This document shows positions 1 to 64,000 of a DNA stretch of 64,000 nt, in pieces. The DNA comes from Pelosinus sp. UFO1. Its GTDB lineage: Bacteria > Bacillota > Negativicutes > DSM-13327. Numbering within the stretch: position 1 is the first letter of the stretch; every line of letters starts with the position of its first letter. Below the pieces are notes generated by a model. It made no database searches. It was not told the DNA's origin and saw only the letters and a program-made list of their open reading frames with translations. Where the stretch lies: positions 4,022,001 to 4,086,000 of the forward strand of contig NZ_CP008852.1 of assembly GCF_000725345.1 (NCBI RefSeq). Direction: 5' to 3'. A program made the translations under genes and the position numbers.

Positions 1-656
1 ACTGAATTTGTGCTAAGACGTGTAATCAAAACAACGAGAGTAAGAGCCACTAAAAAACTGACTATAAGTAAAATGAACATATTCTTAGTGGCTGCCTTTG
101 TTATTTCGGAATTACTTGCTGCTTTTTGACCTGCTTGCGCCATTTGCAACTCCATTAAGCGGTCAATAATTTGGCTGATTTCTACTGAATATTGATTCCC
201 TTGCGTCGAATAAAGAGCATAAGCTGCTTGATTCTGACCTGTCAACGTCAGTCGCAGAACATCGTCCAAAATAACAGCCCATTTTCCTTGAATGGTTTTT
301 AGCTTATTGAATTCCTGACGCACTTCCGGTGATTGGATATTTTTTTCAAAATTATTCAATTCCGTGTCCATTGTTTTATGCAATTCAGCTACGGTATTTA
401 CATACTGTTTCTTCTTCTCTATATCATCTTCTGAGATCAATTGTCCAATACTCACGCGAATACGCTGATAGGCCATTCCAGCTTGTGCAATATCTCCAAT
501 CGATAGTGTATTTATCTCATATAACTCGGCATCAATTACCTCAATGTCTTGAATATTACGTATACCTACTACCCCCACCAGGACGGTAATAAGGACGATT
601 ATCATAAAGCTTACCATAAGTTTTTTACCAATATTTAAGTTTTTAAACCACTGCAC
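1..656 (-). CDS. Methyl-accepting chemotaxis protein, N-terminal part (runs off left edge)
   Basis: Transmembrane chemoreceptor, 218 codons visible. The reading frame opens with a basic start (VQWFKNLNIGKKLM), a first membrane helix (about residues 13-32), a roughly 150-residue helical extracellular part of the four-helix-bundle MCP type, and a second membrane helix (SFLVALTLVVLIT) just before the left edge; HAMP and signalling domains would lie outside. I chose GTG at 656 because a GGGAGAGG ribosome site precedes it; an in-frame ATG at 671 is possible. It follows cheW by 25 bases, so it is probably the last visible gene of the CheA/CheW/GGDEF operon and the likely input receptor for it. Confidence 0.85.
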   Translation of the reverse strand, partial: MQWFKNLNIGKKLMVSFMIIVLITVLVGVVGIRNIQDIEVIDAELYEINTLSIGDIAQAGMAYQRIRVSIGQLISEDDIEKKKQYVNTVAELHKTMDTELNNFEKNIQSPEVRQEFNKLKTIQGKWAVILDDVLRLTLTGQNQAAYALYSTQGNQYSVEISQIIDRLMELQMAQAGQKAASNSEITKAATKNMFILLIVSFLVALTLVVLITRLSTNS

Positions 657-681
657 GCGACCCTCTCCCATCACATTTTCT

Positions 682-1110
682 TTATACAACATCAATTATT
701 TTTTCTATATCTAACAGTAGCATAACCTGGCTATCTAGTTTTACTACTTCTGAAATAAATTGCCCTTCTACATTCCTTATATTCGCTGGCGGCAGTTCAC
801 ACATCGCAGATGTCACATCAACTACTTCTCCCAATTTATCAATAAGAAATCCTATCTGCTCTCCACGAGATATCTTTTTAAGGATGATACACCGAGAACT
901 TATCCTATCTTTTTTCTCTACAAAGCGTAATACTTCAGTGAAATCAAATAGGGTAACTACTTGTCCCCTTACATTTAATAATCCTACTATATGAGCTGCT
1001 CCACCGGGGACAGATGTATATTTGATATTGCGATTAATTTCCTTTGCCAAGGTAATATCAATACCGCACAGGCTGCTTCCAAGATAAAAGGTCAAAACTT
1101 TTCCTGTCAT
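682..1110 (-). CDS. cheW: CheW-like chemotaxis coupling protein
   Basis: A 142-residue single-domain CheW protein that would link the neighbouring receptor to the CheA kinase at the cytoplasmic face of the membrane. It begins MTGKVLTFYLGSSLCGID, and the body has the usual CheW pattern (PGGAAHIVGLLNVRGQVV, then LIDKLGEVVDV near the end). The open frame extends upstream into cheA, but the start at 1110 is supported by GGAGG nine bases before it, overlapping the end of cheA; the stop of cheA lies only one base away. Translational coupling with cheA is likely. Length is normal for a stand-alone CheW. Confidence 0.93.
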   Translation of the reverse strand: MTGKVLTFYLGSSLCGIDITLAKEINRNIKYTSVPGGAAHIVGLLNVRGQVVTLFDFTEVLRFVEKKDRISSRCIILKKISRGEQIGFLIDKLGEVVDVTSAMCELPPANIRNVEGQFISEVVKLDSQVMLLLDIEKIIDVV

Positions 1111-1111
1111 G

Positions 1112-4069
1112 TTAAGCATCCTCCAATTGCACTGCTGCGACTTTTTCCAGCAAATCCCTACGATCAAACTTACATCCGTAGGAGTTAAAACCAGCCTTTA
1201 ACATGGCTTTTTTTTGTATTTCATTTTGGGATTCATCAGATACCACAATCACTGGTATCTCCGCCAGATTTTCATCGACGCGGATACGTTGTAACATTTC
1301 CATACTGTCCACTAATGGCATATCCAAAGCAGTGATAACAACATCAATGCTTTGCTGACGAAGAAATCGCAATGCCTCTCTTCCATTCTGAACGACAAAG
1401 ACTTGATAACCAGCATATCCTAAGTACTTTTTCACAAGTCTTATAAAAAACGGTGTATCTTCTACTAGCAGCACATTTTTTGTTACCTTTTGTAGCTGAT
1501 TGTTTTCCCAGGGGATTTCTTGCTGTGGTACTGCCATTTCCAATAGTTCATATAAATCCATTAATAATACAATTTTGCCATTTACAACCGTAGATCCTAA
1601 TAAGCCTTTGGCCTGTATGTCATCCTCTGTCATCAGCAAGTCACTTTCCACTGTATCTTGAATCTTTCTTACAAGAATACCAACAGACTCTGTGACAAAT
1701 TTAGGATGAATGACATACATTTTTTCTCCTACGTTATCTTGATAAGCAACAGGCAGATGTTTTTCTGGTCTGATTAATTCTACAATATTTCCCTGGAAAT
1801 GATAAAATTCTTTGTCGCCAATTCGTTCAATTTGGTGACAACGAATTTCATTAACCCTAGCTACCATAGACAAATGCAAGGCAAATGTCTCCGGTCCAAA
1901 ACAATGAAATAGCAATAATTTTTGTAAATGTTCTCTTTTCGATTCTACGGCTGCCAATTCGATTTGCGAATTAGTAGCTTCCTCTTCGGTAAACATTAGA
2001 GCAGTTTCAGCAATGCCAGTGGCATCCAGAACCATAGCAATACTGCCATCACCTAAGATTGTGACTCCAGAATAAACCTTTCTATCTCTTAAGTGAGTTG
2101 GCATTGGTTTAACCAAAATTTCTTCTCGTCCATGAATTGTATCTACAATAAGGCCAAAAATATTTTCCTTCACTTTTATGATTAAAATCCGTGTTATGCG
2201 TTTATTGTGTTTTTCTGACAAATTCAATCCAATTACTTCCGCTAAGTGAATAATCGGGACTAATTTCCCTCGCAGCCACAAAACTTGCTGTCCTTGAATG
2301 GATTGTATTTTACCTATATCTTTGTCTTCTACAACTCTTACAATCTCCTGCAAATGAGTTTGCGGCAGAGCAAAAAAATGATTTTCTACGCCTACAATTA
2401 GTGAAGGTATTATGGCCAGTGTTAAAGGTAACAGTAAGCGAAATGTCGTGCCTTGCCCCTTAATCGTATACACCTCTACCGTACCGCCGAATTTTTCAAT
2501 ATTCGATCGTACTACATCGAGCCCAACACCCCGTCCAGAAATATCACTTACCTTAGAAACAGTGGATAATCCTGGTGAAAAAATATAATCGAGCACCTTA
2601 CTCTCACTCATAAATTTACCTTGTTCCTGATGAATTAATCCCTGCTTTAACGCCTGCTGTCTAATCTTCTCTACATTAATACCTGCCCCATCATCTCTAA
2701 TGTCGATAATGACACGCCCACCTTCATGACGAGCTTGTATTTCTAGAGTCGCAGTAGGATCTTTGCCCAATGATTTTCTTAAAGCAGCATCTTCGATGCC
2801 GTGATCTAAGGCATTGCGTATTAAATGAGTAAATGGATCAACCAATCCTTCCAAAATTGATTTATCCATTTCTACTTCCTTACCTTCCATACGTAGAGTT
2901 AAATTTTTTCCCAGCTTTTTCGATAACTCCCTTACCAAGCGAGGTATCGGTTGAAATAATATGGATACTGGTTGCATACGTGTACGCATAATTTTCTCTT
3001 GTATTTCTGTAGTGGTATGGTCAATTTTTTGCAAGATAGGCCGAATTCCTGGAATACTATCTATCTCTTTTTCTAATGCCCGCAGTAATTGATTGCGTGC
3101 CAAAACCATCTCACTCGCTAAATTAACTAAATTATTAAGTAACGTTACATCTACTTTAATACGTTCCGTATCAAGATCTTGACTGCTTCTTTTTTCTTCC
3201 CCTGAATCAAATTCACTTCGCTCCGCTTCTAGAAGATTATATCCGCTAGAACCAGTTTTATTTGGGGCGTCTATAACTTGAAAAATCTCATTTTTCTGAC
3301 TGGAAACGTCAAATTCCACAATATCTTCCTGGCTTGCACCAAGGGCCATAACCGCAAGTTCTTTTTCCAGTACTGTACTAAATAAAAAGATTGCTTCTTG
3401 CTGAGAAGCAGATCTAGTACCTTCTTGAGCCTGAGTAATATAATGGGCTAACAAAACACCTATTGATTGGATACTTTTAGCTGTATTCCCGCACAGCCGT
3501 CCCGCCTCATTAGGCTCTATGGAATGGATGTCATACTGATACTTATATACTCTATGACCTTTTCTGCTTAAATCTTCTAGCACCACTTTGACATCATTAT
3601 AAGGTTTATTCGTCTGCGAGATTGTCTCTTGCATTTCGCTAGTCAAAGAACTCGTCGTACCCTTTCCATTCATTCCAAAACTTTCGCTGGGAAAGGCTTG
3701 TTTTAATTCTTTTACATAGATAGTGATATCTTGTTGTTCGCTAGTTGTAATATGATCCAACAATACCTTAAGTTCATCATTCGCTGCTAACAATGCATCA
3801 ATGATAGGTAAAGTAATGGCTATCTCTCTACTGCGCACTTTTCCTAGCAAACTTTCAATAGCATGAGACAATTCAACAATTTTGTGGAAACCAAAAAATC
3901 CAGCTGTCCCTTTAATATTATGAGCAGAACGAAAAATGGAATGAATGATCTGCTCATCCAGTTGCCCCTTTTCAATAGCAAGCAATCCCGATTCTATCTT
4001 CTCCACATGGCTTATGGCCTCAATGACAAATTCTTGAATAAGCTTTTCATCCTTTAACACTACATGCAC
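1112..4069 (-). CDS. cheA: Hybrid CheA histidine kinase with C-terminal pseudo-receiver
   Basis: Large (985 aa) soluble kinase. Order: HPt domain (His about residue 50 in SAHNIKGTAGFFG), a poorly conserved linker, dimerisation helices (about 300-370), HATPase with N box (HLIRNALDHGIED), G1 (DDGAGIN) and G2 (GRGVGLDVV), two CheW-like modules (about 545-675 and 695-840), and a receiver (about 865-985). The receiver keeps the acidic pocket (LLVED), Ser (VVSDES) and Lys (GCKFD), but the phospho-acceptor Asp is Ala (ITALDMP). It overlaps the upstream diguanylate cyclase gene by 23 bases. The first possible start is GTG at 4069; GTG at 4060 has better spacing to GGGAGAGG. A CheA-REC next to a REC-GGDEF protein resembles WspE/WspR. 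Confidence 0.93.
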   Translation of the reverse strand: MHVVLKDEKLIQEFVIEAISHVEKIESGLLAIEKGQLDEQIIHSIFRSAHNIKGTAGFFGFHKIVELSHAIESLLGKVRSREIAITLPIIDALLAANDELKVLLDHITTSEQQDITIYVKELKQAFPSESFGMNGKGTTSSLTSEMQETISQTNKPYNDVKVVLEDLSRKGHRVYKYQYDIHSIEPNEAGRLCGNTAKSIQSIGVLLAHYITQAQEGTRSASQQEAIFLFSTVLEKELAVMALGASQEDIVEFDVSSQKNEIFQVIDAPNKTGSSGYNLLEAERSEFDSGEEKRSSQDLDTERIKVDVTLLNNLVNLASEMVLARNQLLRALEKEIDSIPGIRPILQKIDHTTTEIQEKIMRTRMQPVSILFQPIPRLVRELSKKLGKNLTLRMEGKEVEMDKSILEGLVDPFTHLIRNALDHGIEDAALRKSLGKDPTATLEIQARHEGGRVIIDIRDDGAGINVEKIRQQALKQGLIHQEQGKFMSESKVLDYIFSPGLSTVSKVSDISGRGVGLDVVRSNIEKFGGTVEVYTIKGQGTTFRLLLPLTLAIIPSLIVGVENHFFALPQTHLQEIVRVVEDKDIGKIQSIQGQQVLWLRGKLVPIIHLAEVIGLNLSEKHNKRITRILIIKVKENIFGLIVDTIHGREEILVKPMPTHLRDRKVYSGVTILGDGSIAMVLDATGIAETALMFTEEEATNSQIELAAVESKREHLQKLLLFHCFGPETFALHLSMVARVNEIRCHQIERIGDKEFYHFQGNIVELIRPEKHLPVAYQDNVGEKMYVIHPKFVTESVGILVRKIQDTVESDLLMTEDDIQAKGLLGSTVVNGKIVLLMDLYELLEMAVPQQEIPWENNQLQKVTKNVLLVEDTPFFIRLVKKYLGYAGYQVFVVQNGREALRFLRQQSIDVVITALDMPLVDSMEMLQRIRVDENLAEIPVIVVSDESQNEIQKKAMLKAGFNSYGCKFDRRDLLEKVAAVQLEDA

Positions 4070-5060
4070 CTCTCCCTACATCAATCGCAAACCATCTGTT
4101 TCTACCTTCACGTTTTGCTTGATACAAGGCATCATCGGCTTCTTTTTTTAAAGTCTCATAGGATAAATTGATATCCGGTATTATTGTTGCAATACCCAGG
4201 CTTATGGTAACATAAGGGCTGACTTTAGATGCTTTATTGGGTATTACAAGTGATTCTACAGCAAGTCGAAGTTTTTCCGCTACCTTTTGTCCCCCTGCTG
4301 AGTCAGTATCATGCAGAACAATGGCGAACTCCTCACCGCCATAACGGGTAGTTATGTCACTGCTGCGTTTCACATTTTCAGCTAAGATAGCAGCAACTTT
4401 TTTCAAGCATTCATCTCCCGCAGGATGTCCATAGGTATCATTGTAAAACTTAAAAAAATCCACATCTACCATAATGAAGGTCAACGCTTCTTTTTCCCGC
4501 AATGCATGCCACCATTCTCTAGCTAAATAATTCTCCAAACTTCTCCTGTTAGGAATTCCTGTAAGTTCATCCTCTAAGGAAAGTTCTTTTAGCTTACCAT
4601 TTACAACTTGCAGCTCTCGCATTACATTTTCCATCACCCGAGTCGTTTCTTGTAAAGTAGCATTACGTTGTTCTAAATCATGCTGATATGTTAAAATACG
4701 CCGGCCAACGGACAGGCGACAACTTAATTCTCTTGGATCAATCGGCTTCGTCACGAAATCATCAGACCCAGCATCAAAGCCAATTACCACATCTTCGACA
4801 TCACTTTTCTTGGCAGTTAATATGATAACGTAAGTATGTGCTGTCTTCTCACTCTGTTTTAACCGTCTACATAATTCAACTCCATCTATCCCTGGCATAA
4901 CCCAATCGAGCAGCACAATAATTGGTTCATTAATAACCTGAAAAATTTTCCAAGCACTTTCACCATCAGCTGCAAGAACAACCTCGTAACCCCAATGTTG
5001 TACCATTTCTGAGAGTATAGTGCGAATACTTTTTTCATCATCAATGATTAATACTTTCAT
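4047..5060 (-). CDS. Response-regulator diguanylate cyclase (REC-GGDEF)
   Basis: Makes cyclic di-GMP from two GTP when its receiver is phosphorylated. Receiver at residues 1-120 with the acidic pair (IIDDE), phospho-acceptor (LLDWVMPG) and Lys (VTKPID) all intact; a coiled-coil linker at about 125-165; GGDEF domain at about 170-335 with the active-site form GGEEF and an RxxD inhibitory site five residues ahead (RSSD ITTRY GGEEF). It is the first gene of the chemosensory operon, so the neighbouring CheA is the natural phosphodonor. The layout MCP-CheW-CheA/REC-REC/GGDEF is the Wsp theme, though no cheR or cheB homologue is visible here. The start at 5060 has a moderate GGTGA site. Confidence 0.94.
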   Translation of the reverse strand: MKVLIIDDEKSIRTILSEMVQHWGYEVVLAADGESAWKIFQVINEPIIVLLDWVMPGIDGVELCRRLKQSEKTAHTYVIILTAKKSDVEDVVIGFDAGSDDFVTKPIDPRELSCRLSVGRRILTYQHDLEQRNATLQETTRVMENVMRELQVVNGKLKELSLEDELTGIPNRRSLENYLAREWWHALREKEALTFIMVDVDFFKFYNDTYGHPAGDECLKKVAAILAENVKRSSDITTRYGGEEFAIVLHDTDSAGGQKVAEKLRLAVESLVIPNKASKVSPYVTISLGIATIIPDINLSYETLKKEADDALYQAKREGRNRWFAIDVGRGACSVKG

Positions 5061-5282
5061 TTGATCTCACCTTATTTCTATTAAAAATTATGTTCAATTG
5101 AACTGTTATGAGTTTTAATGAGAAAAATTTACTTTCACTTTGACAATTTAACCATTTTTTCTTACTTCGCTACTTTTCATGAAATAACCTTCCCTTTTAG
5201 GTATGGATTCATTGACAGATTCAGGAACCTATGCATCTGCTATAGTAATGAGACCTAAAAGCTAGTGCAGCGCAAACTTAAC

Positions 5283-5315
5283 ACTAAAGGCCCTCCTTAA
5301 CGGAGGGCCTTTAGT
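5283..5315 (-). terminator. Hairpin terminator after the 5325-7031 MCP gene
   Basis: A perfect 14-bp inverted repeat (ACTAAAGGCCCTCC with its complement) around a five-base loop, starting 10 bases after the MCP stop codon. The U tail is weak. The remaining stretch to 5060 shows no gene and presumably holds the promoter of the diguanylate cyclase operon. Confidence 0.75.
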
Positions 5316-5324
5316 ATTACTCTT

Positions 5325-7031
5325 CTATATCCTAAACCTTCTTACAACGCCTTGAAGTTCTTCTGCCATCTTAGCTAATGCCTGGCTAGATGCAGCAATC
5401 TCTTCCATGGATGCTGATTGCTCCTCAGTAGCTGCAGATACAGTTTGAGTTCTACTGGCCGTATCTTTACTAATTTGGTCAATATCATGTACAGATGCTA
5501 CGATCTTCTGGCTACCCGAAGCCATTTGCCCAATAGAAGCAGAAGTTTCTTTGATTTGACCTGTCAATTGATCAATAAAAGTAGAAATTTCTTTGAAAGC
5601 TTTCCCAGCAGTGTTTACTACCTCAGCTCCCACATTGACCTCACGACTTCCTTCTTTCATAGCGTTAACAGCTTGATCTGTATCCATACCAGCTTCTGCA
5701 ATTAAATTTGCAATTTCCTTTGCTGACTCTTGAGATTGTTCTGCTAACTTTCGTACCTCTTCCGCAACTACAGCAAATCCTCTACCATGCTCTCCTGCAC
5801 GGGCAGCCTCAATAGCTGCATTCAAAGCAAGTAGATTCGTTTGTGCCGCAATTCCAGAAATCGTCTCAACAATTTGTCCCATTTCTTTCGATCTTTCCCC
5901 TAGTTTTGCAACAACATTCGCTGATTTGGTCACTGTCTGTTCCACAATATCCATCTGATTCATTGCAGCTTTTACTGCTTTACCACCATCTTGGGCTGCT
6001 TGGAACGTTTTATCGGATACCTCACTCATTTTTGTTGCATTTAGGGAAACTTGCTCAATACCCGTAGATAACTGTTCAACTACGGAAGTAGTTGTCGTTA
6101 CTGCACTAGCCTGGTTTTCAGCCCCCTGGGCTACTTCACTAATGGTAGCTGCTACCTGATTGGTAGCCTGCGCTGATTGTTCTGCACTTGCTGTCAGTTC
6201 TTCTGAAGACGCCGCCACCTGTTCAGCTGATTCAATTACCTGGCGGACAACTCCTTTTAGACTATCAGCCATCTTGTTTAAACCCTGGCCTATTTCACCG
6301 ATTTCATCCCTCTCGGCGATTTTTACGTTTTCTAGACCTAAATTCCCATTTGCTATTTCAGCTAAAAAGGCACCTACAGTTCCTAATCTGCTGACAATCA
6401 TAGTAGATAGTTTCCACCCAAGAAACATACTTAGTAAAGCAAAAAGCCCCGTTAATGAGAAAATCACTTTACCGGCAAAACTAGCATGTTCTTCTCCTTC
6501 TCGATTGGCCTTATCACTTTTTTCCGCCATATAATTTGCTAGTTCTTGGAGAGTTATATTTACCGCTTCAAGTTTACCTGCAGCCTGCTGGGTAAAATAT
6601 GTATAAGCTTCTTGCTTTTTCCCTTGTTTTGCTAAATCAATTGCCTTTTGTCGCTCTGTCCGATACTGACCAATTGCTTCTTTTAGCTTAAGTAATTTTT
6701 CTTGCTCATATGGTGTTAGTTTTTGACTCTCATAGGCTTTTAAGGTTTTATCCGTTTCCAATGCCAATGATTTTATTTCATTTGTTAACTTATCTTCGGT
6801 TGCCTTATCTACATTACCAAAAATAAGTTCCAGAATCATTCCGTGAACTGCCCTAAAATTATGCCGAGTCTCATTTAATCGTTTAATGGATAAAAGATTT
6901 TCATTGTACATAATTTTCATTTCATTGCTCATTGCATTTGTATAATAATACCCTATCGAACCTACTGTGAGCATGGCCAATGAAACTACTAAAATAATGG
7001 TAAGAATTTTCCCCTTAATTCTAAGCTGCAA
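5325..7031 (-). CDS. Methyl-accepting chemotaxis protein under a c-di-GMP riboswitch
   Basis: Complete 568-residue receptor: membrane helix at about 10-30, four-helix-bundle sensor region, second membrane helix at about 186-208, HAMP, then a long cytoplasmic signalling domain with the conserved hairpin tip ([20 protein letters not shown]) and glutamine/glutamate-rich methylation segments. I take TTG at 7031 as start because AGGAGG sits seven bases upstream; there is no better ATG. Its leader carries a c-di-GMP-I riboswitch followed by an intrinsic terminator, so its expression should respond to the second messenger made by the diguanylate cyclase encoded immediately downstream. The ligand is unknown. 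Confidence 0.95.
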
Positions 7032-7044
7032 AATAATCCTCCTA

Positions 7045-7087
7045 AAATAAAAAAATTAGCACCAGTTCACTATGTCCTGCTGCTAAT
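7045..7087 (-). terminator. Riboswitch expression-platform terminator
   Basis: On the minus strand ATTAGCA pairs with TGCTAAT across a 19-base interval with further inner pairing, and is followed by an uninterrupted U run. It lies between the c-di-GMP aptamer and the ribosome site of the MCP gene, as expected for transcriptional control. Confidence 0.7.
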
Positions 7088-7100
7088 TACAAATCTAAAT

Positions 7101-7185
7101 TGAATCGGCAGCTTGGCGGTCATAGAATAAAAATTCCTTAGACCCATAGCTTTGCGTCCTTACCTTTCGATAAGTTTGCCCAATA
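7101..7185 (-). promoter_or_regulatory. Cyclic di-GMP-I (GEMM-I) riboswitch aptamer
   Basis: Read on the minus strand, the segment contains the class I hallmarks in order: a hairpin capped by CGAAAG, the highly conserved GGACGCAAAGC, a second stem (GGGUC with GACC), and the receptor segment CCGCCAAGCUGCCG. Family assignment rests on these recalled consensus elements, not on a covariance search. It precedes an intrinsic terminator and the MCP gene. Confidence 0.88.
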
Positions 7186-7266
7186 TTTGGTTTCGTATTT
7201 TTACTTTATTCTACATTATATTACATATAATGTCAACAAAATGAACTATTAAGACTTCATAATATA

Positions 7267-8394
7267 TTACTGCTTATTGATTCGGCTCAAGAGGAGGGCT
7301 GTAATGGCAGCTGTTAGCGGTATGGAGCAGATTAATCCAATGCTTCCAGTAAGAGCTCTCGTTATTTCTGTCGCCACAATATTTAAATTCATAATGCGTA
7401 CTAAGGACACATTTTCTTGTGATGTAATCAGAAAAATCAAAGGTAAGGAACTCCCCGTATAAGCTAAAATTAAGGTATTTGCCATAGTTCCCATAACATC
7501 TCGTCCAACGTTTATGCCAGATTTAAATACTTCTGTAAATCCATAATGAGGACAAGATTTTTTAATTTCAAATTGGGTAGAGGCAATCGATATCGTTACA
7601 TCCATCACAGCGCCTAGTGATCCTAAAATAATTCCTGCAAATAGAACTTCTTGAAAGTTCATGAAGGATAACGTAGTAACTTTGAGCATCATAGCTTCTT
7701 CACTATCTAAGCCTGTTAAATGCATCCACGAAATGGATATTGCTGCTAAAATCCCTGCTATAACAACACCACCTACAGTACCAATAATTGCTCCCCAGGT
7801 CTTTGCATTCCAACCACTAATTGTAATTTGCGTTACGGTAGCAATCACTGCACAAACAAGCATGGTAGCCAAAATAAAGTTCCAATGATAACTCAAAATA
7901 AGGGGAATCATACCCTTAAGAATCAAAATTACAGAAAAACAAATAACAAACAAGGTCTTAACACCAATCTTTTTCCCAAGCAACAACAAGGATAAAATAA
8001 AGACACCTACTAGTATATACATAGGAAAAAGGCGATTATAATCCGCGACATGGTATTGTTTTACACTTTGTGTCTCGTTTACAGCCAAAATGATCTTATC
8101 CCCAGGACTAGGGCTGATGTCAAATAATGGCTGGTTGGTAGTATAGTTAATACTCTGCACCTCTTTACCAGCTTCTGCCCCTGATGTAAGCTGAATCGTT
8201 ATTAAATTTTTCCCAGTAACCCCCATATTCTTATTCGATGAAATTTCAAGGGATTGTACCGACAACACTACGCCATTTATATAATCAATTGGTTGCGGAT
8301 TGTTAGCTGCCGCAAAGGCGGGCGCTACATCCAAATGTAAGAAAGCAATAACATTCATTAAAATATAGAGTAAAAAAATTCGTTGTATTTTCAT
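7267..8394 (-). CDS. YibE/F family membrane protein
   Basis: A 375-residue protein with a cleavable-looking signal sequence (first about 29 residues ending AFAAA), a soluble extracytoplasmic segment of about 90 residues (VLSVQSLEIS... SPGDKIILAV), then about seven or eight membrane helices. The arrangement and motifs such as GSLGAVMDVTISIAS and GRDVMGTMANTLILAYTG match YibE/F proteins, whose molecular function is not established. The start at 8394 has AAGGAG at correct spacing. It stands alone between the MCP leader and the adenosyltransferase terminator, so context does not reveal its role. Confidence 0.85.
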   Translation of the reverse strand: MKIQRIFLLYILMNVIAFLHLDVAPAFAAANNPQPIDYINGVVLSVQSLEISSNKNMGVTGKNLITIQLTSGAEAGKEVQSINYTTNQPLFDISPSPGDKIILAVNETQSVKQYHVADYNRLFPMYILVGVFILSLLLLGKKIGVKTLFVICFSVILILKGMIPLILSYHWNFILATMLVCAVIATVTQITISGWNAKTWGAIIGTVGGVVIAGILAAISISWMHLTGLDSEEAMMLKVTTLSFMNFQEVLFAGIILGSLGAVMDVTISIASTQFEIKKSCPHYGFTEVFKSGINVGRDVMGTMANTLILAYTGSSLPLIFLITSQENVSLVRIMNLNIVATEITRALTGSIGLICSIPLTAAITALLLSRINKQ

Positions 8395-8497
8395 GATAAA
8401 ACTCCTTGCTATAAAAAAATAAAATGTACTAGACCTATCTGTACAGAGAAATAAAACTTGATTCAGAAGTTATTGTACTTTCAAATCTCGTAAATAA

Positions 8498-8531
8498 AAG
8501 CATAGCTTGCCCCGGAAGACAAATTATGCTT
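8498..8531 (-). terminator. Terminator of the adenosyltransferase gene
   Basis: Minus-strand hairpin with AAGCATA/TATGCTT arms and an inner UUG/CAA pair set, followed by UUUUAUUU. Lies 53 bases past the stop codon. Confidence 0.7.
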
Positions 8532-8583
8532 CTATTATGCCATTTTGTGAGGCTACAGTCTATTGTACTCCGTAAAATCCTAG

Positions 8584-9105
8584 TTATGAATTAACCAATT
8601 CTTGCTGTTCTTCCAAAAAGCGGGCAAAGGTGTATAATACATCAGACAAGCGATTTACATATTTCATTAAAGACGAACTCACTGGTTCTATCTCTTCTAG
8701 TGACGTCATAAGCCTTTCAGCACGTCGGCAAACAGTACGGGCTACATGTAGAATCCCAGAAGCCTGGCTGCTGCCTGGCACTATAAATTTAGGAGCGGGA
8801 TTCATAAGCTTGACATATTCATCAATCCAAGTTTCAAAACGCAAAATTTCAGCCTCGCCAATTTTTGCAGGGTACATTTCCCCTTTAGGATCTGCCAACT
8901 CAGCAGCGACGGCAAAAAGCTCTAACTGCACAATATGGATTTTTTCTACGATAGCTGGATTCATAATAAAATGCTTCCCAAAGCCTAATAATGAATTTAA
9001 CTCGTCAATGGTTCCGTAACTATCTACGCGTATACTGTTCTTCCGCACACGACTACCATCTAACAGACTAGTCATCCCCTTATCACCTGTACGTGTATAA
9101 ATCAT
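8584..9105 (-). CDS. PduO-type cob(I)alamin adenosyltransferase
   Basis: Transfers the adenosyl group of ATP to cob(I)alamin, giving coenzyme B12. The 173-residue protein has the ATP-binding N-terminus (TRTGDKGMTSLLDG), the RVDSYGTIDELNS motif and the helical CRRAERLM motif near residue 125, all typical of the trimeric PduO/MMAB family. The frame is open further upstream, but AGGAGG seven bases before ATG 9105 and the family's usual start (MIYTRTGDKG) decide the start. It is monocistronic here; no propanediol or ethanolamine genes are adjacent. Confidence 0.94.
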   Translation of the reverse strand: MIYTRTGDKGMTSLLDGSRVRKNSIRVDSYGTIDELNSLLGFGKHFIMNPAIVEKIHIVQLELFAVAAELADPKGEMYPAKIGEAEILRFETWIDEYVKLMNPAPKFIVPGSSQASGILHVARTVCRRAERLMTSLEEIEPVSSSLMKYVNRLSDVLYTFARFLEEQQELVNS

Positions 9106-9197
9106 ATGTAAGCCTCCTATCTTTTTCACATTACACCCATAGTTCTGTTTCTTAATCACTTCGACTCCTAGCTATATATTCCCTGCAAATACAGAAA

Positions 9198-9242
9198 GAC
9201 TAAGATGTAAGTGGAGTGAAAAACGCCACCTACATCTTAGTC
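9198..9242 (-). terminator. Terminator of the 9285-11012 MCP gene
   Basis: A 17-bp near-perfect inverted repeat (GACTAAGATGTA arms) with a short A/T-rich loop, 43 bases after the MCP stop, followed by a U-rich stretch on the minus strand. Confidence 0.75.
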
Positions 9243-9284
9243 TTTGAATTTTACTTGATTACCAAAAAACGTAACAATATTTCT

Positions 9285-11012
9285 TTATACTCTAAATTTA
9301 CGGACAGCATCCTGTAATTCTTCTGCCATATGAGAAAGGCTGCGGCTAGTTGCCGCAATTTCCTGCATAGATGCAGTTTGCTGCTCAGTTGCAGCGGAAA
9401 CAGTTTGAGTCTGGAGAGCATTCCCTTTGGTAACTTCGTCAATCCCACGGACTGCGCCAACAATATCTTGGCTCCCAATTGAAATTTGATCAGCGGCATT
9501 GGAGATTTCCTTAACTTGCGTGGTAACCTCGCCTACAAGTTGGATAATCTGATTAAATGCATTCCCCGCCTCCAAAACTACTCTCGTACCATCCTTTACT
9601 TCTTCCGTACCAGTGTTCATTACCAAAACAGCTTGTTCCGTTTCCTGTTGAATTTCACTAATTAACGTTGCAATTTGTTTTGCTGCTTCTTCCGATTGCT
9701 CTGCAAGCTTACGTACTTCTTCAGCGACGACAGCAAAGCCTCTACCCTGCTCTCCTGCACGGGCAGCTTCAATTGCTGCATTAAGAGCCAATAGATTGGT
9801 TTGCCCAGCGATCCCAGAGATGGTATCTACGATTTGCCCTATATGCTGAGAACGTTCTCCTAACTTGCCTACTACTTGCGCAGAATGACCTACAGTAGCT
9901 TCAATATTAGCCATTTGTTCTTCCGCCGAATTAATAAGTTTTCCACCATTTTGAGCTGCAGAAGTTGTTCTTTGAGATGTTTCCGTGGCATGCTGCGCAT
10001 TTTGAGCTACTATTTTCGCATCAAAGGCAGATTTTTCGGCCACAGTTAAGGTAGTATTAACTGCGTTTGTTTGTTTTTCTGTTCCTGCCGCTACATCCAT
10101 GATGGAATCAGCAACTAAGGTGGCAGCCTGCGCAGATTGTTCTGCTCCAGCAGTTAGCTGTTCCGATGCAGCTGAAAGCTGTTCTACTTTCTCTTGCACT
10201 TGTGAGAAAAGTCGTTTTAAATTACCTTTCATCTCTGTCAGTGACTTGGCAAGAATACCAAATTCATCGGAACGCATGCTAAGTCCTTGATGAATGGATC
10301 CTGAAAAATCGCCCGCTGCCATGGTAGTCAGCTCTGCTGTAATGTATTTTATCGGGGATGTGACTTGTTTTGTTAGGTAAACACTCAGTATCACACCAAA
10401 AATCAAAGCTATAACACTTAATGTAATTGCCATAGTCACATTATAAGATACATTATGGTTCGCTTCATCCACTTCTGCAAGGGCAAGCTTAGCATTTTCT
10501 TCCACGGTAGTATGTAGTGTTTTTTGTATAGACTGAGCGAATGGTGTTAACTCACGAGTTATCGCGCCACTTGTCAGAGACTTTTCATTCGCTTTTTCGA
10601 TATTGCCAGCTATTCTATCCTTATGTTGTTCCCGCAGTACTGGGATAAGGCGAGTTACTACACCGGTCTTATATTTAGTCGTATCATCAATTAGTTTTTC
10701 AATATCTTTTAACTTATCAGGTGGCGTCAAAGCAAGGAGTTGTTTTTCTAATTCCTCAACAGCAGTCAACTTCTCTTCAAAGTTTTTACTATACTTTTCA
10801 TCTCCATCAGCTATGTAACGTCTGATTTCTAATACTGCACTCGTATATTCATTTTCAGCTTTAGCTGCAATAATTGCTGCTGCATTACTAGTCTGAATAT
10901 TGTTGATGCCTTTCTTTATTTGATTAGAAGACCATAATGAATATACACTCATTCCCACCATTAAACTTAAAATTACTGCTAAAGATACAATGATTTTCTG
11001 TCGAATCTGCAT
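9285..11012 (-). CDS. Methyl-accepting chemotaxis protein
   Basis: Complete 575-residue receptor with membrane helix at about 9-27, a periplasmic four-helix-bundle sensor (about 30-190), second membrane helix (about 193-213), HAMP (about 214-268), and the cytoplasmic signalling domain with the invariant tip ([20 protein letters not shown]). ATG at 11012 follows AGGAGG. The sensor domain differs from that of the other receptors in the window, so it probably has a different stimulus. It appears to be transcribed alone, with its own terminator; no riboswitch is visible in its leader. Confidence 0.95.
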
Positions 11013-11482
11013 GACTTATCCTCCTATTTTGCTTTACATAGTAAGACTACTTTTGTGCTAATGACTACATGGAGTTTCAAAATATTCCCTCGTCTTTATC
11101 CCCTGGTATTTCTCAGTTTTTTCAGAAGGACTTGAACAAAAAGTGTTATAATTCTGATTCGAAAAAAAGATATCCCTCTAACATAATTCATATAACTTGT
11201 CAGTTATTGTCACTTTTTTTCCCAGGAAATATTATAAACTATATCATTTGCTTAATAAATATACAAGTTATTTTTTAAAAAGGACGCCCTTATTTAGCCA
11301 TATTCTATGAAAATCCCTAACATAGCGACTATATCTCCAAATTTAACAAAGTAATAAATATACGAAAAATTGTTTATTGCTTAATCCTCTATTTTTGTAG
11401 CTATATTTAAAAACATTACCAGACTATCACCTTGTTACTTGGGAAAACTATTGTTAGCTCTATTAATTTAGGAGGCGATCAG
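11013..11482. other. 470-bp intergenic stretch, no gene recognised
   Basis: AT-rich spacer between the divergently oriented MCP (minus) and a small plus-strand gene. Open frames are short and lack ribosome sites. It must contain both promoters, but I could not pick either with confidence, and no conserved RNA element was recognised. Confidence 0.6.
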
Positions 11483-11659
11483 TTGGATAATAAAAAGGTT
11501 TATCAGCAATGGAACGGCAAAAACATTAATGGCGAAGTTGAATTCAATAATAATATTCTTTCAACGGAAGCAAAAAAGAGTACTACTGCAGACATGAAAT
11601 GTACAGTAGGTGTTGATACTTTTTCAGGTAATGAACTGTTAGAGGACACAGACTATTAA
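11483..11659 (+). CDS. Small hypothetical protein (58 aa, TTG start)
   Basis: Not recognised. The open frame is preceded by a perfect AGGAGG seven bases before TTG 11483, and its stop is followed within 41 bases by a strong terminator, so a real short gene is likely. The product (begins LDNKKVYQQWNGKNINGE, read as Met-initiated) is hydrophilic, acidic at the C-terminus (ELLEDTDY), with one Cys (DMKCTVG) and no signal peptide or membrane helix. It is the only plus-strand gene in the first 25 kb. An in-frame ATG at 11432 would give 75 residues but has no ribosome site. Confidence 0.6.
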   Translation: MDNKKVYQQWNGKNINGEVEFNNNILSTEAKKSTTADMKCTVGVDTFSGNELLEDTDY

Positions 11660-11699
11660 AAATTTCCCTTAATGCAGTATTATGATCAGATGCCTTTCG

Positions 11700-11744
11700 G
11701 CAACAAGAACCCTACAGGACAGTAATCTGTAGGGTTCTTGTTGC
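11700..11744. terminator. Strong bidirectional terminator
   Basis: An 18-bp perfect inverted repeat (GCAACAAGAACCCTACAG arm) with a nine-base loop, between the small plus-strand gene and the convergent KDPG aldolase gene. It can serve both. Confidence 0.85.
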
Positions 11745-11799
11745 TGTCATAGCGTACTAGTTGACTGTGCTAGACCTTATATCCTATTTCCCATAAAAC

Positions 11800-12441
11800 T
11801 TATGCTCTGGCTAAACGTATGGCCTCAACGAATTCTTTAGCCTTTGTTGTAATAGAAGTATAATCACCAGTTTTGGCTCCTCCAGTAAGGTTACTACCTA
11901 CACCCACTGCCACGCAGCCAGCCTTGATCCACTCTCCCACATTATCAACGCCAACACCGCCTGTAGGCATCAGTCTTGCTTGAGGTAGAGGGCCCTTAAT
12001 GGCTTTAATAAAACCAGGTCCAAAAAGTTCGCCTGGAAACACTTTAATAATGTCTGCACCAGCTTCCATTCCTTCCACTACATCTCTAATAGTCATTGCA
12101 CCTGGCATGATTGGTACCCGATACCGATTGCATAATTTGACAGTGTCTACATTCAGGCAAGGAGATACAACATACTGCGCACCACTTAAAATAGCAATTC
12201 TTGCTGTTTCTGGGTCAAGAACCGTTCCAGCTCCAAGTAAAATTTCCTCTGGTGAATAAATCTTTGCCAATTCACTTATGATTTCATTCGCGCCTGGAAC
12301 GGTAAAAGTGATCTCAATGGCTACAACACCACCTGCAATGCAGGCTTCTGTAACCTTCTTTGCCTCTTCTTTGGTTTGCGCTCGTACAACAGCAACGAGG
12401 CCTCCTTCAATAATCTTAGTGATTACCTTTTCTTTTTCCAA
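11800..12441 (-). CDS. eda: KDPG / KHG aldolase
   Basis: Class I aldolase splitting 2-keto-3-deoxy-6-phosphogluconate to pyruvate and glyceraldehyde 3-phosphate, the last step of the Entner-Doudoroff route. The TIM-barrel sequence shows the family signatures: VAVVRAQTKEEA near the N-terminus, the catalytic Glu region (GVVAIEITFTVPGA), GAGTVLD, and the Schiff-base Lys (IIKVFPGELFG). An upstream in-frame ATG (12468) exists, but GGGAGG eight bases before TTG 12441 gives a 213-residue protein, the normal length. It is the last gene of the ketogluconate operon, 34 bases after the dehydratase, and could also process KDPG arising from the uxu pathway. Confidence 0.93.
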   Translation of the reverse strand: MEKEKVITKIIEGGLVAVVRAQTKEEAKKVTEACIAGGVVAIEITFTVPGANEIISELAKIYSPEEILLGAGTVLDPETARIAILSGAQYVVSPCLNVDTVKLCNRYRVPIMPGAMTIRDVVEGMEAGADIIKVFPGELFGPGFIKAIKGPLPQARLMPTGGVGVDNVGEWIKAGCVAVGVGSNLTGGAKTGDYTSITTKAKEFVEAIRLARA

Positions 12442-12475
12442 TTCTCTATCCTCCCGATCCTTTTTCATTTATGTT

Positions 12476-14110
12476 TTAACGGCGAACTGCACCTTTAGCA
12501 GAAGAAGTCGTATTCGCTCCATATAATGTAAGAAATTCACTTTTTATGTCCTTGATAACTGGTTGATAATTTTCTTTCCTGTTTTGATATTCTTCGTCTG
12601 TTATCTCCCAGTGAATACTTCGCTCATAAATATTGATACTTACTCTGTCACCATTTTGCACAAAAGCAATGGGTCCTCTTTCTGCAGCTTCTGGAGAAAG
12701 ATATCCGATGGATAATCCACCTGAAGCCCCTGAGAAACGCCCATCTGTAACGATTGCAGCATCACCAACTGCAGCAATAATCTCAGTGGCTCTATGCATC
12801 TCCCTCATTCCTGGGCCACCAATAGGACCCTCATTACGAATTATAAGTACATCCCCAGAAGATAATTCGCCTTTTTGCGCTGCATTAATGCAAGCTTCTT
12901 CTGAATCAAATACTTTCGCAGGACCTGAATATATCCATTTTTCTTTAGGAACAGCGGAACACTTAACGACAGCCCCTTCTGGTGCCAAATTACCATATAA
13001 TACAGCAATACCACCTTCCCTAGAAAAAGCATCTGTAAAGGAGTGAATAATAACTCCATCTGCATCTGCAGCGCTTTCTAAGTTTTCAGCCAAACTTTTC
13101 CCATTCACACCTACTGTATTTGTAGCTAAAACAGGGATTAGTTCCTTCATAATAGTAGGAATTCCACCAACAGGATAAAGATCAGCTACTGTATATTCCC
13201 CACCATTTGGCGTCACCTGTGTCAATAGTGGTGTTTTACGACTAATACGGTCAAAATCACGATAAGTCCATTCAATACCACATTCTTTGGCAATGGCAGG
13301 TAAATGCAATACACTATTTAAAGAAGCCCCCATAGCTAAAATAACAGCTGTTGTATTATGAAATGCCTCTTTTGTCATGATATCACGGGGTTGTATATTT
13401 TGATTTACCAAGTTTACAACAGTGTAACCTGTATCATAGGCATTTTGTTCTTTCTCTCTACTAATGGCTGGTATTAGAGAAGATCCAGTTAAGGAAAGGC
13501 CTAGTGTCTCTACTGCAATACTCATCGTATTGGCTGTTCCCAAAAAGGGACAAATACCAGCCGTAGGATAATACTTTACCGTAGCTTCAACAAGTTTTTC
13601 CTCATCAATTTCACCACGAATAAATTGTTGACGAGCACTCTTAGATTCACTGGGTTTAATCTGATTGATCATAGGCCCCCCAGTAACCATGGCAGTTGGA
13701 ATATTTAACTTTGCTGCCGCCATTAGCATAGCTGGCACAATCTTATCACAAGAACCTAGTAATACCATTCCATCAAAAATACCATGCGCTTTTATCATGA
13801 CTTCAATTGAGTCACTGATCAATTCACGACTCGGTAACACATATCTCATTCCATCATGCCCTTGAGCAATACCATCACAAATCGCTATGGTATTAAATTC
13901 TAAGGGATGCCCACCATTATCAATAATACCCCGTTTTACATGAGCTGCTAAATCTCTAAGGTGTGCATGCCCTGGTACGATTTCATTCCATGAGTTGACA
14001 ACTGCAATGATTGGCCGATCTAAATTTCTATAGTTAGCTCCACAGGAACCTAGGTGCCCTTTTGCTATCGCCCTTTGGTATGCAGGCATTTTTGATAATA
14101 CATTATCCAT
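12476..14110 (-). CDS. IlvD/Edd-family sugar-acid dehydratase
   Basis: A 544-residue [Fe-S] dehydratase of the dihydroxy-acid / phosphogluconate dehydratase family. Seen: GSCGANYRNLDRP, AICDGIAQGHDGMRYVLPSRE, LLGSCDKIVPAMLMAA, and PTAGICPFLGTANTMS, which carry cluster cysteines and the active site. By sequence it is nearer IlvD-type dehydratases than classical 6-phosphogluconate dehydratase, but its position between eda and ketogluconate genes argues for a sugar acid substrate (6-phosphogluconate or gluconate) rather than branched-chain synthesis; no other ilv gene is nearby. Start: ATG 14110 after GGGGGA; the frame is open 12 codons further upstream. The exact substrate is undecided. Confidence 0.85.
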   Translation of the reverse strand: MDNVLSKMPAYQRAIAKGHLGSCGANYRNLDRPIIAVVNSWNEIVPGHAHLRDLAAHVKRGIIDNGGHPLEFNTIAICDGIAQGHDGMRYVLPSRELISDSIEVMIKAHGIFDGMVLLGSCDKIVPAMLMAAAKLNIPTAMVTGGPMINQIKPSESKSARQQFIRGEIDEEKLVEATVKYYPTAGICPFLGTANTMSIAVETLGLSLTGSSLIPAISREKEQNAYDTGYTVVNLVNQNIQPRDIMTKEAFHNTTAVILAMGASLNSVLHLPAIAKECGIEWTYRDFDRISRKTPLLTQVTPNGGEYTVADLYPVGGIPTIMKELIPVLATNTVGVNGKSLAENLESAADADGVIIHSFTDAFSREGGIAVLYGNLAPEGAVVKCSAVPKEKWIYSGPAKVFDSEEACINAAQKGELSSGDVLIIRNEGPIGGPGMREMHRATEIIAAVGDAAIVTDGRFSGASGGLSIGYLSPEAAERGPIAFVQNGDRVSINIYERSIHWEITDEEYQNRKENYQPVIKDIKSEFLTLYGANTTSSAKGAVRR

Positions 14111-14227
14111 AAGAATCCCCCTACTTGTTTCAAGAATTAACACCACTGCATCCCAAACTTAGGCTACAGATAAAATCCATTACATTGATTTTTCTTATCA
14201 AAACCTCGTAGGATAAGAGTAAAATAA

Positions 14228-15502
14228 TTAGTTCGCAATATGGGTTGTCGATACATCGGAAGAAGAGGTTTTTGTAACCAATGTCAATATGACTGCCAAT
14301 ACTAATGAGCTTGCCATAAATATATAGGATGCACTTGGCCCACCTGTAGCACCATTGAGATACCCTACAATATAAGCTCCGACAAATGAACCTAACGCTC
14401 CAAAGCTATTAATGAGAGCCATGGCTCCCCCTGCCACATTTCTCGGTAAAATTTCTGGGATGATGGCAAAAAATGGTCCATATGGAGCATACATCGCACC
14501 ACCGGCAATAACCAGCAGAAAATAAGATAGCCAAAAGTTAGAAGCCCCTAGTAAATAAGATCCGAAAAAGGCAATGGCACCAATGAGTAAGGATACCCAT
14601 ACAAAACCTTTGCGATTCTGGGTTTTGTCAGAATAGTATGAAATAATTACCATCAAGGCTGCCGCCAAGGCATAAGGTACCGAAGAGAGCCAACCTGCAG
14701 CAACGATTCCCATATTAGATGCAGACTTAATAATAGATGGTAGCCACATCACAAATCCATAAACACCAATACTCCAAAAGAAATATTGAAAAGCAAGAGT
14801 AATTACCTTTGGTGATTTGAAGGCTTCTGCGTAATTTTTAACTGGTTTTAAGCCTTTCTGCTCTTCTAGTAAGGCTTCTTCAATATCCTTTTTCTCAGAA
14901 GATGTAAGCCAATTGGCTTCTTTGGGATGATCTGTAACCATCATCCACCAAATAACGGCCCAAATAATAGAAGGAATACCTTCTATTATAAACATCCAGC
15001 GCCAACCAAAAGAATTTACAAGATATCCTGATACGATAGACATCCATAATACAGTAATTGGATTCCCCAAAATCAAGAAAGTATTGGCTCTAGAACGCTC
15101 CGATTTAGTAAACCAATGGCTCAAAAATACCAGCATCGCTGGCATAACTACGCTTTCCACGACCCCCAACATAAATCGAATGACATATAGGGCAGAGATA
15201 TCGTTAACCATACCTGTTGCAGTAGCCAAGCCACCCCATAAGATCAATGTCCAAAATACGAGTTTTTTTGCACTGCGTTTTTCAGCATAAAGTGCACCTG
15301 GAATTTGAAAAAAGAAATATCCTAAGAAAAATAATGCACCAAGTAATGAGGATGCGGATGCCGTAATGTTCAAATCCCGAGCAAGGCCAGAAGCTGCCCC
15401 AAAACTGTAATTCGCCCGATCAAGATAAGCTAAACTATAAGTGATAAATGCCAGCGGAATCAATTTCATCCAACGACTAGGAGCCAACGCTTTTACTTCC
15501 AT
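14228..15502 (-). CDS. MFS sugar-acid:cation symporter (KguT-like)
   Basis: Inner-membrane transporter of the anion:cation symporter family, 424 residues with about 12 hydrophobic helices and the signature loop between helices 2 and 3 (GALYAEKRSAKK). The family moves hexonates, hexuronates and ketogluconate; the neighbours (kinase, reductase, isomerase, dehydratase, aldolase) suggest 2-ketogluconate or gluconate. It starts MEVKALAPSRWMKLIP with AAGGAGA upstream, and is preceded by the reductase gene 57 bases away. Paralogue of the 47997-49271 transporter but clearly distinct in sequence. Confidence 0.85.
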   Translation of the reverse strand: MEVKALAPSRWMKLIPLAFITYSLAYLDRANYSFGAASGLARDLNITASASSLLGALFFLGYFFFQIPGALYAEKRSAKKLVFWTLILWGGLATATGMVNDISALYVIRFMLGVVESVVMPAMLVFLSHWFTKSERSRANTFLILGNPITVLWMSIVSGYLVNSFGWRWMFIIEGIPSIIWAVIWWMMVTDHPKEANWLTSSEKKDIEEALLEEQKGLKPVKNYAEAFKSPKVITLAFQYFFWSIGVYGFVMWLPSIIKSASNMGIVAAGWLSSVPYALAAALMVIISYYSDKTQNRKGFVWVSLLIGAIAFFGSYLLGASNFWLSYFLLVIAGGAMYAPYGPFFAIIPEILPRNVAGGAMALINSFGALGSFVGAYIVGYLNGATGGPSASYIFMASSLVLAVILTLVTKTSSSDVSTTHIAN

Positions 15503-15559
15503 TTTATTTTCTCCTTCTTCTCTTAATATTTTTCATACCTTACTCAACATGTTGCTATA

Positions 15560-16510
15560 TTACCTCACAGGATAGTGAGGTGGATTGCCACCTAGAACTG
15601 CTACCACATCAGTAGCAACCATTATACTCATTCTGGCCACCGTTTCACGAGTATTTGAACCGGCATGTGGTGTTAATACAACATTCTTCAAACTAAAAAA
15701 TCTTTGATCACGCAGAGGTTCCACTGCGAAAGTATCTAAACCTGCACCAGCAATTACCCCTTCCTGCAAGGCCTTAATTAGATCTTCCTCAACAATCAGA
15801 TCGCCACGGGCTGTATTGATAAGTACAGCTGTATTTTTCATGCTTTGCAAGCTTTTCGCATGAATCATACCAACGGTTTCAGGGGTAGAAGGTGCGTGCA
15901 ATGAGATAAAGTCTGCTTTTTTAAAGAGTTCTTCCAACGATACATACTTGGTTGCGTACTGAGCAGCAAAGTCAAGACTAGGCCAAACATCGAAAGCTAT
16001 TATATTCATATCAAAGGCCGCGGCCCTTTTAGCAACTTCCCTACCGATATTTCCTGTTCCCACAATGCCAATCGTTTTACCAGATAACTCTGTTCCCGTA
16101 ATTCTCTCCCATTTTTCTTGCCGTACCAATTGATCCATAGCGGCAATATTACGAGTCACTGCCATTAATAGCCCCATGGCTAATTCAGCTACTGATTTCG
16201 TCAGAACTCCTGGAGTATAGGTCACTTGTATCCCATGTTCTTTCGCAGCAGCAACATTAATATTGTCGTACCCTACGCCATATTTACCGATAACTTTAAG
16301 GGTAGGCAATCCTGCTGCAATTACCTTTTCAGTTACCTCATCTGTCCCTGTAATCAAAGCATCCATTCCTGGTATTAACTCTAGGAGCTCTTCTTCTTTT
16401 AAAGGCCTTCCAACTGGATTCCATGTAATTAAATATCCTTGGGACTCCAAGAGAGCTTTTGCCTCATCACATAACGCAAAGGATCTTGCCGTCACTAGTA
16501 CCTTAACCAA
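15560..16510 (-). CDS. D-isomer 2-hydroxyacid dehydrogenase (KguD-like reductase)
   Basis: NAD(P)-dependent oxidoreductase of 316 residues. Rossmann motif GIVGTGNIGREVAKRA at about residue 147, catalytic Arg (INTARGDL), Glu (FAVEP) and His (LTPHAGSNTRE) are all present in the order expected of the family. In a cluster with a ketogluconate kinase and Entner-Doudoroff enzymes, the likely role is reduction of 2-keto-6-phosphogluconate to 6-phosphogluconate (as Pseudomonas KguD) or of 2-ketogluconate to gluconate. TTG at 16510 is used because GGGAG lies eight bases upstream. General phosphoglycerate dehydrogenase activity is a less likely alternative. Confidence 0.82.
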   Translation of the reverse strand: MVKVLVTARSFALCDEAKALLESQGYLITWNPVGRPLKEEELLELIPGMDALITGTDEVTEKVIAAGLPTLKVIGKYGVGYDNINVAAAKEHGIQVTYTPGVLTKSVAELAMGLLMAVTRNIAAMDQLVRQEKWERITGTELSGKTIGIVGTGNIGREVAKRAAAFDMNIIAFDVWPSLDFAAQYATKYVSLEELFKKADFISLHAPSTPETVGMIHAKSLQSMKNTAVLINTARGDLIVEEDLIKALQEGVIAGAGLDTFAVEPLRDQRFFSLKNVVLTPHAGSNTRETVARMSIMVATDVVAVLGGNPPHYPVR

Positions 16511-16555
16511 ATACTCATCTCCCTTACACCTACATTTTTTACATAAATATTTTTC

Positions 16556-17509
16556 TTACACCTGTTGTCCAAGCTGAGTCTGCAAATACGATTCAAGTTG
16601 TCGTGAATTTGGTAATCCATCATTATCACCTGGGAACATGACTACTAAAGCCCCAATCGCATTCGCCCTCACTACCGCATCTTTAAGGGATAACCCAGCC
16701 CTTAAGCCACTAACTACACCTACGGCAAATCCATCTCCTGCACCTACCGTATCTACAACTTTTTCCACTTTAAACCCCTGTACTTCAAAAGAAGTATCTT
16801 GTGTTTTAACAAAAGCTCCTTTCTCACCTAACTTAATAACGACGGTAGACACTCCTTCTTTCAAGTAGAAGTCAGCAATCTGGTTGGGATCATCACTACC
16901 CGTTAAGATTTTGCCTTCATTAACCCCAGGTAATACAAGATCGCTGCGAAAGGCTAAGTCATTAATAACACTTACCATCTCCTCCTTACTTTTCCATAAC
17001 TGTGGCCGTAAATTGGTATCAAATGAAATAGAAATACCTTTTTCTCTAGCAGCTGCCATTAGCTTGTAGCTCACTTCTCGACAAGTGGAAGATAGAGCAG
17101 GAGGTATTCCTGTTAAATGAAGATGTTTGACTTTGTCCCAGAGAATATCACTAACATCTTCTGTGTGTAAGTGAGAAGCTGCTGAATGCCTGCGGAAATA
17201 AAAAACTTCTGGATCGCCAACTTCCACTTTTGATTTTAATTGAAAGCCTGTAAAATGCCCTGCATCATAGTTCACATACCGAGTATCAATGTTATTTTCT
17301 AAAAGAAACCGATTAATATATTTTCCGAAAGGATCTTCTCCTAACTTCGTAATATAAGCTACTTCATGACCTAGTCGCGCCATGCCGATTGCAAAGTTTA
17401 CTTCTGCACCTGCAACAAGCTTGGTAAATTCTTCGATTTTATCAAGCTCTCCCTTTTGATTGGCTAAAAAGAGTGCCATAGGCTCTCCAAGAGTAAGAAT
17501 TTCACACAT
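16556..17509 (-). CDS. kguK: PfkB-family 2-ketogluconate / KDG kinase
   Basis: Ribokinase-fold sugar kinase, 317 residues. N-terminal substrate motif (GAEVNFAIGMARLG), GFQLKSKVEVGDPEVFYFRR, and the ATP/catalytic motif DTVGAGDGFAVGVVSGL with its Asp base. The segments FRRHSAASHL, TGIPPALS and NLRPQLW resemble what I recall of KguK, and 2-keto-3-deoxygluconate kinases are close relatives, so either 2-ketogluconate or KDG may be the substrate; a KDG kinase would also serve the uxu operon. ATG 17509 follows GGAGG. Gene symbol given as most likely on cluster context. Confidence 0.8.
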   Translation of the reverse strand: MCEILTLGEPMALFLANQKGELDKIEEFTKLVAGAEVNFAIGMARLGHEVAYITKLGEDPFGKYINRFLLENNIDTRYVNYDAGHFTGFQLKSKVEVGDPEVFYFRRHSAASHLHTEDVSDILWDKVKHLHLTGIPPALSSTCREVSYKLMAAAREKGISISFDTNLRPQLWKSKEEMVSVINDLAFRSDLVLPGVNEGKILTGSDDPNQIADFYLKEGVSTVVIKLGEKGAFVKTQDTSFEVQGFKVEKVVDTVGAGDGFAVGVVSGLRAGLSLKDAVVRANAIGALVVMFPGDNDGLPNSRQLESYLQTQLGQQV

Positions 17510-17601
17510 ATATTTTCCTCCTGTCATTTAAAACAAAATAATATCGAAAATCTTCAACTACATATCGAATACTCTAGTAAATATGATGGTTCTAGGATGA
17601 C

Positions 17602-18363
17602 TTAATTAGGATCAACTATTCTTTCAATCGTGCCCTTTAATACTTCAACTGGCTTAGGGCCGCAAGGATATTCAATCCCTAAAGGAACATTTTGCGGCAA
17701 CATCTTTAGTATTAACCGCCAATCCACTTGCCCTTGATCCAAAGCACAAGCAGCTGGTTCGTCGTTTTCATAAATTACATCCTTCAAATGGATATATTTG
17801 ACATATTGTTTAAGTTGGGAAGTATTACTCACTGGATTTTCATTAACCCAACACCAGTTGCCGATATCATAAGTACAGTAAATAGGAATTTCATATTCTT
17901 TACAGCAATCTAAAAACTCTTTTAGCACTGTTACTTTCCCACTTAACAGAGTTTGATCATTTTCTACAGTGACAACCATGTTCCTTTTTTGTAAGTTAGC
18001 TTTTAACGCTTCAATTTCTTCTACATTACTAGCATCAAAATCACCAATCGTAAACTTTACCATCTTCATCTGCATACGTTCAGCCTCATCTAGGCAAGAA
18101 AGAACGTTACTACGATCAAAACGTTTCTTACTGAAAAGGTCGACTGGAACTGAATATAGCAATTGCATTTTTTGTTTCTCTGCCTCTAGCACCATTTGCT
18201 TTATTTCCCCTGGGAAATCGACAATCCACTCTCGGCGAATCTCAATTTTTGATACTCCCAAAGATTTAACTAGTTCAAATGTTTGCCACTGTCTGCTTCC
18301 TGCATCAATCAAATCCTTAAAAACAATCGTGTTGATAACAATATTTTCTCTCATCCTCTTCAA
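17602..18363 (-). CDS. Sugar phosphate isomerase/epimerase family protein (KguE-like)
   Basis: AP-endonuclease-2-type TIM barrel of 253 residues. Metal ligands typical of the family can be seen: Glu in KIEIRREW, the ENDQTLLSGK segment with Glu and Asp, CTYDIGNW, and YIHLKDV, plus the late Glu (PLGIEYPCG). It is the first gene of the operon, as KguE is in the Pseudomonas kguEKTD operon; its reaction there is not established to my knowledge. TTG at 18363 is the start because AGGAGG lies six bases ahead. The region upstream contains two LacI-type operator candidates. Confidence 0.78.
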   Translation of the reverse strand: MKRMRENIVINTIVFKDLIDAGSRQWQTFELVKSLGVSKIEIRREWIVDFPGEIKQMVLEAEKQKMQLLYSVPVDLFSKKRFDRSNVLSCLDEAERMQMKMVKFTIGDFDASNVEEIEALKANLQKRNMVVTVENDQTLLSGKVTVLKEFLDCCKEYEIPIYCTYDIGNWCWVNENPVSNTSQLKQYVKYIHLKDVIYENDEPAACALDQGQVDWRLILKMLPQNVPLGIEYPCGPKPVEVLKGTIERIVDPN

Positions 18364-18409
18364 AATCTTCCTCCTCCGTTTTATATACTACTTGTTGTTT
18401 ACCAATTTC

Positions 18410-18424
18410 GTTTATCGGTTTCTA
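18410..18424 (-). promoter_or_regulatory. Candidate LacI-family operator 1 (kgu promoter)
   Basis: Minus-strand AGAAACCGATAAAC, with the central CG typical of LacI-family sites. One of three near-identical copies, all around the kgu operon and the adjacent repressor gene. Confidence 0.55.
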
Positions 18425-18467
18425 AATCAAAAAAATATCAACTTTTAAGTAATAGTTTACCGTTTTA

Positions 18468-18483
18468 GTTTATCGGTTACTAA
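18468..18483 (-). promoter_or_regulatory. Candidate LacI-family operator 2 (kgu promoter)
   Basis: Minus-strand AGTAACCGATAAAC, 58 bases from operator 1, just downstream of the repressor gene stop and upstream of the kguE-like gene. Confidence 0.55.
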
Positions 18484-18494
18484 GCTAAAAAAAT

Positions 18495-19520
18495 TTATTT
18501 TTTTAGCTTAGTAGATCCTCTAATAATGAATTGACTTTCCAGTTCAATGACCTCAGGACTACTTTTCGAATTTTCTTCTAGTCTAAACATCATACGTTTG
18601 ACACACTCAACACCAACATCATAAAACGGCTGTGACACTACCGTGATTCCTGGTCCAATCAACTCCATCCAAGGCCAGTTATCAAAACCGCATATGGCAA
18701 CATCTTGCGGGATAGTTAGACCCAATCGATGCATTGCCCCTAATACACTTATCATAGTGACACCATTAGCAGTAAATATTGCATTTGTCTGTCCATGATT
18801 ATGAGTCAAAAATTGCTGCACTTGATTTTGAATACCACTTTCATCTTTACTATCAATCACAAATTCTTGTGGCTCTAATTGTAGTATTTGACAAGCTTCC
18901 TTATAGGCCTGCTGCCTAATCATTCGAGTTCCAATGTTATTAATCGGTTCTGTAAAATAGCCTATTTTTGTAAATCCTTCTTCTGCAAGATAGGTAATCG
19001 CATCGATAGTAGCTTGATAGTCATTTGTTTTAACAGTATCAAACATAGTAGGAAAAATAGGTCTATCAGCTAATACAATAGGAACGTGATTCTCTGCGAT
19101 ATCACGTAAAAATTCGTTATTATCGCCTGACACATTGATAATTAAGCCTTCTACTCTTTGATCGATCATCGATAAAATATATTCCCGTTCTTTTTCACTA
19201 TCATTATCTGTGTTGGCAACCACAACATTATATCCACATTGTTTACAGTAATCTGTAATACCCTTTACCAATATAGAAGAAAATGGATTGCTGATATCAG
19301 CAATTAGTACGCCAATTAGATGGCTCTTACTTGATTTTAAACTTCTCGCCAAATTATTAGGACGAAAATTTAATTCCTCAATAATACCTTTAATCCTCTG
19401 TTGGGATTCTGCCGACATAAATTCAAACTTCCCATTCAGATATCTTGATATTGTTGTCTTAGAAACTCCTGCCCTTTTAGCAACATCCGCGATTGTGATA
19501 TTCGTTTTACTTTTTTCCAT
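18495..19520 (-). CDS. LacI-family transcriptional repressor
   Basis: A 341-residue regulator: N-terminal helix-turn-helix (ITIADVAKRAGVSKTTISRYLNG context, residues 7-29) and hinge helix (RPNNLARSLKS), followed by a periplasmic-binding-protein-like effector domain (SHLIGVLIADISNPFSS, QRVEGLIINVSG, VAICGFDNWPWMELI). Effector domains of this subgroup bind sugars or sugar acids. It is upstream of and co-directional with the kgu genes, with operator-like repeats on both sides of the gene, so it probably represses that operon and itself. GGGAG supports ATG 19520. The close relation to KdgR-type regulators is an inference from context. Confidence 0.92.
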   Translation of the reverse strand: MEKSKTNITIADVAKRAGVSKTTISRYLNGKFEFMSAESQQRIKGIIEELNFRPNNLARSLKSSKSHLIGVLIADISNPFSSILVKGITDYCKQCGYNVVVANTDNDSEKEREYILSMIDQRVEGLIINVSGDNNEFLRDIAENHVPIVLADRPIFPTMFDTVKTNDYQATIDAITYLAEEGFTKIGYFTEPINNIGTRMIRQQAYKEACQILQLEPQEFVIDSKDESGIQNQVQQFLTHNHGQTNAIFTANGVTMISVLGAMHRLGLTIPQDVAICGFDNWPWMELIGPGITVVSQPFYDVGVECVKRMMFRLEENSKSSPEVIELESQFIIRGSTKLKK

Positions 19521-19544
19521 CTTACAATCTCCCTACTAGATGAT

Positions 19545-19560
19545 GTTAATCGGTTTCTGA
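19545..19560 (-). promoter_or_regulatory. Candidate LacI-family operator 3 (repressor promoter)
   Basis: Minus-strand TCAGAAACCGATTAAC, 24 bases upstream of the repressor start codon; matches operators 1 and 2 and suggests autoregulation. Confidence 0.55.
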
Positions 19561-19640
19561 AACCAATAAACATGAATCTTTTTTCATAATATCTGATAAT
19601 TCCAACATTGTCAATCTACATTTTTTATTTAAATATAAAA

Positions 19641-19677
19641 ATATAGGCACTGTTCCTTTTGGGAAAAGTGCCTATAT
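19641..19677 (-). terminator. Terminator of the 19699-21387 MCP gene
   Basis: 11-bp perfect arms (ATATAGGCACT with complement) plus an inner UUCC/GGAA stem, followed on the minus strand by UUUUUAUAUUU. Confidence 0.85.
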
Positions 19678-19698
19678 AGGATATTCTATTTCGCCTAT

Positions 19699-21387
19699 CT
19701 ATAATCGGAATTGGGACACGATTACCTGCAGTTCAGCCGCCATGTTAGCTAATGCTTGGCTGGAAGACGCAATCTCTTCCATGGAAGCAGATTGTTCTTC
19801 TGTTGCTGCAGAAATGGTTTGGGTATCTCCTGCCGTTTCAGCAGCTACGGTTTTCACGCTGTCTACAGAATGAACAACCTGACCACTAGAAGCGGATAAG
19901 ACTTCTGCAGCCGAGCCAATCTCTTGGATTTGACGATTAAGCTGCTCTACCAAGCCTGTAATAAAATTGAACCGTTCACCGGTTGCAGTAATAACCTCCG
20001 TTCCCTTGGCTACCTCATTTGTTCCCTGATTCATGGTTGTTACGGCTGCACTTGTATTGGATTGAATTTCACGAATAATAATAGCAATTTTCTGCGCCGC
20101 TTCATGGGACTGTTCAGCTAATTTTCTTACTTCATCAGCCACCACAGCAAACCCTCGCCCTTGCTCACCAGCCCTTGCTGCCTCAATGGCAGCATTAAGT
20201 GCTAATAAATTTGTTTGTCCCGCAATACCGCTAATTACATCTACAATTTCTCCGATTTGTTGAGAGCTTGCCCCCAGTTGCTGAACCACTTGGGCAGCTT
20301 GGGCAACAGATTCTTTAATTAATTGCATTTGAGATACAGCTTGTCCGACTGCCTCACCGCCAGCATTCGCAGCAGTAGCAGTTTCGCCGGATTTAGTAGA
20401 CACATTTTTTGCATTACTAGCAATATTGTCAATCGCTGTCGCCATATCCTGTACAACGGAAATTGTCTCCTCAACAGCGAAAAGTTGACCCGATGCACCA
20501 GTAGCTACATTCGTAACTGTTTCCGCAACTTGTCCTGCGGCTTGTGCTGACTGCTCTGAACTTGCAGTTAATTCCTCACTAGCTGCTGCCACTTGTTCCG
20601 CCGACTTTGCCACTTGGCTTATTACCTTACGCAGATTATCTGTCATTGCAGTAAAGGATTGTACCATATCGCCAATTTCATCCTTACCGGCATATGTAAT
20701 CTTCACTACGCTTAAATCACCATTGGCAATGTTTTGGGCCGATGCAGCTACCTGACTTAGAGGCCTCGATATACGTCTTGCTAAAATCAATGCAGCAGCG
20801 CAGGCTAAAATAAAAATAATAACATCCAGTATCCCAACTATTGCCTGCATATGATCCACAGATTCCCCATTTTCTTTTACACGTAAATCCATACGCTCCG
20901 CTAAAAATTTCACTGTATCATTCATGTTTTTTTCAGCAGTTTCTATTTTCCCGCCCGCTGCTGCTACGGATTTCAAAGCTTCCTCCTGCCCAATCGTTTT
21001 CCGAGCAAGAATTCCTTGATCTGAAACCTTATGATACTCAGCCAATGATGCCCTAAGGCCAGCTACCCTCTCTTTCCCCTCTGGTGTAATCAATTTCTTT
21101 TCCAAGCTGGACAGGGTGTCTTCCATTTTTTTTCTTGATGTTTCATAACCTTGAACATATTTAGGATCTGCTGTTAATATAAAACCACGAACTTGAGATG
21201 CCTGATTGTTTAGCTCAATGTTAAGATCCTTAATCTCAACTACTAGAGGGACGCTTCTTTTTAGTACGCCATCATAGCCGTCTTGTACATTGTCAATTTT
21301 GTAGTAGGTAAACACACTTAGCCCTGTAAAGGCTAGCACAATTGTCATGCACACCAATAGAATTTGTTTTCCAATCGTTAGTCGCAT
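19699..21387 (-). CDS. Methyl-accepting chemotaxis protein
   Basis: Complete 562-residue receptor: membrane helix (about 8-28), extracellular helical domain of the 4HB type rich in Lys/Glu, second membrane helix (about 188-208, [19 protein letters not shown]), HAMP beginning [10 protein letters not shown], and the signalling domain with the invariant tip ([20 protein letters not shown]). ATG at 21387 is preceded by GGTGGGG. Stand-alone gene with its own terminator, located between unrelated operons. Confidence 0.95.
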
Positions 21388-21709
21388 AAATTACCCCACC
21401 TTATATTATAATATTTACAAAAAACGTTTCCTTTTATTACTACTTCTGGTTATTTTACATTTTTCTCCACATCAAGACAAAAGTCCTTTTTATATTGTTA
21501 TATTTATGATTTTTTGACATTTTATTTACTTTAAATGATATAAGGCATAGGAATAATTTACTAGTTAATCCAATTATAAAAACGACTCTGTAATTAAAAT
21601 AACTAAATTTACTAAAGTAATTAAAGTAATTAAAGTTACTAGTCGTTTTTTTAACTTCACTTAACAAAAATTACTCTGAAATTAGCATTTCAGAGCAATT
21701 TTTAACTAA
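21388..21709. other. Intergenic stretch with hairpins, no gene recognised
   Basis: Contains the terminator listed separately at 21666-21703 and, at about 21578-21652, an AT-rich segment with short repeats of AAAGTAATT enclosed by AAAACGACT and AGTCGTTTT arms that could form a second long hairpin with a U tail on the plus strand. A 70-codon minus-strand frame here is low-complexity (many Asn, Phe, Tyr) and lacks a ribosome site, so I do not call it. Confidence 0.6.
21666..21703 (-). terminator. Terminator of the CCA-adding enzyme gene
   Basis: 17-bp arms (AAAAATTACTCTGAAAT with one mismatch) around a TAGC loop, immediately past the stop codon; the arms themselves provide a U run in both directions. 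Confidence 0.8.
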
Positions 21710-22852
21710 CTATTTAATATCTAGTTGTCTTGAAATGGCTTCTACATACTTCTTTCTTAACCATTCTCCAATTTCTTTACCCTGTAAGGTTTTAGGAACC
21801 ACTTCTCCTTTAGACAAGACCATTGCAGCTCTCAGTGGTCCTAATTCTAGATTTTTTAATCCTGCAGCGTTAGCAATGAGGTCGTATTCCTCTATTGTAA
21901 GAGAACCACGCCTTAATTTAATAATGGTATCTACAATCTGACCTGGAGTGGGATTATCTAAAATGCCTATAATTTCGCTGACAGTAATCGCCGCATCCAG
22001 CCAATCACCAGGTAATGTCATCTTATTATTCCATAAAACTAAGCTCTCTTTGTCCAGCACTAAGCCTAATGATGCAAATCTTAGTTTCGGATTATGTGTT
22101 ACGCCTGCTACTAAATCTAGCATGTTCATTGCTTTTTCAAACTCTGTAATAGATAACTCTGCTATTTCTTTAAATGTAACCTGTAGTAAAAAAGCCTCTG
22201 CTAGAACCTTGAAAAATTTCCCCGGTCCCTCGGCTTCCGTTAAAACCTTTGTAAATTCACTAAGTACCCGCTCTACAGGTTCTTGTGCAAGTTCTTCAGC
22301 TGTCTTAGTGGCAAGCTGTAAGGTATCTTTATCGATACTAAAACCAAAACGGGCAGATTGTCCAGCTAGTCTCAGAGCTCGCATAGGATCATCGGAAAAG
22401 TGTTGACTTGTCGCTCGTAAGACCCTATCTTTAATATCCTGTATTCCGTGGAAAGGATCAATAATCTCTCCCGTCAAACTATCCTGAGCGATGGAATTGA
22501 CTGTAGTGTCACGCCGGAAAAGATCTTCTTCAATGGTTATTTTAGGCTTAGCTGATACTTTAAAACCTTTGTATCCGCTACCATCTTTTCGTTCTGTTCT
22601 CGCAAAAGCAACTTCCCGCTTTACGCCATCAATTCCCATGTGAAATACGGGAAAAGACTTTCCACATTCCTTAGCTTCAGGGAATAATTCCTTAAAATTT
22701 TTCTTAACCATTCCCACTACGCAAAAATCAATATCCTTAGGGATCACTCCCATAAAACTATCCCGAACACAACCACCAACCCTAAAAACACGTCCACCAT
22801 TCTCTGCAATAATTTCAGCAAAACGTTTCTCTGTTAATCCGTTATCACTCAT
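21710..22852 (-). CDS. CCA tRNA nucleotidyltransferase / poly(A) polymerase family
   Basis: Class II nucleotidyltransferase that adds or repairs the 3' CCA of tRNA. Motifs: RVGGCVRDSFMG at about residue 22, the metal-binding DIDFCV, RRDTTVNSIAQD, IIDPFHGIQDIKDRVLRA, and DPMRALRLAGQSARFGF, i.e. motifs A to E of the family head and neck. At 380 residues it lacks a long C-terminal HD domain. A separate A-adding or CC-adding role, as in some Firmicutes with two such enzymes, cannot be excluded. ATG at 22852 has only a weak AAAGG site. The gene follows the RNA helicase gene and shares its direction. Confidence 0.92.
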   Translation of the reverse strand: MSDNGLTEKRFAEIIAENGGRVFRVGGCVRDSFMGVIPKDIDFCVVGMVKKNFKELFPEAKECGKSFPVFHMGIDGVKREVAFARTERKDGSGYKGFKVSAKPKITIEEDLFRRDTTVNSIAQDSLTGEIIDPFHGIQDIKDRVLRATSQHFSDDPMRALRLAGQSARFGFSIDKDTLQLATKTAEELAQEPVERVLSEFTKVLTEAEGPGKFFKVLAEAFLLQVTFKEIAELSITEFEKAMNMLDLVAGVTHNPKLRFASLGLVLDKESLVLWNNKMTLPGDWLDAAITVSEIIGILDNPTPGQIVDTIIKLRRGSLTIEEYDLIANAAGLKNLELGPLRAAMVLSKGEVVPKTLQGKEIGEWLRKKYVEAISRQLDIK

Positions 22853-22902
22853 TTTTGTATCCTTTTCCTCTCACCTTTTGGCTCTTACCTACTTTATATG
22901 GG

Positions 22903-24357
22903 TTATATACTAGAAAAACCTACTTCTTTTATTTTATGTATCTTGCCTTTTATCTTGGTTTCTTGGAGCCCGTCCATGACGAGATCTCCTTTATCTCCAA
23001 GGATCTCAACATAGGAACAGGTATCTTGGACATCAATAATGCCAATATCGCCTCCGCCAATTCCCGGAATCGTAGTAATCGCCCCAAGTATATCTCCTGG
23101 ACGCATTTTCGTCTTTTTTCCTGCATTTATCCTAAGTCTAGTAATTTGTCGATTTAATGCTGCGCTTTTATCAATTTTTAACGTAGGCCCAATTTCAGCA
23201 TGTTGATTAAACATCAATTTTCCTGCTGCCACGTCTTCCCTATTCGGAATTTCTTGTTCTGGTATCTTATAATCAACATATTCCTCTATCTCATGCAAAG
23301 TCCTATATTCATTCTTAGTTACAAAAGAAATAGCCCTACCTAAGTTCCCAGCCCGCCCTGTTCTGCCAATTCTATGAACATAACTTTCATTATCCAGTGG
23401 CATATCATAGTTAACCACAAGAGCTATATCGTCTATATGAATCCCTCTTGCTGCCACATCCGTCGCAATCAGAAATTGGTACTCTCCTCTTTTAAAATCT
23501 TGAATGGAGTGCAAGCGATCTCTTTGTTCCATTCCTCCATGCAAGCTTCCACAAGAGTAACCTTTCTGTTTCATCTTTGCGAAAAGAGTCTCTACCTTAT
23601 CCCTTGTATTGCAAAAGAGAATACCACTATCTGGTCTTTCAATATAGATTAAGCTCGTAAGCAAATCAAATTTTTCATCTTCTGCTACTTCATAATAAGC
23701 TTGCTCAATGTTTTTTACACTCGGATTTTCTGCATCAACTTCTATCTTTATCGGATTCTTCATGTATTTTTTGCATATTTCTTGAATCTTATCTGGCATG
23801 GTAGCGGAAAATAACATGGTGACCCTGCTGATAGGCAATACTGTTAGGATGGCTTCCACCTGTTCGATAAAGCCCATATCCAACATTTTGTCTGCTTCAT
23901 CAATAATCAGATACTGCACTTCTGCTAAATTCATATTTTTTCTTTCAATGTGATCTAAGGTTCTTCCTGGAGTACCAACAACAATATGAACCCTTTGTCT
24001 TAATTCTCTTTTTTGTACTTCCATTGGTTGTCTACCAAAAACAACGGCACACCTAATTCTTTTAAACCTTCCTATATTGGAAATCTCCTGTTTTAATTGT
24101 ACTGCTAATTCCCTAGTTGGCGTAAGAACCAATACCTGAGGATTTTTTTGCTCGATTATTATTTTTTCACAAACGGGGATGGCAAAAGCAGCTGTTTTAC
24201 CACTACCAGTCTGAGATCTCACTACAATATCCTTCTGGGCAAGAGCCAAGGGGATTACCTTTTCCTGAACCTTAGTGAGTGTCTCGTACCCTAACTCCTC
24301 TAACGCTTTAGCTATTTCCTTACTAAAAGTATACTTCTCAACATTCTGACCATCCAT
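22903..24357 (-). CDS. dbpA: DEAD-box RNA helicase, DbpA/YxiN type
   Basis: ATP-dependent RNA helicase of 484 residues. Q-motif region (LGYETLTKVQ), motif I (SQTGSGKTAA), Ia (PTRELA), II (DEAD), III (SAT), IV-VI (HGGMEQRDRL, ATDVAARGIH, HRIGRTGRAG). The C-terminal domain (about 410-484; RINAGKKTKMRPGDILGAI, GGGDIGIIDVQDTCSYVEI) is the RNA-binding DbpA domain, which in DbpA/YxiN recognises hairpin 92 of 23S rRNA, pointing to a role in large-subunit assembly. ATG at 24357 follows GAGG at slightly long spacing. Confidence 0.93.
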   Translation of the reverse strand: MDGQNVEKYTFSKEIAKALEELGYETLTKVQEKVIPLALAQKDIVVRSQTGSGKTAAFAIPVCEKIIIEQKNPQVLVLTPTRELAVQLKQEISNIGRFKRIRCAVVFGRQPMEVQKRELRQRVHIVVGTPGRTLDHIERKNMNLAEVQYLIIDEADKMLDMGFIEQVEAILTVLPISRVTMLFSATMPDKIQEICKKYMKNPIKIEVDAENPSVKNIEQAYYEVAEDEKFDLLTSLIYIERPDSGILFCNTRDKVETLFAKMKQKGYSCGSLHGGMEQRDRLHSIQDFKRGEYQFLIATDVAARGIHIDDIALVVNYDMPLDNESYVHRIGRTGRAGNLGRAISFVTKNEYRTLHEIEEYVDYKIPEQEIPNREDVAAGKLMFNQHAEIGPTLKIDKSAALNRQITRLRINAGKKTKMRPGDILGAITTIPGIGGGDIGIIDVQDTCSYVEILGDKGDLVMDGLQETKIKGKIHKIKEVGFSSI

Positions 24358-24456
24358 ATTATGTAAAACCTCATTTTCCTCAAATTATCTTATCTTTAGC
24401 CTACTGCAGTTTGTCTATCGTTATACATATAATAGCATAGCTGAGAGTGATATAAA

Positions 24457-24481
24457 AATGATCCCTATAATAGGGATCATT
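24457..24481 (-). terminator. Terminator of the wtpA transcription unit
   Basis: 11-bp perfect arms (AATGATCCCTA with complement), three-base loop, then UUUUUAUAU on the minus strand. Located just after the modA-like remnant. Confidence 0.85.
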
Positions 24482-24506
24482 AAGAATCATTTATGTTATA
24501 ACCTTT

Positions 24507-24602
24507 TTATTTAATAACCTCAAATCCATATTTATTCATCACTGCCATCCTATCGGCACTTCTTAAATATTGTAAAAACGCCTCTGCTTCCTTAGGATAC
24601 TT
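24507..24602 (-). pseudogene. Remnant C-terminus of a ModA-type binding protein
   Basis: The 31 codons that follow the wtpA stop, in the same frame, encode KYPKEAEAFLQYLRSADRM and end NKYGFEVIK before TAA. This closely parallels the end of ModA encoded at 27456-28259 (QQKAAEDFLAYLSTPE ... EKYGFTMSK). There is no start codon or ribosome site. The simplest reading is a deletion scar that fused the last codons of a lost modA-like gene to the end of wtpA, separated by a TAG. Confidence 0.75.
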
Positions 24603-25571
24603 CTACAAACCTTTTACTACATGTTGAAGCTCTACTGGCAGAAAAATCATTTCATCGTCCCGGATTTTTGGTGGATTCATGGGAATAAATCCAGCTCTAT
24701 TCATAAACTCTTGCCCATCCGTCAAAAGGAACTCTAAAAATTCTAATGCTTCTTTTGAATGGGGTGCATTATTTACTAAGGTTAAGCCATAAATAATCGG
24801 TTGTCCTTTTACCTCTACAAAAGATCCCTCTGCCTTACCTGTAAGTTTTAAAACAGCCTGTTGATAGTAGTCCGCATACTCTAAGGATGAGAAGTCTAGT
24901 TGCTCTGGTAACTTCACGTAGCGATACCCGCCTTGTTTCGCTGAGGATTCATACATAAAGAAATAATCTAATTGACCTGCACGAAGTTTTTCCTGAATTA
25001 CTTTTCCATCATTCACAATATTAGTAGGATGAAAGTTATTTTCGAGCCGTTGGTATAAACCAGGTAATTGATAATATTTTTCCGCCAGTTGCAGCGATAA
25101 GACGGCTCGATAACCACCAGGATCTAAATTGGGATCTGTATGACCATATTCTACATCCGGTCTAGCTAAAACCTCATACCAATTGTCTTCATTGATTTCA
25201 TCTGCATACTTGCTTTTATCCGTATAAACTAAAACGGCCTTATTTCTAGCAAAAAATACATTAAACTTGGCAAATTCCGGTTTCATTAATGTATCAATGG
25301 TTTCATAATCCGCTGAAGCGACAATATCACAAGGTCTGTTCAACTCTGTTACTTTGCGGGCAGCCTCTCGGCTACCGCTACCTTCTAATACTACCTTGAT
25401 TTCTGGATGAATGGCTTCATAAGCATTAGCAATCTTTTGAAAAGGACCATTTAAACTGCCTGCATGGAATACAATAACCTCTGTTCTCTGAGAGTTTTCG
25501 GCAGCTTGTCCAACTGAAAAAAATGATAAAAGCAAAAATAAACATACTAAAACACTATACTTACTTTTCAT
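24603..25571 (-). CDS. wtpA: Tungstate/molybdate-binding protein, WtpA type
   Basis: Extracytoplasmic substrate-binding protein (322 residues) with a signal peptide (about 1-23, ending SVGQA). Oxyanion-binding motifs typical of WtpA are visible: VIVFHAGSLNGPF, EGSGSREAARKVTELNRPCDIVASADY, ARNKAVLVYTDKS, and DPNLDPGGYRA, with LDYFFMYESSAKQGG near residue 205. No permease or ATPase gene accompanies it, so it may share ModBC encoded 3 kb away or be an orphan. ATG 25571 is preferred over 25577 because AAGGGG then has proper spacing. Remnants of two other mod genes flank it, indicating a locus reduced by deletion. Confidence 0.9.
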   Translation of the reverse strand: MKSKYSVLVCLFLLLSFFSVGQAAENSQRTEVIVFHAGSLNGPFQKIANAYEAIHPEIKVVLEGSGSREAARKVTELNRPCDIVASADYETIDTLMKPEFAKFNVFFARNKAVLVYTDKSKYADEINEDNWYEVLARPDVEYGHTDPNLDPGGYRAVLSLQLAEKYYQLPGLYQRLENNFHPTNIVNDGKVIQEKLRAGQLDYFFMYESSAKQGGYRYVKLPEQLDFSSLEYADYYQQAVLKLTGKAEGSFVEVKGQPIIYGLTLVNNAPHSKEALEFLEFLLTDGQEFMNRAGFIPMNPPKIRDDEMIFLPVELQHVVKGL

Positions 25572-25573
25572 AA

Positions 25574-25702
25574 TCATAACCCCTTTCCACTTTTGATTTG
25601 TTCTATCTTACAAGTAAAACCTAATGGCGCAGCATATTCTACTGATAAATCGTAACCTCCCTCGACCTTCAATTCCCAATAACTCAGTTGTAATATCCCC
25701 AT
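25574..25702 (-). CDS. Possible 42-aa ORF overlapping the modD remnant
   Basis: Begins ATG 25702, nine bases after AGGAGG, and ends in TGA three bases before the wtpA start, so it could be translated and couple to wtpA. The predicted product (MGILQLSYWELKVEGGYDL ... IEQIKSGKGL) is not recognised. It overlaps, in another frame, the modD-like remnant, so it may instead be a by-product of the deletion that formed this junction. Confidence 0.3.
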   Translation of the reverse strand: MGILQLSYWELKVEGGYDLSVEYAAPLGFTCKIEQIKSGKGL

Positions 25703-25748
25703 AGGGACAATCCTCCTGTAAACCAAGTTCTAATGGATGAATTTGCAT
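25608..25748 (-). pseudogene. Truncated ModD (NadC-like) N-terminus
   Basis: ATG 25748, with a GGAGGAAG site upstream, opens a 46-codon frame whose first 33 residues (MQIHPLELGLQEDCPYGDIT, then TELLGIEGRGRLRFISR) look like the N-terminus of ModD, a quinolinate phosphoribosyltransferase homologue often found in molybdate operons. After this the similarity stops and the frame ends at TAA. The rest of the roughly 280-residue protein is missing, which indicates a deletion joining it to sequence just upstream of wtpA. Confidence 0.65.
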
Positions 25749-25844
25749 GATTTCTTCCTCCTCAATAAAATTTTAATAACTACTACAAAATAGTTTCGAG
25801 AAATCTCCTTTTTTAAAAATGTCATGTATTTAGAGATTGTCCCG

Positions 25845-25873
25845 TTGTTAAATCCAGAAAAATACGTTATGCT
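25845..25873 (+). promoter_or_regulatory. Candidate promoter of the Mo/W one-component regulator
   Basis: TTGTTA, 17-base spacer, TATGCT, 38 bases upstream of the regulator start. It lies between the divergent wtpA and regulator genes. Confidence 0.5.
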
Positions 25874-25910
25874 GTACACAGAATAATCAAGTAACCATGA
25901 GGTGATAGTA

Positions 25911-26846
25911 ATGTCAAACACTATAGCTTACACCCCAGAAGAAGTGGCTAAAATTCTTAAAATTTCACGTTTCACCGTCTATGAATTCATCAAGCGCGGC
26001 GATTTGACAGCTTACCATATCGGACGCAAACTACGTATAGAAGCATCCGATCTAGAGAAGTATATGAAAAATGCAAAAGGTATAAATGTAATAGAATCAC
26101 CAGTCGTCACTCAAACTGCTAACGTCTCTTCTACTGCTCAAGATGGTTTAATTATTTATGGACAAGATGCTGTTTTAGATGTGTTAACTCGTCACCTCGA
26201 AAAAAAGATGCCTCAAGTTCGCTCTTTACGCTGCTTTAATGGTAGTATGGATGGCTTGATTGCTTTATACCGTGGTACGGCCAATTTGATTACGACTCAC
26301 CTTTGGGATGGAGATACGGGAGAGTACAACACTCCTTATGTACGTCACCTGCTACCAGGCCAAAGGGCACTCATTATTAATTTAGTCTATCGCCAAGAAG
26401 GATTTTATGTAGCTCCCGGCAACCCCAAAAATATAAAGGACTGGCCAGATTTGCTACGATCCGACATTCGATTCATTAACAGAGAACGTGGCTCGGGTGC
26501 CAGAGTACTGCTTGATGAAAAGTTTCAACAGCTTAATCTTGATCCAAGAGCCATTCCAAACTATAGCCAGGAAGAAACCAGCCATCTGGCTATCGCCAGT
26601 TCGGTCGCTCGTGGTGAGGCTGACGTAGGATTAGGTATTGAAAAGGCAGCGATGCAAGTACAAAATGTGGAATTTATTCCTCTACAAAAAGAACGTTATG
26701 ATTTAGTCATGTTGCGACATGATTTAGACAAACCTCACTTCCAAGCATTGATATCCATATTGCGTTCTCCTGCATTTCGCAATGAAATCGCAGGCATGGG
26801 AGGCTATGATGTATCACGAATGGGTGATATCATAGCAGAACTCTAA
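25911..26846 (+). CDS. Helix-turn-helix regulator with periplasmic-binding-protein domain (Mo/W sensor)
   Basis: One-component regulator of 311 residues. Residues 1-55 are an excisionase/MerR-type DNA-binding domain (YTPEEVAKILKISRFTVYEF, then GDLTAYHIGRKLRIEASDLEKYM); residues about 85-311 are a type 2 periplasmic-binding-protein domain (NLITTHLWDGDTGEYN, VYRQEGFYVAPGNPKN, NRERGSGARVLLDEK, ARGEADVGLGIEKAA) without a signal peptide, so the oxyanion would be sensed in the cytoplasm. The domain pair is known from clostridial Mo/W transport loci. It is divergent from wtpA and 0.6 kb from modA. The start at 25911 has GAGGTG six bases before it; the GTG at 25902 lies inside that site. Confidence 0.88.
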   Translation: MSNTIAYTPEEVAKILKISRFTVYEFIKRGDLTAYHIGRKLRIEASDLEKYMKNAKGINVIESPVVTQTANVSSTAQDGLIIYGQDAVLDVLTRHLEKKMPQVRSLRCFNGSMDGLIALYRGTANLITTHLWDGDTGEYNTPYVRHLLPGQRALIINLVYRQEGFYVAPGNPKNIKDWPDLLRSDIRFINRERGSGARVLLDEKFQQLNLDPRAIPNYSQEETSHLAIASSVARGEADVGLGIEKAAMQVQNVEFIPLQKERYDLVMLRHDLDKPHFQALISILRSPAFRNEIAGMGGYDVSRMGDIIAEL

Positions 26847-26864
26847 CTATAAATATCCTTCCCC

Positions 26865-26964
26865 CCAAAAAGAAATACCGGCTGAGAACGTCATAAACGA
26901 TCCAGCCGGTACTTCTTTGTACACACAATTGGTTATCCATAACCAACACTATTAAACTAAACTT
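26865..26964 (-). ncRNA. Leader-type RNA, copy 1 (stand-alone, between regulator and modA)
   Basis: Predicted minus-strand transcript of about 100 bases starting after the promoter at 26971-26999. Elements in order: a hairpin UUGGUU/AACCAA with hexaloop AUGGAU, a hairpin GUAC/GUAC with hexaloop AAAGAA, and a terminator (UACCGGCUG with CAGCCGGUA) ending in UUUCUUUUU. The terminator base overlaps the second hairpin, so the two exclude each other. Homologous to the RNAs at 33704-33781 and 45583-45678. No gene follows; it ends against the 3' end of the convergent Mo/W regulator gene. Confidence 0.65.
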
Positions 26965-26970
26965 AACCGC

Positions 26971-26999
26971 ATTATACATCTATACAACGTATAATTCAA
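26971..26999 (-). promoter_or_regulatory. Promoter of leader RNA copy 1
   Basis: Minus strand TTGAAT, exactly 17 bases, TATAAT. The same layout and spacing is found at the two homologous loci. Confidence 0.75.
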
Positions 27000-27141
27000 T
27001 GCATTTATTTTATAAAATGAAGACTTTTTTATTGACTCTAGTATCCTTTTGTAGTATTTTAGTTATAAGTTAACACTTGTTCTGTCTATTTAATTCAGCG
27101 CAGCAATTGACTTTATTAAAAATTGAGATACAAAGCTGTAT

Positions 27142-27183
27142 CAACTAATCTAGTTCTGTTGAGCTATGTTAGTTGTTTTTTTT
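27142..27183 (+). terminator. Intrinsic terminator upstream of modA
   Basis: CAACTAA/TTAGTTG arms around a 20-base loop, then eight Ts. It precedes the dispersed repeat and would end short transcripts from the region between the leader RNA promoter and modA. Confidence 0.65.
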
Positions 27184-27416
27184 ATCCGATGACTAAACCG
27201 CTCTAAGAATCCCATCTTCATCTCGTTAACAGCCTGTAATATCCTGCCCTCTGGTTAGGATAACAGTCTGTAAACCTCGAAGTAAGTTCGCTCTAAGGAT
27301 TTTCGAATCCAAGGCTCACTTATATAAGTGGGAGTTAAGAGCGGCTAAGTCCCTGGATAAGTGCGACTAAGATTCAGATGGAGTTAAAACTCCATCTGAA
27401 TCAAGTCTTCTTTATA
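27181..27416 (+). repeat. Modular structured repeat, copy 1
   Basis: 236-bp element nearly identical in outline to 30261-30598. It contains one core module of about 101 bases (from TCTCGTTAACAG to GGCTCACTTAT) with a hairpin TCCT...AGGA, CGAA...TTCG, and GGATT-TTCG-AATCC, then CACTTATATAAGTG, and ends with a perfect hairpin of GATTCAGATGGAGTT. It fills most of the modA leader, ending 40 bases before the gene. Confidence 0.8.
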
Positions 27417-27455
27417 AAGTATACTAATTAATAAAAAACAGAGGAGGCAATTCAA

Positions 27456-28259
27456 ATGAAAAATCGTTTACTAGTATTTTTAATGGCAGCCTTACTAATA
27501 GTAGCTGCCATAACTACAGGGTGCAGTGGCGAAAAACCAGCAGCTCCAGCCACACCGCCAGAGAAAGTTGAGTTAAACGTATCTGCAGCTGTCAGTTTAA
27601 AAGATGCCCTTGCTGAAATCCAAAAAAATTATGAGGCGAAAAATTCCAATATAAAACTAGTTTATAACCTTGGAGCATCAGGCGCTCTCCAAAAGCAAAT
27701 TGAGCAAGGCGCTCCCGCTGATATTTTCATCTCTGCAGCTCCAAAACAAATGAATGATTTAGAAGAAAAAAATCTAGTGAATAAAGCTACTCGTAAGAAT
27801 TTGGTAGAAAATAAACTGGTTATTATTGTACCTACAGCTTCGACCCTCAACATCACAAAATATGAAGATTTAGCAAAAGATGAAGTTCAAAAACTAAGTA
27901 TCGGGGAAACAGCATCCGTACCAGCAGGACAATACGCACAAGAAGTTCTAAAGAAATTAGGAATTTGGGACAAAATACAAAATAAAGCCGTTCTCGCAAA
28001 AGATGTCCGTACTGTTTTGACTTATGTGGAAACAGGCAACGTAGAAGCTGGTATCGTTTATAAAACGGATGCCGCATCCAGTGACAAAGTAAAAATTGCT
28101 GCTACTGCTCCAGAAGGTTCTCACCAACCAATCCTATATCCCATTGCTATTTTGTCAGGAACCAAACAACAAAAAGCCGCTGAAGATTTCCTTGCCTATC
28201 TAAGCACTCCTGAATGTAAAACTATATTTGAAAAATACGGATTTACCATGAGTAAATAA
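27456..28259 (+). CDS. modA: Molybdate ABC transporter, substrate-binding lipoprotein
   Basis: Extracytoplasmic molybdate-binding protein, 267 residues. Signal peptide with a lipobox-like end (AAITTGCSG, Cys about residue 23). Ligand-binding signatures of ModA: AAVSLKDALAEIQKNYE, NLGASGALQKQIEQGAPADIFISA, and VPAGQYAQEVL, DVRTVLTYVETGNVEAGIVY. GAGGAGG precedes ATG 27456. It is followed by modB and modC in the same direction, making a complete high-affinity molybdate importer, with a Mo/W sensor gene just upstream. Confidence 0.96.
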   Translation: MKNRLLVFLMAALLIVAAITTGCSGEKPAAPATPPEKVELNVSAAVSLKDALAEIQKNYEAKNSNIKLVYNLGASGALQKQIEQGAPADIFISAAPKQMNDLEEKNLVNKATRKNLVENKLVIIVPTASTLNITKYEDLAKDEVQKLSIGETASVPAGQYAQEVLKKLGIWDKIQNKAVLAKDVRTVLTYVETGNVEAGIVYKTDAASSDKVKIAATAPEGSHQPILYPIAILSGTKQQKAAEDFLAYLSTPECKTIFEKYGFTMSK

Positions 28260-28412
28260 TTATAGTAACGCACTAACTATTTGAGTTGTCAGGATCTTAT
28301 AAAAGCGGTACAGTATAGGAATGCAGTGTTCTTGCGATCTTGATTTATCAAATCTTTAGTGCGTTTGTAATCTATATTATACAAATATAATAAGATGGCG
28401 CAGGTGAAAAAT

Positions 28413-29072
28413 ATGGTTGAATGGCAACCCGTTATTCTCTCAATCAAGGTTGCTTCTATTTCAGTACTATTTGTATTTTTTCTTGGAGTATTATCGGCTT
28501 ATGTGATGAGAAGTATAGATATTCCAGGTAAAGCAGCTCTAGAATCATTTTTTACTCTGCCCTTAGTTTTACCTCCTGTAGTCATTGGTTTTTTACTATT
28601 AGTCTTAGTTGGTAAACAAGGACCAGTGGGTATCCTACTAACAAAATATTTCAATATGCAGATTATTTTTACTCAATCTGCCGCCGTTCTCGCTGGTACT
28701 GTTGTCTCCTTTCCACTGATGTATCAAAGTACTAAAGCAGCTTTTGAGGGTATTGATAAAACCCTGGAAGATGCCGCTCGTACTCTAGGTGCTAGCGAGT
28801 GGCGGGTATTTTGGACAGTAACGATCCCATTATCTTGGCCAGGTCTTGTATCCGGTTTGGTATTATCCTTTGCAAGAACCTTAGGAGAATTTGGTGCTAC
28901 GATTATGATTGCCGGTAATATTCCTGGTAAAACCCAAACTATCCCCTTGGCGATTTACTTCGCAACAGAATCAAATGATCTGGTAACTGCAGGGATGTAT
29001 GTAATCATCATTAGTGTACTCACCTTTTCTATTATTTTCGGTCTGAATCATTGGAAAGGAAAAACACATTAG
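28413..29072 (+). CDS. modB: Molybdate ABC transporter permease
   Basis: Inner-membrane subunit of 219 residues with about five hydrophobic helices and the EAA loop that contacts the ATPase (LEDAARTLGASEWRVFWTVT). GPVG and FARTLGEFGATIMIAGN are typical of ModB. ATG 28413 is chosen because AGGTG lies seven bases upstream; the ATG at 28395 has no ribosome site. It is separated from modA by 153 bases, and modC begins 28 bases after it. Confidence 0.96.
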   Translation: MVEWQPVILSIKVASISVLFVFFLGVLSAYVMRSIDIPGKAALESFFTLPLVLPPVVIGFLLLVLVGKQGPVGILLTKYFNMQIIFTQSAAVLAGTVVSFPLMYQSTKAAFEGIDKTLEDAARTLGASEWRVFWTVTIPLSWPGLVSGLVLSFARTLGEFGATIMIAGNIPGKTQTIPLAIYFATESNDLVTAGMYVIIISVLTFSIIFGLNHWKGKTH

Positions 29073-29100
29073 CTGAAACAGCAATAGGAAGGAGTATTTT

Positions 29101-29805
29101 ATGCTAACAGTAGATATAACGAAAAAATTATCTGACTTCACTTTAGACATCTCATTTACTGCTCCGAATAAAACCCTTGTTTTATTCGGTCCTTCCGGCT
29201 GTGGTAAAACAACCATCTTACGTTGTATAGCAGGCTTAATGAAACCAGATGAAGGTAGCATTGTATCTAATAAAACTGTTTTTTATTCTTCGAAAGCAGC
29301 GACTCATTTACCACCTAGAAGTAGGAATGTCAGCTATATGTTTCAGGACTTTGCACTATTTCCTCATATGAATGTAAAACATAATATTTGGTATGGAGTG
29401 AAAACACATAGCCAGCAAGCAAATGATTTGTATGAAAAACTCATTACCCTATTAAAAATTGAGCATTTACCCCATCGAACGATAATCCAATTATCTGGCG
29501 GAGAAAAACAACGAGTGGCTATGGCTCGTGCATTAATGGCTGAACCACAGATTCTTTTGTTAGATGAACCTTTATCGGCACTCGATGCCCAAAGTCGCTA
29601 TGAATTACAAGATGAGTTAAAAAAGTTGCAAGAAATCTGGAATATTCCATTTATACTTGTTACCCATTCACCAGAAGAAGCCCAAGCCCTCGGCAGCGAG
29701 GTAATCTTTCTCCATCAAGGCCGGCAGGTATCTGAACCACCACCCTCTTGGAACATGAATGCCAACGGTAAAACGACAAGAAGCTCTTTTCAATACTTTT
29801 ATTAG
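29101..29805 (+). CDS. modC: Molybdate ABC transporter ATPase (short form)
   Basis: ATP-binding subunit with Walker A (FGPSGCGKTT), Q-loop region (MFQDFALFPHM), signature (LSGGEKQRVAMARAL), Walker B (ILLLDEPLSALD) and the switch His (LVTHSPEEA). At 234 residues it stops shortly after the nucleotide-binding domain and so lacks the C-terminal Mop/TOBE regulatory domain present in full-length ModC (about 350 residues). A separate Mop protein is encoded 180 bases downstream on the other strand and could fill that role. Confidence 0.95.
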   Translation: MLTVDITKKLSDFTLDISFTAPNKTLVLFGPSGCGKTTILRCIAGLMKPDEGSIVSNKTVFYSSKAATHLPPRSRNVSYMFQDFALFPHMNVKHNIWYGVKTHSQQANDLYEKLITLLKIEHLPHRTIIQLSGGEKQRVAMARALMAEPQILLLDEPLSALDAQSRYELQDELKKLQEIWNIPFILVTHSPEEAQALGSEVIFLHQGRQVSEPPPSWNMNANGKTTRSSFQYFY

Positions 29806-29840
29806 TCCATAATAAGAGAAAAACGTTAACACATATTTTA

Positions 29841-29930
<90 letters not shown>

Positions 29931-29985
29931 CATCATCTTTTTTCGTCTTCTTTGACAAAATCATATACTTTCTTATGTAGAATTA

Positions 29986-30189
29986 TTATTTTATGATCAT
30001 AACTTCTGTGGACTTGATTAGTGCAGTGACTTCATCTCCTACTTTCAGTCCCAAATCATCAATTGAATCCACAGTGATAGTAGCGACAATTTCATCTCCT
30101 TTATAGTCAACTACAACTTTGGCCATTACAGTGCCTTTTACTACCTCTTTGACAACGCCTTGTAATTTGTTTCTACCGCTGATTTTCAT
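29986..30189 (-). CDS. mop: Mop-type molybdate-binding protein (single TOBE domain)
   Basis: 67-residue molbindin, MKISGRNKLQGVVKEVVKGT at the start and a repeat-like second half (VDSIDDLGLKVGDEVTALIKSTEVMI), the Mop fold that assembles into hexamers and stores or buffers molybdate/tungstate in the cytoplasm. ATG 30189 follows AGGGG; the longer frame from 30222 lacks a site. Convergent to modC, which itself lacks this domain. Confidence 0.92.
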   Translation of the reverse strand: MKISGRNKLQGVVKEVVKGTVMAKVVVDYKGDEIVATITVDSIDDLGLKVGDEVTALIKSTEVMIIK

Positions 30190-30260
30190 AGTAATATCCC
30201 CTCTCTTATTATATTTTTGCACAAAAGAGCTAAGCTCTTGGATACAAACTTTATCATCAT

Positions 30261-30598
30261 TTTATCCGATGACTAAACCGCTCTAAGACTCTCATCTTCA
30301 TCTCGTTAACAGTCTGTAACACCCTTCCCTCTGGTCAGGATAACAGTCTGTAAACTCGAAGTAAGTTCGCTCTAAGGATTTTCGAATCCAAGGCTCACTT
30401 ATCTCGTTAACAGTCTGTAATTCCCTGCCCTTGACGGTCAGGGAAACAGGCTGTAAACTCGAAATAAGTTCGTTCTAAGGGTCTCCGGACCCAAGGCTCA
30501 CTTATATAAGTGGGAGTTAAGAGCGGCTAAGTCCCTGGATAAGAAGGGCTAAGATTCAGATGGAGTTAAAACTCCATCTGAATCAAGTCTTCTTTATA
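30261..30598 (+). repeat. Modular structured repeat, copy 2 (two tandem core modules)
   Basis: 338-bp element with the same ends as copy 1 but two core modules of about 101 bases in tandem (about 30301-30401 and 30402-30502). The small hairpin is GGATT-TTCG-AATCC in module 1 and GGGTC-TCCG-GACCC in module 2, i.e. all changed stem positions stay paired. The larger hairpin likewise changes from CCCT/AGG-type arms to TTCCCTG/CAGGGAA. It sits between mop and the ABC ATPase gene. Confidence 0.8.
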
Positions 30599-30629
30599 TT
30601 TTCACATAGCTAGCTATATAAAATACATC

Positions 30630-31646
30630 CTATGTTATCTGTATGTCCAATAAAATGTTGTCAATTTGTCCACCACTGCGTAACACTTCCCGAATCGCCA
30701 GCATTTTTTGATCTATTTTAGTCAATGTCACTAGATTTTTTCGTTCCTGCTCAGAGGTTTCAATGACCCTACTGATACCGCCATTTTTAATCACAATTCG
30801 TTTATCCCCCATTAATGCCAATATGGGATCATGGGTAGCCATGAGTACAATCTTTTGTTTATCAATCAATAAGCGTAGGGCATTCTGACGATCAATGCCT
30901 GCGTTCTCAATTTCATCTATCAAGACAATCGGTGATGAACTGAGATAGGCCGTATCAGCGATCATTAACGCTCGAGACTGCCCTCCACTCAGCGATGTAA
31001 CAGGTGTGTCTGGTGTAAATTGCTCCCCCGCCAATTCATTGGCTTTGGCGATAATATGACTTTTTATTTCTTCTATATTCTCCAGCATCCTACTTTCCGC
31101 ATGCATACTGACAAATTCGTCTACTGTCAGATCCATAATAAAATTCATATTTTGGGAAAGCTGGGCTACTAACTTATGTTCAACAGAATAACGGCATTTC
31201 ATGTCAGGCAGCTGTCCATTTATCAGTATTTTACGATTCGTGGGTGTATCTTTTTGTGCCACCCATTCAATATCGGCAAGTAATCTGCTCTTTCCGGAAC
31301 CAGTAGGTCCCACAATACAGACAATTTCCCCTGCTTGTATCGTCAGTTCTATCTCTTCTGGTTTTCCATTCTTGTCATTGCCGCCTAAGATAGTAATCGA
31401 CTGGATTTTGATTTTATCTTCTTTTAATTTCTCCATTTGTATCATAAACAAAAGAAATTGATCTAGTAGTTCTTGGCGTCCTATCCCTAAATCTTGTAGC
31501 GTATCTTCCTCTATAACATCAAAATACTGGGCAACAGAGCATTCCCCACTTTGCTGAAGATTCGGTAGTGAGGAAAAAAAGTCCATCGCATAGGGATACG
31601 TACTAAATAATTGCTTCAATGTCATTAGGCCTAGACTATCCCACAT
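30630..31646 (-). CDS. Permease-less ABC-type ATPase with DUF1858-like N-terminus
   Basis: 338-residue cytoplasmic ATPase, family role not recognised. Residues about 8-70 (MTLKQLFSTYPYAMDFFSSL...) resemble the DUF1858 domain at the start of the 32370-33608 product; then an ABC domain with Walker A (IVGPTGSGKSRL), signature (TSLSGGQSRALMIAD), Walker B (PIVLIDEIENAGID) and switch His (MATHDPIL). No membrane segments and no permease gene are nearby. Last gene of a three-gene unit with a GTPase and a binding-protein-like protein; start ATG 31646 after GGGAG. Confidence 0.75.
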   Translation of the reverse strand: MWDSLGLMTLKQLFSTYPYAMDFFSSLPNLQQSGECSVAQYFDVIEEDTLQDLGIGRQELLDQFLLFMIQMEKLKEDKIKIQSITILGGNDKNGKPEEIELTIQAGEIVCIVGPTGSGKSRLLADIEWVAQKDTPTNRKILINGQLPDMKCRYSVEHKLVAQLSQNMNFIMDLTVDEFVSMHAESRMLENIEEIKSHIIAKANELAGEQFTPDTPVTSLSGGQSRALMIADTAYLSSSPIVLIDEIENAGIDRQNALRLLIDKQKIVLMATHDPILALMGDKRIVIKNGGISRVIETSEQERKNLVTLTKIDQKMLAIREVLRSGGQIDNILLDIQIT

Positions 31647-31692
31647 GGCACTCCCACCTTCCTAGTAACATAAGTTCATTATTATCTATCTC

Positions 31693-32379
31693 TTAACTCA
31701 GATCCATTTTACGCACATTGCCCATCTGAAAGTTTTGACCGATGCGGGTTTGCCCCAAACAATAGGAACAGGTAGCTGCTGGCATAGAAAATTTTAAATG
31801 ATAATCCGTAAGACTTTCCACACTTTCAGATGTTTTAAACATCTGCCCAACTTCTCGAGCTCCTTGACCTGTAATACCATTTACATGAACAATCATAGCA
31901 CTTGGATTTGCCTGTTTTACTCGAAAGGCAAATACTTCCCGCTCGGCCTGGGAAACAATATCCCCTTTTGTGATAATAACAATATCAGCCAGTCTAAGCA
32001 TAGGTCCAACTTTCCTCGGAGTATTCACTCCGCTCAAATTATCAATCACACATACTGCCATGACATTACGAATATGAGGAGAACACCGATTACATAAACC
32101 AGCACTTTCAGTAATTAACAAATCAAATTTATTTTTTTGCGCCCATGCTAGGCAATCCTGGATATTACTCACAAAAAAATGATCTGGACAAATATTTCCC
32201 GATAGACCAATCTTTGCTTCAATGCCCTTTTTTTGATATAGAATCTGATCTTGGGTAGATAGGCAATCAAATTTCACCACCCCCACTTTCAGCTTTTCAT
32301 CTTGAAGAGCTTCAATAATTTTTATTATTACTGAGGTTTTCCCTGCTGACGGTGGTCCTGCAACGGTTATTAACTGCAT
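31693..32379 (-). CDS. HypB/UreG/CobW-like GTPase
   Basis: G3E-type P-loop GTPase of 228 residues. Walker A AGPPSAGKTSV, LLITESAGL in the switch region, and TKGD in place of NKxD. Cysteines stand in possible metal sites: ICPDHFF, LCNRCSPHI and, at the C-terminus, CSYCLGQ. Members of this family insert or shuttle metals (Ni, Co, Zn) into enzymes. It overlaps the upstream binding-protein-like gene by 10 bases, so the two are translationally coupled. Metal-cofactor maturation is an inference from family and from the Mo/nitrogenase surroundings; the target is unknown. Confidence 0.75.
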   Translation of the reverse strand: MQLITVAGPPSAGKTSVIIKIIEALQDEKLKVGVVKFDCLSTQDQILYQKKGIEAKIGLSGNICPDHFFVSNIQDCLAWAQKNKFDLLITESAGLCNRCSPHIRNVMAVCVIDNLSGVNTPRKVGPMLRLADIVIITKGDIVSQAEREVFAFRVKQANPSAMIVHVNGITGQGAREVGQMFKTSESVESLTDYHLKFSMPAATCSYCLGQTRIGQNFQMGNVRKMDLS

Positions 32380-33608
32380 ATTTTCTTTCCTCCACGACGA
32401 TAGACACTCATAAACTTATCATTCATTGTTTCCACGAGAACTTTCATATCATGGTTCTTTATAAAGTCCCAGCCTAGCCACTTTAACTTTGCCTTTTCAG
32501 GGAGGGTATTTTTTATATCAGCGTGCACAGCAGGAAAATGTGCATCAGAACAAATCCTCCCAATTTCAGGCCCCATCAAATAATTCGTCAACTCTTGCAA
32601 CTCTTCCATTTTATCCTTTTTTATCAACACAGAAACGGGATAGCTCAGCGCCCCTTCTTCTGGCCATATTACCTTTATATTTGTACATTCCTTCATTGTT
32701 TTGTAAAAAAAGTAAGGCATAATATGAATAGGCGGTACATCACTACGATTACTAGTTAACTCTTTTATCATTTGCGCCGGATGTAAGCCATATTTAACCG
32801 AACGTCCTAATTGCTCAACACCAGTTTCCCCATAATCTTTATAATAATTCATTTGTACAACGTCGCAGAAAATATCGCCATGCCCCCGCATCACCACTTT
32901 ATTTTCATAAGCAGGCTTTAACAAGTCCCCCCATGATTGGGGCATGGGAACCCCTCCTAGACGATTTTCATCCACTACCATAACTAGAATATTAATCGCA
33001 ATCACACTAAAATGACCATCAGGATCGATAATACCACTTTCGGCTAGGCGTGAATGTATAGGGCGGTTTATTACATCGGCGAAGACTCCTTTCGCAACAA
33101 ACCGCTCCATGAAATTTTTATAAAAGAAACTATAGCCAGCAGTCATGATGATATCAGGTATTTCATCAGCCTCTTCAAAATACTCTAGATAATCTTCGTA
33201 ATCGAGATGATCATTAAAGAAAGATTCAATACAATAATTTAGTGGCAGATTTTTTTCTTCCCTCAAATAGTCCAAAAAAAGTTTTAATTCGCTCTGCATA
33301 GGAACCTTTAAGGGACAAGGCAGTAAGGACAACATATTTAAATGTTTTGAACTATTTTCAAGCACAGTAGTCTCTAGCTTTTTGTATCCTTGTCTTTCGG
33401 CAATTTTTTCTTCTAATAACAAGATAAATGGTGCAGGATTTATGCCCTTACTTTTTAAAGCCGTTTTTAATTTTAAAACTACTCCTAACTGCTTTATGAC
33501 TGTATCATCGGCGAAAATGGAGAATCCATTATTAATAAATACCTCTCGCGTTTCAGGATAGATCTTAATAATTTCACCAATTGTCATAGTAAGCTGTATC
33601 CGTTCCAC
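32370..33608 (-). CDS. Cytoplasmic DUF1858 + substrate-binding-protein-like protein
   Basis: 412 residues. Residues 1-65 form a DUF1858 domain (TIGEIIKIYPETREVFINNG); the rest resembles a type 2 extracellular binding protein of the spermidine/iron kind (PDIIMTAGYSFFYKNFMERF, NILVMVVDENRLGGVPMPQS, WGDLLKPAYENKVVMRGHGD). There is no signal peptide, so it should remain in the cytoplasm. GTG 33608 is preferred because AGGAGG is seven bases upstream; the frame also opens at ATG 33626 within that site. First gene of the trio, behind leader RNA copy 2. The ligand is unknown; a Mo, Fe or other metal species is conceivable. Confidence 0.75.
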   Translation of the reverse strand: MERIQLTMTIGEIIKIYPETREVFINNGFSIFADDTVIKQLGVVLKLKTALKSKGINPAPFILLLEEKIAERQGYKKLETTVLENSSKHLNMLSLLPCPLKVPMQSELKLFLDYLREEKNLPLNYCIESFFNDHLDYEDYLEYFEEADEIPDIIMTAGYSFFYKNFMERFVAKGVFADVINRPIHSRLAESGIIDPDGHFSVIAINILVMVVDENRLGGVPMPQSWGDLLKPAYENKVVMRGHGDIFCDVVQMNYYKDYGETGVEQLGRSVKYGLHPAQMIKELTSNRSDVPPIHIMPYFFYKTMKECTNIKVIWPEEGALSYPVSVLIKKDKMEELQELTNYLMGPEIGRICSDAHFPAVHADIKNTLPEKAKLKWLGWDFIKNHDMKVLVETMNDKFMSVYRRGGKKICS

Positions 33609-33703
33609 ACCTTTCCCTCCTAGCATTTTTACAACATATTATTTGTAACTATATCCATTTTGCTTTTAAGTCGCTGCCATTTAAAACTAATTGCTACAAG
33701 TTT

Positions 33704-33781
33704 AAAATAAAAACCGACTCGAGGCGCATAAATACACCTCAGTCGGTACGTCATTGTACATAAACCATTATACTTTGATAT
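33704..33781 (-). ncRNA. Leader RNA, copy 2 (upstream of the DUF1858/GTPase/ATPase trio)
   Basis: Predicted minus-strand transcript of about 78 bases: weak hairpin with hexaloop AUGGUU, hairpin GUAC/GUAC with hexaloop AAUGAC, then terminator ACCGACUGAGG/CCUCGAGUCGGU-type followed by UUUUUAUUUU. The terminator ends about 95 bases before the first gene of the trio. The 3' arm of the GUAC hairpin overlaps the terminator 5' arm. Confidence 0.7.
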
Positions 33782-33787
33782 AGCTTT

Positions 33788-33816
33788 ATTATACATATAT
33801 GTTACATCGCATTCAA
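33788..33816 (-). promoter_or_regulatory. Promoter of leader RNA copy 2
   Basis: Minus strand TTGAAT, 17-base spacer ending TG-rich, TATAAT. Drives the leader and, on read-through, the trio. Confidence 0.75.
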
Positions 33817-33832
33817 TCTATTTATTTTATTT

Positions 33833-33876
33833 AGAGAAGCTAACATTCTACTAGATCGTAAATCGTTAGCTTCTCT
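33833..33876. terminator. Palindromic hairpin upstream of the leader promoter
   Basis: 12-bp perfect arms (AGAGAAGCTAAC with complement) around a 20-base loop; probable terminator or insulating hairpin between the PPOX gene and the trio promoter. Confidence 0.5.
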
Positions 33877-33974
33877 ATACACAATAACATGACATGCCAC
33901 AAAACATGTTTTTACTTTATTCATAATTTCCAGACGCTGGACGAATGCCAACAAGGAATATAGAATAAAAAGAC

Positions 33975-33998
33975 GCTTTGGGATAGTATTCTCAAAGC
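33975..33998 (-). terminator. Terminator of the GGCT/GATase/PPOX unit
   Basis: GCTTTG/CAAAGC arms with partial inner pairing, followed on the minus strand by GTCTTTTTATTC; 32 bases past the PPOX stop. Confidence 0.6.
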
Positions 33999-34029
33999 AC
34001 CTTTACTTTATACTCCTGTTCTATTGTTA

Positions 34030-34560
34030 TTATGCTTCTTGCTTGAACAAATCGCCAGCTTCCACCGCGTTTTCTTTGGCCGTCATTTCCTGTGGCGTTA
34101 ACCGATACACCAAAACCCCATTCCCGTCCATGCCAGAGCGATACTTCTCAATCAAAGTACTGGTTAAAGGATGACTGTAATACTTGGGCATAAATTTCTC
34201 AAGCAGTTCCTGAAGAACCTCAGCGGCCTCTTCATAATCCGTTACCTTTTCAGCTTTTCCAAAAAGCATCACGCTCATATATGATGTATCAGCATGGCAG
34301 GGCACCGGATCTGTCACAGTCCCACGTTCTTTATAGATTGTGAAACTAACAGGCGGATTTTCAGAAAGAATCTTTACCTTTTTACCCGAGCCCATGCCGT
34401 GAAAGTAAATAGAACCCTTGTGCCATACATAGTTCACCGGAGCGGCATATGGCAAACTATCGCTTACCATTCCAAGTACGCCAGTTCTTTCTTTTAGAAG
34501 AAATGTTTCAATTTTATTCTGATCTGTGCAATTTCTCTTTGTATAACTAACTTGCTGCAT
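34030..34560 (-). CDS. Pyridoxamine 5'-phosphate oxidase-fold flavoprotein
   Basis: 176-residue split-barrel protein of the PNPOx-like family: ERTGVLGMVSDSLPYAAPVNYVW, HGMGSGKKVKIL and SFTIYKERG, with a middle segment TSYMSVMLFGKAEKV. These proteins bind FMN, F420 or haem; many small ones are of unknown function, often linked to 5-nitroimidazole resistance. The start codon overlaps the stop of the upstream amidotransferase gene by one base, so translation is coupled. Probably the final gene of the transcript that follows nifV, but a role in nitrogen fixation is not evident. Confidence 0.85.
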   Translation of the reverse strand: MQQVSYTKRNCTDQNKIETFLLKERTGVLGMVSDSLPYAAPVNYVWHKGSIYFHGMGSGKKVKILSENPPVSFTIYKERGTVTDPVPCHADTSYMSVMLFGKAEKVTDYEEAAEVLQELLEKFMPKYYSHPLTSTLIEKYRSGMDGNGVLVYRLTPQEMTAKENAVEAGDLFKQEA

Positions 34561-35273
34561 TAAAGCTCACCCTTTCTGTACATTTTTTCTAGTTGTGTAA
34601 GAAACAGATTCATCCACTTATTATTTTGTTCAATATATTCAGGGTGAGCTAAGAGCTCTTCCGGTGTCTGCACATAAAGATCCGGAACCATTTCGTCCCT
34701 GCAATTTTCTACGAGGCCTTCAATGATGGGCAGGGTGTTTTCCATATGATATTGAAATCCAAATACTCTTTTCTTATAAATAAAGGCTTGATGCTTACAA
34801 GCTTGGCTTTGTGCTATACATTTCGCCTCTTCTGGCAGAACACTGAAAGTATCTCCATGCCACTGGAATACAACTGGTTGCTCAGGGAAAAAAGAAAATA
34901 AAGGTGATAACTTTGCTTCCTCGCTTAAATGAACAGCAAACCAGCCAATTTCCTTATACGGATTTTGAGTAACCTTGCCGCCTATTACATCGGCAATCAA
35001 TTGGCCTCCGAGACATAGACCAATAATTACTTTACCAGATGCAATGGCTTCCCTAATGAAAGCCTTTTCAGCGGCAAGCCATGGATATTGATCCTCTTCA
35101 TAGATATTCATCGGCCCCCCCATGATCACAAGCCAATCAAAATCCTGTTGCTTTGGCAAATGGTCATTTTGATACAATTGCGTATTTGTTATAACATGAC
35201 CATTTTCTTTCGCCCACGTTAGGATACTTCCAGGATTCTCAAATGGAACATGCTGCAAATAGTGAAGTCTCAT
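34560..35273 (-). CDS. Class I glutamine amidotransferase-like protein
   Basis: 237 residues with the nucleophile elbow IIGLCLGGQLIADVIGGKV (Cys about residue 91), the oxyanion part (IMGGPMNIYEE), and a late His/Glu region (FGFQYHMENT). It resembles GMP-synthase-like amidotransferases that act without a fused synthetase domain, so the acceptor is unknown; such proteins may act on gamma-glutamyl compounds. It lies between a gamma-glutamylcyclotransferase-like gene and the PPOX gene, which makes a shared gamma-glutamyl chemistry plausible (inference). Confidence 0.85.
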   Translation of the reverse strand: MRLHYLQHVPFENPGSILTWAKENGHVITNTQLYQNDHLPKQQDFDWLVIMGGPMNIYEEDQYPWLAAEKAFIREAIASGKVIIGLCLGGQLIADVIGGKVTQNPYKEIGWFAVHLSEEAKLSPLFSFFPEQPVVFQWHGDTFSVLPEEAKCIAQSQACKHQAFIYKKRVFGFQYHMENTLPIIEGLVENCRDEMVPDLYVQTPEELLAHPEYIEQNNKWMNLFLTQLEKMYRKGEL

Positions 35274-35313
35274 CCTTTTTCTGTCCTTTCCTAACTGATT
35301 TTAAATAGAATAC

Positions 35314-35859
35314 TCATTGCCCACAATCACCACAAGTTGCAGCCATATAACTGAATCTAGACTTTCGCAGGATCGGCACAGCATAGGTAGCAGGCTTTGT
35401 AATTTTACTCTGCAAAAGTGATATATAGTCTTCGGGTAAACCTTGTTCTTTTGCTCCTTGTATAATGAAATTGAGATATTCCGTACTAGGAGATGCCTCT
35501 TCCCCGCATTTATCTTTTTTATAAATCCTAGTATCTATCGTTTTTTGCTCTACATCGATTACATCCAATGGATAGTGAAAATACGGTCCTGTACCATCAA
35601 AACGAGCATCTACATAAAAGTCTAGTTGCTCACAATCAGAAAATTGTAATTCGTATAATACGCCCCAAACTTCCGATTTTGGATCAGTAATTACCGTTTC
35701 TTGCGCTCCATCCCAGATGGCAGAATATCCATAAAACTCGACTCTGTATCCAGGCAAACGAGCAATTCCAAGCACCTTTGGGCTAGAACACCTTTGCTGC
35801 ATTTGTGCCAAATTCATATCAGAACCATAGGCAAAATAATGGTGAACAATTTTCTGCAT
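35314..35859 (-). CDS. Gamma-glutamylcyclotransferase-like protein
   Basis: 181-residue protein of the GGCT/AIG2 fold. The diagnostic N-terminal turn YFAYGSDMN, followed by RLPGYRVEFYGYSAIWDG, matches the family; the catalytic Glu expected after VWGVLYEL is not certain from sequence alone. The C-terminus has an unusual Cys-rich end (AATCGDCGQ). Family enzymes release 5-oxoproline from gamma-glutamyl compounds. AGAGGAG precedes ATG 35859, 42 bases after nifV(alpha), so it is likely co-transcribed with the nif/anf genes. Confidence 0.85.
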   Translation of the reverse strand: MQKIVHHYFAYGSDMNLAQMQQRCSSPKVLGIARLPGYRVEFYGYSAIWDGAQETVITDPKSEVWGVLYELQFSDCEQLDFYVDARFDGTGPYFHYPLDVIDVEQKTIDTRIYKKDKCGEEASPSTEYLNFIIQGAKEQGLPEDYISLLQSKITKPATYAVPILRKSRFSYMAATCGDCGQ

Positions 35860-35901
35860 TATTTTTCTCCTCTTTTTGATACTACCCTCTCATGCTCACT
35901 G

Positions 35902-36765
35902 CTACATAGTCATTCGACAAATTGATCCTACCACTGGCCGATAGGGAAATAGGGGTCTACTGCTAGCCTTAGCAACTAGCTCAGCCAATGGACCTAACTG
36001 ACTTGTTTTAACGCCGCAATGATATCCATAAAATTTTTCTAAGGAAGCCGTAACCTCCTCCAAAGATGCATTTCCCGCTCTTTCCCCAATACCCGCTAAC
36101 GTAACACTTGCGAACGCTGCCCCAGCTTGAAAGGCTGCTAGAGTATTTGCAGTGGCCAAGCCAAAATCATTATGACCATGAAACTCAATGGGCAGGGAAC
36201 AGCGTTTGACTAAATCTTGCAAACGATCGAAGGTCATAAATGGATCAAGACAGCCTACCGTATCAGCAAATCGAACCCTCGTAGCCCCATATTGAGCAGC
36301 AACGTCAGCAAATTGCAGGAAAAAATCAGAATCGGCCCTTGAAGTATCTTCCGCACCTACGGTAATGGTACAGCCATAACTTTGCACTAACTGCAATGCC
36401 ATCTTCAGTTGTTTCATCACCCATTCTCGATCTTTTTTTAGCTTCTGGAAAATATGCAAATCAGATACAGGTAATGAAACATGAATGCACGAAAAACCAC
36501 AGTCCAAGGATGCTCGGATATCTGCTAACTCTGCCCGATTCCAGGCAATTAGAGTTGCCCGCAAAGGTAGACTCAAAAGAGAACGCAGGGTTTCCTGCTC
36601 TTCTTTTCCCATTGCTGGTGTACCAGCCTCAATCCAAGCAACACCAGCCTGGTCGAGAGCAATTGCCATATTTATTTTTTCTTCGGTAGAAAAAACAACC
36701 CCTGCCGATTGCTCACCATCACGAAAGGTCGTATCAACAAGTTGGAATCCCATCTTACCTCCCAT
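35902..36765 (-). CDS. nifV-alpha: Homocitrate synthase, catalytic (alpha) part
   Basis: 287 residues forming the TIM-barrel of the homocitrate/isopropylmalate synthase family. Catalytic signature DTTFRDGEQSAGVVFS near the N-terminus, metal-binding EFHGHNDFGLATANTLAAFQ, and GIGERAGNASLEEV are intact, but the C-terminal domain is absent. Homocitrate is the organic part of nitrogenase cofactors. The split into two adjacent genes, omega then alpha, is known from Clostridium pasteurianum. ATG 36765 has GGGAGG eight bases ahead. It is 27 bases after the omega gene. Confidence 0.9.
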   Translation of the reverse strand: MGGKMGFQLVDTTFRDGEQSAGVVFSTEEKINMAIALDQAGVAWIEAGTPAMGKEEQETLRSLLSLPLRATLIAWNRAELADIRASLDCGFSCIHVSLPVSDLHIFQKLKKDREWVMKQLKMALQLVQSYGCTITVGAEDTSRADSDFFLQFADVAAQYGATRVRFADTVGCLDPFMTFDRLQDLVKRCSLPIEFHGHNDFGLATANTLAAFQAGAAFASVTLAGIGERAGNASLEEVTASLEKFYGYHCGVKTSQLGPLAELVAKASSRPLFPYRPVVGSICRMTM

Positions 36766-36792
36766 GATAAATCCCTCCCTAATTCCTGGCGG

Positions 36793-37881
36793 CTAGCCAA
36801 GCTGACTTTGATCGATTTGATTTCTCCGCCAATATAGTTGATGCAGCTGTAAATCAGATAATGGTCTTTTTTGTACCGATGCAAGTCTCCTGACTTTTTC
36901 AAGCATCTCTAACGCTTCTGCCTGATCTAATTCTAGGTTCCATTGCTGGAATTTCACTTTAAGAGAAGCAGTACCAGAATGCTTACCAATAATTAATTGC
37001 CTTATTTGCCCTACTTCTTCTGGTTGAATAACTTCATAGAGTAACGGATTTTTTGTAATACCATCCACATGTATTCCCGACTCATGGGCGAATACATCGC
37101 GGCCAATCAATGCCTTATCAACAGGTAACTCAATTCCCATATACGACAAAATTTCCATACAATCTTTCGTCAAGGAACTTCCCGATGATATTTGATCTTG
37201 CTTCCATAAATGTTTCACCGCCATTAAAACTTCTTCCATGGCAGCATGATTTGGCGCTCCCACACCACCCACTGCTGTTGCTACATATTCAACCCCCGAT
37301 CTAAGTGCAGCAAGACTATTGGCTGTAGCTAAGCCATAGGCATTATGTCCATGAAATTCTATCGGGCAAGGTATTGTCTGCTGTAATAGCTCTAGATTTT
37401 GGCATACACCAAAAGGCTCTAAAGTACTTCCCACGTCTTGATAAATAAATCGTTTAACTTTATAACACAGCAAAAGTGACCAATATAAAGCTAATTCAGA
37501 GGTAGAAAGATCCGCAGCATTTTCAATACATAGATAAATTTCTTGCGCAAATTCTCGGACTGTAGCTAATGCATTTGTGAGCTGATCCAAAGATGAATGC
37601 TGAGGCTGATGGCGCCAGGTAATGATCACTTTTGAGAAGCCCATTTGTCTGACCTTTGCTATTTCCTCAAAGGAAGAGTAAATTTTGCAGCGCATCAAGG
37701 GTAGTAACGAAGCCTGCACTAGTTCGATACCATTTGCTGGAAAATAACAAAATGACACATCTACACTTTCTACTCCATATTTCTTCAAAATAGGTATCAT
37801 CAACTCAATTGTAGTCATTGGTATCCCTAAACGTAATGCTTCATTTACTGTCTGATCAGCGACCATCACCATCTGTCTCAT
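36793..37881 (-). CDS. nifV-omega: Homocitrate synthase, C-terminal (omega) part
   Basis: 362 residues. The N-terminal half still resembles a synthase barrel (EFHGHNAYGLATANSLAALRSG) but lacks the catalytic DTTxRDGEQ start, while the C-terminal half is the typical synthase extension (GRDVFAHESGIHVDGITKNPLLYE, LIIGKHSGTASLKVKF). Together with the next gene it would make a two-subunit homocitrate synthase. ATG 37881 has GGGAGA upstream, and it follows nifB by 42 bases, so nifB and both nifV genes form one unit. Confidence 0.9.
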   Translation of the reverse strand: MRQMVMVADQTVNEALRLGIPMTTIELMIPILKKYGVESVDVSFCYFPANGIELVQASLLPLMRCKIYSSFEEIAKVRQMGFSKVIITWRHQPQHSSLDQLTNALATVREFAQEIYLCIENAADLSTSELALYWSLLLCYKVKRFIYQDVGSTLEPFGVCQNLELLQQTIPCPIEFHGHNAYGLATANSLAALRSGVEYVATAVGGVGAPNHAAMEEVLMAVKHLWKQDQISSGSSLTKDCMEILSYMGIELPVDKALIGRDVFAHESGIHVDGITKNPLLYEVIQPEEVGQIRQLIIGKHSGTASLKVKFQQWNLELDQAEALEMLEKVRRLASVQKRPLSDLQLHQLYWRRNQIDQSQLG

Positions 37882-37923
37882 TTGAGCACTCTCCCTTCCA
37901 ATTTTGAAAAGTTACATTCTACA

Positions 37924-38955
37924 TTAGCTGTTGCTGCGTAAACAGTAATCCTTATTTTCCGTAGCATGACCGAAATACAAATTAACCAATTTTCCTTGCT
38001 GCGAAGTTACAGCGATTTTAGTTTTTTTCTCTTGTTCAATACTTGGTAAAGACATAAGCGTTGACTCATTATCCCGGAATTCTTGGGATCGATCCGCACC
38101 AAGCAGCCCAATAGCATCTGCACGACATTGTTTACAGTGACGCATCTGCATGACATCTAATTCACAAGAATTTCTCATCTCATTGACATCTTTCATTGTA
38201 GTTTGCGGAAAACTTTCAAAAACACTACCTTTAGCTGGAATCAGTGGCATAATATTAGTAACATAAACGCCAAGTTCTTTCATCTTTTTTACAACCTCTG
38301 GAATATGTTGGTCATTAATACCTTTCAGCATCACAATATTAATTTTCACAATGATTCCCTGGCTTGTAAGTTTTAGAATACCAGCCAATTGGTTTTCAAT
38401 CAGAATTTTTACGCCTGCTTCCCCTTCATAATGCTGTCCCTTATAATTAACATGTTTATAGATCTTAGCTCCAATCCCAAGATCTAAACAATTCACCGTT
38501 ACTGTTACATGGGTTACGCCGAGTTCCACAATTTCCTGGGCATATTCAGGCAACAGCAATCCATTCGTTGAAAGGCAAAAAACAATCTGTGGGTTTTTCT
38601 CGCGAATTAAGCGTATCGTCTCTCGCGTATTTCCCCAATCAGCTAAGGCATCCCCAGGCCCTGCAATTCCTACCACACTAAGCTCTTCAACCTTTTCGCT
38701 TACCCTATCAAATTTTTTTTTGGCCCCTTGTGGCGTAAGTATTTCACTGGTTACACCTGGACGACTCTCATTTACACAATCAAATTTACGATTACAATAA
38801 TTACAACTAATATTACAATAGGGCGCAACAGGGAGATGCATTCTAGCAAATTTTTGATGAGCGTCAAAGGAGTAACAAGGATGCTTCTTGGTCTTTTCCA
38901 ACATAGTAGTAGCCGTTTGCATTTTGGTATCCGGTGTTGAACCTGAGCAATCCAT
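37924..38955 (-). CDS. nifB: NifB, FeMo/FeFe-cofactor precursor synthase (shortened C-terminus)
   Basis: Radical SAM enzyme that builds the carbide-containing [8Fe-9S-C] core (NifB-co) required by all nitrogenases. Cluster motif CNISCNYC (about residue 49), then NRKFDCVNESRPGVTSE, and a second Cys set MQMRHCKQCRADAIGLLG near residue 265-285. Most bacterial NifB proteins continue with a NifX-like domain of about 100 residues; here it begins (KIAVTSQQGKLVNLYFGHA) but ends after about 30 residues. 343 residues in total. ATG 38955 has GAGGTG six bases ahead; the GTG inside that site is not the start. Confidence 0.94.
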   Translation of the reverse strand: MDCSGSTPDTKMQTATTMLEKTKKHPCYSFDAHQKFARMHLPVAPYCNISCNYCNRKFDCVNESRPGVTSEILTPQGAKKKFDRVSEKVEELSVVGIAGPGDALADWGNTRETIRLIREKNPQIVFCLSTNGLLLPEYAQEIVELGVTHVTVTVNCLDLGIGAKIYKHVNYKGQHYEGEAGVKILIENQLAGILKLTSQGIIVKINIVMLKGINDQHIPEVVKKMKELGVYVTNIMPLIPAKGSVFESFPQTTMKDVNEMRNSCELDVMQMRHCKQCRADAIGLLGADRSQEFRDNESTLMSLPSIEQEKKTKIAVTSQQGKLVNLYFGHATENKDYCLRSNS

Positions 38956-39009
38956 ATTTTTCACCTCAATCTTCTATGATAATTCTTTCTTTTATATCCT
39001 TTTCTTAAT

Positions 39010-39051
39010 GATTCTGCCAGAACCTGATCACAATCAGGAACTGGCAGAATC
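39010..39051. terminator. Strong hairpin between anfK and nifB
   Basis: Arms GATTCTGCCAG and CTGGCAGAATC continued by CCTGAT/ATCAGG across a two-base mismatch. There is no U tail on the minus strand, so it may be an attenuating or mRNA-stabilising hairpin that separates anfHIDGK from the nifB-nifV part. Confidence 0.6.
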
Positions 39052-39115
39052 TAACCAACGTCCAATTAACTCTTATAATAAATTGATGCTCAGAAACTTA
39101 ATGCATTCACAGGCC

Positions 39116-40504
39116 TTACCAAACATTGAGAATCCATTCCTTGTTCTTCTTGTACTCCATGTCGGCAAACAGGGTGTTTGCCATTTCTTCAGCCAACCAC
39201 ATCGCGCCTGCGTAGCCAACGACTGGATGACGGTGCAGTCCCGCACGGTCGTAAGTAGGGAAACCCACCCGTACCATAGGAATATTGTTATCGATAGAAA
39301 TAAATCGTCCCTTAGAATGACCTAAGATAAGATCAAGTTCAAGTCCCTCGTTCTTAATCCGGTTTTCTAGTTCCCATAAATCTGCATTCATAATAATCTG
39401 CATGTCAAAAGAAACATTTTCTTGCAGCGCCTTGATGCGAGGATCGTTCGGATAGGAGGTATTGTCATCGCCGAGTAGGAGCAGCACAGGTTTCATCTCA
39501 AGGTCGAGACAAAACTCTGCAAGACCAATAACAAGATCGGCATTTCCATAGATAGCGACTTTCTTATCCGCAAAAAACATATGGGTAAGGTCGGTCAACG
39601 CATCAAGGGCGATACCTCGCTCATGAACGAGAGATTTAGGAATTGACTTACCAGTTAATTTTTTCAGATTCTGAAGAAAGATATCTGTATTGCGGATGCC
39701 AATAGGGGTTGGTCCAACGATGGTCGGAATGCCAAATTCGCTTTCAAGATATTTCGCAGCTAGACCACATTCATATCTATTTAGCGCGATGGTTCCCAAC
39801 GCATCTGCCGTTCCCGTCAGATCCTCAATCGTCGTGCTGCCATAGGAAACCGAGTTCCCGTCTGGCATCACAGGAGAATCAAAGCTTTCAATTTCGAAAA
39901 GAACAGTCGCATCCACCTGCATTTCGGCTAGAAGATGTTTAAGTGCTGTTACATCTCCTGGATTAACCCATCCAGTGATTAGGTTGAGTTTTCCGTTTGG
40001 TTTATCTGGTTTTGCAAAATGACTTACAATATCCTTCACCGCAACATCGTAACCACTTACCATACTTCCCTTAAAGCTGGGTGAATGAATAGGAATCAGA
40101 TGAACTTCCCGGTCAGCATATTTTTCTTTTAAAAGTCCGTTATTAAGCTTCAAAACGACACCATCAATATCATCGCCAATGACTTCCGTCGAGCAGGTTG
40201 ATATGATAGGTATGACTTTCACATGAGGATACCGCATTAAAAGTACATCGACGGCTTCTTCAACGCGATGAGTAGCACCAAACACCGCACCATCTTCATG
40301 GAGAGAGGAAGAAGCAATTTCAAAGCTTTCCTTAAAATGCTGGGAGAATAGCAGGCGGACGAACATAACGCAACCCTGTCCTCCATGAACGATCCCAATA
40401 CATTCTTTTATTCCTATACTGGCATACTGCGCGCCACAAGGCTGGCATGTTAATATTGGGTTGATAACGCCGGCACGCTCTTTTTCTTTCACTTCACAAT
40501 GCAT
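39116..40504 (-). CDS. anfK: Iron-only nitrogenase beta subunit
   Basis: 462 residues. P-cluster ligands are in place: ILTCQPCGAQYA, VHGGQGCVMF and IISTCSTEVIGDD. The sequence agrees with what I recall of Azotobacter AnfK across its length (HCEVKEKERAG... NKEWILNVW) and is shorter at the N-terminus than NifK, as in alternative nitrogenases. ATG 40504 is chosen because AAAGGAG precedes it; the longer frame to 40555 has no site. It follows anfG by 69 bases and forms the (alpha-beta-delta)2 component with AnfD and AnfG. Confidence 0.95.
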   Translation of the reverse strand: MHCEVKEKERAGVINPILTCQPCGAQYASIGIKECIGIVHGGQGCVMFVRLLFSQHFKESFEIASSSLHEDGAVFGATHRVEEAVDVLLMRYPHVKVIPIISTCSTEVIGDDIDGVVLKLNNGLLKEKYADREVHLIPIHSPSFKGSMVSGYDVAVKDIVSHFAKPDKPNGKLNLITGWVNPGDVTALKHLLAEMQVDATVLFEIESFDSPVMPDGNSVSYGSTTIEDLTGTADALGTIALNRYECGLAAKYLESEFGIPTIVGPTPIGIRNTDIFLQNLKKLTGKSIPKSLVHERGIALDALTDLTHMFFADKKVAIYGNADLVIGLAEFCLDLEMKPVLLLLGDDNTSYPNDPRIKALQENVSFDMQIIMNADLWELENRIKNEGLELDLILGHSKGRFISIDNNIPMVRVGFPTYDRAGLHRHPVVGYAGAMWLAEEMANTLFADMEYKKNKEWILNVW

Positions 40505-40572
40505 AGAAATACTCCTTTTCCCATTTATTTTATTTTGCGTCCGCCGTGACGGCACAGTTTTGATTGTCAGAC

Positions 40573-40923
40573 TTAATAATGCGGGTCAGTAAGTTCTGCA
40601 TTAAGGGATCCTTTAATAGTTAGGTAGTCTATGCGATCTTTGAGCCCCTGCATAAGTAACTTAATCTCTCCTTTGTCCAGCGTAGCCATCCACGCATAAC
40701 GAGATTTGAAAGCATCAGCTAAACATACAGCATCTACCCAATAACATTTATCAGTCGGAGTTTCCTTTTCAACAGGTTCTTCGCATAATATCTGCATGGT
40801 TTTCGTCAAGATTCCCTCATTTTGTTTTTCTCTGTCCCAGGCACGAGAGTGAAACTGCCACAAACAGTTTTTCATAATATAATCTACTAGTTGTTCAACT
40901 CTGTCTTTCATCATATCCTCCAT
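40573..40923 (-). CDS. anfG: Iron-only nitrogenase delta subunit
   Basis: 116 residues. The delta subunit exists only in V- and Fe-only nitrogenases, so this gene alone excludes a Mo enzyme. The segment [20 protein letters not shown], the middle [13 protein letters not shown] and the end [21 protein letters not shown]-like tail match AnfG closely (more than VnfG, from memory). ATG 40923 with GGGAGG six bases ahead; a GTG directly upstream and an internal ATG pair are alternatives. Between anfD and anfK with 12-base and 69-base gaps. Confidence 0.95.
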
Positions 40924-40935
40924 CACTATCCTCCC

Positions 40936-42941
<2,006 letters not shown>

Positions 42942-42953
42942 AACGCCATCTCC

Positions 42954-43280
42954 TTATAGCCCAGCAACGCCGCTGGAAACGGTATAAACTTCATCCGTAG
43001 AACTGATAAATATTTTCCCATCGCCAAAGGCTCCTTCTTCACCAGTCTTAGCATGGCGGAGAATAACATCCAATACATCATCTTTATCTTCATCATTAAT
43101 CACTAGCATGATTAGACTTTTAGGAATTTCATCATATACAACATCGCCAAACTTAATACCCTTTTGTTTACCGCGGCCTACAACATCCACTACAGTAGCA
43201 GCATGAAACCCAGCGCTAGAAAGCTCATCAAGAACCACTTCTTTTTTATCGGGTCTAACAATTGCTCTAACCATAATCAT
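42954..43280 (-). CDS. nifI1: NifI1, PII-family nitrogenase regulator
   Basis: 108-residue PII-like protein; start MIMVRAIVRPDKKEVVLDEL, T-loop segment VVGRGKQKGIKFGDVVYDEIPK, and C-terminal FGDGKIFISSTDEVYTV. It is the partner of NifI2, encoded 12 bases further on. GGGGAG lies nine bases before ATG 43280. Reports of NifI pairs within Fe-only nitrogenase operons are fewer than for Mo operons, so post-translational switching of the Fe-only enzyme is plausible here. Confidence 0.94.
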   Translation of the reverse strand: MIMVRAIVRPDKKEVVLDELSSAGFHAATVVDVVGRGKQKGIKFGDVVYDEIPKSLIMLVINDEDKDDVLDVILRHAKTGEEGAFGDGKIFISSTDEVYTVSSGVAGL

Positions 43281-43314
43281 ATATGTGTTCTCCCCTTAGT
43301 TTTTTTGTTTTCAA

Positions 43315-44157
<843 letters not shown>

Positions 44158-44238
44158 TTACTTTATTTTTTAGCTCTAAAAGATTGGTGCTACTTTCACC
44201 TTCACTTTGATTGCCCAGCAAATTCATTTTTACCATGT

Positions 44239-44267
44239 TGAAAAAAGAGAACCAACGTGTTATAATC
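44239..44267 (+). promoter_or_regulatory. Plus-strand promoter of the tandem RNAs
   Basis: TTGAAA, 17-base spacer, TATAAT, pointing away from anfH (divergent). The first structured RNA starts about seven bases downstream. Confidence 0.75.
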
Positions 44268-44273
44268 TATAAC

Positions 44274-44358
44274 GGGTAAATTGAATGAGCCTAGTGCCAC
44301 TGGGATTATAAAGTTTGCCTAGCTTCATGGGTACCACGAATACTCATGAAGCTTTTTA
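44274..44358 (+). ncRNA. Tandem structured RNA, element A
   Basis: About 85 bases: GGGTAAA, then CCTAGTGCCACTGGGATTA, a small stem (CUGGG with CCUAG), and a terminator hairpin AGCTTCATG/CATGAAGCT with loop segment UACCACGAAUA and a U tail. Element B repeats the whole arrangement. Family not recognised. Confidence 0.65.
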
Positions 44359-44419
44359 TCGTCTAAACCTATAAAATCACCACCCTTACTGAATAATTAG
44401 ACCTATTTATATGAAAAAT

Positions 44420-44505
44420 GGGTAAACCAAATAGACCTAGCGCCACTGGGATTAAAGTTCCAGTCCCTTCATAAATACCACGAATACTTATAAAAGGTTT
44501 TTATT
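44420..44505 (+). ncRNA. Tandem structured RNA, element B
   Basis: Homologue of element A: GGGTAAA, CCTAGCGCCACTGGGATTA, stem ACUGG/CCAGU (compensatory relative to A), terminator CCTTCATAAATA... with the same UACCACGAAUA loop and UUUUUAUUU. Only a weak promoter-like sequence precedes it, so it may be read through from A. Confidence 0.6.
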
Positions 44506-44506
44506 T

Positions 44507-44544
44507 GCTTCATGAGTACCACGAATACTCATGAGGCTTTTTAT
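44507..44544 (+). terminator. Third hairpin of the tandem RNA array
   Basis: GCTTCATGAGTA/TACTCATGAGGC with the same UACCACGAAUA loop and a U tail (TTTTTATTATTT). It has no upstream GGGTAAA/CCTAG part, and lies against the stop of the convergent transposase-like gene. Confidence 0.65.
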
Positions 44545-44567
44545 TATTTGTTTCGGATTTTGTGGTC

Positions 44568-45566
44568 TTAATTACATTCGGCTTGCAACGTCATCCTATC
44601 ATTTTCTAAATCATCTCTATGCCCTAATAGATTACGCCTTTGATGGAAAGGACAGGCTGCATTATATTTTATCATCCATCGATCAAAAGCAGGTTGGATC
44701 ATTCCTAATGATACGTCAAACGCTTCTGCCTCACTGAAAAAGTCATCCAAGAAATCTCGTTGAAAACGTTGTATAATGCCAAATTCATGCTTAGGCTCTA
44801 ACCACTTGATGCCCATCGCTAGAATACTGCCCTCAATCTTCCCTTCTTCCGCTTCCCAGTGATCTCGAGTCGATTTGAGAGAATGCAAAATAGTATGAAT
44901 CTCATAACCTCTTCTGCGATAAAAAGGAGCAATTTTTTCTTGCAACAACTTTAGCCCTATTTCACCAGAACAACGACGACTGACTTTGCCAAAAGCATAT
45001 CCATTATATAAATCAAATAGTAAGTGAAGATAAAACATTTTATTTAACCTTCGGAAGAAGATACATTCATATACTAGTAAATCCCCCGGTCTAACTGCTG
45101 GAAAATCTCGGTCACGAAACGCCGGATTCAATCGTTCAATGAACTGTACCTGCTTTTTGTCTAACTCTATTTCCTTATTAAAATAGAGTCGCATTAACTC
45201 CAGGCATACATCTTCTCTACTTTCAATACCACACTCTGTACGCAGATTTCGCAATTCTTCCATTGCCATAGAAATACCACGCTTATTTAAAAAATCCAAT
45301 ATACGAAAATCATTCCAGAAGGGATACTCTAAACAGATTGTCATTAATAAATCACTAAGTTTTTCGCTAGAAGATTTGCTACTTGTTACAGGAGGGATTG
45401 CTTCAGAAATAATGGTAACTCGATTGTTTTCATTCCAGTATAAATGCCCAGTAAATCCAATCGATCCATCTGTCCATGGCGCATCTACTTCAACATCGCC
45501 CAGCATCATTATCTGAAGTCCTGTTACACCGTGCTTCTTCGATGCTAATATGCTGTTACCCGACAC
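44568..45566 (-). CDS. Transposase-like protein with degenerate DDE site
   Basis: 332 residues. Residues about 65-120 resemble the helix-turn-helix of IS481-type transposases (LEYPFWNDFRILDFLNKRGI); about 155-310 resemble their integrase core (AVRPGDLLVYECIFFRRLNK, YNGYAFGKVSRRCSGEIGL, WMIKYNAACPFHQRRNLLGH). The three acidic residues are not kept: Glu167 stands for the first Asp, no Asp in the HSLKS region for the second, Gln266 for the Glu. The frame is intact, no inverted repeats or target duplication were seen, and a leader RNA with terminator precedes it. GTG 45566 has AAGGGGG eight bases ahead. Likely domesticated; function unknown. Confidence 0.7.
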   Translation of the reverse strand: MSGNSILASKKHGVTGLQIMMLGDVEVDAPWTDGSIGFTGHLYWNENNRVTIISEAIPPVTSSKSSSEKLSDLLMTICLEYPFWNDFRILDFLNKRGISMAMEELRNLRTECGIESREDVCLELMRLYFNKEIELDKKQVQFIERLNPAFRDRDFPAVRPGDLLVYECIFFRRLNKMFYLHLLFDLYNGYAFGKVSRRCSGEIGLKLLQEKIAPFYRRRGYEIHTILHSLKSTRDHWEAEEGKIEGSILAMGIKWLEPKHEFGIIQRFQRDFLDDFFSEAEAFDVSLGMIQPAFDRWMIKYNAACPFHQRRNLLGHRDDLENDRMTLQAECN

Positions 45567-45582
45567 AATACGCACCCCCTTA

Positions 45583-45678
45583 TAAAAAGTAATAGCCGAC
45601 CGGAACGCACACAGGCATTCGGTCGGCACTTCGTTGTACTCTAAACCAAAGACAACTTAAACATCATTAACTTAACTT
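45583..45678 (-). ncRNA. Leader RNA, copy 3 (upstream of the transposase-like gene)
   Basis: About 96 bases: a 5' part with a less clear hairpin (loop region UUGGUU), hairpin GUAC/GUGC with hexaloop AACGAA, terminator GCCGACCG/CGGUCGGC followed by a UA-rich U tail (UAUUACUUUUU). It ends 17 bases before the GTG start. Conserved with copies 1 and 2 over GUACAANGAMGU and the terminator stem, with paired changes. Confidence 0.68.
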
Positions 45679-45684
45679 GTTTAG

Positions 45685-45713
45685 ATTATACATCATGGTT
45701 TTATCCATTGCAA
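45685..45713 (-). promoter_or_regulatory. Promoter of leader RNA copy 3
   Basis: Minus strand TTGCAA, 17-base spacer, TATAAT. Possibly also the start of anf transcription by read-through, as no other promoter was seen before anfH. Confidence 0.7.
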
Positions 45714-45834
45714 TACATTTTAGTTAGTTTTGTTATTGTTGTTATATTCTGATTTCATATTCTTTTTCTATCGTACATTAACTTGTATTAATAAATTTTA
45801 TATTATATTACTTACTATAATCACCAAACAAAAA

Positions 45835-45870
45835 CATCCACTGTACGACCAAAAGATTGCATAGTGGATG
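45835..45870 (-). terminator. Terminator of the aminotransferase gene
   Basis: CATCCACT/AGTGGATG arms, 20-base loop, then UUUUUGUUUGG on the minus strand; 31 bases past the stop. Confidence 0.75.
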
Positions 45871-45900
45871 CCTCAATCCATATGTTACGATATTACTGAA

Positions 45901-47064
45901 TCACCTTAACCATTGCTTTATTCTAGAAACCACTTCCACCAATCTCTCTTCAGGTTGTACCAAAGATATTCTGATAAAGCCTTCCCCACATTCGCCAAAG
46001 GCCCTCCCAGGAATGACAGCGACTCCCGTGTTTTTCAGCAAATCAACAGTAAAGTCAAAAGAACTTTGCTGCGTTGGCACTTTAGCCCATATGTACATAG
46101 ATGCCTTCGGACGTTCTACATGCCACCCTATACTACAAAAGCCATCCACAATAATATCGCGTCGCCTTTGGTAAGTAGCAGCCGTTTCTTTAACACAATC
46201 TTGAGGTCCTGTCAAAGCAGCGATCGCTGCAAGTTGTATAGGAGCAAATATACCATAATCAAAGTTTGATTTCAAACGTCCTAATAAGGCTATAACCTCT
46301 GCATTGCCCACAATATAACCAATGCGGCAACCACACATATTGTAACTTTTCGATATTGAATTAAACTCTACACCAATTTCTCTGGCCCCGGGAATACTCA
46401 AAAAACTATCTGGTCGATAATCATCAAAGACCAGTTCACTATAAGCAAAATCATTACAAACCACAAAATCATAGCGATGTGCTAAGTCTACTACTTTTGC
46501 AAAAAATTCACGTGTGGCAGTGGCTGCTAAGGGATTATTGGGATAATTCAAGATCATTAATTTAGTACGCTTTAACACGTCTTCGTCAATGGCGTCCAAA
46601 TCTGGTAAATAATTATTTTCTGCTGTTAAACACATCCGCTGCAGCTCTGCGCCAGCAATGTGTGGGCCTACACTAAATATGGGATAGCCCGGATCTGGAA
46701 TTAGCACTACATCCCCTGGATTGACGAGACAAAGTCCAATGTGGGCTAAACCTTCTTGGGAACCAATCAAAGAATGAACCTCACTACTTGGGTCCAGTGT
46801 GACTCCAAATTTAGTCTGATACCAATCCGCAATCGCCTGCAATAATTCTGTTTTTCCCTTCGACAGGGTATAACCATAGTTATTGCCACAAGCAGCACCA
46901 TTCCTCAACGCTTCCATAATATGTGGCGCTGGAGCCATATCCGGATTACCAATTGACAATTGGATGATATCCTTACCTGAGGCCGCTACTTCCTTCTGCA
47001 AGTCCTCGATCTGTGAAAAAATCGCCGAAGTTAGCCCTTTCATACGTTCAGCCTGTTGAATCAT
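45901..47064 (-). CDS. PLP-dependent class I/II aminotransferase
   Basis: 387-residue fold-type I aminotransferase. PLP-binding Lys in FNSISKSYNMCGCRIGY, the NYPNNPLAATA motif, DPGYPIF, and the carboxylate-binding Arg in FIRISL. It resembles the LL-diaminopimelate / aspartate aminotransferase group used in lysine synthesis by many anaerobes, but substrate cannot be fixed from sequence alone. ATG 47064 follows GGATGGGG. Transcribed alone between two terminators; no dap gene is adjacent. Confidence 0.88.
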   Translation of the reverse strand: MIQQAERMKGLTSAIFSQIEDLQKEVAASGKDIIQLSIGNPDMAPAPHIMEALRNGAACGNNYGYTLSKGKTELLQAIADWYQTKFGVTLDPSSEVHSLIGSQEGLAHIGLCLVNPGDVVLIPDPGYPIFSVGPHIAGAELQRMCLTAENNYLPDLDAIDEDVLKRTKLMILNYPNNPLAATATREFFAKVVDLAHRYDFVVCNDFAYSELVFDDYRPDSFLSIPGAREIGVEFNSISKSYNMCGCRIGYIVGNAEVIALLGRLKSNFDYGIFAPIQLAAIAALTGPQDCVKETAATYQRRRDIIVDGFCSIGWHVERPKASMYIWAKVPTQQSSFDFTVDLLKNTGVAVIPGRAFGECGEGFIRISLVQPEERLVEVVSRIKQWLR

Positions 47065-47200
47065 AGTATCCCCATCCTATCAAACCGTTTTAGTTTTTGC
47101 CATTATAGTTAACTTTTTACAGACTTCTACGCATTTCTCTTGAACCCTGCCGAAAAATTCTTTTTTATATGCAGCTTTTTATAAATGATATCCCAATAAA

Positions 47201-47240
47201 AAAGCTACCCAAGAAGACGTTTACCTCCTTAGATAGCTTT
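47201..47240 (-). terminator. Terminator of the HIT-family gene
   Basis: AAAGCTA/TAGCTTT arms with further imperfect inner pairing and UUUUUUAUUG on the minus strand; begins three bases past the stop. Confidence 0.75.
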
Positions 47241-47243
47241 CTA

Positions 47244-47669
47244 TTATAAGTTTTCCTGGATCAGATTGATCCTTTTTAGATATTCTACTTCGCTAAGTAA
47301 TACTTTCTTTTCGGGCATCATTTCAAAGGTTCCGCCCCAAGAAGGTCCATCTTGGTACTTAGGTACTAAATGAAAATGCAAATGGGAAAGCTTATCGGAA
47401 TAAGCTCCGTAATTTAGTTTATCAGGATTAAAAGCCTTCATGATAGCCTTTGCTACTTTTGCTAAATCCTTCATATAAAGATCATACTCTTTCTCATCTA
47501 ACTCAGTTAGATGATTTTGATGCCCTTTATAAGCCAATACACATCTACCCTCGTAAGTTTGTTCCTTAAATAGATACAACGTTGAAACTTCCATTTCTTT
47601 TATTTCGATCATTAAATCATCTAACCGTTGATCCTTTAAGCAATAAAAACAATCATTTTTAGCACTCAT
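47244..47669 (-). CDS. HIT-family nucleotide-binding protein
   Basis: 141 residues. The histidine triad is LSHLHFHLVPKY (about residue 95), the substrate-binding part begins CFYCLKDQ, a possible Zn pair. Family members hydrolyse or transfer nucleotidyl groups (AMP-lysine, dinucleoside polyphosphates). ATG 47669 is used because GGGAGA lies seven bases upstream; TTG 47675 is two codons earlier. Monocistronic. Confidence 0.92.
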   Translation of the reverse strand: MSAKNDCFYCLKDQRLDDLMIEIKEMEVSTLYLFKEQTYEGRCVLAYKGHQNHLTELDEKEYDLYMKDLAKVAKAIMKAFNPDKLNYGAYSDKLSHLHFHLVPKYQDGPSWGGTFEMMPEKKVLLSEVEYLKRINLIQENL

Positions 47670-47996
47670 GTCCAAATCTCCCTTACTGATGATTTCTCAT
47701 GCATCAATATAGCAATCTCTAACGATCTATTTAGCTAAGTTATTGATTCTTATATTTCAACATCTAGATAGCTTTCTATATTGTTGAAACATATTCCTTT
47801 TATCATTTGACCTAAGAAATCAAATTTTGATGATAACTGCTTTTTACTCAGCTCATATAGACTACACCATACGATTAAAGTGCTTTTGCCTGCTTTCTGG
47901 TCAGTAAATATGCCCTAATTTCTTATTCGAAACTAGGGCATATTTACTAACACTTATTATCTTTTTTATTACTCGCACACAAAATTTACATTGTCC
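47670..47996. other. Intergenic stretch with terminator at 47903-47948
   Basis: Holds the HIT-gene promoter and, at 47903-47948, a 15-bp perfect inverted repeat (AGTAAATATGCCCTA arm) that terminates the transporter gene ending at 47997. No other feature was seen. Confidence 0.7.
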
Positions 47997-49271
47997 TTAA
48001 GCGACATTTGTTCTTTCAATATTTTGTTTAATTGGTCGAACAAAAAATGCAACCGCTAAGGAGCCAATCAGAGCCAAAGAACCGGCTAACACAAACGCAC
48101 TGGTGAAAACACCTGTTGATTGTACGATGTATCCTGTAACAGCGGGTCCTATAACACCAGACAAATTAGCAAGGAAGTGAACAAAGCCACTAACACCACC
48201 AACATTTTCACCACTAACAGTATCCTGAATTAGCGCCCAATAGGTTGATCCAGTTAAATAAAGCGTAAAAATTGCAATTGACATCAGACCAACAGCCCAT
48301 TCAACCGATTCCGCAAAACCAGTCAAGGCAACACACACAGCAGTGGCTCCTAAACCAACTACTAATATAATTTTACGGGAGAACATTAATTTTCCGGTCT
48401 TCTTGAATACATAATCAGAGATAAAACCACCAGAAGCAAGGCCAATAAATCCCATAAACCAAGGTAGTGTTGTTACAATACTCATTTTGGCAATGCTAAG
48501 CCCTTTTGCCATCGTTAGATAACTTGGGAACCAAGTTAAGAAGAAGAACAAATTATAATTGTATGCAAAAAATGCGAGTGCCGTTAATAACACAGTCGGT
48601 TGCCTCAAAAAATAACTTAATGGTAATTTACCACCACCGACAGCCTGAGATACCTGTTGACCTTGTATAATCTCAAACAACTCTTCTTGGGAAACACTAG
48701 TATCTTCAGAAGGTAAATCCTTGGCCGTACGCCACCAAACTATGGCCCAGACTATTCCTATAAGAGCCATTACGACAAAGGCAACTTGCCAACTAAAGTA
48801 CATGGCGATGACGCCCACGATAGGTCCAGCAATCGCAGCACCTAATGGAGTACCTGCGCTGGCAATACCCATTGCACTAGATCGTTCTTTTGAGGGAAAC
48901 CAATTACTTACCGTCTTGCTAGTAGTGGCAGAAATAGGCCCCTCGCCTATACCAAAACAAACACGAATGATTAATAGCGAGATAAAACTAAAGGCTGCTG
49001 CGGTCATTCCGCAAAAAATAGACCAAACCGTCATAGCCCCCGCAAAAACTTTCCTCGGGCCATAGATATCTGAAAGATAACCACCAACAAAGTTAAATAT
49101 TGCATATCCTGCGAAAAAACTACTAAATAATATACCTAATTGCGAAGGAGTAAGTCCATATTCCTTGGTAATATACGGTGCTGCAACAGAAAAAGCTGTG
49201 CGGTCCAAATAGTTAATCATACTAGCTAAAAATATCATCAAAATAATTTGCCATCTGCGTTTACGAAGCAT
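47997..49271 (-). CDS. MFS hexuronate transporter (ExuT-like)
   Basis: 424-residue transporter of the anion:cation symporter family with about 12 helices; RRWQIILMIFLASMINYLDR at the N-terminus and GGYLSDIYGPRKV in the 2-3 loop are typical. Placed last in an operon with mannonate dehydratase and fructuronate-reductase genes, it likely imports glucuronate, gulonate or a related acid by proton symport. AGGGAGGG precedes ATG 49271. Sequence differs from the ketogluconate-region transporter (14228-15502), so duplicate function is not implied. Confidence 0.88.
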   Translation of the reverse strand: MLRKRRWQIILMIFLASMINYLDRTAFSVAAPYITKEYGLTPSQLGILFSSFFAGYAIFNFVGGYLSDIYGPRKVFAGAMTVWSIFCGMTAAAFSFISLLIIRVCFGIGEGPISATTSKTVSNWFPSKERSSAMGIASAGTPLGAAIAGPIVGVIAMYFSWQVAFVVMALIGIVWAIVWWRTAKDLPSEDTSVSQEELFEIIQGQQVSQAVGGGKLPLSYFLRQPTVLLTALAFFAYNYNLFFFLTWFPSYLTMAKGLSIAKMSIVTTLPWFMGFIGLASGGFISDYVFKKTGKLMFSRKIILVVGLGATAVCVALTGFAESVEWAVGLMSIAIFTLYLTGSTYWALIQDTVSGENVGGVSGFVHFLANLSGVIGPAVTGYIVQSTGVFTSAFVLAGSLALIGSLAVAFFVRPIKQNIERTNVA

Positions 49272-49386
49272 GTATAACCCTCCCTACTTATGTTATATTC
49301 CTTTTACCCCATAGAACCATTCACTTTTTATTAAAATATATTTTTCCGTAGATTATGCCCTTAGTTAAATGAATTCCACCATCCAC

Positions 49387-49440
49387 AGACAATTTGAACT
49401 AAATATTGCAGCTATTCATTTTAGTTCAAATTATCTGTCT
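49387..49440 (-). terminator. Terminator or processing hairpin after uxuB
   Basis: Long imperfect inverted repeat: AGACA-ATTTGAACTAAA paired with TTTAGTTCAAAT-TGTCT around a 16-base loop, between uxuB and the transporter gene. Confidence 0.65.
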
Positions 49441-49459
49441 TTATTGGACGCATTTGATT

Positions 49460-51073
49460 CTATAAATATCTTTGTAAGGTAGCTCTTACAGCACCTGCTC
49501 CAGAAATCATTTCTTTAAAATAACCCTCCGTCTTTTCACCTAAGCCAGCTTGATAAAGATTTACACCGAATATATCTTCATTTGAAAGTATTGGCTGCAA
49601 AGAATCTCCTACGGATTCTACATCCCCAAGCTTTACTCCTGAGATATAATTTTTTAAGGTAGATAGCAATGGATCGGAACTTAAGCTCATTTCATTACCT
49701 TGGTCATCAAGCCCCATCAAATACCTGCACCATCCGGCAATTACCAGAGGAATAAAAGTAAGACTTGTTGGATCCAAGTCGGCTCTTTCAGAATAAGCCT
49801 TGATTGTCTCTCCGAAGCGTATTCCTACTTTTTGCGATGTATCAGAAGCAATTCGTTGTGGAGTATCAGGGATATAAGGATTAGGGAACCTTACTTCAAT
49901 CACTTCTTTGATAAAAGCTTTGGGATCTACAATTTGCGGATTTACAACTACTGGCATGCCTTCTTCGTAGCCGATTTTTTCTACCAATTTTTTTAGGTTT
50001 GGATCTTTCATTTCATCGGCAATCAACGTATACCCTAACAAACAGCCAAAAACTGCAAGAGAAGTATGCAGAGGATTCAAGCAGGTACACACTTTCATCT
50101 TCTCAACTCTATCTACGGTCTGCTTATCAGTAAAGATTACGCCTACTTTTTCTAGAGGCATACGACCATTAGGAAACTTATCTTCTATTACTAAATATTG
50201 AGGCTTTTCGGCATTCACAAAAGGAGCGATGAATGTGTTTTTTGTCGTACAAAGAATATCTGTACTGCCAAAACCACTTTGATTCAATGTACTTTTAACA
50301 CTTTCGGCAGGTCTAGGTGTAATCTTATCTATCATACTCCAGGGAAAGGACACTTTTTCTGGAGTATTTATATAGTTCAAGAATCCCTCTTCAACCAAAC
50401 CTAGCTCAGCCCATTTTCTACAAATTGTTTCTACGGCACTAAAAAGTTTGTCTCCATTATGGGAACAGTTATCCATACTAACAAAAGCAATTGGTAGTTC
50501 TCCGTGTTGATAGCGGGTGTAAGCCAATGATGCAACTTTAGCCATCACACTTTTAGGTTTTTCTGGTCCCTTATTCATATCTTCCTGTACATCGGCAGAA
50601 TAATTTCCTGCCGCATTCTTTAAACTATAACCTTTTTCTGTAATTGTAAAACTTGCTAGTTGTAGTGAAGGCTTAGAAAAGATAGTTTGTATTCTCTGCC
50701 AGTCATTTTCTCTGGCAGGATCTCCAATTAGACTTTCACCGATACTGCCGATAATTTTTTTATCTAAGCTACCATCTGTATTCATAGTGGCTAATAAACC
50801 TAAATTATCATAAGGAGTATATATTTTTTCGATAATTTCCTCATCATACGTTTCCACTACAACAATACCTGTATCTACTGTTCCCGTATTGAGGAGTGAT
50901 TGTTGCAACATAGCAATGAAGCCTCTAAAGATATTTCCAGCCCCAAAGTGTACCCATGTAGGATTTTCTTTGGTTAAAGCAGACATTTTCTCGTGATTAA
51001 ATTTGAGGTTTTCTATGTCTGCTTGTTTCCATCGATTCTCATCTTTAATGCTTTCCTGGCTTAGAATTAGCAT
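49460..51073 (-). CDS. uxuB: D-fructuronate reductase (mannonate oxidoreductase)
   Basis: 537-residue NAD-dependent polyol dehydrogenase family enzyme interconverting D-fructuronate and D-mannonate. N-terminal Rossmann segment WVHFGAGNIFRGF, family motif VSMDNCSHNGDKLF, and the catalytic region CTCLNPLHTSLAVFGCLLGY (Lys/Asn/His). ATG 51073 follows AAGGAAGG. It is the third gene of the uxu operon. A decayed copy of this gene lies at 54567-54872. Confidence 0.93.
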   Translation of the reverse strand: MLILSQESIKDENRWKQADIENLKFNHEKMSALTKENPTWVHFGAGNIFRGFIAMLQQSLLNTGTVDTGIVVVETYDEEIIEKIYTPYDNLGLLATMNTDGSLDKKIIGSIGESLIGDPARENDWQRIQTIFSKPSLQLASFTITEKGYSLKNAAGNYSADVQEDMNKGPEKPKSVMAKVASLAYTRYQHGELPIAFVSMDNCSHNGDKLFSAVETICRKWAELGLVEEGFLNYINTPEKVSFPWSMIDKITPRPAESVKSTLNQSGFGSTDILCTTKNTFIAPFVNAEKPQYLVIEDKFPNGRMPLEKVGVIFTDKQTVDRVEKMKVCTCLNPLHTSLAVFGCLLGYTLIADEMKDPNLKKLVEKIGYEEGMPVVVNPQIVDPKAFIKEVIEVRFPNPYIPDTPQRIASDTSQKVGIRFGETIKAYSERADLDPTSLTFIPLVIAGWCRYLMGLDDQGNEMSLSSDPLLSTLKNYISGVKLGDVESVGDSLQPILSNEDIFGVNLYQAGLGEKTEGYFKEMISGAGAVRATLQRYL

Positions 51074-51130
51074 TGGAAAACACCTTCCTTTCTATTTATC
51101 CATTTATATACGACTCCAAGTCTTTATGCT

Positions 51131-51172
51131 AGTAGAGTAAGATCGCAGCGAAAACTACAATTTTACTCTACT
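51131..51172 (-). terminator. Hairpin between the dehydrogenase and uxuB genes
   Basis: 10-bp arms AGTAGAGTAA / TTACTCTACT with a 22-base loop. No clear U tail; may adjust expression within the operon. Confidence 0.5.
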
Positions 51173-51212
51173 TAATAATTCTCTGAAAGTTTAATTCCTT
51201 CTTACAATCTGG

Positions 51213-52229
51213 CTAAAAAGTAAGCACGATTTTACATACACTCTCTGGATTTTCATCATTAAGCTCAAAAGCCTTTTGAGTTTCTTCAAAATTAAAAGTA
51301 TGTGTAAGTATCTTTTGTGGCTGAACTAATTCTTTCGCAAACCAATCAATAACCTGTGGGAATTTATTATTGTTTAGCCTAGTGCCGATAATTTCAAGTT
51401 CCTTACTCATAATATCTACCTGTGGTATTTTAACCAAATCTGTACTAAAGCCTAAAACAACTACTCTTCCAGCTGGTGATGCAATATTATGAATACAAGA
51501 TTCTAATACATTAACATTACCAGTAGCCTCTAAAATTAAGCTTGCACCTTCATTATTGGTAAACTCCATTACCTCTTTTATCATATCGCTTGTTTTGGCG
51601 TTAATAACGAGGTCAGCGCCCATTTCTTTAGCCCATTTCAATCTTGATTCTATAACATCCATGATTGCAACACGAGCTCCAATCATTTTAACTGCTTGTA
51701 AAATTACCAAACCAATTGGTCCAGCACCACAAATTAAAACGGTATCGGTAGCAGTAAGTCGACCACGATCAAGAACTTGCGCCGCAATTGTATAAGGTTC
51801 GACCATTGCTGCAATCTCCCAAGAAATGTTATCAGGAAGTTTATGCGCACTTGTAGCAGCTACAGCAATATATTCCTGATAACCACCATCCCGATGTACA
51901 CCTAACACATTCAGGTTTTTGCAAACATTACGCCGTCCAATACGACAAGAATAACAGTGTCCACATGAAACAACTGGATCGATAGCCACCCGGTCACCGA
52001 CCTTTACATTTTGGACTTGTAAACCTACTTTTTCGACTTCACCCACAAATTCATGTCCAACAACTCTAGGATATGTGGCAAAAGCATTTTTCCCATGATA
52101 AATATGAACATCTGAGCCACAAATTCCAGCAGCTTTTACCTTAACTAGTATTTCATTTTCATCTATCTTGGGAACTAATCTATCTTTAATTACTACTTTT
52201 CCAGGTTTAGTAATCTCTATAGCCTTCAT
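51213..52229 (-). CDS. Zinc-dependent alcohol dehydrogenase, hexonate type
   Basis: 338-residue medium-chain dehydrogenase. Catalytic zinc ligands AAGICGSDVHIYHG and GHEFVGEVEKVG; structural zinc Cys set CGHCYSCRIGRRNVC; Rossmann GAGPIGLVILQAVK. In a gene order uxuA - this - uxuB it most likely oxidises L-gulonate or L-galactonate to a keto-acid feeding UxuB, comparable to E. coli LgoD/YjjN. AGG-rich site (GGGGGAGG) ahead of ATG 52229. Threonine or sorbitol dehydrogenase activity would be the alternative. Confidence 0.85.
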   Translation of the reverse strand: MKAIEITKPGKVVIKDRLVPKIDENEILVKVKAAGICGSDVHIYHGKNAFATYPRVVGHEFVGEVEKVGLQVQNVKVGDRVAIDPVVSCGHCYSCRIGRRNVCKNLNVLGVHRDGGYQEYIAVAATSAHKLPDNISWEIAAMVEPYTIAAQVLDRGRLTATDTVLICGAGPIGLVILQAVKMIGARVAIMDVIESRLKWAKEMGADLVINAKTSDMIKEVMEFTNNEGASLILEATGNVNVLESCIHNIASPAGRVVVLGFSTDLVKIPQVDIMSKELEIIGTRLNNNKFPQVIDWFAKELVQPQKILTHTFNFEETQKAFELNDENPESVCKIVLTF

Positions 52230-52260
52230 CTTCTACCTCCCCCTCTTCTATGCCTATTTA

Positions 52261-53331
52261 TTACTTACTTTCGCCTCTCACAATAGCATCCCAGAGACCA
52301 CATAAATAATTGGCGCCTAAGGCTCTATCATATAAGCCATAGCCTGGTCTGCCTTTCTCATCCCAAATCATCCGACCGTGGTCAGGACGAATTGGTCCAG
52401 TAAAGCCAATATCATAAAATGCTTTCATAATTTCATACATATCAAGAGAACCTTCATCTGCTTTGTGAGCTGTTTCATTAAAGATTCCAGGTTCATGAAC
52501 CTGCACGTTACGCACATGTCCAAAAGCAACTCGATCACCGAAATAACGGATAATTTCAGGGATATTATTTTCTAAATTAGCCCCTAGTGATCCACTACAT
52601 ATTGTTAAACCATTGCTTGTGCTATCCACCATATCTACAATTCGTTTTAAATTTTTCTTGGAGGTTACAATTCTAGGAAGACCAAATACGGAATAAGGGG
52701 GATCATCAGGATGGATTGCCATTTTGATGCCGTATTCCTCTGCTGCAGGTATTACAGCTTTCAAGAAATATTCTAAATGGCTAAATAGTTTTTCTTCATC
52801 GATATCTTTATATAAATCAAAAAGATGCTTCAATTCTTTTAAGCGCCACGCTTCCCAGCCAGGAAGTTCAAATCCATTAGAATTGGCCTGCATTTCTTCT
52901 ACCATCTTTTGTGGATCCTTGCCCTGAATCAATCGAACATCAAACTCTAAGGCAGTGGAGCCATCTGCTAGTACTTTCGCCAAATCCGTTCTCGTCCAAT
53001 CAAATACAGGCATAAAATTGTAGCATACAACTTTTACTCCTGCTTGCCCAAGATGCTTCAAGGATGTGATGTAGTTCTCAATATATTGATCTCTAGATGG
53101 CAGCCCTAGCTTAATATCTTCATGAATATTAACACTTTCAATCGTCTCAAGTAGTAATCCCTGCTCTTCGACTTCCTTTTTCAATGCCAGAATCTTGTCC
53201 ATTGGCCAAACTTCACCAACAGGCACATCGAATAAAGCCCCTACAATTCCTTTCATGCCGGGAATTTGGCGTATATTTTGCAAGGATATGGAATCATTCT
53301 CTTTACCGTACCAACGAAATGACATAATCAT
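52261..53331 (-). CDS. uxuA: Mannonate dehydratase
   Basis: 356-residue TIM-barrel enzyme turning D-mannonate into 2-keto-3-deoxygluconate. Metal ligands typical of UxuA: HPDDPP, CSGSLGANLENNI, HVRNVQVHEPG, and RPDHGRMIWDE. First gene of the uxu operon; its product KDG would need a KDG kinase and KDPG aldolase, for which the kinase and eda genes in the 11.8-17.5 kb cluster are candidates. ATG 53331 has GGAGG ten bases upstream; ATG two codons later is possible. Confidence 0.94.
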   Translation of the reverse strand: MIMSFRWYGKENDSISLQNIRQIPGMKGIVGALFDVPVGEVWPMDKILALKKEVEEQGLLLETIESVNIHEDIKLGLPSRDQYIENYITSLKHLGQAGVKVVCYNFMPVFDWTRTDLAKVLADGSTALEFDVRLIQGKDPQKMVEEMQANSNGFELPGWEAWRLKELKHLFDLYKDIDEEKLFSHLEYFLKAVIPAAEEYGIKMAIHPDDPPYSVFGLPRIVTSKKNLKRIVDMVDSTSNGLTICSGSLGANLENNIPEIIRYFGDRVAFGHVRNVQVHEPGIFNETAHKADEGSLDMYEIMKAFYDIGFTGPIRPDHGRMIWDEKGRPGYGLYDRALGANYLCGLWDAIVRGESK

Positions 53332-53445
53332 TTATATTCGACCTCCCTTAAAATTAAAATAGCCAAACTGATTTCATTAACTGTAAGTGCAGTGACTGAA
53401 TTTATTTATAACGACTTTGTTAATGCAATCTGCTTGTTTAATCCG

Positions 53446-53474
53446 ATTCTACCACACTACCATACTAGTGTAAA
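53446..53474 (-). promoter_or_regulatory. uxuA promoter with embedded GntR-type operator
   Basis: Minus strand TTTACA, 17-base spacer, TAGAAT. The spacer and -35 contain the inverted repeat ACACTA-GTATGG-TAGTGT (53454-53471), which matches the repeat in front of the gntR gene. A repressor here would block polymerase directly. Confidence 0.65.
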
Positions 53475-53478
53475 TACC

Positions 53479-53542
53479 ATTTATCAGTATTATCTAATAA
53501 AATCTGATTTTTTTAATTTTTTACTAAACAATACTGATAAAT
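53479..53542. repeat. 13-bp inverted repeat upstream of the uxu promoter
   Basis: ATTTATCAGTATT and its exact complement AATACTGATAAAT, separated by 38 bases. Could be a regulator site pair or a hairpin; no known motif recognised. Confidence 0.5.
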
Positions 53543-53636
53543 CGGAGATTAAGTTATTCATAGAGAAAGATATATTTTATGGTGCAGTTAGTTTCTGCAT
53601 ATTTCTTCTGGATACACATCCTGCTTGAAAAATAAA

Positions 53637-53668
53637 TATAGCTACCTAAAGTCTTTTAGGTAGCTATA
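53637..53668 (-). terminator. Terminator of the gntR gene
   Basis: 12-bp perfect arms TATAGCTACCTA / TAGGTAGCTATA with further pairing, then AUUUAUUUUU on the minus strand. Confidence 0.8.
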
Positions 53669-53715
53669 TTGCGCAATCTATACAATTATAAAATATGAGC
53701 TATTGCGCCAGACTT

Positions 53716-54432
53716 TTATCGCAACGTCGCCTGAGTTTGTTTAAAATAACCAACATAATCCCTATATAAATCTTGAATATCAAATTTCACTTTGTTCAAG
53801 TGACGATGGATGGTCTTCACTCCCAAATCTACATCTTTTTCTTTAATCGCTTGGACCAGTTCTTGGTGCTGCTTTAAGACGGGTGGTACATCATACCCAC
53901 CAGCTATATTCAAGATTCTCACTCGATTATAATGTGTGTTCATTTGTTGAATCATAGACCAAATACGCGTTTTCTTACAGCCTACAAAAATCGTTCTATG
54001 CATTGCTTCATCAAGTTCATAAAACTTAAGATAATTTTTTTCTTTAATACACAATTCTTGGAGGGCAATGTTGGATTGAAGTTCAAAGAGTTTGTCACTT
54101 GGGAATTGTACACAAGCTATCTCAATTACTGCTTTTTCAACTGTTTCACGTAAAAACTTGGATTCCTCGACATTCTCAATATCAATCAGAGATACATAAG
54201 TTCCCTTTTGTGGTAAGATATCCAGTAAATATTCCTGAGATAATTGAATAAATGCTTCACGAACAGGAGTGCGACTCACCCCTAATAGTAGGGCTATATC
54301 TTTTTCTGATAAAGCACTACCTGGTATCAGCTTTAATTCCATTATGTTAAATTTTAAAAATCGATATACATATTCGCGCGTTGATTCTTGCGGATTTCTA
54401 TCAATTACACTTACGTCCATATTCCCTATCAT
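53716..54432 (-). CDS. GntR-family (FadR subfamily) regulator of the uxu operon
   Basis: 238 residues: winged helix-turn-helix (SALSEKDIALLLGVSRTPVREAF) and an all-helical FCD effector domain with metal/His positions (ELDEAMHRTIFVG, LKQHQELVQAIKEKD, HRHLNKVKFDI). UxuR/ExuR of enteric bacteria belong to the same subfamily. The same 18-bp imperfect palindrome occurs in front of this gene and in the uxuA promoter. ATG 54432 is the first start; ATG 54420 (MDVSVIDRN) is an alternative. Confidence 0.9.
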   Translation of the reverse strand: MIGNMDVSVIDRNPQESTREYVYRFLKFNIMELKLIPGSALSEKDIALLLGVSRTPVREAFIQLSQEYLLDILPQKGTYVSLIDIENVEESKFLRETVEKAVIEIACVQFPSDKLFELQSNIALQELCIKEKNYLKFYELDEAMHRTIFVGCKKTRIWSMIQQMNTHYNRVRILNIAGGYDVPPVLKQHQELVQAIKEKDVDLGVKTIHRHLNKVKFDIQDLYRDYVGYFKQTQATLR

Positions 54433-54446
54433 TTCCCCTTCATGTC

Positions 54447-54464
54447 ATACTAATATGTTAGTAT
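54447..54464. promoter_or_regulatory. Candidate GntR operator (autoregulation)
   Basis: ATACTAATATGTTAGTAT, a palindrome except the centre, 15 bases upstream of the gntR start. Aligns with ACACTACCATACTAGTGT (53454-53471, plus strand). Confidence 0.65.
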
Positions 54465-54566
54465 ATCACTTTTTTCTTCGTATTTCTAGCAGAAAACATA
54501 AGAAAAGACTTGGCTTGGGCCAAGTTCTCAGACGCAGGCAGAAGCCTTAGTCGTTCTTACTTGGAA

Positions 54567-54872
54567 TCAAAATCCAACATGATAGGGATTCACACCAAAT
54601 ATTTCTTCATTAGAAAGTATTGGTTTTAGAGACTCGTTGTATCCAAATCAGACCGCTCACAAATCGTATGCCTACCTTTTGAGATGTGTCTATTGCAATT
54701 CTTTGCGGAGTATCAGGTATATACGGATTTGGGAACCTTACTTCAATCACTGCTCTGATAAAAACTTCCGGATCGACAATTCCAGGATTCACAACAACTG
54801 GCATTCCTTCCTCATATCCTACTTTAAATACTGTGGCTTTTCTGCATTGACAAAAGGAGCAATAAATGTATT
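54567..54872 (-). pseudogene. Decayed second copy of uxuB
   Basis: Pieces in the order of UxuB: NTFIAPFVNAEKPQYL (54872 on), then VGYEEGMPVVVNPGIVDPE and VRFPNPYIPDTPQRIA (middle), then LKPILSNEEIFGVNPYHVGF before TGA. Compared with the intact gene, the N-terminal half, about 75 codons between the first two pieces, and about 65 codons before the last one are missing, and there are frame breaks. It cannot give a functional enzyme. It borders repeat copy 3. Confidence 0.85.
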
Positions 54873-54880
54873 TTGAACAT

Positions 54881-55027
54881 CTTAGTCACACTTATCCAGG
54901 ACTTAGCCACTCTTAACTCCTACTTGTATAAGTGATCCGACCCTTAGAGCGAACTTAATTCGAGTTCTACAGCATGTTTATTAGGGTCTTACAGGCTGTT
55001 AACGAGATAGAAGTCTTAGAGGGCAAA
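54881..55027 (-). repeat. Modular structured repeat, copy 3 (degenerate)
   Basis: Minus strand repeats the landmarks of copies 1 and 2: CTCTAAG, TATCTCGTTAACAGCCTGTAA, ACTCGAATTAAGTTCG, CTCTAAGGGTC, GGAGTTAAGAG, GGCTAAGTCCTGGATAAGTG. The small hairpin is lost, and the terminal GATTCAGATGG hairpin is missing. It abuts the uxuB pseudogene. Confidence 0.7.
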
Positions 55028-55111
55028 CAACCCGTCACCAGCAGTAATGAAACCATCCTTTTTTTCACTTAACACCATCCTTTTCAACTAGGCGCCATTA
55101 TGAAATAAAAA

Positions 55112-55142
55112 CCATAACCCCCAATGTAGATTATGGCTTTTT
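55112..55142 (+). terminator. Isolated terminator-like hairpin
   Basis: CCATAA/TTATGG arms followed by CTTTTTCG on the plus strand. No plus-strand gene precedes it; perhaps a relic of the decayed region. The rest of 55028-55224 shows nothing recognisable. Confidence 0.4.
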
Positions 55143-55224
55143 CGTTATATTTACGGGAGCGTCCTATCCAACTGATAGTAAAAGGTATCCACTGTGTGAT
55201 TCATCGCCTGAACACTGGAATCAT

Positions 55225-55698
55225 TTATTTTATCGCACTTAATTTAATTTTTAAAACAACTTTGCGGACTTCTGCATTCGATCCGGTAGAACATCCAGGT
55301 CGATGAATGTCATCAGGAAAAACTATAGCGTAACTACCTGCAGTTAATTTAACATCAATTTCGTCAAAAGTCGTTTTATAAAAGATGACATCATTTTCAG
55401 CTAACAAATTCTCCAACACTTCATTCTTATCGGACAAGAAGCTGCAACCAATTATTTCCTCACCAGAATGAACGTATTGAATATCAATGTATTTTTCATG
55501 AGTTTCCGCCCGCCGTGCCGCTCTAGGCTCTGGCGCATAGTCAGATACCACGGCAAACATGGTATCGCCATCAATAATATGTTTACCACTATCCATTTCA
55601 GCAATATCAGTATTTTTTAGATATTCCAGTCCTCTTTTAATTAACGCTGAAAATGCACCTGCTTCTTGTGCTAAATTCTTTATTTGACCATAAATCAA
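55225..55698 (-). CDS. YhcH/YjgK/YiaL family protein
   Basis: 157-residue cupin-like (beta-barrel) protein. Motifs ETHEKYIDIQYVHSGEE and ITPDDIHRPG-like FPDDIHRPGCS are the family marks (His/Glu metal site). Members occur in sugar-acid and sialic acid clusters; the reaction is not firmly established. TTG 55698 is taken as start because the product then begins like other family members (LIYGQIKNL) with a GGTGA site; the frame opens at 55710. In one unit with the transporter gene 98 bases upstream. Confidence 0.87.
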   Translation of the reverse strand: MIYGQIKNLAQEAGAFSALIKRGLEYLKNTDIAEMDSGKHIIDGDTMFAVVSDYAPEPRAARRAETHEKYIDIQYVHSGEEIIGCSFLSDKNEVLENLLAENDVIFYKTTFDEIDVKLTAGSYAIVFPDDIHRPGCSTGSNAEVRKVVLKIKLSAIK

Positions 55699-55796
55699 AA
55701 TAATCACCATCCCTAAACTATTTTAATATTTCCATTCTAAAAGGCTTTTTTACACTTCAAGGTTCATTAAAACAATCAATCCGTTAATACGTATTT

Positions 55797-57335
55797 TTAT
55801 AACGTTTCACTGACTGATTTTGCGCTCTGAGCATTGACTTTATATCCAACATTATTATTTCCCCATGTTTCCTCGTATTTCCATCCAGTTAACTCTTCTA
55901 CTGTTTTACGAGTACTATCGCCAGCGTGTTCCATGCTACCGCCGGCTTTTAACCGATTGATTTCATCTAAAATAATGTCATGCCGTTGTTTTGACAGTTT
56001 AAAACGGAACGCATACACTAAAGTCATCAATTGTAAGCCTATGACACCGACTATCATTAACCCCAAAACTGTATTAACAGTAGTTAGAGATTGCTCCTTT
56101 GCGCCAGCAACAAAGCCACCCATTTGTAGAATATTACCAACAATAAATATTGCCACTGCCACTGTAGTTTTACGGGAAAAAGTCATTACACCAGCAAATA
56201 TACCTTCCCGTCTTCTTGTTGTTACCATTTCATCTACGTCAGGAATAAAACTATAAACATTCCAGGGAATGAAGGTTGCCGCACCTCTTGATAATCCCAT
56301 TACTATGCAAATTGCCATTAGATACGGAAATATATTTTCCGGAGCCAGACCATATACTGACACATAACCGATAATTGAAACAATTGACAACAATGAAGCA
56401 ATTTTAACACATGATGCTGGTCCAATCTTAACAACCAGCCAAATGGTGCCTGCTACAGCCGCTACCTGAGAAACGGACATAATAGTTAAAAGATTTGACG
56501 AAAGTACCGATGTTTGATGTAACGCAAAAACAATATAATAAGTAAACACTGCAATAAAAATATCCATGGAAGTAAAAGAAAAGATGTAGATAGCTAAGTG
56601 ATGACGGAACGTTTTTATTCTAAAGGTTGACGACAGCTCGGCCAAAACTTTTTTAACATTTTCAAGCAACGACAATTTCTCTACTTTAAACGAAACATCA
56701 ACCTTCTCTTCCTCAGTTTCCCAAGTGCTAAAATAAACGGTAATTAAAGCGATGACAAAGATGACCGAGAAAACCGCTGCAGTATAAAAAAATGAGATGG
56801 CGGTATTTTCACCAAAGATTTGCATTAGCCTTCCTGGCAAGATACTAGCAATAAAAACCGCTGATTGAGAAAATAGCATCCGTGACCCGGCTAACTTTGA
56901 ACGGGTGCTAAAATCTTTGGTCATCTCTGCCGCGAGAGTCTCATAGGGTACCATAACTAATGCAAGAGTTATCTCCAGGATGATGTAACTAAATAAGTAG
57001 TACCAAAAACTCATTCCTGCTACGAATAATAATGAATAACAAGCCACAAATGGAATACCCAGCAAAATAAAAAATCTTCTTCTCCCAAATTTTTTACCCA
57101 ACCTGGTACTGCCAAAGTTATCTGTAATATACCCCATTAAGGGACTAATAAGCGCATCTATTATACGCGCAACAGCAAATATTGCACCCGCCTCAACTGG
57201 TGACAAGCCACAAAACGTAGTATAAAAATAAAGCATCCATGCGCCAACCACAGCCAAACTACCCATGCCAAATAAATCAGTAATGCCATAACCGATTATA
57301 TTTTTAAATTTAATTACTCTTTCAGCGTTCTTCAA
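55797..57335 (-). CDS. GPH-family (MelB-like) sugar:cation symporter
   Basis: 512 residues with about 12 membrane helices. Family features: GYGITDLFGMGSLAVVGAWM at the start, DALISPLMGYITDNF, KFGRRRFFILLG between helices 2 and 3, and PYETLAAEMTKDF. GPH proteins carry glycosides, pentosides and hexuronides. An unusual hydrophilic tail of about 60 residues follows the last helix. TTG 57335 has GGGAG eight bases upstream. Between yiaL-like and yiaK-like genes, so it probably imports the acid handled by YiaK. Confidence 0.88.
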   Translation of the reverse strand: MKNAERVIKFKNIIGYGITDLFGMGSLAVVGAWMLYFYTTFCGLSPVEAGAIFAVARIIDALISPLMGYITDNFGSTRLGKKFGRRRFFILLGIPFVACYSLLFVAGMSFWYYLFSYIILEITLALVMVPYETLAAEMTKDFSTRSKLAGSRMLFSQSAVFIASILPGRLMQIFGENTAISFFYTAAVFSVIFVIALITVYFSTWETEEEKVDVSFKVEKLSLLENVKKVLAELSSTFRIKTFRHHLAIYIFSFTSMDIFIAVFTYYIVFALHQTSVLSSNLLTIMSVSQVAAVAGTIWLVVKIGPASCVKIASLLSIVSIIGYVSVYGLAPENIFPYLMAICIVMGLSRGAATFIPWNVYSFIPDVDEMVTTRRREGIFAGVMTFSRKTTVAVAIFIVGNILQMGGFVAGAKEQSLTTVNTVLGLMIVGVIGLQLMTLVYAFRFKLSKQRHDIILDEINRLKAGGSMEHAGDSTRKTVEELTGWKYEETWGNNNVGYKVNAQSAKSVSETL

Positions 57336-57523
57336 TTACTTAACTCCCTTTCATTTTTTTAGACTTAACATCGACCTTTTAGCACCCTATTTTCCCCTGG
57401 TATACGATTATACTTTTAGCTAATTTTTCTAAAATTCAATAAATGATAAAGACAAAATATTCTGAACATGTGCGGTAAAAAAGCATGTAAACAATACGAT
57501 TAATCCTTACGTTATTTTACTAG

Positions 57524-57560
57524 TCTGGAAGTGAGATAACATTTCAAACTCACCTCCAGA
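57524..57560 (-). terminator. Terminator of the yiaK-like gene
   Basis: TCTGGAAGTGAG / CTCACCTCCAGA arms (one mismatch) around a 13-base loop, 48 bases past the stop. The rest of 57336-57607 should hold the transporter promoter; none was clear. Confidence 0.6.
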
Positions 57561-57607
57561 TTTCTATTAAATTTTGCGAATCTTGATCATACCATCAACG
57601 ACCAGCT

Positions 57608-58612
57608 TTACAAACTCAATATTTCATTCCACACATTATCATCTGCTGGTATACCTTTTTCCATATTTTCTTTTCTGGTCTTGGCAGATAGTTCTCCAGG
57701 ATAGTAGATTTCTCCACCTGCTATTGCAGGCTCTGACGTTTTTATATAGGCAACGGTTTCATTAAGAGTACGTTCTACAAAATCTTTTCCACCTGCTACA
57801 TACGGGTCAATAACGATGAAAATCTGACTGCAACCACCGCAGCTTCCCTCTTGCACCTTATCAATACCAGAAGTAGCAAGTCCGTTAGATAATATAGCTG
57901 CAACTGTATCTAATAAAATTGCGAATCCCGAACCTTTCCAGTAGCCTGTTGGTAATATTCTCATTGATTCTTCAATAAGCCCCGGAGTACTTGTTAAATT
58001 TCCGTCTTTATCATATCCGCCTGGAACAGGTAAGAGTTCATTCTTTAGCCTTGTTACCTGTAATTTCCCGTAAGAAAATTGTGACATGGCCATATCTAAT
58101 ACAATATTGCCTTCTTCTCTTGGAAGGGCTATGACAAATGGATTATTTCCTAACCGGGTATTTTTCGCCCCCCAAGCCGGCATACACGATTCAGTATTTG
58201 TCCAACAAATAGCTGCATATCCCTTGTCGGCTGCGTCCCAGCCATACGTCCCGCCACGCATCCAGTGAGTTGTATTCCTTAAAGTAACAAGCCCTATGCC
58301 ATGTTCTTTGGATATCGCGATTGCACGATTCATGGCAAATTTAGCATTCAAGATTCCTGGACCACGATTACCATCATAATTTTCCATTGCACCAGATTTC
58401 AGTATTAATGTAGGCTCGGCGTTGACATCAACCCAGCCTTTTTTTACATAGTCTACAAATCTGGCGACACGATTTAGACCATGGGAATATACGCCATCCC
58501 TGCTTGATTCAGTATGAACACTGGCGCAAATTTCTGCTTTTTCTTCAGTCATGCCAACTTTCAATAACACTCTCTTTACTTCTGCTTTCATTGTTGTAAA
58601 AGGTATTCTCAT
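57608..58612 (-). CDS. Ldh2-family 2,3-diketo-L-gulonate reductase (YiaK-like)
   Basis: 334-residue NAD(P)-dependent oxidoreductase of the malate/L-sulfolactate/YiaK family. SRDGVYSHGLNRVARFV with the catalytic His, LVTLRNTTHWMRGGTYGW, and the cofactor-binding MAMSQFSYGKLQ stretch agree with YiaK (DlgD). In E. coli YiaK reduces 2,3-diketo-L-gulonate to 3-keto-L-gulonate. ATG 58612 follows GGGAGAG; the open frame continues 13 codons further. It is divergent from the AraC-type regulator. Confidence 0.87.
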   Translation of the reverse strand: MRIPFTTMKAEVKRVLLKVGMTEEKAEICASVHTESSRDGVYSHGLNRVARFVDYVKKGWVDVNAEPTLILKSGAMENYDGNRGPGILNAKFAMNRAIAISKEHGIGLVTLRNTTHWMRGGTYGWDAADKGYAAICWTNTESCMPAWGAKNTRLGNNPFVIALPREEGNIVLDMAMSQFSYGKLQVTRLKNELLPVPGGYDKDGNLTSTPGLIEESMRILPTGYWKGSGFAILLDTVAAILSNGLATSGIDKVQEGSCGGCSQIFIVIDPYVAGGKDFVERTLNETVAYIKTSEPAIAGGEIYYPGELSAKTRKENMEKGIPADDNVWNEILSL

Positions 58613-58935
58613 TTTTCTTCTCTCCCATTCAATTAATATCATTTGTAACATTCAGTAATTTTGTCGGATTTCGATTTATTGTTTCATCGCATTTTAGAGC
58701 CTCTATTGCATCCTGCATTCCAGAATTGCACGATGACAATACTTTTCATACCGGGTATTTGGCAAAACAAATTTGTTTAATATAACTGTTCTAATTTGCC
58801 AGAAGAATCTAATAATTCAAGATCTCTATATAGAATACCAAGATCTTATCTAAGATTATTTTACAATGTATAGAATATTTTGAACATATATTATATAATT
58901 AGATTTGTAATATATCATTATCTAAGGAGTTAATT
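58613..58935. other. Divergent control region of the yiaK and araC-type genes
   Basis: No gene. Notable: direct repeat CAAGATCT (about 58828 and 58848) and an inverted pair GGCAAA/TTTGCC about 32 bases apart (about 58760-58801), either of which may bind the AraC-type regulator. Promoters could not be fixed because the sequence is very AT-rich. Confidence 0.45.
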
Positions 58936-59766
58936 ATGACAAACTATTCTCCTGAATACATATTAGAAAATATGTTTTTACAAATTACATATGCGGCCGA
59001 AAGAAAATGCACTCCTGATTGGAAACTTAAGGGGAAAACCATCTATGACAGACATAATCTCATTCTGGTCTATGACGGTGAAGCCGCATTGGTTTGTAAT
59101 GATCAGAGTTATAGAGTTTCAAAAAGTAATTTGATCTATTACCGGCCAGGCGATTATCGGATAGGTAAAACATCACCAGACAATCTAATGAAGTGCTTTA
59201 CCGTCGACTTCTTTTATACCTATCCAGTTTTTCATGATAATAAATGGACATTAACCGATGCGGTTCTTCCATTTTCTACTGTGGAGACAATCAATGACCA
59301 CTTTCTATATTCAAGAATATCAGACTTGTTTTCCAATTTTATTAAGACTTGGTTTTTTAGTGATTATAATAGAATTATTCGGGTAAAAGCTATATTTATG
59401 GAAATTTTATCTCTCCTTTTATATTGGAAAATAACAGATAATTTCAACTATGATCATATAAGAAAGATAGAAACCTTGATAAATTTTATGTCAGAGCATT
59501 ATTGCTCCAAAATTACTTTACAAGACCTTGCTGATATAATAAATATAAGTCCAACCTATCTGGAAAGTATTTTTAAAAAATTAACCGGAAAAGCCCCTAT
59601 CAACTATCTCATCAATATACGAATACAAAAGGCAAAAGAACTCTTACGTGATGGGCATAAAATTTCTGAAGTAGCATCAACAGTCGGTTTTAGTGATGTC
59701 TTTTATTTCAGTAAATGCTTCAAAAAGTGTGAGGGAATTGCCCCCTCGCATTTTTTGAAATATTAA
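58936..59766 (+). CDS. AraC-family transcriptional regulator
   Basis: 276 residues: an N-terminal cupin-like ligand domain (LVYDGEAALVCNDQSYRV, LIYYRPGDYRIGK) and a C-terminal pair of helix-turn-helix motifs (KITLQDLADIINISPTYLES; KISEVASTVGFSDVFYFSKC ending PSHFLKY). Such regulators usually activate sugar genes with their ligand. Divergent from the yiaK-like operon, which is its likely target. TAAGGAG site before ATG 58936. Codon use and AT content are higher than in neighbours. Confidence 0.92.
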   Translation: MTNYSPEYILENMFLQITYAAERKCTPDWKLKGKTIYDRHNLILVYDGEAALVCNDQSYRVSKSNLIYYRPGDYRIGKTSPDNLMKCFTVDFFYTYPVFHDNKWTLTDAVLPFSTVETINDHFLYSRISDLFSNFIKTWFFSDYNRIIRVKAIFMEILSLLLYWKITDNFNYDHIRKIETLINFMSEHYCSKITLQDLADIINISPTYLESIFKKLTGKAPINYLINIRIQKAKELLRDGHKISEVASTVGFSDVFYFSKCFKKCEGIAPSHFLKY

Positions 59767-59838
59767 ACTACATAGTGCCTAAGCCCTAATTAAGCATCAT
59801 TTTAATGAACCTTCTCTTCATTACTGTGAGGCAGCAAA

Positions 59839-59882
59839 AAACGACCTCACCTCTGTATTCTGAACATGGGGTAAGGTCGTTT
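59839..59882. terminator. Bidirectional terminator between araC-type and exporter genes
   Basis: AAACGACCT / AGGTCGTTT arms with further CACC/GGGG pairing, and T-rich flanks on both sides; serves the convergent AraC and Bcr-type genes. Confidence 0.75.
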
Positions 59883-60002
59883 CATTTTGTTCTCATCATC
59901 GCCTACACGTATAGAAAACTATTTTAATTGCAATAGCAAAAATACATAAAAATTGCAATTAAAAAGTGCACAATTATTATATAAACATAAATTTCAAGCG
60001 AT

Positions 60003-61223
60003 TTATGTATGTCTGACTAGAAAGAAATAAGATAAGACAGCTGCTGTTTCTGCTACGGCTATAGTAACGCCCATGGGGATCGCTGTATGGCTTCCGCAAA
60101 TTCCTACAAGGGGCGCCATAAACCCGCCAAAAATAAAGGACAATAGACCAATCAAAGCGGATGCACTGCCTGCCGATTTTGCTTGATCCTGCATCGCTAA
60201 GGAAAAAGTACTTGTGCCCACTATCCCCACACTAGAAACAGCAAAAAATAAAGGGATCAAGAGAGTATAAAGCCCCCCGCCTAGTAAAACCCCTGCTAGT
60301 AGAGAAATTCCTCCCACAAAGGCAATTGCAAGGCCAGCAACGAGAAGCTTTGTCTCATTAATTTTTCCGGCTAACCTGCCTGTAATTTGACCTGCAATTA
60401 TAATTCCTAGACCATTTATACCAAAAAGTAAGCTAAACATTTGAGGAGAAACATTAAAAACATTTTGCAGTACAAAAGGTGACCCAGAAATATAGGCGAA
60501 CATAGCAGCCATAACAAATCCTTGAGTAAGTGCATATCCCATAAAAGTCCGATTTTTAGATAACTTCATAAAGGTGCCTAAGGTATTTTGGACACCACCC
60601 TTAGAGCGAAGAGCAATTGGCAATGTTTCCTTAAAGCCCCAAACAACGCCCAAAAGCATAAGGCTCCCTACTCCCGACAATACAGCAAAAATGCCTCGCC
60701 ATGTGGTAAGCTCTAGAATCTGCCCACCAACAATAGGGGCCAGAATGGGAGCAACGCCATTAACTAGCATTAATAAAGAAAAAAATCGTGTCATTTCAGA
60801 ACCTGAATAAAGATCCCTTACAATAGCTCGTGAAATAACGATACCTGCTGATCCCGCTAATCCTTGAATAAAACGTAGGATTACAAACGTTACTATATTC
60901 GGAGAAAACACACATAATAAAGAAGAAATAGCATAGGCGACAAGTCCAATTAGCAATGGCCTTCTTCGTCCACAAACATCGCTAATTGGCCCGGCAAATA
61001 GCTGTCCCGATGCAATCCCCAGCAAACAAGCTGTTAAACTGAGCTGGGTCAAAGATGTACTTGCTTTAAGATCACTTGCTAAGTTCGGCAGAGCGGGCAA
61101 ATACATATCAATGGATAAGGGACCAAAAGAAGCGAGGGCGCCAAGCAGAAAGGCCATCCACAGTACGGAATGCCGGGGCACCTCTTCCGAGGTAATTGCC
61201 CTTTTTTCTAGACAATCATTCAT
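60003..61223 (-). CDS. Bcr/CflA-family multidrug exporter
   Basis: MFS drug:proton antiporter, 406 residues, about 12 helices. The motif GPLSIDMYLPALPNLASDL at the start is characteristic of Bcr/CflA, with GPISDVCGRRRPLLIG between helices 2 and 3 and RFIQGLAGSAGIVISRAIVRDL in helix 4-5. Substrates in the family include bicyclomycin, chloramphenicol and sulfonamides; the actual one is unknown. ATG 61223 has a weak AAAGGA site at long spacing. Stand-alone gene. Confidence 0.9.
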   Translation of the reverse strand: MNDCLEKRAITSEEVPRHSVLWMAFLLGALASFGPLSIDMYLPALPNLASDLKASTSLTQLSLTACLLGIASGQLFAGPISDVCGRRRPLLIGLVAYAISSLLCVFSPNIVTFVILRFIQGLAGSAGIVISRAIVRDLYSGSEMTRFFSLLMLVNGVAPILAPIVGGQILELTTWRGIFAVLSGVGSLMLLGVVWGFKETLPIALRSKGGVQNTLGTFMKLSKNRTFMGYALTQGFVMAAMFAYISGSPFVLQNVFNVSPQMFSLLFGINGLGIIIAGQITGRLAGKINETKLLVAGLAIAFVGGISLLAGVLLGGGLYTLLIPLFFAVSSVGIVGTSTFSLAMQDQAKSAGSASALIGLLSFIFGGFMAPLVGICGSHTAIPMGVTIAVAETAAVLSYFFLVRHT

Positions 61224-61279
61224 AAATTAAATCAATCCTTTTATCATTATTGGATTATTCTAGCAAAATATAAATAACA

Positions 61280-61314
61280 AAAGCACTATTCTTCCTTATG
61301 AAAAATAGTGCTTT
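61280..61314 (-). terminator. Terminator of the sugar ABC operon
   Basis: 11-bp perfect arms AAAGCACTATT / AATAGTGCTTT and a 13-base loop, followed by UUGUUAUUUAU on the minus strand. Confidence 0.8.
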
Positions 61315-61395
61315 ACTATAATAGCTAGTAAATCCAACTTTATCAATTATTATATTCTATATTGTAAGCTATTGATTCGTCAAGGCAGCTCAATC

Positions 61396-62559
61396 CTAAG
61401 ATTGCTTTGATTTTGTGTAAATATCAAAAGCTACTGCCAATAACAATACTAAACCTTTGATTGTTTGCTGCATATCAATGGTAACCCCAATTAGAGACAT
61501 GCCATTGTTCATAACCCCCATGACAAGACCACCAATGATGGCTCCCATGACAACGCCAATTCCTCCCGCGGTGGAAGCACCCCCAATAAAACAAGCGGCA
61601 ATTGCATCTAGTTCAAAACCTGTGCCTGCTTTTGGCGTTGCCGCATTAAGGCGAGCCGCAAATACTAAACCAGAAAGGGCAGCCATGACTCCCATATTAA
61701 CAAAAACCCAAAACACGATTCGTTCTGTTTTTACACCTGATAGCTTTGCTGCTTTTTCGTTACCACCAAGCGCATAAATATGACGACCTACTACCGTCTT
61801 CGTAGTGATAAAGGTATAAAAGACAATTAATATAAATAACAAGATGAGTACATTCGGAATGCCTTTATAGGCAGCAAGTAAATACATAAACCAATTAATG
61901 GCAACCCCAACAAACACGATTTTCGCAACAAGAAAATTTATGGGAATGACATCAAAGTTATACTCTTGCTTGGCCTTTCTATGACTTATTTCAAAGTATA
62001 TATAAATCAATGTTAAAATAATGCCAACCACAAGTGTTGTAATATGAATTGTTGTTCCACCAAAAAGATCTGGCACAAATCCATTGCTCATTTTTTGGAA
62101 AACTTCCGGGTAAGGTCCTTTAGATTGGCCCTCTAACGCTGTCATTGTCAGTCCTCGAAAAATTAGCATCCCTGCTAATGTGACAATAAAGGCCGGAATT
62201 TTAAAATAGGATATCCAATACCCCTGCCATGCCCCGGCAAGAGCTCCAATTAGCAAAGAAACAAGAATTCCAGGCACAACTCCAATTTTATTATCCACCA
62301 TTAGGATTGCAGACATGGCGCCAACGAACGCTGCTATAGATCCTACTGATAAATCAATTTGAAAGGCTACGATAACCAGCAGCATTCCAATGGCAAGTAC
62401 AAGTATATAACTATTCTGCTGAATAAGATTCGTTACGTTTAACGGTTTCAACAAGACTCCATTACTCGCTATTTCGAAAAATATCATAATGGATACGAGT
62501 GCAATAACCATACCATATTCTCTAATATTATTTTTAAACATCTGTTTCAATGTTTCCAT
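61396..62559 (-). CDS. Sugar ABC transporter permease (MmsB/XylH type)
   Basis: 387 residues with about ten membrane helices and the RbsC/XylH signature (ALGGNEKAAKLSGV, FELDAIAACFIGGASTAGGIG). MmsB/GguB/XylH proteins transport several monosaccharides such as xylose, arabinose or galactose. ATG 62559 has GGAGG upstream; the longer frame to 62583 has none and would overlap the ATPase gene. It lies 13 bases past the ATPase gene; the binding-protein gene must lie beyond the right edge. Confidence 0.9.
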   Translation of the reverse strand: METLKQMFKNNIREYGMVIALVSIMIFFEIASNGVLLKPLNVTNLIQQNSYILVLAIGMLLVIVAFQIDLSVGSIAAFVGAMSAILMVDNKIGVVPGILVSLLIGALAGAWQGYWISYFKIPAFIVTLAGMLIFRGLTMTALEGQSKGPYPEVFQKMSNGFVPDLFGGTTIHITTLVVGIILTLIYIYFEISHRKAKQEYNFDVIPINFLVAKIVFVGVAINWFMYLLAAYKGIPNVLILLFILIVFYTFITTKTVVGRHIYALGGNEKAAKLSGVKTERIVFWVFVNMGVMAALSGLVFAARLNAATPKAGTGFELDAIAACFIGGASTAGGIGVVMGAIIGGLVMGVMNNGMSLIGVTIDMQQTIKGLVLLLAVAFDIYTKSKQS

Positions 62560-62572
62560 GACAATCCCTCCT

Positions 62573-64000
62573 CTATTTATCAATTACGTATTTCATAATT
62601 TTCTCTTGGGATGCTTCACTCCGGGAAAGTTCTCCAGTAATACTCCCCTCACTCATAACATAGATTCGATCGCACATTCCTAAAACCTCAGGAAGTTCAG
62701 AAGAAATCAGCAAGATTCCCTTTCCCTCTTTAACTAACTGATTAATAATGTTGTAGATTTCAAATTTAGCTCCTACGTCAATCCCCCTTGTTGGTTCATC
62801 CAAAATTAAAATATCCGGATTAGTAAAAATCCACTTACTCAAAACAACCTTTTGCTGATTTCCACCACTTAGATTTACAGTTTTCTGCAAAATACTAGAA
62901 CACTTAATGTTCATCTTCTGACGGCTTTTTTCTGCCACGACGATTTCTTGATTCTCGTCCAGTACATGGTTCTTCGCGAGCTTCTCTAGATTTGCTAATG
63001 AAATGTTGGTCTTTATATCGTCATTTAAAATTAAGCCATACTGTTTTCGATCTTCTGTGACATAAGCGACGCCTTGTTCAATGGCGCTGCTTACATTCGG
63101 TAACTGTATTTCTTTTCCGTTTTTATATAAATGTCCACTTATCTTTTGGCCATAGGATTTACCAAATATGCTCATGGCTAACTCTGTTCTTCCCGCTCCC
63201 ATGAGCCCGGCAATCCCTACTACCTCGCCTTGTCTAATCGAAATATTTACATTATCAATCATTTTTCGTTCACCATGTAGAGGATGGTATACGTTCCAAT
63301 TCTTTACCTCGAAAATAACGTCACCAATCACTGTCTCTCTTTTGGGAAAACGGTCTGTTAATTCCCTGCCTACCATACCTTTGATGATCCGATCTTCCGT
63401 AATGTGATCTTCTTGAACCTGTAAGGTCTCTATGGTGGCTCCATCTCGCAAAATAGTAATCGAATCTGCAATCTTTGAAATTTCATTCAGCTTGTGTGAA
63501 ATAATAATAGAGGAGATTCCTTGCTTCTTAAAATCTAACAGGAGGTTTAATAAATTCTCACTATCATCTTCATTTAAAGAAGCCGTTGGTTCATCTAAAA
63601 TTAACAGCTGTACTTCTTTTGATAGTGCTTTTGCAATCTCAACTAATTGTTGTTTGCCAACACCTATATTAGTTATCAGTGTATTAGGTAATTCTTTGAG
63701 TCCCACTTTTACAAGTAATTCTTTTGTATTAACAGTCGTAGCGTGCCAGTCAATTAGACCGTTTTTTCCTTGTTCATTACCAAGAAAAATATTTTCTTCT
63801 ATGGATAAGTAAGGAATCAAGGCAAGTTCCTGATGAATAATAACAATTCCTAACTTTTCACTTTCTTTGATATTCTTAAATTCACATAACTGCCCATTAT
63901 AATGAATTTCTCCTGTATAGGACCCATGAGGATATACTCCACTTAAAACCTTCATTAAAGTGGATTTCCCTGCTCCATTCTCACCAACGAGTGCATGAAT
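62573..64000 (-). CDS. Sugar ABC transporter ATPase (MmsA/XylG type), partial at right edge
   Basis: Double-ABC ATPase of the RbsA/XylG group; at least 475 residues visible, N-terminus cut by the window edge. First domain: Walker A ([17 protein letters not shown]), signature region ([15 protein letters not shown]), Walker B ([13 protein letters not shown]). Second domain has the degenerate P-loop ([13 protein letters not shown]), signature [14 protein letters not shown] and [15 protein letters not shown]. It would power the adjacent permease for pentose or hexose uptake. Confidence 0.92.

Follow-up and report, generated by a model that had tools for sequence, protein, structure and literature searches.

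A chemosensory operon encoding a predicted diguanylate cyclase in Pelosinus sp. UFO1 lies beside a chemoreceptor gene that is preceded by a c-di-GMP riboswitch. This arrangement raised the question of whether the cyclase product controls the neighboring receptor in a closed loop, as a first-pass annotation had proposed, or acts on another chemosensory array. The window analyzed here is a stretch of 64,000 nucleotides (positions 4022001-4086000) of a genome assembled as a single contig of 5,115,410 bases. Its relatives in the collection were Pelosinus (P. propionicus, P. fermentans), diderm Firmicutes. Genes, aptamers, terminator geometry, receptor lengths and conservation were read from the sequence. 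On the minus strand, the order was YibE/F, promoter, aptamer, terminator, the first receptor gene (MCP, 7031-5325), a hairpin, and then the genes for REC-GGDEF, hybrid CheA, CheW and a second MCP starting at 695. The operon ran on beyond the left edge of the window with cheR, cheY and cheX. The features were as follows.

7267..8394, minus strand: YibE/F family membrane protein gene (PF07907), adjoining the riboswitch-MCP unit on its upstream side in 8/8 Pelosinus loci
7208..7236, minus strand: sigma-A type promoter of the riboswitch MCP gene, TTGACA-N17-TAGAAT, agreeing with the consensus at 11/12 positions and lying 17 nt upstream of the aptamer
7104..7190, minus strand: class I c-di-GMP riboswitch aptamer (RF01051), 87.4 bits against a gathering score of 35
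7054..7088, minus strand: intrinsic terminator of the riboswitch, predicted OFF-type, hairpin dG -13.6 followed by a U-run
7038..7043, minus strand: Shine-Dalgarno sequence AGGAGG of the riboswitch MCP gene, read directly from the sequence
5325..7031, minus strand: riboswitch-controlled chemoreceptor, 568 aa, 4HB sensor and signaling domain of 44-heptad length (PF12729, PF00015), 156 residues from tip to C-terminus
5283..5315, minus strand: terminator-like hairpin separating the receptor gene from the chemosensory operon, 14-pair stem, palindromic and reported on the plus strand
4047..5060, minus strand: response regulator of REC-GGDEF type (PF00072, PF00990), predicted to be an active diguanylate cyclase, with RYGGEEF, RxxD I-site and the receiver Asp in LLDWVMP
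1112..4069, minus strand: CheA kinase containing two CheW-like domains and, at its C-terminus, a receiver with Ala for the phospho-acceptor Asp, from the receiver alignment
682..1110, minus strand: CheW coupling protein (PF01584), 142 aa from ATG, as in more distant Pelosinus orthologs
1..695 and past the left edge, minus strand: N-terminal portion of the chemoreceptor that belongs to the operon; the whole protein has 681 aa and is of 58-heptad length by residue count
Outside the window, following the operon's chemoreceptor: cheR (L009 7741-8616), cheY (L009 7389-7772) and cheX (L009 6911-7384)

The gene calls agreed with the earlier description of receptor, CheW, hybrid CheA and REC-GGDEF genes as one Wsp-like operon. 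As in Wsp of Pseudomonas (WspA-WspF, WspR), a receptor, CheW, a receiver-bearing CheA and CheR come together with a REC-GGDEF cyclase that serves as the output. The catalytic and receiver residues of the cyclase were intact; the receiver Asp, RYGGEEF (GGEEF) and the RxxD I-site were kept in 7/7 Pelosinus orthologs. This upheld c-di-GMP as the output to be expected from the sequence. The first-pass annotation had also reported no cheY, cheR or cheB in view. The absence of cheB (WspF) held for the operon, also beyond the window edge, and the two cheB genes of the genome were found elsewhere, in the flagellar-cluster and second che systems. The absence of cheR and cheY was an effect of the window edge. 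The Pelosinus operon differs from Wsp in having no cheB, one cheW, and an extra cheY and cheX. WspA is a 40H receptor, whereas the length of the operon receptor fits 58 heptads.

The label of hybrid CheA was correct in that a C-terminal receiver was present (residues 866-977). However, in this genome and in G008 an Ala stood in place of its phospho-acceptor Asp. The receiver was lost in G003, G004, G005 and G009 and was intact only in G006 (P. propionicus). Across Pelosinus this domain is decaying, which is a further difference from Wsp, where CheA is fused to a functional receiver. Since the residue is Ala here, the domain is defective in G008 and it is missing in four other species, the receiver is, judged from these sequences, dispensable. 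An obligatory phosphate relay through the CheA receiver was ruled out because most members of the genus have a degenerate domain or none. These comparisons suggested that the operon resembles Wsp in the way it works, yet several defining Wsp features fail. A hybrid CheA of this type together with a 205-residue receptor was widespread in Clostridia. Such clusters (Heliobacterium, Peptococcaceae, Sporomusa and others) have a hybrid CheA of ~39-48% identity and 205-residue receptors; most have cheW, and many also have cheR, cheY and cheX. In contrast to Pelosinus, only part of them carry a REC-GGDEF gene, and no c-di-GMP-I riboswitch was found in the six loci scanned.

The riboswitch was then considered. 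The claim of a class I c-di-GMP aptamer with a terminator before the neighboring MCP gene was borne out. The RF01051 match at 7190-7104 covered all 87 model positions with an E value of 6e-16, the top score among the 11 in the genome. In the aligned aptamer, a G and a C were present at the positions that we take to be Vc2 G20 and C92. An orthologous aptamer lay at the same place in seven other Pelosinus genomes. The terminator hairpin (7088-7054) was followed by AGGAGG and then by the TTG start of the MCP gene. In thermodynamic folding with a crude ligand model, the terminator still formed when the aptamer was locked, with P(terminator) of 0.88. In the ligand-free transcription intermediate, the 5' arm of the terminator paired with the 3' strand of the aptamer, for which the folding model gave a mean P of 0.71. 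This antiterminator duplex beat 98.8% of shuffled arms (1.2% of shuffles were as good), which is moderate support; the same test was applied to several switches. In the OFF switch Cd1, the terminator can form alongside the aptamer and both compete with an antiterminator, while in the ON switch pilM aptamer and terminator exclude each other (PMC9262584). In the MCP leader, the terminator could form beside the folded aptamer, and a competing antiterminator made use of the aptamer 3' strand. Since this geometry agrees with Cd1 and is contrary to that of pilM (PMC9262584), the MCP riboswitch was predicted to be an OFF switch, in which high c-di-GMP would lower the receptor. Cd1 of Clostridioides difficile (class I, transcriptional OFF) shares with it the RF01051 aptamer, the coexisting terminator and the aptamer 3' strand as antiterminator (PMC9262584). 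The two differ in that Cd1 controls the flagellar operon and the Pelosinus switch a chemoreceptor gene.

The riboswitch and its receptor gene appeared to be separate from the operon. TTGACA and TATGTAATATAATGTA directly before the aptamer were invariant in 8/8 Pelosinus genomes, while the surrounding sequence drifted. A strong hairpin 3' of the receptor gene was found in 8/8 Pelosinus species. Because the receptor gene has its own conserved promoter and is followed by this hairpin, it is most likely, on sequence grounds, a single-gene unit outside the operon, and the operon would not be riboswitch-controlled. For the same reasons, regulation of the entire operon by the riboswitch was ruled out. 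In G007, YibE/F, the riboswitch and the receptor (78% identical) were followed by an opposite-strand FlxA-like gene and then pgaABCD; the chemosensory operon was absent beside the riboswitch-receptor unit. YibE/F, riboswitch-MCP and the operon were syntenic in seven species (7/8 Pelosinus loci) with both flanks variable, in a set of comparison genomes that comprised one genus plus two relatives, several of them incomplete. This synteny leaves some functional link between unit and operon possible.

The two receptors were compared by residue counts from the hairpin tip to the C-terminus (or last heptad), from which the heptad classes were assigned. Counts of 128, 156 and 205 residues fitted 36, 44 and 58 heptads with a constant offset of +2. 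The riboswitch receptor had 156 residues (44 heptads), the predominant length class of this genome, common to 29 receptors, and its aligned length equaled that of Thermotoga 2ch7_A. By residue count it therefore carried the 44-heptad signaling hairpin of F1-type flagellar receptors. The operon's own receptor had 205 residues (58 heptads), as did its Pelosinus orthologs, and 128 residues (36 heptads) were counted for the receptor encoded in the second che operon. Both the riboswitch receptor and the operon's own receptor had a 4HB sensor. The heptad class of a receptor tends to match its pathway class, 44H being usual for the F1 flagellar pathway (PMC6943060). The three CheA genes of the genome fit three arrays. 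From its length, the riboswitch receptor looks built for an array other than that of the operon.

The riboswitch of this locus was one of many. Among the 11 c-di-GMP-I riboswitches of the genome, seven preceded receptor or che genes: six lay before receptor genes and one before a complete cheY-cheA-cheW-mcp-cheR-cheB operon. Of the remaining four, one each lay before a polysaccharide operon, a gene for an RTX repeat protein, a gene for an HD-GYP-like protein and a short ORF only. Outside the che operon, the riboswitch receptors had the 156-residue length in every case read whole (the L145 fragment was unmeasured). Five of the 11 had ON geometry and six OFF-type geometry. Among the seven chemotaxis leaders, receptors L047, L048 and L052 were predicted to rise with c-di-GMP, and the 7031-5325 receptor, L051, L053 and the L045 che operon to fall. 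In the ON geometry, the terminator arm was the aptamer's own 3' strand, and locking the aptamer lowered P(terminator) from 0.85-0.98 to 0.17-0.37. Class I riboswitches of C. difficile are described as OFF (PMC11477304); in contrast, the Pelosinus genome also uses the pilM-like ON geometry. In the four genomes with all riboswitches read (G000, G003, G004, G008), receptor or che genes stood behind 26 of 46, of which 12 were ON and 14 OFF-type. The sign was constant in 8/9 ortholog groups and differed in one (L052/L166 ON, L148/L176 OFF). The signs of L053/L170, L054/L171, L165 and the G003/G004/G006 MCP leaders were set by hand, as the automatic terminator scan had misjudged or missed them. In two leaders, L045 before the che operon and L054 before the HD-GYP gene, an antiterminator was not supported by the folding model, and the OFF sign of these two is therefore weaker.

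Several of these loci deserve separate mention. The receptor genes of L052/L166 and L148/L176 were at least 60% identical, with ON switches in two species and OFF-type switches in two others, a possible evolutionary flip of sign. At L045 (7301-7388, genes to 14396; G000:C1:955301 onwards), a complete che operon with a 36-heptad mcp followed a putative OFF-type riboswitch, an arrangement also seen in G003 and G008. G001 had two c-di-GMP-I riboswitches upstream of a CheA match. At L049 (4062-4148; G000:C1:2268061) and L165, only a short ORF (~56 aa, MNQEELQQLVKKYF...) followed an ON-type c-di-GMP-I riboswitch with a very strong terminator, and G008 had a similar ORF. A c-di-GMP-I riboswitch at L054 (8606-8697) preceded an HD-GYP-like phosphodiesterase gene (7404-8477) and, if OFF, would give positive feedback on c-di-GMP. 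An OFF-type c-di-GMP-I riboswitch at L050 (3352-3440) lay before a protein of at most 1798 aa with RTX calcium-binding repeats. A lysine riboswitch (L054 804-977, 127 bits) was located upstream of a 462-aa ORF.

Two transcription units would thus lie side by side, a Wsp-like operon and a single receptor gene under riboswitch control. From the features above we infer the ligand response and its sign in the cell, which kinases the receptors couple to, the physiological direction and c-di-GMP as the output. In the operon, the 58-heptad receptor, CheW and CheA would lead to phosphorylation of the REC-GGDEF cyclase and CheY; CheR would methylate the receptor, CheX would dephosphorylate, and c-di-GMP would be the output. 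In the single-gene unit, the terminator would form when c-di-GMP is bound, giving less receptor synthesis. With no ligand, its 5' arm would pair with the aptamer 3' strand, and transcription would read through. In this way, c-di-GMP from the neighboring cyclase and up to 19 others would act on another, flagellar-type 44-heptad array. We consider it probable from the sequence data that c-di-GMP alters which receptors make up the flagellar array through these two units, as part of a wider regulon. Since the riboswitch receptor, with its 44-heptad length, fits the flagellar-type array, the connection would be feed-forward and not feedback.

The proposed feedback loop found little support in this comparison, although parts of the evidence agree with it. 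In a dedicated negative feedback, the riboswitch receptor would signal to the neighboring CheA, and c-di-GMP from the cyclase would switch the receptor off. The unit adjoins the operon in seven Pelosinus genomes, the switch is predicted to be OFF-type and both receptors share the sensor type; moreover, motility-pathway receptors can interact with biofilm-pathway components in Comamonas (PMC6391922). However, the receptors differ in length class (156 and 205 residues), they belong to separate transcription units, and the unit of G007 stands without the operon. The other six chemotaxis riboswitches lie elsewhere in the genome, and none of the six related operon loci scanned (other Clostridia, Sporomusaceae) had one; the genome holds 20 GGDEF domains and 11 riboswitches, seven of them before receptor or che genes. 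We regard this loop as unlikely. A local feed-forward would explain the kept synteny of YibE/F, riboswitch-MCP and operon between variable flanks by a local c-di-GMP pool, formed by gene neighborhood or protein localization, that favors the adjacent riboswitch. Against this, the same aptamer occurs in riboswitches on receptor genes far away, G007 kept the unit alone, 20 GGDEF domains share the cell, and synteny within a genus can persist without function. It is similarly doubtful. Some points nevertheless count against the two-unit reading: the synteny of unit and operon at 7/8 loci could mean a closer link, and receptor cross talk between pathways is documented in Comamonas (PMC6391922). The heptad classes taken from residue counts, the moderate antiterminator support and the weaker OFF sign of two leaders also limit it.

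It was also considered whether the real output of the operon is CheY-dependent motility, or PNAG via pgaABCD, rather than c-di-GMP. The operon ends with cheY and cheX. The pgaABCD genes follow it directly here and in G008, and PNAG synthase is activated by c-di-GMP (PMC8461298). However, a terminator lies within the 291 nt gap between the operon and pgaABCD, and the pga genes have their own promoter-like sites. The operon begins with the cyclase gene, in which every catalytic motif is retained. PNAG as a conserved output was ruled out, since pgaABCD adjoins the operon in only 2/7 genomes, and five Pelosinus genomes with the operon had no PgaC match over the cut-off. An output other than c-di-GMP thus seems quite improbable. 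As a separate observation, the genome has two pgaABCD-like loci (L009 714-6619 and L179 5343-11423). PgaC exceeded the curated cut-off in 3/8 Pelosinus genomes, each of which has one copy at the riboswitch-MCP locus.

Returning to the two-unit reading, c-di-GMP would act through riboswitches of opposite sign, by which some 44-heptad receptors would go up, others down, and the second complete che operon down. We tentatively suggest that c-di-GMP in Pelosinus may exchange the chemoreceptor set by these switches and the shut-off of a che operon, and that the 58-heptad array may supply part of this c-di-GMP and so reprogram another array. Published work describing chemoreceptor sets under c-di-GMP riboswitches of opposite sign was not found, a provisional statement as the literature coverage was incomplete. 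It is established that c-di-GMP sets whether cells swim or settle. By opposite-sign RNA switches on receptor genes, it would also set which stimuli the swimming machinery detects. The matching of the receptor repertoire to lifestyle would thereby become directly testable in a culturable genus with named ON and OFF receptor genes and leaders.

Follow-up and report, generated by a model that had tools for sequence, protein, structure and literature searches.

A stretch of DNA upstream of an iron-only nitrogenase operon in Pelosinus looks like the gene for a small structured RNA that is read away from the operon, and it raises the question of what such an RNA would do in the leader of a nitrogenase mRNA. 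The window, i.e. the whole stretch of 64,000 nt that was analysed (G000:C1:4022001-4086000), belongs to a 5.1-Mb Pelosinus genome (Negativicutes), with P. fermentans JBW45 and P. propionicus as named genus mates. The operon beside the RNA lies on the minus strand and reads anfH-nifI1-nifI2-anfD-anfG-anfK-nifB; the matches to ANFD, anfG, anfK, nifH and nifB all exceed the curated cut-offs. A preliminary description had reported two tandem structured RNAs plus a third hairpin, divergent from anfH. The features of the locus are:

43315-44148, minus strand: anfH, first gene of the operon and presumably the regulated one (TIGR01287 nifH, 462 bits)
44238-44266, plus strand: antisense promoter TTGAAA-17-TATAAT, matching the sigma-70 consensus at 11 of 12 positions
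44271-44362, plus strand: element A, a structured antisense RNA of ~90 nt made of P1, P2 and the terminator P3 (model matches, covariation)
44274-44282, plus strand: 5' strand of P1, GGGUAAAUU, which pairs with AGUUUGCCU at 44312-44320 in the minimum free energy fold
44283-44289, plus strand: internal-loop strand with the family consensus AAAUAAA, conserved in the alignment
44290-44304, plus strand: P2 hairpin CCUAG-UGCCA-CUGGG (fold, covariation)
44321-44353, plus strand: P3 terminator hairpin with the loop CCACGAA at 44334-44340 and a T-run after it (terminator scan)
44377-44387, minus strand: Shine-Dalgarno-like orphan site in anfH-sense orientation, AAGGGTGGTGA in the window and AAAGGAGGTGA in relatives
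44417-44506, unstranded: element B, a promoterless degenerate copy (52.4 bits) with its loop at 44478-44484, whose hairpin folds on the anfH-sense strand
44507-44537, unstranded: third hairpin C, which shares the loop (44519-44525) and has a T-run on the plus strand

The divergence was borne out, with element A on the plus strand and anfH on the minus strand. All three elements are present, B repeating A 146 bases further on as described, and A is structured with a promoter and a terminator; however, B and C are promoterless, so the locus does not hold a pair of autonomous sRNAs. The sigma-70 promoter that had been noted ahead of element A is indeed there, and together with P3 it gives A, by sequence alone, its own promoter and its own transcript end. 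Among the 47 promoter-bearing copies of the family, 33 have exactly TTGAAA/TATAAT and 42 keep the spacing of 17. The fold of element A stands out from shuffled sequences with a z of -5.6 and that of hairpin C with -4.4; element B does not beat its shuffles when folded on the plus strand.

Upstream of anfH, the minus strand also carries an ORF of 353 aa (44571-45629) that has no Pfam match. It shows a weak resemblance to IS3 transposases (E 2e-4, far under the cut-off), and its counterparts at the equivalent position in other Pelosinus are 73-77% identical. A relative with 37% identity adjoins another copy of the RNA (L080). Possibly the ORF is a domesticated transposase.

The preliminary description could not match the elements to a known family and had proposed a search against Rfam and a new covariance model. 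At the gathering score, Rfam gave no family match for the RNA in the window and ten related loci, and at a relaxed E-value nothing but sub-threshold noise. (The sole Rfam family found in the window is a c-di-GMP-I riboswitch at 7104-7190 on the minus strand, with 87 bits.) With BLASTN, 18 of 100 class genomes yielded relatives, and a covariance model built from 16 such relatives found the RNA in 49 of 380 class genomes and 23 of 102 genera. The model matches of element A reach 93.6 bits (R1) and 86.3 bits (R2). The count of 49 is a lower bound, since two genomes of family f10 and G062 also have the element, albeit with low scores. Among the 398 genomes of a phylum sample, the model matched class members only, apart from a chance match of 36.7 bits (G494) that we rejected as a tRNA beside a plain terminator.

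The distribution follows nitrogenase. All 49 positive genomes carry a nifH-type match, for which 98 of the 380 class genomes pass the cut-off, and no genome without such a match is positive. In five nifH genomes (G010, G013, G131, G311 and G312), the region upstream of nifH is a different one and lacks the element. The window genome itself has a second copy (C1:40779-40872), which lies in the nifH leader region of the Mo-nitrogenase. At 37 of 39 inspected loci, the RNA diverges from the first gene of a nif or anf operon, which can be nifH, anfH, a nifD-type gene or nifI, and its start usually lies 50-140 nt from the start codon of this gene. At the other two loci (L101:642-730 and L107:5199-5291), it diverges from formate-type transporters, by sequence inspection formate/nitrite-channel-like and oxalate/formate-antiporter-like, beside a formate-tetrahydrofolate ligase; the same module in front of such genes suggests a reusable device. 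On its own strand, no gene is conserved downstream of the RNA, so it cannot be the 5'-UTR element of one. Some genera also carry a small conserved reading frame of 73-106 aa with the motif VCKADLISL, located between this RNA and the operon for nitrogenase (L079:6444-, L080:4633-, L081:6206- and L073:6047-).

The structure is maintained throughout the family. P1 of the types GGGUAAAU with AUUUGCCU, P2 of the type CCUAG/CUGGG and the P3 terminator are all kept. In the family alignment, 21 of 23 base pairs change on both sides, and 91.4% of the cells are paired. We counted 153 double-change cells against 39.9 in shuffled alignments and at most 30 with the partner slid; the alignment is fitted to the model, which favours pairing, but both controls still lie far lower. 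By helix, changes on both sides occur in five of the six modelled pairs of P1 (77% of cells paired), in all five of P2 and in 11 of the 12 of P3 (97% of cells paired). The internal-loop strand is conserved as sequence: at columns 14-19 of the alignment, the bases A, A, U, A, A and A are each kept in 45-61 of 62 copies. The loop of P2 and the internal strand on the 3' side, on the other hand, vary in sequence and length.

Pairing that is kept while the sequence varies had been claimed before, on the grounds that the stem CUGGG/CCUAG of A is replaced by ACUGG/CCAGU in B. The general statement holds, as the covariation across the family demonstrates, and the relatives, in which a loss of both sequence and pairing would have spoken against it, keep their pairing. 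The proposed B stem does not support it: ACUGG/CCAGU occurs only in the window and in the 98%-identical L012, and five other Pelosinus lack it. In A, there is a conserved CCUAG/CUGGG stem, but CUGGG does not pair with a downstream CCUAG; the partners are 44290-44294 and 44300-44304, enclosed by the two strands of P1.

Which strand carries this structure can be read from two asymmetries. On the modelled pairs, G-U outnumbers A-C by 133 to 27, and in 46 of 57 copies the plus strand gives the more stable fold, on average by 5.9 kcal/mol. The G-U excess together with the better folding indicates that selection acts on an RNA that is read away from the nitrogenase genes. We found no sign that alternative pairing of P1/P2 with either arm of P3 is selected, as the duplex energies of own and species-swapped strands are equal, and there was no signal for kissing between the P2 and P3 loops within the RNA.

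The three hairpins had been described as terminators with different stems and one identical loop. The loop identity was confirmed by three exact copies of TACCACGAATA (44332, 44476 and 44517), but B is a poor hairpin on the plus strand (-0.6 kcal/mol, compared with -12.9 kcal/mol on the anfH-sense strand). The loop CCACGAA is found in 21 of 21 hairpins from seven Pelosinus genomes, with varying stems, and other families have its reverse complement UUCGUGG or variants of it. In 10 of the 11 lineages that have both A and B, the two share an identical loop (permutation p 5e-5), even though the outer stems average 62% identity; gene conversion may account for part of this concordance, and the lineages share ancestry and comprise few independent changes. 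Constraint on the loop, as suggested earlier, is thus supported. The suggestion that it serves as a seed for fixed target mRNAs is not, since other families have the reverse complement in its place, the nif and anf copies of one genome have different loops, and matches elsewhere in the genome are not in excess. The 11-mer has 10 exact matches in the genome, three at the locus and seven elsewhere, compared with seven for the reversed control, and we therefore rejected trans targets reached through it in the own genome.

Kissing antisense RNAs carry a YUNR motif in the recognition loop of either RNA, and their loops set incompatibility groups (PMC4485353). With orientation collapsed, 17 of the 22 distinct loop types of our family have YUNR on one strand, i.e. 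a U-turn in one of the two RNAs, compared with 8.1 in shuffled loops (p 4e-4). Within one Pelosinus genome, the loop is CCGCAAA in the nif copy and CCACGAA in the anf copy, and 11- to 13-mer pairing across nif and anf yields -9.9/-10.1 compared with -14.1 kcal/mol. The inversion of the loop between families preserves sense/antisense complementarity; an RNA from one strand is always complementary to the other strand, and complementarity alone proves nothing. The loop pattern reads as that of cognate kissing loops, in which orientation is free and A must match its target hairpins.

In six of seven Pelosinus, the sense strand gives element B its better fold. This preference and the missing promoter would be expected if B is a target and not a second antisense RNA. 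The argument is limited to the genus Pelosinus; outside of it, the antisense strand has a slight advantage in the folding of most B hairpins. Downstream of B, another hairpin, AAAGGGGTATCAATgaACCG...CGGTTcaTTGATACCCCTTT, recurs at L077, L079, L080, L082, L083 and L085, and in several cases a long T-run follows it on the sense strand. By its looks, this is another kind of attenuator, one that belongs to anf-type leaders.

The sense leader has an organization of its own. At most nif loci, a promoter TTGCNN-17-TATANT is found on the nifH strand beyond the 3' end of the RNA, and ~20 nt after it follow hairpins AAGC-AAxGxx-GCUU that overlap sense terminators (e.g. L091:6559-6735). These hexaloop hairpins often come as two per nif leader, 60-100 nt apart and not as an adjacent pair. 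A hexaloop with A1 and G4 is the recognition loop of ANTAR proteins, and known ANTAR targets are adjacent hairpin pairs; given the wider spacing, we call the hairpins ANTAR-like only. The window genome encodes one ANTAR protein (G000:C1:1432752), and element A does not contain such hexaloops (its P2 loop is UGCCA, its P3 loop CCACGAA). Judging from the motifs, ANTAR-like attenuators with the TTGCNN-17-TATANT promoter apparently form a class-wide layer of nif control, and for Pelobacter and other bacteria, ANTAR sites have been predicted ahead of nitrogenase genes (PMC3369931). The nif sense promoters lie 120-280 nt past the 3' end of the RNA, so that the two transcripts are predicted to overlap, with an RNA of the element A type encoded antisense inside a predicted nifH leader of ~300-400 nt. 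For anfH in Pelosinus, we infer an mRNA start far upstream as well, the sense promoter being a guess.

Between the last attenuator and the RNA, nif loci have AAAGGAGGTG on the sense strand. In its plus-strand form (CACCNCC/CCTCCTT), this orphan Shine-Dalgarno site occurs 10-40 nt past P3 in 40 of the 47 promoter-bearing copies, compared with 1.4 of 57 in shuffled sequences. It has neither a start codon at proper spacing nor a conserved ORF; a leader peptide or small ORF after it was rejected by eye, since the frames lack conservation and frequently run into a stop codon right away. STAB-SD elements protect mRNA, and by analogy the orphan site may protect the nifH mRNA in this way. A sigma-54 promoter in the TGGCAC of the P2 complement was also considered and rejected, as the -12 element is missing and TGGCAC is not conserved in relatives.

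What, then, would the RNA do? Its position is locked to nitrogenase leaders, which argues for a role in cis that the preliminary description had not proposed. We put at about even the chance that it is a cis-encoded antisense RNA which restrains the nitrogenase leader by loop-initiated pairing. A strong housekeeping-type promoter upstream of nifH or anfH would fire away from the gene and yield the ~90-nt RNA with its P1/P2 domain and P3. The nifH mRNA would start further out and run through one or two ANTAR-like attenuators, the orphan ribosome-binding site and the complement of the RNA before it reaches nifH. The antisense RNA could then contact this leader with the 7-nt kissing loop of P3, pair with it and lower nitrogenase expression. 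That the antisense RNA leaves the ribosome site of nifH uncovered counts against the model. The simplest route would be duplex formation and cleavage between nifH and the orphan Shine-Dalgarno, which otherwise would be protective as a STAB-SD, and head-on interference might act alongside. The operon would be switched on only once antitermination yields enough sense RNA. In anf leaders, hairpins B and C would display the same loop on the sense strand as extra docking sites for A.

P1/P2 and the AAAUAAA strand are conserved beyond what antisense pairing needs, which speaks against a plain antisense RNA, and a protein or ligand bound at this domain is possible. An aptamer formed by P1/P2 for Mo, Fe, glutamine, formate or something similar could determine if antisense transcription ends at P3 or continues across the attenuators and the sense promoter. 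The aptamer-like domain right before a terminator, the conserved unpaired strand and the use of the module at nif, anf and formate-transporter genes fit this idea, and antisense-acting riboswitches exist (PMC9943018). Still, we consider it unlikely: mutually exclusive terminator and antiterminator pairings were not found, own pairs being no better than species-swapped ones, and the P2 loop and 3' internal strand vary in sequence and length. The broader notion that P1/P2 with the near-invariant AAAUAAA is a new ligand- or protein-sensing RNA, switching antisense control of Mo and iron-only nitrogenases class-wide, appears just as doubtful.

It also seems improbable that A merely neighbours nitrogenase operons and controls distant mRNAs in trans through a seed such as CCACGAA. 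The promoter, the terminator and the size of ~90 nt would suit such an sRNA, and the nif-related NfiS and NfiR of Pseudomonas stutzeri act in trans (PMC6606865). However, the position upstream of nitrogenase operons is fixed in some 25 genera, and the loop appears as its reverse complement in other families, is free to vary among nif copies and has no enrichment in the genome outside the locus. A leader hairpin of the sense strand or a protein operator in the DNA might, through its palindrome and loop, look from the opposite strand like an RNA gene; for a DNA site, loop orientation would be irrelevant, the orphan Shine-Dalgarno is on the sense strand, and the Pelosinus B hairpins favour that strand. 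The G-U excess, the better folding of the antisense strand, the compensatory changes in all three helices and the fixed antisense promoter and T-run make this quite unlikely. Least probable, and hardly to be expected, is pure transcriptional interference, in which the divergent act of transcription alone matters and the RNA is a by-product. A strong promoter that fires head-on into the sense leader and is confined by a terminator would be suited for it, but the covarying P1/P2, the conserved internal loop and the A/B loop concordance are left unexplained. We prefer the cis-encoded antisense RNA as a working model.

Nitrogenase control in anaerobic Firmicutes-related bacteria without the proteobacterial NifA circuit is poorly understood. 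A class-wide, covarying antisense RNA between the attenuators and nifH or anfH would add a second layer of RNA control to nitrogenase and would rank among the few chromosomal antisense RNAs that are structurally conserved across families. It bears on how Mo- and Fe-nitrogenases stay off and stay separate. In the open papers that we searched, we found no report of an antisense RNA in nif leaders of Negativicutes; a prior mention as an unnamed candidate motif in the supplements of motif surveys is possible.

Other structured RNA candidates have been described near nif genes or in the class, namely the nifV motif of Geobacter and the ldh2 motif of Negativicutes (PMC11109978, PMC8632094). These are sense-strand 5'-UTR candidates of other genes, and their described locations set them apart. 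NfiS and NfiR are likewise small RNAs tied to nitrogenase expression, but they are trans-acting and proteobacterial, and a relation in sequence or structure was neither found nor expected. With the ANTAR-controlled attenuators of nitrogen genes, the nif leaders here share A1..G4 hexaloops over sense terminators, and the genome has one ANTAR protein. Those attenuators are sense elements further upstream, whereas our RNA is a separate antisense module, and some nif leaders of the ANTAR type do not have it. In antisense-acting riboswitches, such as the S-box directed at ubiG in Clostridium and the B12 riboswitch directed at pocR in Listeria, a structured 5' domain and a terminator are likewise transcribed against the regulated gene (PMC9943018). 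In contrast to these, the nitrogenase RNA has no known aptamer in Rfam and no sign of a terminator/antiterminator switch.

There is also a likeness to the antisense RNAs that control plasmid copy number (ColE1 RNAI, R1 CopA and pIP501 RNAIII, with pMV158 RNAII as a contrast). They too are short, constitutive-looking, built of stem-loops and directed against their own leader, and they share YUNR recognition loops of ~7 nt, variants of which form separate specificities (PMC4485353). The nitrogenase RNA differs in being chromosomal, in its place at nitrogenase operons, in its extra two-helix domain and in its class-wide distribution, and its kissing is a prediction from sequence. As a conserved chromosomal element of nitrogenase operons, the RNA appears to be new, while the device itself resembles the antisense RNAs of plasmids.
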